Virus record (IMG/VR): IMGVR_UViG_3300025889_012432 | Coordinates: 1 to 35,214 of that record | Strand: one strand, 5' to 3' | Source: a virus | Length of the DNA stretch: 35,214 nucleotides | In this document: positions 1 to 35,214 of the stretch, piece by piece | Layout of the letters: each line of letters begins with the position of its first letter | How positions within the stretch are numbered: the stretch's first letter is position 1 | Notes under the pieces: generated by a model | Databases searched by the model: none | Told to the model about the DNA's origin: nothing | The model's input: the letters and a program-made list of their open reading frames with translations, nothing else | Made by a program: the position numbers and the translations under genes

Positions 1-868
1 GAGTATATGATACATTATCAACACTTACTGTAGTTGATGGTGTAAAGACTGATGCTCCGTTCGCGACTTGACCGCTGGTTGAAAGATAAGTTGCTCGAAT
101 AATATTACCAACATCAGGAGCATCACCAGTAATCGTGCCATCGCCGAAGTTCAATTCATAAAATCCATTATAGGTTTCTAATGGCAAGAACAATCTGGTT
201 TCTGCAGTAAATCCAACTAATTCTCCAGGAGAAAGATAGGACTGACCAACTGTATCTGCAGCGCTTTCAAATACTCTGACTTTTAAGGTTGAGAGGTCAA
301 GTGTTGTATCTGGAATTACATAAATTTGTCTTTGTAATGTCTTATCGACCAAGAACGTCTTAACTTGCTCTGTTCCTTCTTTTACAGGAATCGCAAGATT
401 ACCGTCATCATCCTCGAATGTATAGATACCAAGAGCAGCAGTATCAATCTTTGCAGTATGCTCTTGCTGAGTTCTAAAGTAGTAAGTTACTTCATCCAGT
501 TCTGCAGTAAATGTAAATCCTGCAGGAAGACGAATCTCTTCTGGTTTATTTGTTGCACCAGTTAAATTTAAAGATACATTTAATAATGCTGTAGATGCTG
601 ACCTAGATCTAGGAACATATCCATAGTTCAGACCAAGGTTTACCAGAGAAGATCTAAGTTGAGCAGTCTGCAAGAATGTTTCATTTAGTGCAAAGTTACC
701 GAGCAGCGCATTCTGATGTGTATTATATGCCAAAACATCAGCAATGACTGAAAGTCCAGAAGCATCAAAATCATAATCTTGAAACTCTGTTTGAGTTTTC
801 ATATATTCAAGGATCTTACCTCGAATAAATGCAAAGTCAAGCTGGGATGAATTAATTACTGTTGCCAT
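1..868 (-). CDS. 6: Baseplate wedge protein gp6, N-terminal part (cut by window edge)
   Basis: Reading the minus strand from the ATG at 868 gives an open frame that runs off the left edge of the window, so about 289 codons are visible and the C-terminus is missing. The protein starts MATVINSSQLDFAF and continues with a stretch containing IADVLAYNTHQNALLGNFAL, typical of T4 gp6 and baseplate J-like wedge proteins. In T4, gp6 dimers form the continuous wedge ring that ties together gp25, gp53 and gp7 around the hub. The neighbours fit, because gp25 lies three bases upstream and the rest of the baseplate genes follow. It is a late gene by position. The alternative is a generic baseplate J protein, but synteny with gp25 and gp53 makes gp6 the better name. 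Confidence 0.85.
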   Translation of the reverse strand, partial: MATVINSSQLDFAFIRGKILEYMKTQTEFQDYDFDASGLSVIADVLAYNTHQNALLGNFALNETFLQTAQLRSSLVNLGLNYGYVPRSRSASTALLNVSLNLTGATNKPEEIRLPAGFTFTAELDEVTYYFRTQQEHTAKIDTAALGIYTFEDDDGNLAIPVKEGTEQVKTFLVDKTLQRQIYVIPDTTLDLSTLKVRVFESAADTVGQSYLSPGELVGFTAETRLFLPLETYNGFYELNFGDGTITGDAPDVGNIIRATYLSTSGQVANGASVFTPSTTVSVDNVSYT

Positions 869-871
869 GTC

Positions 872-1318
872 TTATCTTAACCTTGAGAATGCTGTTTGTA
901 TCTCTACTACTTCGTCTGTACTTACGACTCTAAATCTAATACTCACATTTAATGAGTTTCTATCAATTTCATCCAAAACTCTCACATCAAGTAGCTCTGC
1001 TCTTGGTTCAAAGTTTTCGATTGCTAGTCTTACATTTAATTCAATTTCATCAATAACATCAGGGGTAACTGGTTCAAATAATAAAGCACGAATGTTAGCG
1101 CCAAAGTAATAATTAAATGGTCTTTCCCCAAAATTAGTTTGGATTAAAGTCTTTACTGCTTGTTTTACCGCAGCAGCTTCAGTCTTTTTAAAAATATCCC
1201 CATTTGTCTTCTTGGCAAATGTCAGATCAATATCTGAATAAACCTGCTCTCTAGCAGATACAATACTTCGTACTGCTAAGTTAGCATCTTCAATAGAGAG
1301 TGATTTAGTTACTGCCAT
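872..1318 (-). CDS. 25: Baseplate wedge protein gp25 (GPW/gp25 family)
   Basis: This 148-residue protein has the gp25/lysozyme-like fold signature: a middle segment around residues 60-90 with TLIQTNFGERPFNYYFG, then an acidic region VTPDVIDEIELNVRLAIENF and a final strand pair. T4 gp25 is 132 residues and sits at the inner baseplate, where it joins the sheath to the gp6 wedge. Despite the family name it is not expected to be an active lysozyme. The ATG at 1318 has an AGGAA ribosome binding sequence upstream and lies 23 bases after a TATAAATA late promoter box. The gene is followed directly by gp6, so wedge parts are made from one late message. Confidence 0.88.
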   Translation of the reverse strand: MAVTKSLSIEDANLAVRSIVSAREQVYSDIDLTFAKKTNGDIFKKTEAAAVKQAVKTLIQTNFGERPFNYYFGANIRALLFEPVTPDVIDEIELNVRLAIENFEPRAELLDVRVLDEIDRNSLNVSIRFRVVSTDEVVEIQTAFSRLR

Positions 1319-1340
1319 TCATAAATTCCTGTTTATTAGA

Positions 1341-1348
1341 TATTTATA
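1341..1348 (-). promoter_or_regulatory. T4-type late promoter box for gp25-gp6
   Basis: The minus strand reads TATAAATA here, the T4 late promoter -10 consensus. It lies 23 bases upstream of the gp25 start. The TAA stop codon of the upstream 275-residue gene is the centre of the box (TA-TAA-ATA). Recognition would need a gp55-like sigma, not in this window, and the gp33 coactivator found at 14643-14873. Confidence 0.75.
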
Positions 1349-2171
1349 CAGCCAACTCAGCGAGTCCGTCTTTCAGTGCGACATTGTAGTTGTATTCTGT
1401 TCGAATATTCCTACGAAACTCTCCAATATATTTATCAGTCACTTCAGGCATTGTGACAATAATTTGTGCTGTATAATCTACCTTGGGGTCAACTGTATCA
1501 AAACTTAAAATTAATTCATCAAATAATGCTGTATCTTTCCAGTATGATGCAATATTAAATACTGCAGCAGGATCTAGATTTCCTTCTAGATTCCTAACTT
1601 CATAAACTACAGCACGACCTTTAGTTTGTAAATCAAGAATACTTCCAGAAGTTACTGTTTGATTTGTCTCAGGAGCATATAATCCTTCAGAAACAATTAA
1701 ACTGTGTTTACCGAATCTTCCTGTATTATTCCTAACTCCATTCATCATCATAGATTGAAGATAGAAATATTTTGCGACTTCTTTGCGATCAGCAATTGTT
1801 GTTTTGCTGTTTAATGCGCTACCAGCAAATGTTGATAACGGAATGCCTCCACCAAGTTTAGTTCCATTCGTAATATCGGAAGCGAGAACAGGATTATATT
1901 GTTTTTCTGGAATAATATTTTTAAATCTTAATCCATCAATATATCTAAGTTTTGGAATACTCGGATTACCATAAATTCGAGTACCATACTTTCCTACGGA
2001 TTCGGTCGATTGTATTCTCTTAACAGCAGTAGGTGTTGACTGCATATATCTGAAATTCAACACCTCTTTAGCCAAGGCAAATCCGATTAAGAACTCATCA
2101 GTCCTATTAGCAGGATCTCTGAGTAGTCTTCGAATATCTGCAGTTGTAATGTTTTCGTTGCGAATGATCAT
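1344..2171 (-). CDS. Unknown structural protein in baseplate cluster
   Basis: A 275-residue protein that I do not recognise. It starts MIIRNENITTADIRRLLRDP and has no signal peptide or membrane segment. The sequence is mixed alpha/beta, with a conserved-looking C-terminal stretch TAQIIVTMPEVTDKYIGEFR that resembles the strand-rich ends of virion proteins. It lies between the spike beta-helix gene and gp25, with one shared operon and very short gaps, so a role in the baseplate or in attaching fibres is the likely inference. Its stop codon is embedded in the late box that drives gp25. No T4 gene occupies this position, so it may be an addition to the wedge or hub. Confidence 0.7.
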   Translation of the reverse strand: MIIRNENITTADIRRLLRDPANRTDEFLIGFALAKEVLNFRYMQSTPTAVKRIQSTESVGKYGTRIYGNPSIPKLRYIDGLRFKNIIPEKQYNPVLASDITNGTKLGGGIPLSTFAGSALNSKTTIADRKEVAKYFYLQSMMMNGVRNNTGRFGKHSLIVSEGLYAPETNQTVTSGSILDLQTKGRAVVYEVRNLEGNLDPAAVFNIASYWKDTALFDELILSFDTVDPKVDYTAQIIVTMPEVTDKYIGEFRRNIRTEYNYNVALKDGLAELAV

Positions 2172-3362
2172 TTATAAACCCAATCCTAATGCAACACGTT
2201 CTCTTAGATCAATAGACTGCTTAATCTTATCAGCTTCATCAACTGTAATTTGCATAATACCTTCAGGAGAAGCAGCAAGAGTGACTCCAATGCTTGATGC
2301 GCTAGGTTTAGTGTAAACATTAGCAGTGTTTAATAGTCCAACAGTTCCTGATACCGTAGCTGCTGTTACCGCATCAAACGCAGTAATATCATTGCCAACT
2401 TTAATCTCATTGCCGGCAGTTATATCGCTATCGACTAACAAATCGCCTATAACATATAGTGTCCCATCCCAAGCTGCGCCAGAGTGATATATTCCAGGAC
2501 CACCAATAGTGCCTGCTCCTCCTGCAATATTCATTGTGGAGCTAGTCATATTAACCGTGGTTGACGAAATAGATGTTTTAGTCTGTGAAGAAATATGAGT
2601 ATTAGCGCCAGATAAAAACTCAGCATCACCCTTTACCCAGTTACTCTGTTTCTGCTTAACAAAGCTATTCTTATTACCAAGAACAAGTTCTGTACTTGTT
2701 TCACCAACAGTAGTCGATTTATTATTTGTTACTGTAGTTTCTTGATCATCTTGATATTCTTCAATTACAGATTTTTTGACAATTTCAGTTTTAGTGCCTT
2801 CAACGGTTGTTTCCATATTACCCTTTACAGTCAAACTCATATTACCTTCGACTGTCCAATCAAGATTACCTTTATAGATAACTGTTCCGTTGCCAGCAAC
2901 AAACATCTCAAAGTCATCACCGACTAATTGCACCATTCGACCAGAAGAATTGACGACAAGGAGTTTATCCTTTTCCATCATCTCTACTCCTGTTCCGTTT
3001 TTATGAACAAGAGTTACACGAGGTTCGGATGGAGTGTCGTCAATCTCCATACGGTGGCGTTCGTCTGGGTTTGGATTAGTAGACTCAGTGACTTTATTAT
3101 GAGGATATTCTGGTTGCGCATCCTGAGGAACTTCAAATGGTTGCCCATCAGGCAACTTTAACTTAGGTTGCCATTCGCCTCTAGCAGCTACGCTTGTCTC
3201 TTGACTACCTTTATATTCCTCTGGAGGAAAGGCTTTATCTGGATCTTTAAATCCAAAATCTCCACCAGATGCAGGCGCAGTTGCATCATTCCGAGCAGCA
3301 TCAGTTCCTGCTGTGCCTTCTCCAGACTTTGCGCTTACTGTATCTTCGCCAATATCAGCCAT
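2172..3362 (-). CDS. Central spike beta-helix protein (gp5 C-terminal domain-like)
   Basis: This 396-residue protein looks like the needle part of T4 gp5 or VgrG without the OB fold and lysozyme. Residues 1-120 are low-complexity and proline/acid-rich. From about residue 125 there are short strand repeats (MVQLVGDDFEM, GTVIYKGN), followed by a run of repeats of the VxGN/VEGx type at about 165-235 (TVEGNMSLTVKGNMETTVEG) that matches the octad repeat of the gp5 triple-stranded beta-helix. The C-terminal third is rich in threonine and isoleucine strand repeats. In T4 this piece forms the membrane-piercing spike under the hub. Here it is the last of four genes that together carry the gp5 functions. 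It shares one base with the amidase gene upstream (TAATG). Confidence 0.8.
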   Translation of the reverse strand: MADIGEDTVSAKSGEGTAGTDAARNDATAPASGGDFGFKDPDKAFPPEEYKGSQETSVAARGEWQPKLKLPDGQPFEVPQDAQPEYPHNKVTESTNPNPDERHRMEIDDTPSEPRVTLVHKNGTGVEMMEKDKLLVVNSSGRMVQLVGDDFEMFVAGNGTVIYKGNLDWTVEGNMSLTVKGNMETTVEGTKTEIVKKSVIEEYQDDQETTVTNNKSTTVGETSTELVLGNKNSFVKQKQSNWVKGDAEFLSGANTHISSQTKTSISSTTVNMTSSTMNIAGGAGTIGGPGIYHSGAAWDGTLYVIGDLLVDSDITAGNEIKVGNDITAFDAVTAATVSGTVGLLNTANVYTKPSASSIGVTLAASPEGIMQITVDEADKIKQSIDLRERVALGLGL

Positions 3363-4588
3363 TAATTCTGAGCCTCTATTAATTGATCAATTGTTAAAGA
3401 ACCATTCTCTCTAGTTTCTTCAACAGTTTGTACATTCGTCTTATTAAATTTATTTCTCACATATTTTGGCACATCAAAATGTGGATCTGATCTTCTTGTA
3501 TAGTCAATATCATTATGACCCCATGCTTGACCGCCAGGAATTACAGTATAAAATGCTTTCATAAATGTATCAAAAGTATTAAACTGTTCCATCGTATATG
3601 ACTTATGCGATCTCTTAAATTGATCTTTCTTACGATTGCCCATAAGTCCACCGACAAAGGCAATACCAATACTATATGGATTATGATCTTTCAGCGTGTG
3701 CGCACCTTGAATCGAAATAGGTCTACAAACTTGAATAGAACCGTCCCTTAGAATAATTAAATGATAACCAACATCATCTAATCCTCTATTTGTTACATCC
3801 CATACTCTGAGAACATCATAACTTACTTCCATGTCCCTAGATGTGTCTGTAGCATGCACTACTACTTCTGTAATCTCTCTAGAACAAGATCGAATATATG
3901 CTTCCATTTCTTCAAATGTCTGAAGCAATGTTCTAGGAGGCACATCTTTTCTGTAATCTACAACTGGTATGGATGGTCGACCAGCAGTATCTGAAACAAG
4001 TTTAGTAATACTGACATTCTTTGAGAGTTCAGTTTCTTCCACTAAATCTTCTAGTATAGATTCTTTAAAATTGGCATTCTCTAACATAATATTAGATCTT
4101 TGGATCAATATTCTCCCAGCATCATTAATTAGAGATTGAGTTGATGCACCAAGAGGAAGTATGGATGAATCCGCTAATGCCTCAGAAGCAACCAGAGATG
4201 CTTCGAACATTTGCCTCTTAGTTAATGCGCTGCCGAATGTATTACGGAATGCAGCATCTGCAGCATCTGCTGTAGCGCCAGTCACGGTCTTTACAAGCAA
4301 TGCCCCACCAGTTGTAGAAGTTAGTGATCCGAATGTTCCCAGATTATCTGAGAAAACTGCAACAGCTGTATTCTTAACTGTCCCATCATCACGTAGCCTT
4401 TTACCTGCACTACCTACAATCTCTAAACCATTTTTATTAGAACCAATCGTAGCATCTTGTGCGCTGGCAGTCAACAGGTCATACTGCAGTGTTGCTGCAC
4501 CTGCTGCTGTGCCAACTTCGGTTAAATCTTCTAGCAGAGCACCAAGGTTGTTAGTCAGTTTGCCTGTAATATCGCCTATGGTAGTCAT
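3362..4588 (-). CDS. Baseplate-associated N-acetylmuramoyl-L-alanine amidase (Amidase_2/T7 lysozyme type)
   Basis: A 408-residue protein with an alanine/threonine-rich N-terminal half (about 1-200, probably for docking) and a C-terminal zinc amidase domain at about 238-385. Visible catalytic features are H245 in VVVHATDTS, Y275 in VGYHLIIL, H358 in WGHNDID and D368 in RRSDPHFDV. These match the His, Tyr, His and Asp (or Cys) ligand pattern of AmpD and T7 lysozyme. R366 is where AmpD-type enzymes often have lysine. The family cuts the amide bond between N-acetylmuramic acid and L-alanine in peptidoglycan. Because it is encoded between spike parts, it is likely virion-borne and acts during cell-wall penetration rather than at lysis. 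The lysis role cannot be excluded from sequence alone. Confidence 0.85.
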   Translation of the reverse strand: MTTIGDITGKLTNNLGALLEDLTEVGTAAGAATLQYDLLTASAQDATIGSNKNGLEIVGSAGKRLRDDGTVKNTAVAVFSDNLGTFGSLTSTTGGALLVKTVTGATADAADAAFRNTFGSALTKRQMFEASLVASEALADSSILPLGASTQSLINDAGRILIQRSNIMLENANFKESILEDLVEETELSKNVSITKLVSDTAGRPSIPVVDYRKDVPPRTLLQTFEEMEAYIRSCSREITEVVVHATDTSRDMEVSYDVLRVWDVTNRGLDDVGYHLIILRDGSIQVCRPISIQGAHTLKDHNPYSIGIAFVGGLMGNRKKDQFKRSHKSYTMEQFNTFDTFMKAFYTVIPGGQAWGHNDIDYTRRSDPHFDVPKYVRNKFNKTNVQTVEETRENGSLTIDQLIEAQN

Positions 4589-4987
4589 CTACGCTTCTTC
4601 CACAAACAGTCTATTAATTTCATTTGCTAAAATAGTTAAAGTTAAAAACTCAGTAGTATTTAATGTTTTTTTCAAATACTCTTCATTAAATGCTCTAACT
4701 CCATCATCAATTGTTTTCGCATACTTTACCTTCGATGTATTATAATCAGAGAGATTATCAAAAATAAATGCAATCTGAGTATCCGGTAACTGAGGATTTG
4801 AACCCTTCCTTTCACAGTAATCAGCATATTTTCTATACCGATCTCCTTTATAAGGAATCAAGGTAGTTCCTGATACTTCTAAAGAGATAGTTGCAGCAAT
4901 CGCTGCCGCAGCCTCTGGTGTATATTGCCGAGAGATCGCAGTATTATAGATTTTATCTGTTATACTTGTACCGAGTAACTGTATCAT
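4589..4987 (-). CDS. Putative tail lysozyme-like protein in spike cluster
   Basis: A 132-residue protein whose middle resembles the phage tail lysozyme family. YTPEAAAAIAATISLEVSG at residues 22-40 corresponds to the family's helix ending in the catalytic E-x-S/SG motif (E37 here). RYRKYADYCERKGSNPQLPD and TQIAFIFDNL follow like the usual 'Y-x-x-x-K-G ... D-x-Q-x-x-F-x-x-x-L' segment. It lacks the full glycine/tryptophan-rich core (GLxQW) of active members, so activity is uncertain. Its start overlaps the stop of the OB-fold gene by four bases (ATGA), and the amidase follows at once. The context argues for a spike-associated wall-binding or wall-cutting module that replaces the internal lysozyme domain of T4 gp5. 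The assignment is by motif only. Confidence 0.6.
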   Translation of the reverse strand: MIQLLGTSITDKIYNTAISRQYTPEAAAAIAATISLEVSGTTLIPYKGDRYRKYADYCERKGSNPQLPDTQIAFIFDNLSDYNTSKVKYAKTIDDGVRAFNEEYLKKTLNTTEFLTLTILANEINRLFVEEA

Positions 4988-5343
4988 CTATGTTCCACCG
5001 GCTCGATGTTATTTCCATCTTCAGTTTCAAATTTAGGTATAGAACCAAGAATCAGAGGATTCTGTGATTGTTTACCATCTAAGAATAATCCAAATACATA
5101 TGCTCCTTGCTGAATACCATTTGGCGATCTACCTGTACCAGAGATACCACCTTCAGTTGCTGGCATTAATACTGCTGCCCAAGGTAAATCTTCAATCTCA
5201 ATATCTTTGTAATATGGTGAATGAATACCAAAGATTCTTACACGAACACGACCAAGTTGCTCCGGATCGTCATTGTCTTCTACAACACCAACGAACCATC
5301 TAGTTTCATCTCCATAGAATTTTCTATCGTTAAATGGATCCAT
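4984..5343 (-). CDS. 5: gp5 OB-fold domain protein (spike/hub connector)
   Basis: A 119-residue protein equivalent to the N-terminal OB domain of T4 gp5. It contains RWFVGVVEDNDDPEQLGRVR, then IEDLPWAAVLMPATEGGISG and VFGLFLDGKQSQNPLILGSI, the standard gp5/VgrG/PAAR-associated OB pattern. In T4 this domain sits under the gp27 torus and is fused to the lysozyme and beta-helix in one 575-residue chain. Here the chain ends after the OB fold, and the other parts are separate downstream genes. It follows gp27 closely, as expected for proteins that form a (gp27)3(gp5)3-like hub. Length and motif support are good. Only the exact split of function between the four genes is inferred. Confidence 0.85.
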   Translation of the reverse strand: MDPFNDRKFYGDETRWFVGVVEDNDDPEQLGRVRVRIFGIHSPYYKDIEIEDLPWAAVLMPATEGGISGTGRSPNGIQQGAYVFGLFLDGKQSQNPLILGSIPKFETEDGNNIEPVEHR

Positions 5344-5346
5344 AAT

Positions 5347-6699
5347 CTATCTTCCTGTATAAACCATTTCTGATGGAAGTTTTCTATCATTATCAATCTT
5401 AATCGCAGTTAGAGTTACTGAATACATGCTGTTTCTAAACATATGTCTCATGTTTGTAATCACATACTTACCTGATCTCTTACGATCTTTGATCTCATCT
5501 TCACCAACATTCTCTGCTTCAAATGGTCTATCTTTTGGAATAAACACATCAATCTGATTCTTACCCATAAGGTCTTTACCAAAGAACTCATATCCAGGAC
5601 AGTTTAATGTAATCGCACCTTTAATTGCAAACTTCTTTAATCCTTTAGATTTATCTTTCAGTGCATGTTTTTCAACTGTCAGTTCTTCATTATAAGAGAA
5701 AATATCCTCAAATAATTTAGTTGTTACAATCTGAGAGACATAAGAACTGTTTGCCTGTGGAGTGTGTAATGCAGGTCCCATACCTCCAGGAAGAGTTTGT
5801 TCATAATCATCCAGACCATTAGGTTTCGTCAATGCGCCAAGAGGCTCTGTTAAATCATAATGCCGTTCTAATGCTTTCATTTCAGTAGTGTCAATATAAT
5901 TATAATGACTACCGTAAGCATCACCAGCAAGAAGATCTAACACATCCTGATTTACAGACATATTCAAAGAAGCAATTTTATGCGAAAGAGAACTAAATTC
6001 TTCTTTGCTATAACTGCTATTGCTGGGTCTGTTAGGTGTAGAGTATTTAAATGGTTCTGATCCATTAAATACTGATTGCCCTAAAAGAGTGTTAAGGTCA
6101 ATTAAAGACAGATTATTATTTTGCAAAGAAGAATGCAAAAAGAATGGTGCGCCTGTTGCTGTTGTACATCTATTCTTTAACCATGTCATAGACTCTAAAG
6201 GAGAATTAGTCAGAGGAGTAATTACTCGCATGTTGCTTTGTGCAACACCACCCCCATTAACTGGTACTCCCAAAAACTCATTAGATATCTTTTGAATAAT
6301 TGCATCTGGAGTGCCATCATACTTCTTACTAAATGTAATTTTCTGATTTCTGTACATATGCAGGTCAATAAAACTAATTACATAAGCAGAGGTAGAATCG
6401 TTGGTCTTCTCTTGTTTTCTGACACTCGTAATCGCAAAAGATTTTTTAATCTGCGGTGTTTTGTAAATATCGGTTACTTCAATATCAATTCTTTCTTGAC
6501 CTAAGAAATTTACATAATTAAATATATTTGCAGAATCAATAATCAGCAAAGTGCCGCTGACATATGGATCCTTTAAACTTTCAAAAAAACTTAATTCTTG
6601 AACGAGTCTAGTGACATCAACTGGCGTCTTACCACTGGCGGGAAATATTTTGACTTTCGTCTCACCAAAATCATATGGACTTGCTGGTTGGTTTGTCAT
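5347..6699 (-). CDS. 27: Baseplate hub protein gp27-like
   Basis: A 450-residue protein in the position of T4 gp27, immediately before the OB-fold spike protein. The N-terminal region has VTRLVQELSFFESLKDPYVSGTLL-type sequence (residues about 28-52), characteristic of gp27/gpD hub proteins. The C-terminal region has GKYVITNMRHMFRNSMYSVT, the usual strand-rich hub tail domain. T4 gp27 has 391 residues, so this one is moderately longer. It would form the trimeric ring that connects tail tube and spike. Its start overlaps the gp53 stop by one base. No membrane or signal sequences are seen. Confidence 0.82.
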   Translation of the reverse strand: MTNQPASPYDFGETKVKIFPASGKTPVDVTRLVQELSFFESLKDPYVSGTLLIIDSANIFNYVNFLGQERIDIEVTDIYKTPQIKKSFAITSVRKQEKTNDSTSAYVISFIDLHMYRNQKITFSKKYDGTPDAIIQKISNEFLGVPVNGGGVAQSNMRVITPLTNSPLESMTWLKNRCTTATGAPFFLHSSLQNNNLSLIDLNTLLGQSVFNGSEPFKYSTPNRPSNSSYSKEEFSSLSHKIASLNMSVNQDVLDLLAGDAYGSHYNYIDTTEMKALERHYDLTEPLGALTKPNGLDDYEQTLPGGMGPALHTPQANSSYVSQIVTTKLFEDIFSYNEELTVEKHALKDKSKGLKKFAIKGAITLNCPGYEFFGKDLMGKNQIDVFIPKDRPFEAENVGEDEIKDRKRSGKYVITNMRHMFRNSMYSVTLTAIKIDNDRKLPSEMVYTGR

Positions 6700-8480
6700 T
6701 AGTAATAACCACCACCACTACTGCTACTCGATCCGGATGTTGCAGAACTGACTGCTGCAGCACTACTAGATGTTACTGTTTGCCCTGCCAAAGTTGTCAC
6801 AGGTTGAGATGATGCTGTTACAGCAGAGATGCCACTGCCGCCTTGAACTGTAGTATTTTGTTCGACTTGATCTCCAAAGTCCTGTGACTCAACCAGAATA
6901 TCATTAAATGCTTTAACTAATTCATCTGCGATAGATGGTTTGAGAACACGAATTGATTTAAGCGCATTATTACTTCTTTCATATCGATCAAAATATGTTA
7001 CTTGATTTAACAGCGCTGGATTAAATGTAGAAAGGTTTTGTTGAATATAACTTTCTAATTGTGTTGCAGCATCGGTCCATGCCTCCGCCTGAGTCGTAGG
7101 AGCAGGTGAAGATACAGTAGTAACTTCATTTTCGGTATATGTAACTTTAAATGTATCCACTCCACCCACTTTATATTCATAAACTGTACCAAAAGCATTT
7201 TCTTGAGCAAGCACGATGTTTAATTGATTATCAATCAAGAAGAACATATGAACCGTAACAGTGTATTTGCTATTGCTGTTGGTATCAGCTACACCTACAG
7301 CTGCTTTTAACTCTGTCCTAAGCTCACTGTTTAACTCTGTAAGACTTGTGCCAGAGGGGAAATTGTTGTCAAAGTCGTTATCGGTAGCGCCACCTATTCC
7401 GGTCAGACCATCAAGAGTCTTGGTAATGTCTATATTAATTACGTCATTATATGCATCGACAGTTGCTTTTAAGATCGATCCTGTAATGGTATAGAATCCT
7501 TGATCGATATTTCTTTGAATATCGGTTAAGGTAATGTTTGTAGCATAATCCAGGGTTGTAGAAGCGCTGATGCTTTTAACTACAGCATTGTTTACATTTG
7601 CATCGGTTGCTCCATCTAGTTCAAGCTCAACAGAAATTCTTTGTACAAACGGAGCATTCGGATTAATATCTACATACTTTTCATTCGCATCTTCATAGTG
7701 ATGAGTTGCCAAATATTCTAATGATGAACTATCTACAATCGCTGACTGAAGAACCCCTTCTTCTGTTGTAGTAATCTGCTCACCAGATAAGAATGAAGGA
7801 GTGACTGCATAGTTTAAAATTTTAGTATTGAACACATATTCTGTATTGGCATTTGTTTTACCAAAGTCATATTCAATAAATGTATGATTAGCGCCGCCTG
7901 ACTTAATTGTAGGAGCAGTAATCGCAACACCATCTTTAGTAATAATCCAATCAGCTAATTCTGTAAATCTATAATACACTGATGGAAGTTCTAATTTAAT
8001 ATATCCTTTTACATCAGTAGTCTGTGTAATTTGATAATCATCAGAAACTCTTTCTACAATAATTTGCCCAAGATCAAGTCTTTTTCTTATAATCTTGCCT
8101 TTAGACTGACCCGTACTACCTGTTAGAATACTACCAACTTTAAATTTGCTTGTAACATCTGTACGAGTTGTAATCGTTACATTCGGATAATCGTCTTTTG
8201 CTTTTTGTAAAAGGTCATTATAACTGAGCGGCCATCCTTGAATTTTAATGTCATCATTCATAATTGCAAAAGTCCAATGAAGATCTGATCTACCGTATAA
8301 CTTTTGTGATACCTGATCTGGACGATCGCCATTCTGAATATCATAGTAGGTGTAGAATGCAGCATCATCTTTAGCAATATCTAACAAGTCAACATAAACA
8401 CCCATGTTCTGAAACACAGTAGGTCCTGGCTGATTACCAAATACATAATTGACGAATGGGAAATTAGTAAAATAAGACAT
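6699..8480 (-). CDS. 53: Baseplate wedge protein gp53-like, extended
   Basis: A 593-residue protein whose first about 100 residues match gp53: YTYYDIQNGDRPDQVSQKLY then GRSDLHWTFAIMNDDIKIQGWPLS, the LysM-like gp53 signature. T4 gp53 has only 196 residues, so about 400 extra residues follow. These include beta-rich segments and a C-terminal tail that is very rich in serine, alanine and glycine, ending SSSSSGGGYY. In T4, gp53 clamps neighbouring wedges together through gp6, gp7 and gp25. The extra part may decorate or extend the wedge. It sits between gp48-like and gp27 genes with one-base overlaps, so it is translationally coupled to them. Confidence 0.8.
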   Translation of the reverse strand: MSYFTNFPFVNYVFGNQPGPTVFQNMGVYVDLLDIAKDDAAFYTYYDIQNGDRPDQVSQKLYGRSDLHWTFAIMNDDIKIQGWPLSYNDLLQKAKDDYPNVTITTRTDVTSKFKVGSILTGSTGQSKGKIIRKRLDLGQIIVERVSDDYQITQTTDVKGYIKLELPSVYYRFTELADWIITKDGVAITAPTIKSGGANHTFIEYDFGKTNANTEYVFNTKILNYAVTPSFLSGEQITTTEEGVLQSAIVDSSSLEYLATHHYEDANEKYVDINPNAPFVQRISVELELDGATDANVNNAVVKSISASTTLDYATNITLTDIQRNIDQGFYTITGSILKATVDAYNDVINIDITKTLDGLTGIGGATDNDFDNNFPSGTSLTELNSELRTELKAAVGVADTNSNSKYTVTVHMFFLIDNQLNIVLAQENAFGTVYEYKVGGVDTFKVTYTENEVTTVSSPAPTTQAEAWTDAATQLESYIQQNLSTFNPALLNQVTYFDRYERSNNALKSIRVLKPSIADELVKAFNDILVESQDFGDQVEQNTTVQGGSGISAVTASSQPVTTLAGQTVTSSSAAAVSSATSGSSSSSGGGYY

Positions 8481-9337
8481 TAGTAACCTTCCTCAATCTT
8501 CTGTTTATCCAGTGTCGTCTCTTCCTGGAACGATAAAGAGATACCAATCTCATTAAACTTACTGTCAGTATGGAATGATCCGGATCTAGGATTATATTGT
8601 GTTTGTACTGAAGTTAAGTAACAGGGTAGGATCTTAGTAGCTACCTCTTGGCCTTTGTAAGTAAGCCCGATCTCAAACTTAGTAGGAAACTTGTAGAGCG
8701 CCCCAGCTGGTCCAGCTCTCTCAGGGTAAAGATTAACACGAAAGAATTTAACGATCTCTTCAGATGCTGCTGCTTCATCTGGGCTTGCAGGAACCATTGT
8801 AAAGTTGAAGCTAAACTGTCTTAGTGCAACATCTCTAAAGATCGATCTTCTGTGAGGGTTTGCTGTGATACCAGTTCCCATTGCGATCGCATCGCTTAGG
8901 CCACCAGGAGCGAATCTTTCTGCCAATCCAGCAGCTGCTTCTCTGCCTTGTGCGCCAAACAGATTGGAAAATATTTGATCTGAAATGGAAGAAGCGGTGC
9001 TTGTAGCTGCCTGTATACCTCTAACACTAGGATCTCTGTAAACATTACTAGCTGCATTAGCTACTGCAGATCCAATAATACCTAGATCAGTGTTCTCATA
9101 TTGAACACCATCCTGGAAATTTAATCCCTGCGGAAGATAAAGATTTACTGTTCCACCTGTAGTGGTGATTGTTTTGTCCCCAATTCTTTGATCTCCGCCA
9201 ACAACGGCTGCAGCTAGATTTGGGTTGCTAGTTCCAATAGCTGCCATTCTCTGTCCACTCGTTGAAGAATTCAAAGCAGTAAAGCTAATCCTGCCTTCGT
9301 ATTTCTCATCTCTTTCAATTGGGAAATTTAATGCCAC
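8480..9337 (-). CDS. 48: Baseplate tail-tube cap protein, gp48-like
   Basis: A 285-residue protein starting MALNFPIERDEKYEGRISFT. A middle region rich in small residues is followed by RQFSFNFTMVPASPDEA, KFFRVNLYPER and YKFPTKFEIGLTY, and the C-terminus has SVQTQYNPRSGSFHTDSKF and EIGISLSFQE. This arrangement is typical of gp48/gp54 tube-initiation proteins, which share the tail-tube fold. The start codon is GTG at 9337, not ATG, chosen because AGGT lies eight bases upstream and the late box at 9370-9377 lies 33 bases upstream. T4 gp48 has 364 residues. gp54 is the main alternative name. Confidence 0.75.
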   Translation of the reverse strand: MALNFPIERDEKYEGRISFTALNSSTSGQRMAAIGTSNPNLAAAVVGGDQRIGDKTITTTGGTVNLYLPQGLNFQDGVQYENTDLGIIGSAVANAASNVYRDPSVRGIQAATSTASSISDQIFSNLFGAQGREAAAGLAERFAPGGLSDAIAMGTGITANPHRRSIFRDVALRQFSFNFTMVPASPDEAAASEEIVKFFRVNLYPERAGPAGALYKFPTKFEIGLTYKGQEVATKILPCYLTSVQTQYNPRSGSFHTDSKFNEIGISLSFQEETTLDKQKIEEGY

Positions 9338-9346
9338 TTTTTTACC

Positions 9347-9354
9347 TATAAATA
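9347..9354 (+). promoter_or_regulatory. T4-type late promoter box for the gp4-tape measure operon
   Basis: The plus strand reads TATAAATA, the exact T4 late consensus, 32 bases upstream of the gp4 start at 9387. Transcription should start about six to eight bases downstream and run rightward. It faces a second identical box on the other strand 15 bases away. Confidence 0.75.
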
Positions 9355-9369
9355 CCTTTAGTCTTTAAT

Positions 9370-9377
9370 TATTTATA
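9370..9377 (-). promoter_or_regulatory. T4-type late promoter box for the gp48-gp5 baseplate operon
   Basis: The minus strand reads TATAAATA, 33 bases upstream of the GTG start of the gp48-like gene. Transcription should start near 9363 and run leftward through the opposite box. It is the likely source of the late message for the whole 9337-to-1344 baseplate gene run. Confidence 0.75.
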
Positions 9378-9386
9378 TGGCTTGAA

Positions 9387-9824
9387 ATGAAAACCTACAA
9401 GGGAAGATATAAAGTAAAGAATCCTGCCAAGTATGATGGTGACCATACACAAGTTATTTATCGCTCCTACTGGGAGAAGTTCGTCTTTATGTGGTGCGAA
9501 AAGCAAAGTAACATTAAATCCTGGTCATCTGAAGAAACTGTAATACCATATATTAGTGCGGTAGACAACAAATATCATAGGTACTTTGTAGATTTAAAAA
9601 TAAATACTACAGATGGTAGAACTATACTTATCGAGATTAAACCAAAGAAACAAACTAAGCCACCTGCTGGTAAGAGAAGGACGAAAAGGTTCATTAATGA
9701 ATCATTGGAATACGTCAAGAATCAGTGCAAGTGGAAAGCAGCAAAAGAATACTGTCTGGATCGAAACTGGCAGTTCCAAATCTGGACCGAAGACACCCTA
9801 CGAAGTATGGGAATGAAAACGTAA
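9387..9824 (+). CDS. 4: Head completion protein gp4 (PD-(D/E)XK nuclease-like)
   Basis: A 145-residue protein equivalent to T4 gp4 (150 residues), needed to finish filled heads before tail joining. It carries the restriction-like nuclease pattern seen in this family: R26-S27 and E30 in VIYRSYWEK, D69 in RYFVDLKI, and E83-x-K85 in ILIEIKPKKQ. The basic C-terminal half is consistent with DNA contact. The family's catalytic role in T4 assembly is not settled, although the motif suggests it trims or binds the DNA end. It is the first gene of the plus-strand late operon, ends one base before the next start, and has only a weak ribosome binding site. Confidence 0.85.
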   Translation: MKTYKGRYKVKNPAKYDGDHTQVIYRSYWEKFVFMWCEKQSNIKSWSSEETVIPYISAVDNKYHRYFVDLKINTTDGRTILIEIKPKKQTKPPAGKRRTKRFINESLEYVKNQCKWKAAKEYCLDRNWQFQIWTEDTLRSMGMKT

Positions 9825-10412
9825 ATGGCAAATCTATTTCAGAAATTAGAACTAGAAGCATTCCGTGCAGGTATCACACCTAGATCAAAAGAGTCTATGG
9901 CATGGTTCCGCAAGAAGGCAGCACAGCTTACACCTAGTAGATCGGGTCTTCTCCGTGACGAATCCGTTGAGCTGAAGAGCAGGCCCGCAATGGGTAACAT
10001 GTACATGTACTTTTATGATCCAAAGCACAAAGAGACGCTGCCATACTATGATAGATTTCCTTTGATTATTATGATCGATCGTGCACCTGGCGGATTCAGA
10101 GGACTAAATCTACACTATCTTCCATTAGACTTACGTGCCAAGTTCCTAGATGCTCTCCTAGACACTATAAATAATGACAGATATGATGAAAGTACTAGAT
10201 TTAGATTGTCGTATGACTTGTTAAAAGGTGCGGCTAAGTTTAGACAGTTCAAGCCTTGCTTTAAGAGATATCTGTCTACTCATCTAAGATCTAGGCTTGC
10301 TTTGGTGTCACCTCCAGAGTGGGAGATCGCAACGTTCTTACCAACTGCTGACTTTGAGAAGGCATCTAAGACTACAGTATACAGAGATTCTAGAAGAAAG
10401 ATGGTAGCTTAA
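9825..10412 (+). CDS. Unassigned phage morphogenesis protein (possible gp2 equivalent)
   Basis: A 195-residue basic protein that starts directly after gp4. Notable segments are TPRSKESMAWFRKKAAQLTP near the N-terminus and DPKHKETLPYYDRFPLIIMI followed by GFRGLNLHYLPLDLRAKFLD in the middle. I recall this type of protein from T4-like and marine myoviruses but cannot assign a T4 gene with certainty. In T4 the DNA end protector gp2 lies next to gp4, so a head-completion or DNA-end role is plausible from position alone. The C-terminal part has many arginines and lysines (KRYLSTHLRSRLALV), compatible with DNA binding. It overlaps the next gene start by one base. Confidence 0.7.
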   Translation: MANLFQKLELEAFRAGITPRSKESMAWFRKKAAQLTPSRSGLLRDESVELKSRPAMGNMYMYFYDPKHKETLPYYDRFPLIIMIDRAPGGFRGLNLHYLPLDLRAKFLDALLDTINNDRYDESTRFRLSYDLLKGAAKFRQFKPCFKRYLSTHLRSRLALVSPPEWEIATFLPTADFEKASKTTVYRDSRRKMVA

Positions 10413-10921
10413 TGGCAAGCATTGAAGAACTAAAAGGAAGATTCGCACAAGGCGTATCTCGAGCAGACCGGTACAGAGTAATCTTACCGACAGAGTTTGG
10501 TGGCGATGCTAGATCGATTGATGCTCTATGCCGTGCTGTTAACATTCCTGGACGTCAGATCGTAACCAATGAAAGAACAATTGGTATGATGTCGCAGAAG
10601 ATGCCATATGGTTTCTTATCTGAAGACGTTAACCTTACATTTCTCCTCGACCAAGATTACTCAATGAGAACATACTTTGAAAACTGGCAAGAGCAGATCA
10701 TCGGATTCGACACATACGAACTAAAGTATAAAAGCGAATACGCCAAGACAGTAGTTATTCAGCAGCTAGACCATGGTGATAACTCAGTGATATATGCTTG
10801 TAAACTGCTAAAAGCCTTTCCTACAACAATGCAAGCAATCGAACTTGGTGACGAAAACCAGAACCAATTAGTACAACTTAGCGTTCAACTTTCCTATACT
10901 GACTGGGAACGAATTAGATAA
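10412..10921 (+). CDS. Tail tube family protein (gp19/gp54-type)
   Basis: A 169-residue protein with the T4 tail-tube fold pattern: RADRYRVILPTEFGG near the N-terminus, LCRAVNIPGRQIVT, LTFLLDQDYSMRTYFENWQE, then KLLKAFPTTMQAIELG and LSVQLSYTDWERI at the C-terminus. T4 gp19, the tube subunit, has 163 residues and a very similar layout. Its position next to gp26 and the tape measure, apart from any sheath gene, suggests a tube initiator or baseplate-proximal tube ring (gp54 role) rather than the main tube subunit. The main tube protein could lie outside the window. Which of the two it is cannot be decided here. Confidence 0.75.
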   Translation: MASIEELKGRFAQGVSRADRYRVILPTEFGGDARSIDALCRAVNIPGRQIVTNERTIGMMSQKMPYGFLSEDVNLTFLLDQDYSMRTYFENWQEQIIGFDTYELKYKSEYAKTVVIQQLDHGDNSVIYACKLLKAFPTTMQAIELGDENQNQLVQLSVQLSYTDWERIR

Positions 10922-10936
10922 TAATGGAGATACATT

Positions 10937-11650
10937 ATGGCTTTGCCAAAACTTAATGAGACGATCAAGTATTCTACAAAAATTCCATCAAGCGGCGATA
11001 CAATTCGATTTAGACCATATCTGGTAAAAGAAGAAAAGGTCTTGATGATTGCTCTAGAGCAGGGCGATGAACTTGGATCGCTTGAGGCAATCTGCGATAC
11101 TCTTGAGTCTTGTATTGATGAAGAGATTAACGTAAGAACCCTTCCGATCTTTGACATTGAATATCTCTTCACTCAGATCCGTAGCAAGTCCGTAGGCGAG
11201 TCTAGCGATATTAAAGCGAAGTGTACCGAGTGTGAAACATCTAATGAGATTAAAGTAGATATCTCAAAGGTTGATATTAAAGTTCCTAAGGGAGCTAATG
11301 CAAAGAAGATTAAACTGTCTTCTGATATTACTTTAGAAATGAAGTACCCTACTTTGAAAGACATTGGCCCTAAAATGGTTAAATACAAAGGGAGCCAAAC
11401 TGATCAGGCATTTGATATGATTGCTGCTTGTATTAGCGCAGTTGAAACAAAAGAGGAAAGATTCTCGCTGGATGAAGAGACACCTGAAGAAGTGATGAAC
11501 TTTATTGAATCGTTCTCGACAGAACAATTTATGAAGGTTCGAGATTTTATTGAAAATATGCCACGACTTAAACATGATGTAGAGTTTCAGTGTGGTAGCT
11601 GTGGCCATGATAATAAGTTGACACTGGAAGGAACCGCTGATTTTTTTTAG
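10937..11650 (+). CDS. 26: Baseplate hub assembly protein gp26 (T4_baseplate family), zero-frame product
   Basis: A 237-residue protein of the T4 gp26 family, an assembly chaperone-like factor for the baseplate hub and tape measure. It starts MALPKLNETIKYSTKIPSSG with a TGGAGAT ribosome binding region upstream. Two cysteine pairs, C96/C99 (KCTECE) and C219/C222 (QCGSCGH), form an evident zinc ribbon. The middle has ITLEMKYPTLKDIGPKMVKY, typical of the family. Translation in the zero frame ends at TAG 11648-11650, immediately after a run of eight T. A second open frame continues in the -1 frame from the same T-run, so a longer product is likely. Its place directly before the tape measure is that of the lambda G/GT tail chaperone. 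Confidence 0.85.
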   Translation: MALPKLNETIKYSTKIPSSGDTIRFRPYLVKEEKVLMIALEQGDELGSLEAICDTLESCIDEEINVRTLPIFDIEYLFTQIRSKSVGESSDIKAKCTECETSNEIKVDISKVDIKVPKGANAKKIKLSSDITLEMKYPTLKDIGPKMVKYKGSQTDQAFDMIAACISAVETKEERFSLDEETPEEVMNFIESFSTEQFMKVRDFIENMPRLKHDVEFQCGSCGHDNKLTLEGTADFF

Positions 11651-11826
11651 TATGCCTCTCTCATGATAACCTGACAAATCATTATCAGGTTAATTTTCAG
11701 TTGATGCAACATCATCATTATTCCTTGACTGAAATTGACATGATGATACCTTGGGAGAGAGAAATCTATCTTGCTATGCTAATCAACTATCTTGAAGAAG
11801 AAGCCGAACGACAGAGAGCAAAATAA
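11641..11826 (+). CDS. -1 frameshift extension of gp26 (tail-assembly chaperone-like, gp51 position)
   Basis: The -1 frame relative to gp26 is open from just after TGA 11638-11640 to TAA 11824-11826. It encodes a conserved-looking peptide: CLSHDNLTNHYQVNFQLMQH, then YSLTEIDMMIPWEREIYLAM and LINYLEEEAERQRAK. No ATG, GTG or TTG occurs in this frame before TTG 11701 and ATG 11704, and those have only a weak upstream AGG. The first 20 residues can therefore be made only by shifting from gp26. The shift must occur in the T-run at 11641-11648 (T TTT TTT before TAG). The product would be about 296 residues, 237 plus 59. The sense and order match the G-GT frameshift chaperones that precede tape-measure genes. 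Independent initiation at 11701 or 11704 remains possible. Confidence 0.75.
   Translation, partial: FFLVCLSHDNLTNHYQVNFQLMQHHHYSLTEIDMMIPWEREIYLAMLINYLEEEAERQRAK
11667..11692 (+). promoter_or_regulatory. Hairpin downstream of the gp26 slippery run
   Basis: TAACCTGA at 11667-11674 is followed by a ten-base loop and its perfect complement TCAGGTTA at 11685-11692. An alternative stem pairs TGATAA (11664-11669) with TTATCA (11682-11687). The stem begins about 19 bases after the T-run, farther than the usual 5-9 bases of frameshift stimulators, so the role is uncertain. Confidence 0.5.
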
Positions 11827-13314
11827 ATGGCAGAAGCTACACTAAATGACGTAACCGCAATGTTACAAATGCAGAACGAAGAGCAAGGTAAAACTACCTC
11901 TGCTGTCGTTGCACTTGTGCAACGTGTCCAAGGTCTAATCGATATTCAGAAACGAAGTATTCTGGATGAGGCAGAGGCTGAAAGAGAAAGGGGTAGGAAT
12001 GGTGGCAAAGAACCGCCTTCTGCAACCGGAGGGCTTGGAGATGCCAAATCACCTTTTGCTATTGGTGATGCGCTTCTAGCTGGTGCGGCTTTATCTTTAG
12101 CAGCACTAGGTACATTTTTTAATCAAGAAATCGAAGAAGTTGTACAGCAAATTCGAGATGCATTTTTAAAGTTTATCGTCGATCTCCAAAAGATTGCATT
12201 CTCTATTAATAATTTATTAGTTAAACCTATTAGCGTAAAACTTCTTGCATTGATCGATAGTTTTAAAGCAGGACCAATTGGTAAGGCAATCGATGCTTTC
12301 TTTGATGTATTTCGAGGAACGTTTAGATTTATTTCTGGTGCACTTGGTAGAGCGGTTACGCTAGTTTCTGGCGGTATGACGGCACTGTTACCAAGCTTTG
12401 AATTCTTAAAAGGTATTGGTAAAATTTTCAGTAGATTATTTTTACCATTGACTATTTTTATTACTGCATGGGATACGGTTAAAGGTGCAGTAGATGGTTT
12501 TAAAGAAGACGGCATCATTGGCGGTATTGAAGGTGCTGTTGTTGGGTTCTTCAATTCGCTGATTTTTGCTCCACTCGATCTTATCAAAAAAGCTACAGAA
12601 TGGCTTTTCGACCAAGTTGGTTTGACAAGTGTAGCAGATGCTATTGGCGATTTTAGCTTCCAAGAAACCTTTGCCAAGTTAGTTGAAGGAATCTTTGAGG
12701 ATGTAAAGAAGATCGGTAGCTTTGTTGGAGATCTTTTTAAAGGAGAGTTTTCATTAGAAAAGGCAAAAGAAGCGCTTGGCGCAATATTCAGTCTTTCACC
12801 AGTAGGAATGATTATGAATTTAGTTGAAGGTATCGTTCCTGGTATCTTTGAGAAGGTTGGCAATGCTTTAGATTTCTTTGTAGAACAATTAAAGATCGGA
12901 TCGCAAGAAGCTCTTCTGAAAGTTATGAATTTAATTCAGAATATTCCGGATCAATTAGTAGCATTCTTGAGCGATAACCTCAGAATCAGTATTCCTAAAA
13001 TTGCTATTCCTATTCCAGGATTCTTAGGTGGCGGTGAATTGGTTATCGCAGAGCCAAGTGAGATTGGTGTTCCTGGCGGAGAATCGGCAAGAGCTAGAAT
13101 CGCAGAGCGTAATGCTCGATTGGAAGCTCAGCTGTTAGAATTGAATAGACAGAACCTACAGAATGTTCAAGGTGTTGGAGCAGGAAGTACGACGGTCATC
13201 AACCAAAACAGTACTGTTAGTAATGCTCAATCGACGACCATCGCATCCGATATCCCAGCAGCACAAGACATTTACATGAACAAAGGACTGCTGGGAGGTG
13301 GGGGAGGCTTCTAA
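11827..13314 (+). CDS. 29: Tail tape-measure protein (gp29 position)
   Basis: A 495-residue protein in the tape-measure position, immediately after the gp26/frameshift chaperone. The N-terminal 75 residues are polar and helical (QMQNEEQGKTTSAVVALVQR, AEAERERGRNGG). The centre (about 75-350) is a long series of hydrophobic and amphipathic helices such as IGDALLAGAALSLAALGTFF and GGIEGAVVGFFNSLIFAPLD. The C-terminus has a charged helix (RARIAERNARLEAQLLELNR) and a glycine-rich end, GLLGGGGGF. Tape measures fill the tail tube and set its length, and the hydrophobic part can enter the host membrane during DNA injection. T4 gp29 has 590 residues, so a somewhat shorter tail is predicted. Its stop codon abuts the stop of gp32 on the other strand. 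Confidence 0.8.
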   Translation: MAEATLNDVTAMLQMQNEEQGKTTSAVVALVQRVQGLIDIQKRSILDEAEAERERGRNGGKEPPSATGGLGDAKSPFAIGDALLAGAALSLAALGTFFNQEIEEVVQQIRDAFLKFIVDLQKIAFSINNLLVKPISVKLLALIDSFKAGPIGKAIDAFFDVFRGTFRFISGALGRAVTLVSGGMTALLPSFEFLKGIGKIFSRLFLPLTIFITAWDTVKGAVDGFKEDGIIGGIEGAVVGFFNSLIFAPLDLIKKATEWLFDQVGLTSVADAIGDFSFQETFAKLVEGIFEDVKKIGSFVGDLFKGEFSLEKAKEALGAIFSLSPVGMIMNLVEGIVPGIFEKVGNALDFFVEQLKIGSQEALLKVMNLIQNIPDQLVAFLSDNLRISIPKIAIPIPGFLGGGELVIAEPSEIGVPGGESARARIAERNARLEAQLLELNRQNLQNVQGVGAGSTTVINQNSTVSNAQSTTIASDIPAAQDIYMNKGLLGGGGGF

Positions 13315-14208
13315 TTAGTCTTCGTTAGCCAGCTTTGAGAAATACGACATTGTATCGTCGTCATCCTCGTCTGTAGCCGCTGTAGAGACCGGTTCAACAG
13401 TTTTCATAGGTGCAGACTCAGCAGTAACTGTCAGGTCTTCTACCTGCTGTGCAGTGAGCGTGTCACCATGACCGAGTACCATATCCAGTCGAGATTTCAG
13501 TTCATCATATGACTTGAAGGTAGACGGATCAGTGAACTCCTGGAGGGAGTGGCACTGTGCATAGATACGTTCCATCTCTTCATCGTCTGCCAGTGCACTA
13601 GGTGCGGCAAACTCAGAGCGGTCGTAGTTACGCCAACCATCCTGCTTACGAATCTTAATCTTGAAGTCAGCACCTTCCCAAAGATCAAATGGGTTGATAG
13701 GCTGTTCATCTTCGTACTCTGGCTGCATAGCTGCCATGAGCTTATCAAAGATACGCTTACCAAACTGATAGAGGAAGACCTTGCCTTCATTCTCTGGATT
13801 CTTGCTATCAGAGATGACGTAGATGTTTGAGACGTAGTGCAGTCGACGCTTCTGATCACGTGCAGTCTGCTTGTCTTCGTCTCGACCCGAGTTCCAGAGC
13901 TTAGAGTTAAGCTCACCTACTGGGTCTTTCTGACCGAGAGTGGTAAGAGATTTCTCAATGTACCACATACCGGTATTCTTACCCTTAAAGCCATGATCCC
14001 AGTATCGTACCCATGGAAGCTCCTCACCTTCGGGTGCCGGGAGGAAGCGGATAACGGCATAGCCATTCTCTGCTGCGTCAACGGTTGGCTTCCACATACG
14101 TGGATCAGGACCAGCACGTTGTTCGGTGCTTTCATTCAGGGATGCTGCTGCATTGACCAACTTGTCGATGGAGGAGCTACGGGATTTTTTAAGAGCTGCG
14201 AGTGTCAT
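13315..14208 (-). CDS. 32: Single-stranded DNA-binding protein gp32
   Basis: A 297-residue protein of the gp32 family (T4: 301 residues). The N-terminus has the basic LAST-like region (MTLAALKKSRSSSIDKLVNA). The core holds GYAVIRFLPAPEGEELPWVR, HGFKGKNTGMWYIEKSLTTL and VFLYQFGKRIFDKLMAAMQP. The C-terminus is acidic and serine-rich, ending DEDDDDTMSYFSKLANED, as needed for contacts with other replication proteins. T4 gp32 binds zinc through one histidine and three cysteines. Here the only cysteine is in AQCHSL, so the zinc site is absent. The gene coats ssDNA in replication, recombination and repair. A strong early promoter lies just upstream (14248-14276), and AAGGAA precedes the start. Confidence 0.92.
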   Translation of the reverse strand: MTLAALKKSRSSSIDKLVNAAASLNESTEQRAGPDPRMWKPTVDAAENGYAVIRFLPAPEGEELPWVRYWDHGFKGKNTGMWYIEKSLTTLGQKDPVGELNSKLWNSGRDEDKQTARDQKRRLHYVSNIYVISDSKNPENEGKVFLYQFGKRIFDKLMAAMQPEYEDEQPINPFDLWEGADFKIKIRKQDGWRNYDRSEFAAPSALADDEEMERIYAQCHSLQEFTDPSTFKSYDELKSRLDMVLGHGDTLTAQQVEDLTVTAESAPMKTVEPVSTAATDEDDDDTMSYFSKLANED

Positions 14209-14247
14209 ATGTATATTCCTTGTATTGACTGAAGTATTAAGACGTGT

Positions 14248-14281
14248 ATTATACAGTATTGTCTGTTGTATGTAAACCCCT
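14248..14281 (-). promoter_or_regulatory. Early sigma70-type promoter of gp32
   Basis: On the minus strand AGGGG is followed directly by the -35 element TTTACA (14276-14271), a 17-base spacer, and the -10 element TATAAT (14253-14248). The -10 is a perfect match to consensus. The gp32 start is 40 bases downstream of the -10. It is the best of five similar promoters in the window. Confidence 0.85.
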
Positions 14282-14325
14282 ATTTTTCTGGAAAGGTGAT
14301 TGACCCTTCCTCTACCTCCATGGGT

Positions 14326-14646
14326 TCAATTGGAGGATTCTTCTTCACCTTCCAGAGTTGTGGTGCTTTGATCTGGGCAGACACATTCTCCGATTCCGGG
14401 TAAGGCGTCTGTTGATAGTGGTTCTTCATTGGATTCCACTTCCACGGCATCGACTGGTTCCTCTTCAATAGGTGTAATCTCTTCCATCGGTACTTCAGGC
14501 TCTGGTGCCGGTTCGATAACCTCTTCTTGCTGGCCAAACGTTCCTAGCAGATTATCCTTGTAAATAAAACTGCACGCGCCGATGCCTAGAATGACTAGTA
14601 CAAACGGGATGTACATTCCAATTAAACGTAACATAAAATTCCTCAT
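14326..14646 (-). CDS. Small membrane or lipoprotein-like protein with acidic tail
   Basis: A 106-residue protein with an N-terminal hydrophobic segment (residues about 8-28, LIGMYIPFVLVILGIGACSF) followed by a strongly acidic, proline-rich tail (EEVIEPAPEPEVPMEEITPI) to the end. IGAC at residues 22-25 could be a weak lipobox, so it may be a lipoprotein or a simple membrane anchor with the tail outside the cytoplasm. I do not recognise the family. Its ATG overlaps the stop of gp33 by four bases (ATGA), so the two are translationally coupled. A role at the envelope, for example superinfection control or lysis timing, is only a guess. A basic frame on the same strand overlaps it and looks like a shadow. 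Confidence 0.65.
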   Translation of the reverse strand: MRNFMLRLIGMYIPFVLVILGIGACSFIYKDNLLGTFGQQEEVIEPAPEPEVPMEEITPIEEEPVDAVEVESNEEPLSTDALPGIGECVCPDQSTTTLEGEEESSN

Positions 14647-14873
14647 ATAGGTAACTTATTGATCCTTTCTAAGAAATTGAGGTCACGAGCCTCCGCCTCG
14701 ATCTTATCCTTGATTGACGTATTGATCAGATTAGGAATGCGATCAGGTTCGATCTCGTGTTGATCCATTAGGTCAATTACTGCATCCATGTAAGGTACAT
14801 CTTTCATGTAGATGTACTCTTCAACCATGTCACAGAATCTTTTACGACTTAGGATTTTGTACTCAATATCCAT
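14643..14873 (-). CDS. 33: Late-transcription coactivator gp33
   Basis: A 76-residue protein that resembles gp33 of T4-like phages: MDIEYKILSRKRFCDMVEEY at the start, then YMDAVIDLMDQHEIEPDRIP and a C-terminal helix KIEAEARDLNFLERI. gp33 bridges the RNA polymerase beta flap and the sliding clamp gp45 and is required with gp55 for transcription from TATAAATA promoters, several of which are present here. The start was set at ATG 14873, with GAGAAG upstream, instead of the longer frame from 14960. The extra residues there overlap the previous gene and do not look like gp33. It is transcribed from the early promoter at 15078-15106 together with the 60-residue gene upstream. Confidence 0.8.
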   Translation of the reverse strand: MDIEYKILSRKRFCDMVEEYIYMKDVPYMDAVIDLMDQHEIEPDRIPNLINTSIKDKIEAEARDLNFLERINKLPI

Positions 14874-15045
14874 TATTCTTCTCGTAAAGAAACTCTTGAT
14901 ATGCCTCATTGCCAGACAGAATCTCATCAAGATTGTGACTGTGAGCATAGTCCATATCAAAAGCTGCCAGTTTGTCTAGCTGCTTCTTCTTACGGAACTG
15001 CGTATCAAAGTGCTTCTTACGTAGTTTGTTCTTAAGTGTAGCCAT
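14863..15045 (-). CDS. Small basic protein upstream of gp33, unknown
   Basis: A 60-residue protein, MATLKNKLRKKHFDTQFRKK at the start and an acidic second half. The start ATG at 15045 is preceded by AAAGGAA at a good distance, and the longer frame to 15087 is not needed. The strongly basic N-terminus suggests binding to nucleic acid or to a negatively charged protein surface. I do not recognise a family. It is the first gene of the early operon that continues with gp33 and the 106-residue membrane protein, and its end overlaps gp33 by 11 bases. In T4 the small dsbA gene lies near gp33, but no similarity can be claimed. Confidence 0.65.
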   Translation of the reverse strand: MATLKNKLRKKHFDTQFRKKKQLDKLAAFDMDYAHSHNLDEILSGNEAYQEFLYEKNNGY

Positions 15046-15077
15046 TGTATATATTCCTTTCATTAAGACACTCATAG

Positions 15078-15106
15078 AGTGTATCACACTTTTTTCACGT
15101 TGTAAA
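15078..15106 (-). promoter_or_regulatory. Early sigma70-type promoter of the gp33 operon
   Basis: Minus strand: -35 TTTACA (15106-15101), 17-base spacer, -10 TACACT (15083-15078). The spacing is the same as in the other early promoters, but the G-run before the -35 is missing. The first gene starts 33 bases after the -10. Confidence 0.7.
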
Positions 15107-15114
15107 CAACTATT

Positions 15115-15573
15115 TTAATACTCATACCCTTTAAAATATCTAACATCAACGGTAACCTCTGAGGTATTACCATCACTATCAGTAACGGTCTCTAATTCAT
15201 ATTTTTCAATCCACTTATTACTAAGAAGCCAATTTTTGTAATCAACTTTGATTTCTTCCAGTTTTTCTTTTAGAGCTGTCGTCCCAGAAATATGATAAGC
15301 TTCTGGTATCTTTGGATGCGCTATTTGAAAAACAGTGTTCTCTGTATAAGAGGGATCATCTAGATCAGTAACATTCCTGATCTTTGTAGTCTGCATTACC
15401 TGACCATTAATCTTTTTTAAAACATAATTTAATTCACGAATGTGATATCGCTCAATATCAGTTTGTTGATTTAAGTATGTTTCTACCTCGTCTGTAATAT
15501 AAGACATGGCAGAATCCATAGTATCAAAAACAGAAAAATCAGAGTCTCTTGTGATCCTATACTTATACGTCAT
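15115..15573 (-). CDS. Small protein following the adhesin, possible fibre chaperone
   Basis: A 152-residue protein of unknown family. It begins MTYKYRITRDSDFSVFDTMD and contains IRELNYVLKKINGQVMQTTK and LEEIKVDYKNWLLSNKWIEK, a mixed charged sequence without signal or membrane segments. The start ATG follows the TAA of the 680-residue adhesin without any gap, so the two are coupled. Genes placed right after receptor-binding fibre or adhesin genes often encode assembly chaperones or caps, which is the best inference here. Nothing in the sequence proves it. It could also be a virion decoration protein made late with the adhesin. Confidence 0.6.
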   Translation of the reverse strand: MTYKYRITRDSDFSVFDTMDSAMSYITDEVETYLNQQTDIERYHIRELNYVLKKINGQVMQTTKIRNVTDLDDPSYTENTVFQIAHPKIPEAYHISGTTALKEKLEEIKVDYKNWLLSNKWIEKYELETVTDSDGNTSEVTVDVRYFKGYEY

Positions 15574-17616
15574 TTAAGTTATCGCCCCATAAATAGTTCC
15601 ATTATTTACATAAGAGAAATTTGTTACATAGGATCCGGTTCCAGAAATAGCATTAGCATCACCAAACGAACCTCCAGCACCTGCAGTAGCTGCTGCATAT
15701 CCGAATTGACCATTAGGAGATCCCAATCCTAGAAGGTTCGCTCCTCCGCCACCATTTGCTCCGGTAGTTCCAGCTGGGAAAACTGCACCACCACCGCCAG
15801 ACATAGAGGCTCGAGCAGTCTGATCATCCGGACCGCTTACCTGTCTACAAGCAGCTGCAGCAACACCGCCACCACCACCAGCCTGCCCACCGGATCCAAC
15901 AGTTACACCCCCAACAAGATTCGTTCCTCTTTGACGATCGGCTGTACTATTGCCATTTGAACCAGCACCAGTAATTGATCCTAGTGCATAGTAGTCGGGA
16001 AACCCTGTTGAGTTACTGGTTCCCTCATCATTACTAGCTTGTGCGCTGATGCCGGGTTGCCCGCCGCCTGCTCCACCCCCACCAGGGGCGGTTGCACCAG
16101 TATCACCTTGAAGGCCGCTGCCAACAATCACTCGTTGACCGCCGTCACCGCCTCCAGCTATATACCCTCCGGAATTATTAATAATTAATACTGTATCACA
16201 AACATCATTAGAATTAAATCGAATTCCAGGGGCTCCGGAATTACCGGATGTACTACTTCCTCGACCACCTTCACCAAAAATCATACCATTATTTTCTATA
16301 ACGAGGTAAGAAAATTTACCTCCAATATCAATATTTCTTACTCTCGTTGTAGCATCAATTACAAATTTAATTGGCTGTTCTATTTTACCAGAAACTGGTG
16401 TCAATCCCCCAGAAGATTGTGCTAACTCATATAAATCAAGTTCGGGATATCCACCAGAAGGAGCTCCAGGCAAATATGATTTTATGTTTGTATTATCATA
16501 AACTCCATTAGCTACATTAATAGTAGTAATAACGCCAGTTTCAGAATCGACATTTCCTTCTAAATCACCTGCTGATATAGCACCAATCTCATGAAAAGTC
16601 TGAAGTTCAACATTAAATCCAGTTGCATCAACTGAATATCCGCCTATGCCAGCAGCGGAGGGAAACCCCCGATCATTTCCTAATCTTCCAGGGCGACCCC
16701 ATCCGCCGCCGCCACCACCGTAATAGGTGATCGATCCATCGGTGCCATCATTAAATCCAGTTGAAGTAAAGTCTAATCCGCCATATTCCCCAGAATAGAT
16801 TCTAGCTGTTGTAACTCCCCAAGAAGCGCCATCGCCCCCACCTCTTGCAGGAGTAGAACTGTAGGCATCATATTGCACTCCTCCGGTCTGATTTAAGTTC
16901 GTAGATCCAGCTCCAGGTCGTCCGGCTCCAGCACCGCCACCGCCTCCGGCAATTGGTATAGTCGGAGAAGCGCCTACCCCTCTACCAAATCCTCCTCCTC
17001 CACCACCGCCTAGAATTCTGTCATAGTTTCTGATTTCAACATTATTTCCAGTTACCTCTATTGCAGAACCGCCATATTGACCGGTCTGAAGAAATGAAAA
17101 AGTTGATGCCGATTCAGTAAGCTTTGCAAAACCTCCGCCAGTACCTCCATAACCATGAATAATACCATAGTTATTAATAATTGTATTGTTAGTGTCTATT
17201 GTTAATGCGGGCAAGCCCCTTAGCCCGTCAAGATCACCAGCACTTTCTCTGATAAAAAATCCAGCAGTAGTTCTGTCGGGAGTTGCTGCCCCAATTATAA
17301 CATCTGGATTAATAGTAACTTCTAATATGTCATTACCATTCCAACCGTTTGCAGTGGCATAGCTGTCTAAAAATACATTGTTGATATTAGTATCAATTGT
17401 TACTTGGAATGTGAGCGTTGATGTGGCGAATCCAAAATCGCTAACGGAAATTGTTCCACTAGTAGGAATATCTGAATACTGTGCAGAATCTGGAACGAAA
17501 TCTCCGCCTCTATAGTATTCTGATAATTCGTGAGGTCTGGCACTATCCTCTGTCTGGAAGTCTCCTAAGAACGTCCCAGCAATAGATGAAAAAGAGGAAG
17601 TAAAAATAATTGCCAT
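15574..17616 (-). CDS. Glycine-rich tail-fibre tip adhesin (gp38-like receptor-binding protein)
   Basis: A 680-residue protein with an N-terminal part (1-100) containing YSDIPTSGTISVSDFGFAT, a sequence common near the start of marine phage fibre proteins. After that come repeated modules in which a strand pair N-x-G-x-I-x-G-x-GG-x-G leads into long glycine runs. These are IINNYGIIHGYGGTGGG at about 146-162, glycine runs at 203-235 and 300-307, LVIENNGMIFGEGGRG at 438-453, and PGGGGAGGGQPG at 511-522. This is the polyglycine-helix architecture of the gp38 adhesins of T2 and S16, whose loops bind outer-membrane proteins. Such tips decide host range and vary quickly. A TATAAATA late box precedes the gene. 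Attribution to gp38 is by architecture, not by close identity. Confidence 0.75.
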   Translation of the reverse strand: MAIIFTSSFSSIAGTFLGDFQTEDSARPHELSEYYRGGDFVPDSAQYSDIPTSGTISVSDFGFATSTLTFQVTIDTNINNVFLDSYATANGWNGNDILEVTINPDVIIGAATPDRTTAGFFIRESAGDLDGLRGLPALTIDTNNTIINNYGIIHGYGGTGGGFAKLTESASTFSFLQTGQYGGSAIEVTGNNVEIRNYDRILGGGGGGGFGRGVGASPTIPIAGGGGGAGAGRPGAGSTNLNQTGGVQYDAYSSTPARGGGDGASWGVTTARIYSGEYGGLDFTSTGFNDGTDGSITYYGGGGGGWGRPGRLGNDRGFPSAAGIGGYSVDATGFNVELQTFHEIGAISAGDLEGNVDSETGVITTINVANGVYDNTNIKSYLPGAPSGGYPELDLYELAQSSGGLTPVSGKIEQPIKFVIDATTRVRNIDIGGKFSYLVIENNGMIFGEGGRGSSTSGNSGAPGIRFNSNDVCDTVLIINNSGGYIAGGGDGGQRVIVGSGLQGDTGATAPGGGGAGGGQPGISAQASNDEGTSNSTGFPDYYALGSITGAGSNGNSTADRQRGTNLVGGVTVGSGGQAGGGGGVAAAACRQVSGPDDQTARASMSGGGGAVFPAGTTGANGGGGANLLGLGSPNGQFGYAAATAGAGGSFGDANAISGTGSYVTNFSYVNNGTIYGAIT

Positions 17617-17646
17617 AGATTATACCAAAAGATTGAGATATAAGAC

Positions 17647-17654
17647 TATTTATA
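17647..17654 (-). promoter_or_regulatory. T4-type late promoter box for the adhesin gene
   Basis: Minus strand TATAAATA, 31 bases upstream of the adhesin start at 17616. As at 1341-1348, the TAA inside the box is also the stop codon of the gene upstream (17650-18039). This marks the adhesin and its partner as late genes inside a mostly early region. Confidence 0.75.
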
Positions 17655-18039
17655 TGCCTCCTGCCGGTGTATAATAATCATATATTTCCCGAGTATATCG
17701 AGATGTTTTATTAAATTCGTCAATAGATTCATTGATCACGGAACATGGAATACCTTTCATCCCATCATATTGCTCTATTAGTTTTGCTAGTTTCCATCCT
17801 TCAATATCTTCTATCGTGACATTATAACCTTCTTCTTTAGCCTTTTCAAGCATGAAAGCATCAAAAATTGTATTAAATCTTTTTATGTTTTCTTTATTAA
17901 TTTTACCACATCCCAGAACTTCAGCCGCAGCTAAACTGGCGATGTCTTTATATTCCATAATCATATTTTCTTTGGTCATCACTTGACTCTTAGCAATACT
18001 AGGAACCAATAAAAAAAGTAATGCTAAGAATCTCAACAT
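17650..18039 (-). CDS. Secreted small protein with two cysteines, unknown
   Basis: A 129-residue protein with a clear Sec signal peptide: MLRFLALLFLLVPSIAKSQ, with likely cleavage near residue 18-19. The mature part is helical and charged, with just two cysteines (C44 and C99) that could form a disulfide in the periplasm. It ends YYTPAGGI. AGGGAGAG lies five bases upstream of the ATG, a strong ribosome binding site, and the aldolase stop is one base away. I do not recognise the family. A periplasmic role such as blocking superinfection, inhibiting a host enzyme or helping lysis is possible, but the sequence does not choose between them. Confidence 0.65.
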   Translation of the reverse strand: MLRFLALLFLLVPSIAKSQVMTKENMIMEYKDIASLAAAEVLGCGKINKENIKRFNTIFDAFMLEKAKEEGYNVTIEDIEGWKLAKLIEQYDGMKGIPCSVINESIDEFNKTSRYTREIYDYYTPAGGI

Positions 18040-18040
18040 A

Positions 18041-18850
18041 TTAACTCTCCCTAAACACTTTGTGTATATCTCTTAATAGATTTTTACCTTCATTACGCTT
18101 ACGCTGGAACACGTTGCGTCCTACAATCATACCGTAGCCACCATTCTTTGCAATCGCTTCTGCTTCCATTAGGATTGCTTCAGTGCCACGCTTGGTACCA
18201 CCAGAAAAGACCACAGGAATACCACATGCTGATTTAACAACACGATCTACCCGAATACAGAGTGTAGACATATTATCATACTCAGGAAGCTTAACCTTGA
18301 TCACGTCTGGTTCCAACTGCGCAGCAATGTATGCTGCATGCATTGTAGTCTCAAACGAGATAGGATTGAATTCACCGCCACGTGGATACGACCAGAGAAT
18401 GGTCTTGGCAGTCGGTGAGGCATGGGTTTTAATCTTACCAAAGTAATTGATCATTTCGTCTTGATCAAGCGATCCAGGATAAATTGTGTATCCAATGCCA
18501 CCCATTCCTTGAGCTGCAGCTGTAGTTGCATAGACTGCTTGAGTCGGATCAAGCCAGTCGTTCAGATTGTTACCATGATTTAGTTTCATAATGATATCCT
18601 GTGCTAAATGCGGATACCAAAACTTCAATAGGTTAGCAGTACGCTGCGGCAGTGCTGCAGCCCCTACTAAACCTTCTTCCAACAACTCAGCGATATAGTC
18701 AACCTGGTAATCCACATCCAACATCTCAGGATGATCTGTGGCATAGAACGCAGAATGTGGTCCGTGTTCTACTCCTTGATCAATAGGAAGGATGATGGTG
18801 TAGTTATCTTTTTTACCGAAATCTGGTTCACATAAACGCTTGTGTTTCAT
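18041..18850 (-). CDS. Class I fructose-bisphosphate aldolase, DhnA/FbaB type
   Basis: A 269-residue TIM-barrel aldolase of the DhnA family. Diagnostic segments are ILPIDQGVEHGP at about 20-31, TILWSYPRGGEF at 150-161, PDVIKVKLPE at 181-190 with candidate Schiff-base lysines K185/K187, IPVVFSGGTKRG at 211-222 for phosphate binding, and GYGMIVGRNVFQR near the end. The usual reaction splits fructose 1,6-bisphosphate into two triose phosphates. The family also includes LsrF and the archaeal aminodideoxy-heptulosonate synthase, so the substrate is not certain. The length matches short archaeal-type enzymes better than E. coli FbaB (350). ATG 18850 was chosen because AGAGG lies six bases before it, while the longer frame starts with TTG. 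Its position among early genes suggests metabolic support of infection. Confidence 0.85.
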   Translation of the reverse strand: MKHKRLCEPDFGKKDNYTIILPIDQGVEHGPHSAFYATDHPEMLDVDYQVDYIAELLEEGLVGAAALPQRTANLLKFWYPHLAQDIIMKLNHGNNLNDWLDPTQAVYATTAAAQGMGGIGYTIYPGSLDQDEMINYFGKIKTHASPTAKTILWSYPRGGEFNPISFETTMHAAYIAAQLEPDVIKVKLPEYDNMSTLCIRVDRVVKSACGIPVVFSGGTKRGTEAILMEAEAIAKNGGYGMIVGRNVFQRKRNEGKNLLRDIHKVFRES

Positions 18851-19019
18851 TCTCAACCTCTAATTGTTTAATACGATGTTGGCAATATTCAATCAGCTCT
18901 TGTAATTCTTTAGGGTCTTCATGCCGCAGGATAATCTCCATAGCCTGTACAAACCCTACGGTCTGTTTGGCTTCATGGATTGCGGATAGTGTTTTTGTAA
19001 TAGATTGCTTATTCAGCAT
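18828..19019 (-). CDS. Small helical protein, unknown
   Basis: A 63-residue protein, MLNKQSITKTLSAIHEAKQT at the start and a helical charged C-terminal half (LQELIEYCQHRIKQLEVENE). It has no signal or membrane segment, and I do not recognise it. Its start overlaps the end of the lysozyme-like gene by 11 bases, and its end overlaps the aldolase start by 23 bases, so it is embedded in a tightly packed operon and is probably translated. The overlap contains the ribosome binding site of the aldolase, which may couple the two. Confidence 0.55.
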   Translation of the reverse strand: MLNKQSITKTLSAIHEAKQTVGFVQAMEIILRHEDPKELQELIEYCQHRIKQLEVENETQAFM

Positions 19020-19554
19020 TATAGCATTTCTCCCATACCATATAACCTAGAGTAACATCATCGTCAGAAAAGCCCTTCATGCCTTCTAGAATTGACATGT
19101 ACTTAGCGACACCGATAATACGTTCGTCATTTACATCAATGACAAACTTGTCTTCATGAAGATCAGTGCTTCCAGCGACAAAGTCGATATAACGTTGAGT
19201 GTCGTTTTCTACAGGTGGAGCCCACTTGTGGATAGCCTCACTGAGAGTGAGTCCAGTGTAAAGGCGGTCCAGAAGGTCAAACATAGCTGCATATCCCCAT
19301 TCAGGAGCAGCGAACGACTCAAAGGCTGGGTCATTAGAAGTTTCGCCATAATAGGTTACTCCAGTTTTCCGGATGTTGCCTGGGTTGTTATTACGTGTAG
19401 GACGATTAGTAGATACGTCTGTGTAGTCGTATTCGCCAAAGCTTACCATGTTACAATCAAGCTCGTGTGCTTCAGTCTTAGGAGCAGTGACGATAGCGTA
19501 CATAGAAACAGTGACGATAGCAGAAACGAAAAGGGTCGATGCCAAACGGATCAT
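19009..19554 (-). CDS. Exported peptidoglycan-hydrolase-like protein (NNPGNIR family)
   Basis: A 181-residue protein with an N-terminal signal or signal-anchor (residues 1-30, RLASTLFVSAIVTVSMYAIV, possible cleavage after TEA). The body has RNNNPGNIRKTG at 54-65, FESFAAPEWGYAAMFDLLDR at 78-97 and HKWAPPVENDTQRYI at 109-123. This is the conserved pattern of phage proteins related to lysozyme and structural muramidases. It could be the endolysin, exported by the host Sec system and active in the periplasm. A virion or superinfection role is the alternative. No holin or spanin is recognisable nearby. The early-type promoter upstream is unusual for an endolysin. Confidence 0.7.
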   Translation of the reverse strand: MIRLASTLFVSAIVTVSMYAIVTAPKTEAHELDCNMVSFGEYDYTDVSTNRPTRNNNPGNIRKTGVTYYGETSNDPAFESFAAPEWGYAAMFDLLDRLYTGLTLSEAIHKWAPPVENDTQRYIDFVAGSTDLHEDKFVIDVNDERIIGVAKYMSILEGMKGFSDDDVTLGYMVWEKCYNAE

Positions 19555-19586
19555 GTCAATAACCTATAAAATCAATCAATACTACT

Positions 19587-19620
19587 TATATAATACAAAA
19601 AGGGGGCTTTGTAAACCCCC
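19587..19620 (-). promoter_or_regulatory. Early sigma70-type promoter upstream of the lysozyme-like gene
   Basis: Minus strand: TTAGGGGG then -35 TTTACA (19615-19610), 17-base spacer, -10 TATATA (19592-19587). The gene starts 32 bases after the -10. The -35 element lies inside an intrinsic terminator hairpin described separately. Confidence 0.75.
19597..19620 (-). terminator. Intrinsic terminator after the DUF2693-like gene, with a promoter -35 inside it
   Basis: The minus-strand RNA would read GGGGGUUU-ACA-AAGCCCCC followed by UUUUU (hairpin 19620-19602, U-run 19601-19597). This gives an eight-pair stem (one U-G pair) with a three-base loop, a classic Rho-independent terminator. It lies 14 bases after the stop of the upstream gene (19635). 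The same bases form the -35 hexamer of the next promoter. Confidence 0.75.
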
Positions 19621-19634
19621 TAATTTAACTTTTT

Positions 19635-19919
19635 TTATCCCGAAACCCAGCTAATAAGTTTACTGGGTTTAATAGTACGCCAACCTTGATCGGTAACACT
19701 ATAGACTCGGATATAGTCTTTATCCATAATAGTGTCAAAGCTCTCCATAAGATCATCATACTCCGTTAGACCAACACCTGGATGTTCTTCTGGAATATAG
19801 TCAGGATCAAGGGTTACCTTACGGTTGGTCTGGGTACCGTCCGCCTTTTCAAAGCGGACGTCAACAATACCCTTCTGAACTTTTTCAAGAAAGTTTTTCA
19901 TCATATTTGCATCAGCCAT
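19635..19919 (-). CDS. DUF2693-like small SH3/Sm-like protein
   Basis: A 94-residue protein. VDVRFEKADGTQTNRKVTL at about 20-38 and YIRVYSVTDQGWRTIKPSKL at about 70-89 match the two-part pattern of small phage proteins in the DUF2693 group, which look like compact beta-barrels. Function is unknown. The start was placed at ATG 19919 because AGGAG is eight bases away, while the ATG two codons upstream would have only two bases of spacing. It follows the DUF932 gene by 11 bases and is cotranscribed with it. Transcription then ends at the hairpin 19597-19620. Confidence 0.65.
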   Translation of the reverse strand: MADANMMKNFLEKVQKGIVDVRFEKADGTQTNRKVTLDPDYIPEEHPGVGLTEYDDLMESFDTIMDKDYIRVYSVTDQGWRTIKPSKLISWVSG

Positions 19920-19930
19920 TTTCATTTCTC

Positions 19931-20875
19931 CTATGCTGCGACTGCAAGTTCAAGTGCCTTCTTCTTGACATTGGCGTTAGTGCCGTACCAAGAGGACTGA
20001 AGGCGGTTATCGTTGTTGCGACCAAGAGTATGGTCAGTCATGTAGGTGACAGTGTTGAACAACTGCCAGAAGGTACCTTCACCAAGCTCTGCACCAGCCT
20101 GGGTGTGCATGACTTCCTGAGCTTCACGAGCTTTGTAGGAAGCTTTCTCACCAGCGGAAGGGAATACCTGGTTGAAGTAGTTGACCATCTGCTCAGAGGT
20201 GTAAGTCTTCTGGCAGAGGTACTCAGCTGCTTCCTTGTAGGTCTCAAGCTTTTGCTGAGCCATACCGAGGGTTTCCATTGCAGTAGCTGCATCGAATGGA
20301 GTCTGGTGACCCATACGTACGTAGTTGTCTACTTGCTGGTCGATAGAAAGGGTGAGAGTGTTGTTGCACACCACACGGATTGGAGTGAATCGTACGTCGA
20401 TTGACTTGCCGTACTGGTGTGGGTTGGAGAAGAGGAGGTAGGACTCTACCGTGTCTTCGCCTTGTGGAGTCTTGATAGTGAAGCCGTCGTTGATCTTAGC
20501 CAACGCCCAGACCATCTTACCACCTTTGAGGGAGCCAGCGGTGTGCATCTGCATGTCACCAGCATCTACAAACTCGCGGAAGAAGTCAAAAGCTTCTTGG
20601 TTTTGTACTGGGTTCCAGCCTTCGCCTACAGTGTCCAGCACCTTTTTATCAGTGGAGCGTACGAGTGCAGCCTTACCTGGTACTTCACCAAGCTCACCAA
20701 GATCATCCATGTAGTACATAGGCTGCTTGGTAACGGTCCAGTCCAGACCTGCTGCCTTCATCATATCGTCAGTAGAGATATCGTCGGAAACTTCCGTACC
20801 CAGACCGTGCCAAGGAGTAGCACCTGCGTAAGCCATCTGAGCGGTACCGTCTACAAATTCAATTTCGTGAGCCAT
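19931..20875 (-). CDS. DUF932 (phage/plasmid-like, TIGR03299-type) protein
   Basis: A 314-residue protein of the DUF932 family, found in many phages and plasmids. Typical segments are YAGATPWHGLGTEV at about 16-29, TVGEGWNPVQNQEAFDFFRE at 82-101, RFTPIRVVCNNTLTLSI at 162-178, and a helical C-terminal half ending in a threonine- and asparagine-rich stretch TLGRNNDNRLQSSWYG. The role is unknown. Association with early expression and mobile elements suggests nucleic-acid or host-takeover functions. The base composition is higher in G+C than the glycan genes (30 of 60 bases in the line at 20641). It has its own early promoter, and its ribosome binding site lies in an inverted repeat. Confidence 0.8.
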   Translation of the reverse strand: MAHEIEFVDGTAQMAYAGATPWHGLGTEVSDDISTDDMMKAAGLDWTVTKQPMYYMDDLGELGEVPGKAALVRSTDKKVLDTVGEGWNPVQNQEAFDFFREFVDAGDMQMHTAGSLKGGKMVWALAKINDGFTIKTPQGEDTVESYLLFSNPHQYGKSIDVRFTPIRVVCNNTLTLSIDQQVDNYVRMGHQTPFDAATAMETLGMAQQKLETYKEAAEYLCQKTYTSEQMVNYFNQVFPSAGEKASYKAREAQEVMHTQAGAELGEGTFWQLFNTVTYMTDHTLGRNNDNRLQSSWYGTNANVKKKALELAVAA

Positions 20876-20877
20876 CG

Positions 20878-20929
20878 TTTAAAGCCTTTCTGTTGATTAC
20901 ACTAGTAATATAATGCATTCGGCTTTAAA
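20878..20929 (-). repeat. Inverted repeat over the promoter and ribosome binding site of the DUF932 gene
   Basis: TTTAAAGCC at 20878-20886 and GGCTTTAAA at 20921-20929 are perfect nine-base complements with a 34-base loop. In a message that reads through from upstream the stem would cover part of the AAAGG ribosome binding sequence. A message starting from the local promoter would lack the left arm. Confidence 0.6.
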
Positions 20930-20940
20930 TGTAAACCCCC
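20907..20940 (-). promoter_or_regulatory. Early sigma70-type promoter of the DUF932 gene
   Basis: Minus strand: TTAGGGGG then -35 TTTACA (20935-20930), 17-base spacer, -10 TATATT (20912-20907). The DUF932 start is 32 bases after the -10. It has the same G-run plus TTTACA arrangement as the promoters at 14248, 19587 and 32571. Confidence 0.75.
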
Positions 20941-20943
20941 TAA

Positions 20944-21564
20944 TTACACTTTTTCCACAGAAATTTCAACATTTTCTGGCTTAGGGATTTTGATATTGTT
21001 GTGAGTGTGATGGATTACGAACTGAGTATCTTTGAACTCTTTGAAAATGCCATTGAAGACTTTTCTCCACGTACTAGACAGTCTTTCAGTGTTCATACCA
21101 CCTCTATCAGACTCAAGATAAAAGTCTGTTCGTGATCGAATATCAAAGTCCATAATAGAATCGAATCCCCAGAGGTGAATACGATCAGGTTGGATCTTAT
21201 TTGCTACATAGTGAGTTGCAAAATGTCCACAGTTAAAGTTAGTATACCCTTGACCCCCACCCCCAGTGTATTTTGGCAGAACGGTATAGAATTCTTTAAT
21301 CTGTGCGGCATGCTTCATATGAAAGCCAGGATTCTTTTCCATCCATACTTTAGGGCGATAGCCAAGCACCCATGTATAAGGATTTTCTAAGCTACCTTCA
21401 GTTAGAGCTTTCATCATTTTAAAGTCAACCATACAAGAGAATGCAACACGCTCTACAGCAAACGGAGGCAGATTGCATACCACCTTCATTCCTTTTAGGT
21501 CTTTATGATTTAGATATAGCTTTGAAGAATGTCCGTTACCAAGTACGTGTACCGCTTTAGCCAT
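20944..21564 (-). CDS. Rossmann-like DUF115/sialyltransferase-like protein
   Basis: A 206-residue protein. The N-terminus AVHVLGNGHSSKLYLNH has the glycine-rich 'LGNG-S' loop seen in DUF115 (motility accessory/MAF-type) and GT42-like glycosyltransferases. RIHLWGFDSIMDFD at about 128-141 is the matching 'hLxGhDhxhD' segment of that fold. Such proteins transfer or process nucleotide-activated acidic sugars. It ends the glycan cassette at its promoter-distal end and overlaps the next glycosyltransferase by eight bases. The family call is from two motifs only, and the substrate is unknown. Confidence 0.55.
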   Translation of the reverse strand: MAKAVHVLGNGHSSKLYLNHKDLKGMKVVCNLPPFAVERVAFSCMVDFKMMKALTEGSLENPYTWVLGYRPKVWMEKNPGFHMKHAAQIKEFYTVLPKYTGGGGQGYTNFNCGHFATHYVANKIQPDRIHLWGFDSIMDFDIRSRTDFYLESDRGGMNTERLSSTWRKVFNGIFKEFKDTQFVIHHTHNNIKIPKPENVEISVEKV

Positions 21565-22210
21565 TACGAATTAGTCCTCTGATATGTTCTTTACCTTTAA
21601 ACCCTGTCCAATGCATAATCTTCTTACGAGAAGAATCCTGACCATCTAATAGCTGGATTCTTAACCAGTTGTAGATATTGGGTAGATCTTCAATATATAT
21701 TCGCTTCTTTAAAGGATCATCACGCAGCATCATATGTAGTACTTCCTGATCACCTACTGTAGGATTGGCATCGATGTTGCGTTTCCATTCTTTTAGAATT
21801 CTAGGACAGCCTTCAAATAAAACAATACCAGAGTTATGCCAAATTTCTCCACGACGTTTAGTCCACGGAAGATCTTGCACCATGCCCAGCTTGTTCTCTA
21901 CAGAGTAATTAAAAACAGTAGAGATGGAACGAAGCACGTGACAGTCGGTATCGATCCAGCAAACTTTCTTGGCTAACTTAGATGCGTCGATCATAGATTG
22001 AGGTTTAAGAAACCATGCTTTATCCTTATGCGAATTTAACTTAATTACTTTTGCAAAGTTCTTCTCTGCATAATCCCTAGCCTTAGCGCTAACTCCAAAG
22101 TCAGCAAAGATTACGGGTGTATTGTTATGCTTAGAGTACTCGGTGAACCACCATTCCAGCATCCATTCTGTGTTTTCATCACATCCAGTCAGGAAAGCTT
22201 TATCGAACAT
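21557..22210 (-). CDS. GT-A fold glycosyltransferase
   Basis: A 217-residue putative glycosyltransferase. VCWIDTDCHVL at about 83-93 has the D87-x-D89 metal-binding motif of GT-A enzymes, and IWHNSGIVLFEGCPRIL at about 122-138 resembles the acceptor-side segment of GT8/GT32-like proteins. No signal or membrane segment is present, so it should act in the cytoplasm on nucleotide sugars. The acceptor could be host lipopolysaccharide precursors, a phage protein or phage DNA. It overlaps both neighbours (8 and 11 bases), showing one tightly coupled operon with the GT25 proteins upstream. Confidence 0.65.
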   Translation of the reverse strand: MFDKAFLTGCDENTEWMLEWWFTEYSKHNNTPVIFADFGVSAKARDYAEKNFAKVIKLNSHKDKAWFLKPQSMIDASKLAKKVCWIDTDCHVLRSISTVFNYSVENKLGMVQDLPWTKRRGEIWHNSGIVLFEGCPRILKEWKRNIDANPTVGDQEVLHMMLRDDPLKKRIYIEDLPNIYNWLRIQLLDGQDSSRKKIMHWTGFKGKEHIRGLIRNG

Positions 22211-22850
22211 TTAGGATATCCATCTTTCCAGTTTTAAGGTATGAAAACTTTGCCTGAATACCTTCTTCTCTTTGGATAGTGGTAAAGGTATCTCTTGCTT
22301 GAATAGGCCACGGATAAAACTCTGTAATCTCAAAGTCGTCTTGGTGAATATAAACGTCAGTGGGCTTTGCTTTAATCTTTGCTCGATGAATTAAATCCCA
22401 TGCGCCTTTGGGTGTAATGTAGTATCCGTGTGCACCAGGAAGAAACGGCTTAGAGCAGAGTGGCCCTTCACCAAGTTTACCTGGTGTCTCAACCCTACCA
22501 TATGAAGGTTCTCCAAGATTTACAATATCACCTCGGAGGAATGTTGGAATGTCACCAACGAATACCGCATCATGTTCTAGGATAAGATAGTTTTGCTGGG
22601 TTTGATAGCTTTCTTTCCAGAGGGAATAGTGTGACGAGAAAGCAGCCAATGCATTCTTAAATCTTGAATACTTTTCTTTGAAGAATCTTGTATCAATCTG
22701 TTCATCATACACAAATTGATCTACGGTCTTTGGAGTGACAGCATTAAAGTTCTGAACGTGTACACCATATCCAGCGCCAGAATCAATACATCTCTGCGCA
22801 GCCTTGACGGACTGTGGCATGTTCATCAAGGTAATCACTTTGGCAATCAT
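22200..22850 (-). CDS. GT25-type glycosyltransferase (LPS biosynthesis-like)
   Basis: A 216-residue protein with the GT25 layout: AKVITLMNMPQSVKAAQRCI at the start, FSSHYSLWKESYQ near 71-83, YLILEHDAVFVG at 88-99 with the E92-H-D94 motif, and PGAHGYYITPKGAWDLIHRA at about 138-157. GT25 enzymes transfer galactose or glucose in lipopolysaccharide outer core synthesis. It is one of three GT25-like proteins in a row (22200-24332) that probably arose by duplication. It may modify host surface sugars to change receptors, or build a glycan for the phage itself. Confidence 0.75.
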   Translation of the reverse strand: MIAKVITLMNMPQSVKAAQRCIDSGAGYGVHVQNFNAVTPKTVDQFVYDEQIDTRFFKEKYSRFKNALAAFSSHYSLWKESYQTQQNYLILEHDAVFVGDIPTFLRGDIVNLGEPSYGRVETPGKLGEGPLCSKPFLPGAHGYYITPKGAWDLIHRAKIKAKPTDVYIHQDDFEITEFYPWPIQARDTFTTIQREEGIQAKFSYLKTGKMDILNVR

Positions 22851-22853
22851 AAT

Positions 22854-23543
22854 CTAACCTGTCGTTGTTGATCTTCTCTGTTCTACCTTAGTTATATATG
22901 GGTAGTATGACTTGAGATTTCCAGGAAACAGCTGCTTGCAGAGCAGAGCATCGTTTGGCCAGATACCAATACTTGATTGAAGCTTCGAGGCTTTCTTTGC
23001 AGCCGCTGGTGTAATCACATATGCACTGTTACCAGCAAGACCGTCTGGAACGTTCTCATCTGGAGTATTTACACCTTCTACTACATGCACACCAAAGTCG
23101 TTCTTGATAATATTCTCATGATAGACCATGCCACGACGGGTAGCACCTCGAGGATCATTAATCATGAGAACGTCACCATCATCGATAGACTTAAGAATCT
23201 TGCTAGGTCTAAACTTACGAATAAAAACTGCATCATGCTCTAAGATCATAATTGGTTCGTCTAATTGTACACATTTATTCCAGAGATTCATATGTGACAA
23301 AGAACAAGCAATCTTTTTACCAATGTCTTTTGCTTTATATCCAATCAGAGTCATGCCTTCATAAACACTAGTCTCGCCTTCAACTGGATAGGAGTAAGTA
23401 GTGTCTTTAATCTTATCAGGCGTGACAGCACGGACCATTTCAATATGAAGGTCATCATTCATCTGTCTGGCAGTCTTGAGAGTGTTCTCAGCAGACTGTA
23501 CACTGTACTTGTCATTAAATAATGTAATTACAAAGGCTTTCAT
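22854..23543 (-). CDS. GT25-type glycosyltransferase (LPS biosynthesis-like)
   Basis: A 229-residue protein of the same type as its neighbours. It starts MKAFVITLFNDKYSVQSAEN and has CSLSHMNLWNKCVQLDEPIM, ILEHDAVFIRKF with E102-H-D104, and GLAGNSAYVITPAAAKKASK at about 167-186. The C-terminal part IGIWPNDALLCKQLFPGNLK carries the usual late aspartate. Composition is near the window average, unlike the A+T-rich genes just upstream. The stop is four bases from the next gene. Substrate is unknown. Confidence 0.75.
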   Translation of the reverse strand: MKAFVITLFNDKYSVQSAENTLKTARQMNDDLHIEMVRAVTPDKIKDTTYSYPVEGETSVYEGMTLIGYKAKDIGKKIACSLSHMNLWNKCVQLDEPIMILEHDAVFIRKFRPSKILKSIDDGDVLMINDPRGATRRGMVYHENIIKNDFGVHVVEGVNTPDENVPDGLAGNSAYVITPAAAKKASKLQSSIGIWPNDALLCKQLFPGNLKSYYPYITKVEQRRSTTTG

Positions 23544-23674
23544 TTTTTAATATTTTCCAAAGTTTGATATATTCTTTTCTTGTACGACTCAATAGAAAAA
23601 CTTTTATATGCGTCTTCTCTAATTTTTAGTTTATTTTCCAGAGTATTATACTTGATAATTTTATCCCACTCCAT
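23540..23674 (-). pseudogene. Remnant of a GT4-type glycosyltransferase C-terminus
   Basis: A 44-codon frame from ATG 23674 to TGA 23540-23542. DAYKSFSIESYKKRIYQTLE resembles the final helix of GT4 family glycosyltransferases ('...A-Y-K-x-F-S-x-E-x-Y-x-K-R-x-x-x-x-L-E-x-I'). The rest of such an enzyme is missing, and a stop codon lies in frame just before the ATG, so it is likely a leftover of a deleted gene. It overlaps both neighbours, by 14 bases upstream and four downstream, and could still be translated. The likeness is by eye over a short stretch. Confidence 0.5.
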
Positions 23675-24332
23675 GACTAGTGTTTAAGTTTGAATGTTTG
23701 AATGTAAAATATTCTGGAATTGTATATTGCATTTTTACATTTTTTGTATTAATAAAAAAGTCACTTTGTTCCCATCCATTTTTGTGTAATGAGTCTAATA
23801 ACTTTTTTGCTCCTTTAGGAGTAATAGCATATGCTGCTGTTCCCGGAATCATTAAGCTCCCTTTAAAGAGATTGTCTTTGTTATATATTAAAGGTGAATA
23901 AGAGTATTCATTTATACCAAAATCAAAATCAGGCTTATTACGAACATGACTAAAAACTTTCTGTTTAAATGCAGAAGATGCATTCATAATCAATACATCT
24001 TTCCATGTTGGATTGTCCCAGTTTCTAACACAATAACTATCATGCTCAATAAATGCTACAGGTTCATTTAACTCTAAACATTTTTTCCACACTTTAACAT
24101 GATTAAGAAAGCATGACATCTTTGTCTCATAAACTTTTTTACTTTCTCGTTTAAAGTTGGTAACTCTACCATTAGGCACTTCTGGATAATGCTCATAGTC
24201 ATATAAAGTTTTGGGTGTAACACCTTCTAACATTTCAACATCAAACCCACTAGAACTAGAACTTCTGTAACAGTCATTAGCTTGTTTTTCTGAAACAGAG
24301 TGACCTTTTAAGTAAACTATAAATGATTTCAT
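23661..24332 (-). CDS. GT25-type glycosyltransferase
   Basis: A 223-residue protein, third of the GT25-like group. It has MKSFIVYLKGHSVSEKQAND at the start, FLNHVKVWKKCLELNEPVAF, IEHDSYCVRNW with E96-H-D98, and MIPGTAAYAITPKGAKKLLD at about 157-176. The usual EDDA motif is replaced by EHD, as in the two neighbours. The DNA is clearly richer in A+T than that of the two downstream paralogues, so it may have come in from another source. It overlaps the next gene upstream by four bases. Confidence 0.7.
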   Translation of the reverse strand: MKSFIVYLKGHSVSEKQANDCYRSSSSSGFDVEMLEGVTPKTLYDYEHYPEVPNGRVTNFKRESKKVYETKMSCFLNHVKVWKKCLELNEPVAFIEHDSYCVRNWDNPTWKDVLIMNASSAFKQKVFSHVRNKPDFDFGINEYSYSPLIYNKDNLFKGSLMIPGTAAYAITPKGAKKLLDSLHKNGWEQSDFFINTKNVKMQYTIPEYFTFKHSNLNTSHGVG

Positions 24333-25042
24333 TTAAATTTTCCATCCTTAGCAAGCAATACTCCACCAAAGTAATTTGTGTGATGATCGTCATAAGGTTT
24401 ACTTAATATTTGATACCATCCAGCTTCAGCAGGTAATAATTCTTTCTTTTTATGTAAATAGAATACATAATCAGTATTAAAGTGTTTTGGTCTATGGAAT
24501 ATTAAAGGGTCTCTCATCATACCATTCCATCTAATGTTATCTGTAGTCTTCTTCAACATTTCAGGAGAATTTAAATATTTAATAGATTCATTATCCATTT
24601 TTCCACTTCTCCATCCAAACCCATACGGACCTTCTTCATAAGATTTTTCTAGATACAAATTATAGTCCAATTTGTCTGAGAAGTATAAATCATATCTACA
24701 TTTAATAATCATATCATACTTTTTTCGCAGACTTTTAACCAAAAAAGCATGAGCTAATATTTGTTTTGTGGAGTTATATAATTTAGAACTGGATTTGTGT
24801 AATCTTTTATGATCCAGCCATGGACCAGCATTAGATTTTGTATCTGCTACACAATCATACCCAATATCAGGTTCATCTAAAACTAATACTTTGTTGTTAT
24901 TAATTAAAGTATTTTTATTCCATGTTTGATAATAATAATCAACATTTATATTTTTAAATGCACTAAACATTCCATTTTCTAATACAGAATAATCAATATC
25001 AGTTTTGCGTTGCAATCCACTAATACAAAAAGCAATCTTCAT
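24329..25042 (-). CDS. Putative glycosyltransferase-like protein, paralogue of 26775-27470
   Basis: A 237-residue protein without firm family assignment. It begins MKIAFCISGLQRKTDIDY and has YDMIIKCRYDLYFSDKLDY at about 109-127, where R116-x-D118 resembles the metal-binding 'R-x-D' segment of WavE-like and related transferases. The C-terminal block HRPKHFNTDYVFYLHKKKEL and LPAEAGWYQILSKPYDDHH matches the protein encoded at 26775-27470 almost position by position. The DNA is very rich in A+T (14 G/C of 60 in the line at 24661). It probably acts on sugar precursors in the cytoplasm. The exact reaction is unknown. Confidence 0.6.
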   Translation of the reverse strand: MKIAFCISGLQRKTDIDYSVLENGMFSAFKNINVDYYYQTWNKNTLINNNKVLVLDEPDIGYDCVADTKSNAGPWLDHKRLHKSSSKLYNSTKQILAHAFLVKSLRKKYDMIIKCRYDLYFSDKLDYNLYLEKSYEEGPYGFGWRSGKMDNESIKYLNSPEMLKKTTDNIRWNGMMRDPLIFHRPKHFNTDYVFYLHKKKELLPAEAGWYQILSKPYDDHHTNYFGGVLLAKDGKFK

Positions 25043-25602
25043 TATTTATTTACCTGATATAATGTTGCGCCCTTGCCAGTACTATCTTTGATTATAGCGT
25101 TTAAACCTACTTCTTTAAATAATTCAAGCAATTCTTCAATAGAAATTTCTAACGGATCAATTGCCCTAGATCGGTTATTTACTTCACTGTGTGCATGTTC
25201 AACAAACATAATACCATTATCAGACAACTGATTTTTCCATGTATTTAAACATTTGATTGGATCATACGAGTGGTCAAATGAATTAGTGTACAAGATGTCA
25301 AATTTACTAATCCACTCATCTTTAACTTCATGGAAATCATGCTGAACAGTCATCGGAAAGTTTTTAGCAGTATGTGATATTTCTGTTCCAACAATATTTG
25401 CATTTGAGTAATATTTTTTAAAAAACTTTTGCTCTGCGGCATTACGAGTACCATGACATAATATAGATGTGGCAAATGGAACCCAAGAATGTATCTTAGC
25501 AATGGTAGATTCTTCAACCCATTTAAGGTTAATTTTTTTTACATTAGCCCGAGTTTGTGCTTCTACATACTCTTCATAATTTTTGTATTTCCAAATTTTC
25601 AT
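25042..25602 (-). CDS. Class I SAM-dependent methyltransferase
   Basis: A 186-residue protein with the class I methyltransferase order. Motif I is SILCHGTRNAAEQKFFKK at about 46-63, the acidic end of the second strand is IVGTEISHTAKNF, motif IV-like is FDILYTNSFDHSYDP, and NGIMFVEHAHSEVNNRSRAI follows. Proteins of this sort in polysaccharide loci methylate sugars or related groups. A small-molecule or glycan substrate fits the neighbours better than DNA, but this is inference. It overlaps the next methyltransferase gene by four bases and shares its A+T-rich composition. Confidence 0.65.
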   Translation of the reverse strand: MKIWKYKNYEEYVEAQTRANVKKINLKWVEESTIAKIHSWVPFATSILCHGTRNAAEQKFFKKYYSNANIVGTEISHTAKNFPMTVQHDFHEVKDEWISKFDILYTNSFDHSYDPIKCLNTWKNQLSDNGIMFVEHAHSEVNNRSRAIDPLEISIEELLELFKEVGLNAIIKDSTGKGATLYQVNK

Positions 25603-26189
25603 CTTGATATCGTAATTACCTTATATGTCCCCGAAACTTTTGTGTCAATTGACTGTGACTTAATTACTTTAAATCCTGCTTCACTAATAACATTCATAAA
25701 AATATTTTCATTTTGCACATAAATTTTATTTTGTTCTAATACTGGGTCTTTGTCCCAACATCTTAGAGTTAATATACAATACTTTTTAGTAGCAGTCAAT
25801 ACATTATTAAGAATAGATAATGAATCATCCTGTGGAAATAAGTTTAACATGCGAATAATCAAAGAAAGGTCAGCCTTCTTTTTAATTGGAGTTTTAAGCA
25901 AATTCCATTTTTTTACATTTAATTTAGATGAAATTTTCTTTTTTGCTTGTGCAATCATATCATCAGAATACTCATACCCATAAACAACATTAATGTGGTC
26001 AGCACGTTCAAAAGCATCACTAAACCGATTAGTACCAAGCGGCGCATCAATAATAGTCTCAATATCACTATTATTCATAATAAAATTTTCAACGATACGT
26101 TGCTCAAACTGCCACTTTTTATTAGTAGATCGACTGTCGTAGTTATTCGCATTCAATCCAGAGTAATGTTTTTCAATTAAACTTTCCAT
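25599..26189 (-). CDS. Class I SAM-dependent methyltransferase
   Basis: A 196-residue protein. The N-terminus HYSGLNANNYDSRSTNKKWQ is a typical lead-in helix. Motif I is TIIDAPLGTNRFSDAFERAD at about 45-64, in place of the common 'DxGxGxG', with the acidic strand end VVYGYEYSDDM and a later ADLSLIIRMLNLFPQDDSL. The proline/leucine form of motif I is somewhat unusual. It would methylate a sugar or lipid precursor in the glycan pathway. It overlaps its neighbours on both sides. Confidence 0.65.
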   Translation of the reverse strand: MESLIEKHYSGLNANNYDSRSTNKKWQFEQRIVENFIMNNSDIETIIDAPLGTNRFSDAFERADHINVVYGYEYSDDMIAQAKKKISSKLNVKKWNLLKTPIKKKADLSLIIRMLNLFPQDDSLSILNNVLTATKKYCILTLRCWDKDPVLEQNKIYVQNENIFMNVISEAGFKVIKSQSIDTKVSGTYKVITISR

Positions 26190-26785
26190 GATTTTCTAAC
26201 TTTCCAATATTTTTGTACTACGTCACTATCTATACCAAACACTAGCGATGGGTCTGTTAAGAACTTGGCATTAATAACATTCATGAACCAAGCATTATTG
26301 CATGCTAAAAATTCATTATCAATAACCTTAATACCATTCTCAGTCATAATGATGTTGTCTATCGTTAAATCATTATGGTTAATATGATTAGGTAGTAATA
26401 GAGGTGTAAAAGGTAAACTAACTCTTTTGTGTATATGCTCAAGGTAATCCCATGTACACTTGTTATAGTCAATTGAACGTAGAGTCAGAATCAGCTTACC
26501 GACTTCTTTTTGTATTACGTTCACATCACAATTACGTGCATGTGTGCCTTCAATAAACTCTTCTGCAATCAATAGACCATCCGAGTTAATTACTTTAGGA
26601 AAGTAATGAGACACCTGATCATGTTGATCAATATAAAGACGTAAGTCAACTTGCGCCTGATTAAATGTCTCATATACTTTAACCTTCTGACCATCGTATT
26701 CAGCAAAGACCGACAAGAGGTTATTTTTATTTGTGTGTTTTGCCCTTCCTTTGGTTGATTGTATATTTTTCAATCTATCTAACAA
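26177..26785 (-). CDS. Aminoglycoside phosphotransferase/choline kinase-like protein
   Basis: A protein of about 202 residues with the small-molecule kinase C-lobe. LPNHINHNDLTIDNIIM holds the catalytic H-x-D-x-x-x-x-N motif, and KVIDNEFLACNNAWF holds the metal-binding aspartate. The N-lobe is short (VFAEYDGQKVKVYETFNQAQ). The family transfers the phosphate of ATP to a hydroxyl group of choline, sugars or drugs. The start is uncertain: TTG 26785 has GGGGA ten bases before it and an 11-base overlap with the gene upstream, whereas ATG 26824 or GTG 26833 would add residues that look like a shadow of that gene. Next to a nucleotidyltransferase, it could phosphorylate a headgroup or sugar for activation. 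Confidence 0.6.
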   Translation of the reverse strand: MLDRLKNIQSTKGRAKHTNKNNLLSVFAEYDGQKVKVYETFNQAQVDLRLYIDQHDQVSHYFPKVINSDGLLIAEEFIEGTHARNCDVNVIQKEVGKLILTLRSIDYNKCTWDYLEHIHKRVSLPFTPLLLPNHINHNDLTIDNIIMTENGIKVIDNEFLACNNAWFMNVINAKFLTDPSLVFGIDSDVVQKYWKVRKSWKV

Positions 26786-27470
26786 TTGAACATATTCCCC
26801 AAAAAGAACTATGAATATCACCATACGGCTCACTCATTACTTGATACCATCCCCATTCTACGGGAAGAAGATTTTTTTGTGCATGTAAATCAAATACAAA
26901 ATTAGGATCAAAATGTTTGGGGCTGTGCATAATTAATTGATCTGGCAAGTATCCATACCAATCAGCATTGGGGTCATCTTTCGGGACATCATAAACTTTA
27001 TTAATTTCATGCCCTTTAGCGGGTCGTATCATAAAACCAACTGGACCCTTATTTTTTGCTATTTCTAAATATTTACTATAATCTGTATTTGCAATTTCGA
27101 CATCAAATCGTGTTCGAATTATAATATCATAATCATTAGGTATTTTAGATATTAAATCAGCATATCCTAATATTTGTTTTGACCCATGCTGGGTTTTATT
27201 GTGAAATATATTTTTCTCCCTATATCTTTCAAACTTACCATGTTTACATGGATAATTTGTATCAGACACTGGATGATAAGTCATTTTGGGTTCTTTGCAA
27301 TAAAACAATTTTTCTTGATATTTTTTAGGTATTCTATCAACATCAGATTCCCAAGTATGATAATAAAAATCTGCTGTTGGGAATATTTCACGTCTTTTTT
27401 GATCTAAAATATCTGGATGAATATTTATTTTATCTCTATAGATACCATTAACACACACTGCAATTTTCAT
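26775..27470 (-). CDS. Putative glycosyltransferase-like protein, paralogue of 24329-25042
   Basis: A 231-residue protein starting MKIAVCVNGIYRDKINIHPD. YDIIIRTRFDVEIANTDYSK at about 114-133 has the R-T-R-F-D segment (R119, D123) common in this group. The C-terminal block HSPKHFDPNFVFDLHAQKNL and LPVEWGWYQVMSEPYGDIHS is shared with the paralogue at 24329-25042. A charged loop in the middle contains DTNYPCKHGKF. It probably belongs to a glycosyltransferase-like family, but I cannot name the reaction. It overlaps the nucleotidyltransferase gene by four bases and is A+T-rich. Confidence 0.6.
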   Translation of the reverse strand: MKIAVCVNGIYRDKINIHPDILDQKRREIFPTADFYYHTWESDVDRIPKKYQEKLFYCKEPKMTYHPVSDTNYPCKHGKFERYREKNIFHNKTQHGSKQILGYADLISKIPNDYDIIIRTRFDVEIANTDYSKYLEIAKNKGPVGFMIRPAKGHEINKVYDVPKDDPNADWYGYLPDQLIMHSPKHFDPNFVFDLHAQKNLLPVEWGWYQVMSEPYGDIHSSFWGICSIVR

Positions 27471-28183
27471 AAACTAGGAATCCTGTTCCACCACTCAGTC
27501 TTCTTTAAAGCCTCCAGTTCTTCTGGTGTTCCCATACCTAAAAACTTCTCAACTCGATATTCTCTGACATTGCCCTCAAGGTAATTATATACAGGCGCAA
27601 GATAGAATTCACCATTTGTACGGTCATTAGCATCAAACATTCTTTGTGCAGCTTCAGCAAACTTTTTCTCGCTTGCAAAATGATAAACACCTACAGTAGC
27701 AATATTTGAAATCATTTTCTTTTCTGCTAATTCAGTAATATACCCACTATTATCTACAGTTACATAACTATGAATTGGTTTATCATGATCAGGTATAAAT
27801 GTAAGAATGGTGCCTTCAGTATTATCCTGCTCAAAGAAGTCAGATTTATTCCATGACATTAACTGGTCACAGTTTGCAACTAAGAACCCATCATCACTCT
27901 CTGTGTCAATTGCCTCTAGTACAGTACAAGCAGCTCCTTCAGTAATGGCATCTAATACATGCACAGTAGCACTAGGAGAAGCATCTTTGATTAACCTATC
28001 AATAGCATACTTGTCAATATGTTCACGGCGAACAATGACATGGATGTCTGTTCCATATCCAATGTTTTCTAACACTCTGACAAACATAGGTTTACCTTGA
28101 ATGTCAATTAGTGGTTTAGGTAGTTTATATCCAGCATCAATAAATCGCTGACCGTTGCCAGCCATAGGTAAAATAATTTTCAT
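27467..28183 (-). CDS. Sugar-phosphate (or headgroup) nucleotidyltransferase
   Basis: A 238-residue nucleotidyltransferase with the family signature at the start: IILPMAGNGQRFIDAG and KLPKPLIDIQGKPM at about 3-33, where G-x-G-x-R and K-P bind the nucleotide. FLVANCDQLMSWN around 99-111 carries the metal-binding aspartate. YKLPKPLI and NGEFYLAPVYNYL are typical of capsule-type and GlmU/RmlA-like enzymes. It makes NDP-activated sugars or, in LicC-like cases, CDP-headgroups, from a phosphate and an NTP. The adjoining kinase-like and dehydrogenase-like genes support a local activation pathway. Its start abuts the stop of the RuBisCO-like gene. Confidence 0.8.
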   Translation of the reverse strand: MKIILPMAGNGQRFIDAGYKLPKPLIDIQGKPMFVRVLENIGYGTDIHVIVRREHIDKYAIDRLIKDASPSATVHVLDAITEGAACTVLEAIDTESDDGFLVANCDQLMSWNKSDFFEQDNTEGTILTFIPDHDKPIHSYVTVDNSGYITELAEKKMISNIATVGVYHFASEKKFAEAAQRMFDANDRTNGEFYLAPVYNYLEGNVREYRVEKFLGMGTPEELEALKKTEWWNRIPSL

Positions 28184-29238
28184 TAGTCTAAACTCTTTCT
28201 CATTTCATACACTTTATCGTAGATATTCTCACCAGTGTGCAACCAACCACCAATATTTGCCATCCAATCATTACCAATATTTCCACGAATCTCTCTAGCA
28301 ACATCTGGATTCATTCCACAACTAAGAGCAGCAACTCTATCATTATTCATACAGATAGAAAGTGCTTCCATCGTCTCTTCTTCAGATTCTCCTTCTGGAT
28401 AATATCCACCAAGCATACCAACATGTATAGTATCAATACCAGCCATAACACCAAGTTTAACTAGAACTGGCCATGAGATAGAAAATTTATTGCCGGGATC
28501 AGTGAGAATACGAATACCAGACCTTTGATAGTGTGTGATAAGTCCTGCCTGATTACTTGCTGTATATGCACCTAGACCTGACCAAAAATTGATATGCACA
28601 CAATCGCCACCAAGACTTCTAACATCTTCCAAGTTTTGAACTAATTCGTATGGATCAGCATTAACACAGTACGAATACACAACTTTGCTATTTTTCTTTT
28701 CAATAAGAGAACTGACTGCCTGTACTCTTTGAGTCAAAGGTAAATAATCATTGTTAGCCATAATCTCATCTTCTTTGATGAAATCACTGCCGCCATCAAT
28801 CATTTGCTCTACAATAGAAAGAAGTTGTTGTTCTGTAAGACCAGACTTAGGTTTAACAATAGAACCGAAAAGTGGACGATTCTCTGCGCCTACACGTTCT
28901 TTAAATGCTTTCATTCCAAGAACAGGAGCATTCATATAAGGTAAACCTTCAATGTCAATTACACGACAACGTTCTACAATTTCAATATCAGATTGTCCAC
29001 CTTGAATAATACAAAGCAACTGAGAAATGTTTGGCCATGTAAATGCTTTGAGTGGGTAATCAATCTTTACGATATTACCTTCAATAGACTTTACGATAGC
29101 TTCCATTTCTTTGACATTAGCAGAAGTTTCAATTTCTGATCTAATATTTGGATTGCCGATACTTTGCCCGATTGCAATATTATGAGCGGCTGATGGAATA
29201 TCTTTGCTATGAACATGATATGTTACCGTATAATACAT
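28183..29238 (-). CDS. RuBisCO-like protein (form IV type)
   Basis: A 351-residue protein of the RuBisCO large-subunit superfamily. The N-terminal domain (1-115) has NIAIGQSIGN, and the barrel starts with RPLFGSIVKPKSGLT (K129 and K131 at the places of catalytic lysines 175 and 177). SDFIKEDE at 151-158 keeps the carbamylated lysine and metal ligands (K155, D157, E158). IHVGMLGGYYPEGE keeps the H327 equivalent (H272), but the loop-6 lysine K334 is Y279, and the HRAMHA motif is replaced by TDPGNKF, so true carboxylase activity is very unlikely. Known RuBisCO-like proteins are enolases, isomerases or apionate-pathway enzymes acting on sugar acids or sugar phosphates. It sits between a nucleotidyltransferase and a GDPD-like gene, which suggests a role in making an unusual sugar. 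Confidence 0.85.
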   Translation of the reverse strand: MYYTVTYHVHSKDIPSAAHNIAIGQSIGNPNIRSEIETSANVKEMEAIVKSIEGNIVKIDYPLKAFTWPNISQLLCIIQGGQSDIEIVERCRVIDIEGLPYMNAPVLGMKAFKERVGAENRPLFGSIVKPKSGLTEQQLLSIVEQMIDGGSDFIKEDEIMANNDYLPLTQRVQAVSSLIEKKNSKVVYSYCVNADPYELVQNLEDVRSLGGDCVHINFWSGLGAYTASNQAGLITHYQRSGIRILTDPGNKFSISWPVLVKLGVMAGIDTIHVGMLGGYYPEGESEEETMEALSICMNNDRVAALSCGMNPDVAREIRGNIGNDWMANIGGWLHTGENIYDKVYEMRKSLD

Positions 29239-29239
29239 T

Positions 29240-29689
29240 TTATTTTCCTTTTAAGTATCTCACAATATAATCCGAGCAGACACCAGCAAACTCACTAACA
29301 TCTGTATCATTCCACTCTGGTAAAACTGCAATAGTTTTGTTATATTTAGTAGATGTTAATTCATTTGGATATGCCCATACCCAGCCTTTGGAAGTCATGG
29401 TGTATTTGTCACTTTCATGCCAAAAATAATTCAAATAGTGTCTTGACATATCTTCTAGGGCATTTATATTTTTACAATGAATCCAAAGTTTCCATTTTCT
29501 TTCTAATAACCAACTAATATCAATTTTAAATGTAGGTTTATCATGACCAAGCCAATAATCATCTGAGTTTTTCCATACATCAACTTCACAGTCATACCCA
29601 GCATCTAATGCTTTTTGGATATAATATGGATGATTTTCTGATGCTGAATTAATGCCATTAATGTTACCTCTGTGAGAAATAAGCAACAT
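29240..29689 (-). CDS. Short glycerophosphodiester phosphodiesterase (GDPD)-like protein
   Basis: A 149-residue protein. LISHRGNINGIN (H6, R7), SENHPYYIQKALDAGYDCEV (E18 to E35), VDVWK (D37) and WLGHDKPTF (H49) reproduce the opening of the GDPD/PI-PLC-like barrel with its catalytic histidine pair and metal ligands. Ordinary GDPDs have about 240-260 residues, so the second half of the barrel is reduced. The family hydrolyses glycerophosphodiesters. Here it may act on a glycerol-phosphate or nucleoside-diphosphate intermediate of the glycan pathway, or be a binding protein only. The stop is next to the RuBisCO-like start, and its start follows the glycosyltransferase stop with no gap. Confidence 0.65.
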   Translation of the reverse strand: MLLISHRGNINGINSASENHPYYIQKALDAGYDCEVDVWKNSDDYWLGHDKPTFKIDISWLLERKWKLWIHCKNINALEDMSRHYLNYFWHESDKYTMTSKGWVWAYPNELTSTKYNKTIAVLPEWNDTDVSEFAGVCSDYIVRYLKGK

Positions 29690-30466
29690 TTAAATCTGCT
29701 CCATCAACTGCTCTACATTCTCACCACGTTCTGGTAGCAAGTCTTTCAAAAAGAAGTGAACAAAGTGGCATTCACTAATTTTCTTATTAGCACTATATAG
29801 ACCATTCCATTTCCAGTTCATATGCTTCACAGGAACCTTACGGGATTTCATAAAGTAATTTAACAGCGTTTGATCAGTAGACCATTTCCATGCACCGAGC
29901 CCATCAATAAAAGGTTGAAACTCTATCTGATCCAACCATTCTTTAGCTGGCATTTTTACATAGTCATAAAAAGACTGATTCATTAGCATCAGCCCCATAT
30001 TATAAAATTCATATCCAAATTTATTGGGTTTAAAGTCCAAACCTTTTTTACCATGAATACCATGATATTGCATTCGAGAGTAATTCAAAATCTTTGCAAT
30101 ATACTGTTTGTTGATTGGCATCTCACGTTCACAAACTGCGCCAAACGGATGATCAGTTCCAAAGTCATCAAAGATATTTGGAGCATCTGGTCGAATATAA
30201 ATGTCAGAATCAATCACAGCAATCTGATCATACTCTGGAAGAAGATCAAAAGCATTTTCTTTTTCAAAGATAGGCAGATAACCCAACCTTGAAGCACCTT
30301 CACTACGATTAGATGTAAATGGATTAGGATTAATTCGCAGCTTTGGTTTATCTAAAACATAATGTTCGATACCATGTTTAGCACAATATTCTGCAACAGA
30401 TTGAATACAGTGTTTATAAAGATTAGATGGTTTACCTACAGAAACCTGATAGATGAGTCGTTTCAC
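29690..30466 (-). CDS. GT-A fold glycosyltransferase
   Basis: A 258-residue protein with QIAVIDSDIYIRPDAPNIFD at about 81-100, where D86-S-D88 is the DxD motif that holds the metal and nucleotide sugar. GYEFYNMGLMLMNQSFYDYV and WKWSTDQTLLNYFMKSRKVP resemble the acceptor and catalytic parts of GT8-like enzymes. No membrane segment is seen. It overlaps the dehydrogenase gene by four bases, which suggests that it uses the sugar made by the neighbouring enzymes. Confidence 0.7.
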   Translation of the reverse strand: MKRLIYQVSVGKPSNLYKHCIQSVAEYCAKHGIEHYVLDKPKLRINPNPFTSNRSEGASRLGYLPIFEKENAFDLLPEYDQIAVIDSDIYIRPDAPNIFDDFGTDHPFGAVCEREMPINKQYIAKILNYSRMQYHGIHGKKGLDFKPNKFGYEFYNMGLMLMNQSFYDYVKMPAKEWLDQIEFQPFIDGLGAWKWSTDQTLLNYFMKSRKVPVKHMNWKWNGLYSANKKISECHFVHFFLKDLLPERGENVEQLMEQI

Positions 30467-31245
30467 TTTCTATGATCCTCGTTGATCTTACGCACCGAAC
30501 GAATTAGCGGTAGGTCAGCGCCATGTTGTTCTGCAAATTTTACAAATGCCGAGGTGTCCTTTGGTAAGCAATGCCCACCCCAACCAAACTTGCCGTCATA
30601 TCCTGGTACTTGATTATGCGAGTGACCAATACGAGAATCAACCCCTAGAGCATATACAGTAGAATCATAGTCAAGTTCCGGATGTGCTTTTTGCATTAGA
30701 TTATAAAGATCATTAAAGAATGTAACCCTCATAGCAAGGAAGGAGTTCTCAGCATACTTAACATATCCTGCCTCAACAATATCGACGAATGCTTCATCTT
30801 GAATATCAATACATTCTTGAAATACGTTCATCCATCCTTCTGCTTGATCTACCTCACCCCCAATAATCATTTTAGTTTCTTGCAAGAAATCTTCTACTGA
30901 GTTACGACCTCGAAGGAACTCGGGGGAGAAGCAAACATTAGGATAGTTTTCTTTGAAAAACTGGAGCGTGTCGATGTCTGTAGTCGACTTAATCAAAATT
31001 GGTTTATCGATACCAATAGCCTCTACTGTTTCTAGGACAATAGAATCATCACATCTACCATCTTCTCCTTCTGGAGTAGGCACACAGACTACAGCAGCAT
31101 GACACGTTTCCATTACTTCCAAAAGAGGTTGGTTATATTCTTCATAGGCGGGATCGACAATATCATAATCGATATTGTCTCCTTGGTCGAAAGCAGCGAC
31201 CATAGCTTTACCAACATAGCCATAACCAACTACAGCGATTTTCAT
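30463..31245 (-). CDS. UDP-glucose 6-dehydrogenase-like (nucleotide-sugar dehydrogenase), short form
   Basis: A 260-residue member of the UGDH family. The NAD-binding start is KIAVVGYGYVGKAM, then VVCVPTPEGEDG, PILIKSTTDI and NVCFSPEFLRGR. The central helix has EAGYVKYAENSFLAMRVTFF (K163, N167), and the catalytic cysteine is C226 in KFGWGGHCLPKDTSAF. The usual enzymes have 390-450 residues and a C-terminal UDP-binding domain, which is missing here because the protein ends soon after the active site (RKINEDHRK). Either it works without that domain, or it oxidises another substrate. It fits the cassette as a maker of uronic acid donors. Confidence 0.8.
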   Translation of the reverse strand: MKIAVVGYGYVGKAMVAAFDQGDNIDYDIVDPAYEEYNQPLLEVMETCHAAVVCVPTPEGEDGRCDDSIVLETVEAIGIDKPILIKSTTDIDTLQFFKENYPNVCFSPEFLRGRNSVEDFLQETKMIIGGEVDQAEGWMNVFQECIDIQDEAFVDIVEAGYVKYAENSFLAMRVTFFNDLYNLMQKAHPELDYDSTVYALGVDSRIGHSHNQVPGYDGKFGWGGHCLPKDTSAFVKFAEQHGADLPLIRSVRKINEDHRK

Positions 31246-31862
31246 TCTTCATTCTCCTCATCTAAATCAAGTTCAAGCTGTTGCTTCACTTCAAACTTAC
31301 CCATCTTCTTCAGCCTGAGAACAACTTCATCGCCATCGAGCCAAAGGTCTTTACCTTGCTCAATGTCTTTGATCTCTTCTGATGTAAGGAAGTCTTTATA
31401 AATGTTATTTACCAGCTTGTTAAACCATTTTTTCTCAAAGGAGATCTGCTCGTACATCTCCCCGCCTTTACCAATGGAAATACCAGAGTAGTTGTGGAAC
31501 ATGAAGGCAGAGTGGTCAGACACTTCAAACGATTCTGATGCCAGAAAGATCATAGTAGCGGCAGACATACATGCACCTTCAACCGATGTAATGATGTTAC
31601 CATTCGACTCTGTAATGCAACGCATCAGCTGAATCGCAGTAAACAGATCACCGCCATAACAGTTGATATGAATCTTAATAATATCAGATTTACTGGCAGA
31701 ACGCAGTAGTTCGAACCAATCAGTGTACTGGTCCGAACTTTTAATCTCACCAGACAAGTACAGATCGTGCTGCTGGACAAGAGATTTACCAGAGAAAATG
31801 TTCTTATTCTTTTGTCCCATGCCTAGCATTTCGTCTAGTGGACCGAACGGGTCTGCATTCAT
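31242..31862 (-). CDS. ClpP-like serine protease
   Basis: A 206-residue protein of the ClpP/crotonase fold. The triad is visible: S100 in EGACMSAATMIFLAS, H123 in SAFMFHNYSG, and D172 in EQGKDLWLDGDEV. HINCYGGDLFTAIQLMRC is the usual glycine-rich strand-turn before the serine. ClpP-like phage proteins degrade peptides in partnership with host ATPases or process phage proteins. The C-terminus is acidic (LELDLDEENEE), which may control docking. It overlaps the nuclease gene upstream by four bases and lies ahead of the glycan genes in the same early operon. Confidence 0.8.
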   Translation of the reverse strand: MNADPFGPLDEMLGMGQKNKNIFSGKSLVQQHDLYLSGEIKSSDQYTDWFELLRSASKSDIIKIHINCYGGDLFTAIQLMRCITESNGNIITSVEGACMSAATMIFLASESFEVSDHSAFMFHNYSGISIGKGGEMYEQISFEKKWFNKLVNNIYKDFLTSEEIKDIEQGKDLWLDGDEVVLRLKKMGKFEVKQQLELDLDEENEE

Positions 31863-32542
31863 TTAGGATTCTCCTGATTGTACTGTTCAATAGTTTCCTG
31901 TAGCTTACCGATCCATTCGTCACGATGTTCGACAAATACGATTGGGTCTTCATGATCTACTGCCATGATGGTAACTAGCTGCGTGATAGGCATGCCAGTA
32001 CGTTCTTCCCACATAACAGCGTAACCAGCTTCTTGCATAAAGTAGTTGTAACACTTGCTACGGGTTTTACGCTTACGTGAGGTCTTGAAGTCGATGATAG
32101 ACAATTTACCATCAAACTCTGCCACACAGTCTACACGACCTGCTACACCAAGGTGCGTAGAGTACAGTGGCTGTTCTTGTGCATAGATTTTACCAATACG
32201 TTCATCAATGATTGGTTTCAAATCCATGAAGTTGTCGATGATGTGCGGGAAGTAACCAGCATCAAAGTCTTCGACGTTGTCGATATAGTCTTCAATAATC
32301 TTATGCACATCGGTACCACGACCAGATGCTTGACGCATAATCTTATTGGCTTCTTCTTCGCCAACACGCTTACGCCATGCAGCAATAGCAGCACGTGTAA
32401 GAATCTGTAGTACTGTAGTGATCGAGGGAAGCTTGTTCTCTTTGTCGATCACGTACTTACGACCATTGTCTGTAGTCTCTGTGACCAGATCATCGTAAGT
32501 AAACTCTACGTCTACGTGTTCGAAGATACGACGGTTTTCCAT
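31859..32542 (-). CDS. RecB/MGME1-like PD-(D/E)XK exonuclease
   Basis: A 227-residue nuclease. GRGTDVHKIIEDYI (H80), IYAQEQPLYS (E123), GVAGRVDCVAEFDGKLSIID (D138 and D151) and DFKTSRK (K153) form the PD-(D/E)XK catalytic set of the RecB-like family. A later YNYFMQEAGYAVMWEERTG is the usual family segment with glutamine and tyrosine. It would degrade or process DNA ends in recombination or host DNA breakdown. It is the first gene after the early promoter at 32571-32599 and starts with ATG near a good AAAGTAAT region. Confidence 0.82.
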   Translation of the reverse strand: MENRRIFEHVDVEFTYDDLVTETTDNGRKYVIDKENKLPSITTVLQILTRAAIAAWRKRVGEEEANKIMRQASGRGTDVHKIIEDYIDNVEDFDAGYFPHIIDNFMDLKPIIDERIGKIYAQEQPLYSTHLGVAGRVDCVAEFDGKLSIIDFKTSRKRKTRSKCYNYFMQEAGYAVMWEERTGMPITQLVTIMAVDHEDPIVFVEHRDEWIGKLQETIEQYNQENPK

Positions 32543-32570
32543 TATATTACTTTCATTCAGTTACATGCTA

Positions 32571-32605
32571 TATGTAATGGTTAATGGGAGGTTTGTAAAC
32601 CCCCC
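32571..32605 (-). promoter_or_regulatory. Early sigma70-type promoter of the nuclease-glycan operon
   Basis: Minus strand: TAGGGGGG then -35 TTTACA (32599-32594), 17-base spacer, -10 TACATA (32576-32571). GGGGGGTTTACAAACCTCCC can form a hairpin, but no U-run follows. The stop codon TAG of the cupin gene is joined to the G-run. All genes from 32542 down to 20944 are on this strand without large gaps. Confidence 0.7.
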
Positions 32606-32949
32606 TATTGAGAATAACCTACAGTTTCTCTAACAATATCATTATTATTCAGCTCTGCCCAGTATACTTCAAAGGCAACAGCATCTTCAATACATTCAAA
32701 CTGGTGGTATACGCCTGGCTTAACCTTAGTCCACTCACCTGGACCTACAACGGTTTCATCTACCAGATCGTAGTCATTCTGCCATACACGAATAAGCAGA
32801 TAACCAGATTCCACAAAGAATCCGTTCCATTTAAATTCGTGTTTATGCTTAGAACATACTCCACCTTTCTTGGTGAAGATACGGTGAAACTCTAGTGCAC
32901 CGTTCGCTTCAATCAGTTCTGTCGAACCCCATACTTTGCCTGCAATCAT
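32605..32949 (-). CDS. Cupin-fold protein
   Basis: A 114-residue small cupin. CSKHKHEFKWNGFFVESG at 32-49 (H35, H37, E38 as metal ligands) and PGVYHQFEC at 78-86 (H82) are the two cupin motifs, and the N-terminal strand KVWGSTELIEANGALEFHRI fits mannose-6-phosphate-isomerase-like proteins. A sugar-phosphate isomerase, epimerase or binding role would fit the nearby glycan genes, but the gene is separated from them by a promoter. It overlaps the small gene upstream by four bases. Confidence 0.7.
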   Translation of the reverse strand: MIAGKVWGSTELIEANGALEFHRIFTKKGGVCSKHKHEFKWNGFFVESGYLLIRVWQNDYDLVDETVVGPGEWTKVKPGVYHQFECIEDAVAFEVYWAELNNNDIVRETVGYSQ

Positions 32950-33158
32950 CTAACTGCCCATCCTAACTCTTCATCTGCTTCATCTTGAAGCACTGGATCG
33001 TAGTCATCATACTCGATCTTTTTGTACTTACGAAGGTACTTATCTTCGTCGATATCTGTACCTGCACGCTTAGGACCTTTGGGATATTCACCCAGGGTCA
33101 TTTTCTTATTACGTCCATTCTTTTTGTTACGCGGGTCAAAACGCGAAAACTTAGCCAA
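32946..33158 (-). CDS. Small charged protein, unknown
   Basis: A 70-residue protein with a very basic first half (AKFSRFDPRNKKNGRNKKMT) and an acidic second half (KIEYDDYDPVLQDEADEELG). It is probably disordered and may bind nucleic acid. No family is recognised. It lies 12 bases after PhoH and overlaps the cupin by four bases, so it belongs to the same operon as both. Confidence 0.6.
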   Translation of the reverse strand: MAKFSRFDPRNKKNGRNKKMTLGEYPKGPKRAGTDIDEDKYLRKYKKIEYDDYDPVLQDEADEELGWAVR

Positions 33159-33170
33159 TGTCTTATCCTT

Positions 33171-33866
33171 TCATTTGACTTTTAGCATTTCCTTGGTCAT
33201 GATATAATCTCGAACAATGCCTGACCGAACAATGTCCTCCCAACCAAACTCAAAGATTTCAAAGTCTTTCATTTGCTCTACGATGGTTAGGAACTTGAGT
33301 ATGCCGTCTCTGTCTTTTTCTTTATCAAAGTCCGATTGGTAGTAGTCACCTGATAAGATGACCCGGCATTCTCTACCGATACGCGTGATCACAGAATCCA
33401 GTTCATGGAAGTTAAGGTTCTGCATTTCATCTACGATCACTACCGAATTGTTAAACGTGGTCCCTCGAATGAAAGATGTAGACTCGAACTTAATAATTCC
33501 GGATTGTAGCAACTTATTCCAGGCATCACCTTCACTGAATAATTCATCACAGATCGAGCGGTAGGGGCCGGTATAAGCATCCTTCTTTTCATCTTCATTC
33601 CCAGGCAGGTAGCCGATATCCCGTGTGGGTACAATTGATCGAACCAGTACGACTTGATCATAAGGTGTTTCTCTGTCAAGGACTTCTTCCAATGCTAGAT
33701 ACAATGCTACAAACGTTTTGCCGGTACCAGCCGAACCTGCAAGTACTATATTATCACCTTTCTCAAAGGAAGTAAATACCTTTTTTTGATTTTCAGTGAT
33801 GGGCTCAATCTCGGGTAGGTCTTCTAGTTTCAGCTTCAGTGACCTGATGCTTTTCTGTTTAGACAT
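33171..33866 (-). CDS. phoH: PhoH-like ATPase
   Basis: A 231-residue PhoH-family ATPase. Walker A is AGSAGTGKTFVALYLAL with G44 to T51, and Walker B is SVVIVDEMQNLNFHE with D146 and E147. VRSIVPTRDIGYLPGNEDEK is the characteristic segment between them. The family appears in many marine phages. It has an RNA helicase or nuclease-associated role in bacteria, and its phage role is not established. The start overlaps the small gene upstream by eight bases. Confidence 0.9.
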   Translation of the reverse strand: MSKQKSIRSLKLKLEDLPEIEPITENQKKVFTSFEKGDNIVLAGSAGTGKTFVALYLALEEVLDRETPYDQVVLVRSIVPTRDIGYLPGNEDEKKDAYTGPYRSICDELFSEGDAWNKLLQSGIIKFESTSFIRGTTFNNSVVIVDEMQNLNFHELDSVITRIGRECRVILSGDYYQSDFDKEKDRDGILKFLTIVEQMKDFEIFEFGWEDIVRSGIVRDYIMTKEMLKVK

Positions 33867-34092
33867 TAATAGTATTGTCCTTGCCAGAAGCCTTCTTTAC
33901 TCTTTTAAGTACGTCCTGCCAGCCTTCACCAGCAAGTCTTTGTGTAGAGATTCTCCCACTAACTGTGGCAGGCATTTTCAAGACTTGGACATATTCTTTA
34001 TTTTCTTTTAGAAAGCTTAGTAGCTCATCATAAGGACAGTTAAGATCATACGCTTCTTCTGTCTCTTTATTTTTCACAGTATAGACTGGCAT
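33859..34092 (-). CDS. Small conserved phage protein (FmdB-like without zinc cysteines)
   Basis: A 77-residue protein. [20 protein letters not shown] resembles the start of small FmdB-like regulatory proteins, but the zinc cysteine pairs are absent, since one cysteine remains. The end EGWQDVLKRVKKASGKDNTI with a terminal TINV is recalled from similar small proteins of T4-like marine phages. The function is unknown. It lies between GMP reductase and PhoH with short overlaps. The FmdB comparison is tentative. Confidence 0.55.
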   Translation of the reverse strand: MPVYTVKNKETEEAYDLNCPYDELLSFLKENKEYVQVLKMPATVSGRISTQRLAGEGWQDVLKRVKKASGKDNTINV

Positions 34093-35195
34093 TACTTTTC
34101 ATACACCTTATTATATTGGTTATTGACTCGAATGAATGTAGCACACTTGGTTAAATCTTTAATCTGCTTTGCACCAACATACGTACATGTAGAACGTAGT
34201 CCACCTAGTATATATTGAATCGTATGACTTACCTCACCTTTATAAGGCACTAGGATATCACGACCCTCTGATGCACGATAGTCCTTCAGTCCGCCTGCAT
34301 GCTTCTTATTAGCAGTATTGGATGACATACCATAGAACTGACGAAACTCTTTGCGTTCAATAACAGGCTTGTAAATTTCGTCTTCCTTCATGTAGTAGTA
34401 TTCATTGTTGTGGATATATTTGTGTACCGGTTCGCCACCACCTTCATCATGACCTGCCAGCATACCACCGAGCATCACAAAGTCTGCACCTGCTGCGAAT
34501 GCCTTGGCTACATCTCCCGGAGAAGTGCAACCCCCGTCAGCAACAACATGACCGCCAAGCCCATGAGCGGCATCAGCGCACTCGATAACCGTCGATAGTT
34601 GCGGATACCCAACACCAGTAACAATGCGAGTAGTACAAACAGATCCAGGACCAATGCCCACTTTAACCACGTCAGCTCCATTTAGAATCAACTCCTGTGT
34701 CTGATCAGCAGTAACCACGTTACCTGCAATGATAATGTTATTGACCCCACAAAGCTCACGGATAGACTTTACAAACTGGACATATTTCTCCATGTAGCCA
34801 TTGGGTGTATCGATACAAATAATTGGAAATTTATCTTTGAGTACTTTGACTTTATCATAATCTGCTTCCTGCATACCGATAGTCAAGCAGAGACTTTCTT
34901 TCATACGAGAATCGTTCATATCAGCGTATCTATGAACTTCCAACAAATCTTCATTGGAATATGATTTGTTGAGTGCTACAAGCATATCGTCTTCTGCCAG
35001 TACCTTGAGCATCTCAAAAGTACCGACGCCATCCATATTAGCTGCGATAATAGGATTGACTTCGATCTTACGTTTAGAATGAGGGAATGCAAATGTTCGA
35101 GTGAGCTTTACCTCCTTTCTAGACGTTAATGTTGAACGCTTAGGACGAAGGAGGACGTCCGAGTAATCTAGTTTGGTATCACTCTCTATGTGCAT
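34092..35195 (-). CDS. guaC: GMP reductase
   Basis: A 367-residue enzyme of the IMP dehydrogenase/GMP reductase family, close to GuaC in size (E. coli 347). [20 protein letters not shown] at the start, [15 protein letters not shown], then the catalytic loop [20 protein letters not shown] with C187, and [20 protein letters not shown] and [11 protein letters not shown] for phosphate binding. GMP reductase converts GMP to IMP with NADPH, so it returns guanine nucleotides to the common purine pool. In a phage this should rebalance nucleotides for its DNA. IMP dehydrogenase is less likely, because no CBS domains are present and the GuaC-type sequence is retained. GAGGT precedes the ATG, and the rest of the operon lies upstream of the window end. 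Confidence 0.88.
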
Positions 35196-35214
35196 TTTTA
35201 CCTCGCAATGTGGT

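Follow-up and report, generated by a model that had tools for sequence, protein, structure and literature searches.

The Locus

The window analyzed here is a viral DNA stretch of 35,214 nucleotides (IMG/VR record IMGVR_UViG_3300025889_012432, positions 1 to 35,214). Its central feature is an open reading frame of 351 codons that encodes a RuBisCO-like protein (RLP) and has a good ribosome-binding site, AAGGA, upstream of its ATG. The gene is a member of a dense minus-strand run in which adjacent genes abut or overlap by a few bases (Table 1); the RLP stop codon is overlapped by one base by a nucleotidyltransferase gene, and a gene for a mini-GDPD-like protein lies directly upstream.

The setting is that of a T4-like phage, as the first-pass annotation had proposed. 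Baseplate, tail-tube and ssDNA-binding families are recognized by PHROG matches, and the closest isolate as judged by the tail tube, the Kyanoviridae phage C48C1, is syntenic with the window. The neighbors named in that annotation are borne out for the nucleotidyltransferase, the GDPD-like and the UDP-glucose-dehydrogenase-like proteins, while the evidence for a kinase is weak; glycosyltransferases and methyltransferases can be added to them. The unassigned DxD protein has a paralogue at 24329-25042 and belongs to a family (cluster c5) that follows the nucleotidyltransferase in many loci. The dehydrogenase-like protein is without the C-terminal UDP-binding domain, and a related dehydrogenase from another phage clade (L043, 13027-14172) likewise has no match to that domain. 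Elsewhere in the window, the aldolase gene encodes a metabolic function unusual among T4-like phages, the IMP dehydrogenase/GMP reductase-family gene lies at the window edge near PhoH, and the glycine-rich protein is a candidate receptor-binding tip.

Table 1. Genes and residues discussed in the text
Feature	Position	Strand	Evidence or remark
RuBisCO-like protein (RLP), 351 aa	28183..29238	-	Pfam, AlphaFold2 model, alignment
RLP landmark residues			K129/K131, K155-D157-E158, Q238, R239, H272, Y279, S306-C307-G308, G330-G331
Nucleotidyltransferase (NTP_transferase / sugar-1-phosphate type), 238 aa	27467..28183	-	PF00483 1.4e-8; phrog_3980 1.2e-48
Mini-GDPD-like protein, 149 aa	29240..29689	-	phrog_34507 8e-33
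GT8-like glycosyltransferase (weak)	29690..30466	-	PF01501 0.0046, below cut-off; same family in 37 loci
UDP-glucose-dehydrogenase-like, 260 aa	30463..31245	-	PF00984 2.7e-21, PF03721 4.4e-11; phrog_9148 8.2e-40
Unassigned family, DxD glycosyltransferase-like by eye	26775..27470	-	no Pfam match
Kinase-like (APH/thiamine-kinase type, weak)	26177..26833	-	NCBIfam ycfN_thiK 8.7e-4, partial
Two methyltransferase-like proteins	25042-25602, 25599-26189	-	PF13847 1.2e-4, PF13649 1.2e-4, below cut-off
Glycosyltransferases, family 25 type	22200-22850, 22854-23543	-	PF01755 1.9e-9 and 7.1e-14
DeoC/LacD-family aldolase	18041-18856	-	PF01791 2e-22
IMP dehydrogenase/GMP reductase-family protein	34092-35195	-	PF00478 4e-72; phrog_9582
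Glycine-rich protein, 680 aa	15574-17616	-	weak match to T4-type adhesin Gp38 (0.0042)

RuBisCO Fold and Selection

The RLP matches RuBisCO_large (PF00016, E 8.8e-25) and RuBisCO_large_N (PF02788, 3.8e-5), both above the gathering score. These two domains, together with the K201-x-D203-E204 triad, place it in the RuBisCO superfamily. Its sequence matches in the PDB are RuBisCOs (best 8vgs, 7.9e-24) and also the RLP 3nwr (3.5e-20). An AlphaFold2 model built from an input of 29 family members has a mean pLDDT of 91.2 and a pTM of 0.90; it superposes over its full length on solved RuBisCOs and RLPs, with a TM of 0.89 to 2d69 and a Z of 39.1 to 8u66 (2.4 A over 347 residues). The protein is thus predicted to adopt the full RuBisCO fold, an N-terminal domain followed by the catalytic barrel. 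Strong purifying selection acts on the gene, as evidenced by pairwise dN/dS values against seven relatives of 0.05-0.15 (0.09 for the closest pair), with dS near saturation in most of the pairs used.

Active-Site Residues

Residues were counted in a 72-protein alignment in which 34 rows belong to the RLP family, and RuBisCO numbering is used for reference positions. The two lysines of the KPK barrel strand, K129 and K131 at the Lys175 and Lys177 positions, are Lys in all 34 family rows, and the metal triad K155/D157/E158, homologous to K201/D203/E204, is equally invariant, both as the first-pass annotation had it. Lys at position 177 is absent from every other RLP group sampled, where Val, Cys, Gln, Ala, Ser or Asn is found. 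The loop-6 lysine, previously noted as missing, is indeed replaced: the Lys334 position is occupied by Y279 in the window and by Tyr in 34/34 rows. Between forms, loop 6 varies by one residue, so that K334 could pair with either of two adjacent columns; neither column has Lys in the family sequences displayed.

The account of the remaining catalytic residues needs revision. One active-site histidine had been described as kept, and H236 is present, but it aligns gap-free with RuBisCO His292 in both the profile alignment to solved structures and the multiple alignment; the His294 position is Q238, and Gln in 34/34 rows. The arginine of the HRAMHA motif had been described as lost. The window protein has R239 at the Arg295 position (Lys in 22, Arg in 8 and Ser in 4 of the 34 family rows), and what is lost from that motif is His294 and His298.

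In the N-terminal domain the window protein carries G24, N29, N31 and G81 in place of E60, T65, W66 and N123. Three substitutions hold across the whole family (34/34): Asn for Thr65, Gly for Asn123 and Cys (C307) for Gly380. Ser at 379 and Gly at 381 and 403 are kept in all rows, and Gly at 404 in 33/34. The combination of N29, G81, K131, Q238, Y279 and C307 is therefore a signature, present in 34/34 family members and in no other group sampled.

Clade and Class Assignment

Two maximum-likelihood trees (LG+C20, 75 and 72 rows, read as unrooted) were computed from the family together with forms I-III, MtnW, MtnW-like, OiaX-like and alphaproteobacterial RLPs, a set without known IV-Photo or IV-GOS sequences. 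A branch with support of 100/100 separates all RLP family members, which group together in every bootstrap tree (100%), from forms I, II and III, MtnW, MtnW-like and OiaX-like proteins and a further alphaproteobacterial RLP group. With neither Lys334 nor His294, and with a position outside the form I-III clade, the protein does not belong to the true RuBisCOs, and its NCBIfam scores are far under the RuBisCO cut-offs. It likewise scores 55 bits with the MtnW model TIGR03332 (cut-off 513.6) and 98.5 bits with the OiaX model NF042437 (cut-off 700).

These results agree with the first-pass claim that the protein is not a carboxylase, and the superfamily tree proposed there separates it not only from the carboxylases but also from MtnW and the OiaX-type RLPs. 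Its description as form IV-like stands in the broad sense, since a RuBisCO homologue without the carboxylation residues is an RLP; it falls, however, outside the characterized RLP groups sampled. We predict a non-carboxylating RuBisCO-like enzyme. On sequence criteria its family belongs to the RuBisCO superfamily and to the broad-sense RLPs, yet lies outside MtnW, OiaX and true RuBisCO.

Distribution in Viruses and Cells

When IMG/VR was scanned with the family alignment, at least 340 contigs that encode relatives of the RLP were identified; an earlier scan with the window protein as query identified 166. A parallel scan with a form I/III RuBisCO alignment, whose motifs do not cover form II, yielded no confirmed contig; the family and form I/III scans both rest on two short motifs. 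Since relatives occur in at least 340 viral contigs and dN/dS is about 0.05-0.15, the open reading frame is not a chance one. The family is not found among cultured phages: tblastn with two members against 50,697 records gave no RLP match, and megablast of the whole cassette against phages gave no match. PHROGs contains no family matching the RLP, and BFVD no viral protein with a RuBisCO fold (best TM by query length 0.44).

Cellular relatives are rare, at about 20 contigs among 84,980 species. The carriers include Legionella, Azospirillum, Elusimicrobia, Patescibacteria, DPANN archaea, Verrucomicrobiia and SAR11 single cells. In Legionella, three species have the RLP in the genome scan and a whole-genome search adds a fourth of 22; in SAR11, it occurs in 2/197 Pelagibacteraceae genomes. 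With 89 and 26 bits, two candidates from the genome scan (L105 and L106) score far below complete members of the family, all of which reach 312 or more, and they were left out of the count. Relatives on plasmids are MtnW and OiaX-type RLPs, with less than 35% identity among the matches listed, and some of these served as outgroups. One contig of 142 kb (L082, JAAXIF010000028.1), assigned to a Sphingobacteriales MAG, was excluded from the cellular evidence: its neighbors are those seen in the phages, and it probably derives from a phage.

The Nucleotidyltransferase Partner and Associated Genes

Gene neighborhoods were surveyed in 81 loci, 80 viral ones and the window. The nucleotidyltransferase is the sole near-universal neighbor of the RLP, present in 75/81 loci; counted by HMM, it occurs in 74/80 loci and within 2.5 kb of the RLP in 73/80. 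Six loci are without it, among them three that end at or near the RLP (L030, L036 and L054) and one that starts 1.1 kb upstream of it (L042). The reciprocal search, starting from the nucleotidyltransferase in 29 viral loci, recovers the RLP in 26/29, a small cupin in 26/29 and a GDPD-like gene in 21/29. Among loci from the genome collections, 21/23 have a nucleotidyltransferase match, and the other two are short contigs. The enzyme itself resembles HddC/4evw and other sugar-1-phosphate enzymes, and scores above cut-off with no NCBIfam model.

Pairwise distances of the RLP and of the nucleotidyltransferase across 58 loci are correlated with r = 0.82, a value in part due to shared descent of whole cassettes; 0/2000 permutations were as high, and r = 0.63 is obtained for pairs less than 65% identical. 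The viral loci are not independent: a large number are almost identical to one another, and phage cassettes move as units.

All four genes, the RLP, nucleotidyltransferase, cupin and GDPD-like gene, occur together in Azospirillum (L089), Elusimicrobia (L094), Patescibacteria (L093, with the nucleotidyltransferase on the opposite strand), Crocinitomicaceae (L087) and an alphaproteobacterium (L086). The cupin and GDPD-like genes are nevertheless not essential to the arrangement, because one or the other is absent near the RLP in Legionella and in many marine phages. In Legionella the RLP-nucleotidyltransferase pair adjoins a LicD gene (PF04991, 1e-42) among seemingly ordinary chromosomal genes. 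The wider surroundings of RLP loci hold glycosyltransferases, epimerases, methyltransferases and WavE. In a SAR11 single-cell contig (L101, 396-5618), an open frame of 1,741 aa with a nucleotidyltransferase-like stretch and no Pfam match lies ahead of the RLP and cupin genes.

The mini-GDPD-like protein recurs in phages, SAR11, Azospirillum and cyanophages. The motifs HR, ExD, GHD, HxK and CxD are invariant in its alignment, and a profile of the family aligns with solved GDPDs over their N-terminal part (E 4.4e-6). The catalytic motifs of GDPD are thus present, but 149 aa is much less than a whole GDPD barrel requires; the model (pLDDT 94.4) gave no significant match in a fold search of solved structures.

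Proposed Function and Alternatives

To our knowledge, the RLPs characterized so far are MtnW, methylthioribulose-phosphate isomerase and the isoapionate-pathway enzymes, and known RLP functions are salvage or catabolic. The mechanism of a known RLP cannot be carried over unchanged to the present family, because His294 and the residues at the N123, T65 and W66 positions are lost. The first-pass suggestion that the RLP makes an unusual sugar unit gains weight, since the RLP is recurrently paired with one nucleotidyltransferase in phages, bacteria and archaea. We therefore consider it rather probable, reasoning from sequence, that the RLP is a Mg-dependent, non-carboxylating enzyme acting on a phosphorylated sugar, the product of which is activated by the nucleotidyltransferase for glycan synthesis.

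In such a pathway, K155 would be carbamylated and, with D157 and E158, would bind Mg2+; the substrate would be a phosphorylated sugar or sugar acid whose carbonyl or hydroxyketone the metal polarizes. The phosphate may be gripped by the backbone-glycine site (G308, G330 and G331) and S306. A proton moved by K129/K131 or by the carbamate would then lead to isomerization, enolization or beta-decarboxylation; no CO2 would be added, because Lys334 is missing. Next, the nucleotidyltransferase would use an NTP to activate this product. Glycosyltransferases, or perhaps LicD in the case of Legionella, would attach the activated unit, which would probably be methylated first, to a host-surface or virion glycan. 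Gene linkage speaks for a shared pathway and not for the order of reactions, and the substrate of the nucleotidyltransferase could come from elsewhere.

The broadest reading, to which we give even odds, is that in a few bacteria, DPANN archaea and hundreds of phages a new clade of the RuBisCO superfamily and a dedicated nucleotidyltransferase, often joined by the cupin and mini-GDPD, supply surface glycans with a novel monosaccharide in nucleotide-activated form, and that this clade accounts for many viral "rbcL" annotations. The phage module probably came from bacterial surface-polysaccharide loci, and the family probably helps build an unusual surface sugar in this marine T4-like phage and in other viruses.

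The activated unit might instead be a phospho-alcohol and not a sugar, with the nucleotidyltransferase forming CDP-X, a LicD-type enzyme transferring phospho-X and the GDPD-like protein cleaving phosphodiesters. The LicD gene beside the Legionella pair and the GDPD-like gene in many loci point this way, but LicD/Stealth motifs occur in Legionella only and in none of the phage loci tested, where ordinary sugar glycosyltransferases predominate, and we regard this reading as unlikely.

It is more doubtful still that the RLP is an OiaX-type enzyme (3-oxo-isoapionate-4-phosphate decarboxylase) or another RLP of sugar-acid catabolism supplying the carbon metabolism of phage or host. OiaX-type proteins are 27-28% identical to the window RLP, among the highest values of the RLPs sampled, and OiaX (NF042437) and 3nwr share with it the fold, the metal triad and Gly at the N123 position. 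OiaX and its relatives nonetheless keep Lys334, His294 and Arg295, lack Lys177 (Ala in OiaX) and form a different clade. In addition, the annotated plasmid RLP loci examined have a four-carbon acid sugar kinase beside the RLP, and none was recognized here.

A role in methionine salvage, as an MtnW-like diketo-methylthiopentyl-phosphate enolase or a 5-methylthioribulose-1-phosphate isomerase, is highly improbable. MtnW (PDB 2oem and 2zvi) resembles the window RLP in fold (Z about 38), metal triad, K175, S379 and phosphate-binding glycines, and the profile match to MtnW models is weak. MtnW has Val, Lys, His and Ser at the 177, 123, 294 and 334 positions, however, where the window RLP has Lys, Gly, Gln and Tyr. 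The N123 position is Gly in 34/34 family rows as opposed to Lys in 4/4 MtnW sequences, a lysine that we take to be the general base, Lys98. MtnW also differs in clade and in gene context: no other salvage gene was recognized in the RLP loci, where the neighbors are sugar-nucleotide and glycan genes.

That the gene encodes a true, CO2-fixing RuBisCO, that is, a carbon-fixation auxiliary metabolic gene of the kind reported for viral rbcL (PMC8506154, PMC12615777), can for practical purposes be dismissed: form III enzymes (2d69, 8dht) are its best sequence and fold matches and share K175, K177 and the metal triad, but they keep K334, H294, R295, N123 and T65 and are about 23-27% identical to the window RLP, which has Tyr and Gln (34/34) for Lys334 and His294, replacements at E60, T65 and N123, a place outside forms I-III and NCBIfam scores far below cut-off, and no phosphoribulokinase or Calvin-cycle gene was recognized in the window or among the annotated recurrent neighbors.

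Implications for Viral rbcL

The preferred reading, that of an RLP supplying a sugar for nucleotide activation, bears on how viral "rbcL" genes are counted. Such genes have been reported as carbon-fixation genes (PMC8506154, PMC12615777, PMC13390420), and measured carboxylase activity is reported for the rbcL1 of PMC12615777. As at least 340 IMG/VR contigs encode the predicted non-carboxylating family and no form I/III contig was confirmed, some of the carbon-fixation counts may be wrong. Viral "rbcL" counts may include this family, which does not belong in tallies of viral carbon fixation. In the accessible portion of PMC12607003, the RbcL of a landfill phage clusters with "RbcL-like" proteins and is listed under carbon fixation, and no analysis of the active site or gene neighbors of viral RbcL is found there; compared by that description, it is virally encoded, like the window RLP.

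The GOS survey (Yooseph 2007, PMC1821046) described RuBisCO homologues outside all known forms, with active-site variation that includes N123. As described in the accessible part of that paper, they resemble the present family in being marine, outside known forms and variable at N123, and they may include it; for these homologues, neither a viral origin nor genomic neighbors were found described there. The Chlorobium-type IV-Photo RLP of C. tepidum (1ykw) shows fold similarity to the window protein. Our literature search found no description of a cassette of RLP, nucleotidyltransferase and cupin. If the proposed function is correct, the RuBisCO fold would have an anabolic use in building glycans, and the superfamily a new functional direction. 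The RLP-nucleotidyltransferase pair offers a small testable unit for enzyme discovery.

Related Cyanophage Loci

Phage glycan loci of two cyanophages, S-CAM9 and B23, contain a nucleotidyltransferase about 38% identical to that of the window and a GDPD-like gene. Unlike the window, these loci have no RLP and no cupin, and an extra HAD-like domain is fused to the nucleotidyltransferase instead. The fused genes (L302, 7341-8723 in S-CAM9; L303, 6329-7711 in B23) carry the additional N-terminal domain in frame, and it is HAD-like by eye in B23. Their annotations in cyanophages vary among phosphatase, HAD hydrolase and glucose-1-phosphate thymidylyltransferase.
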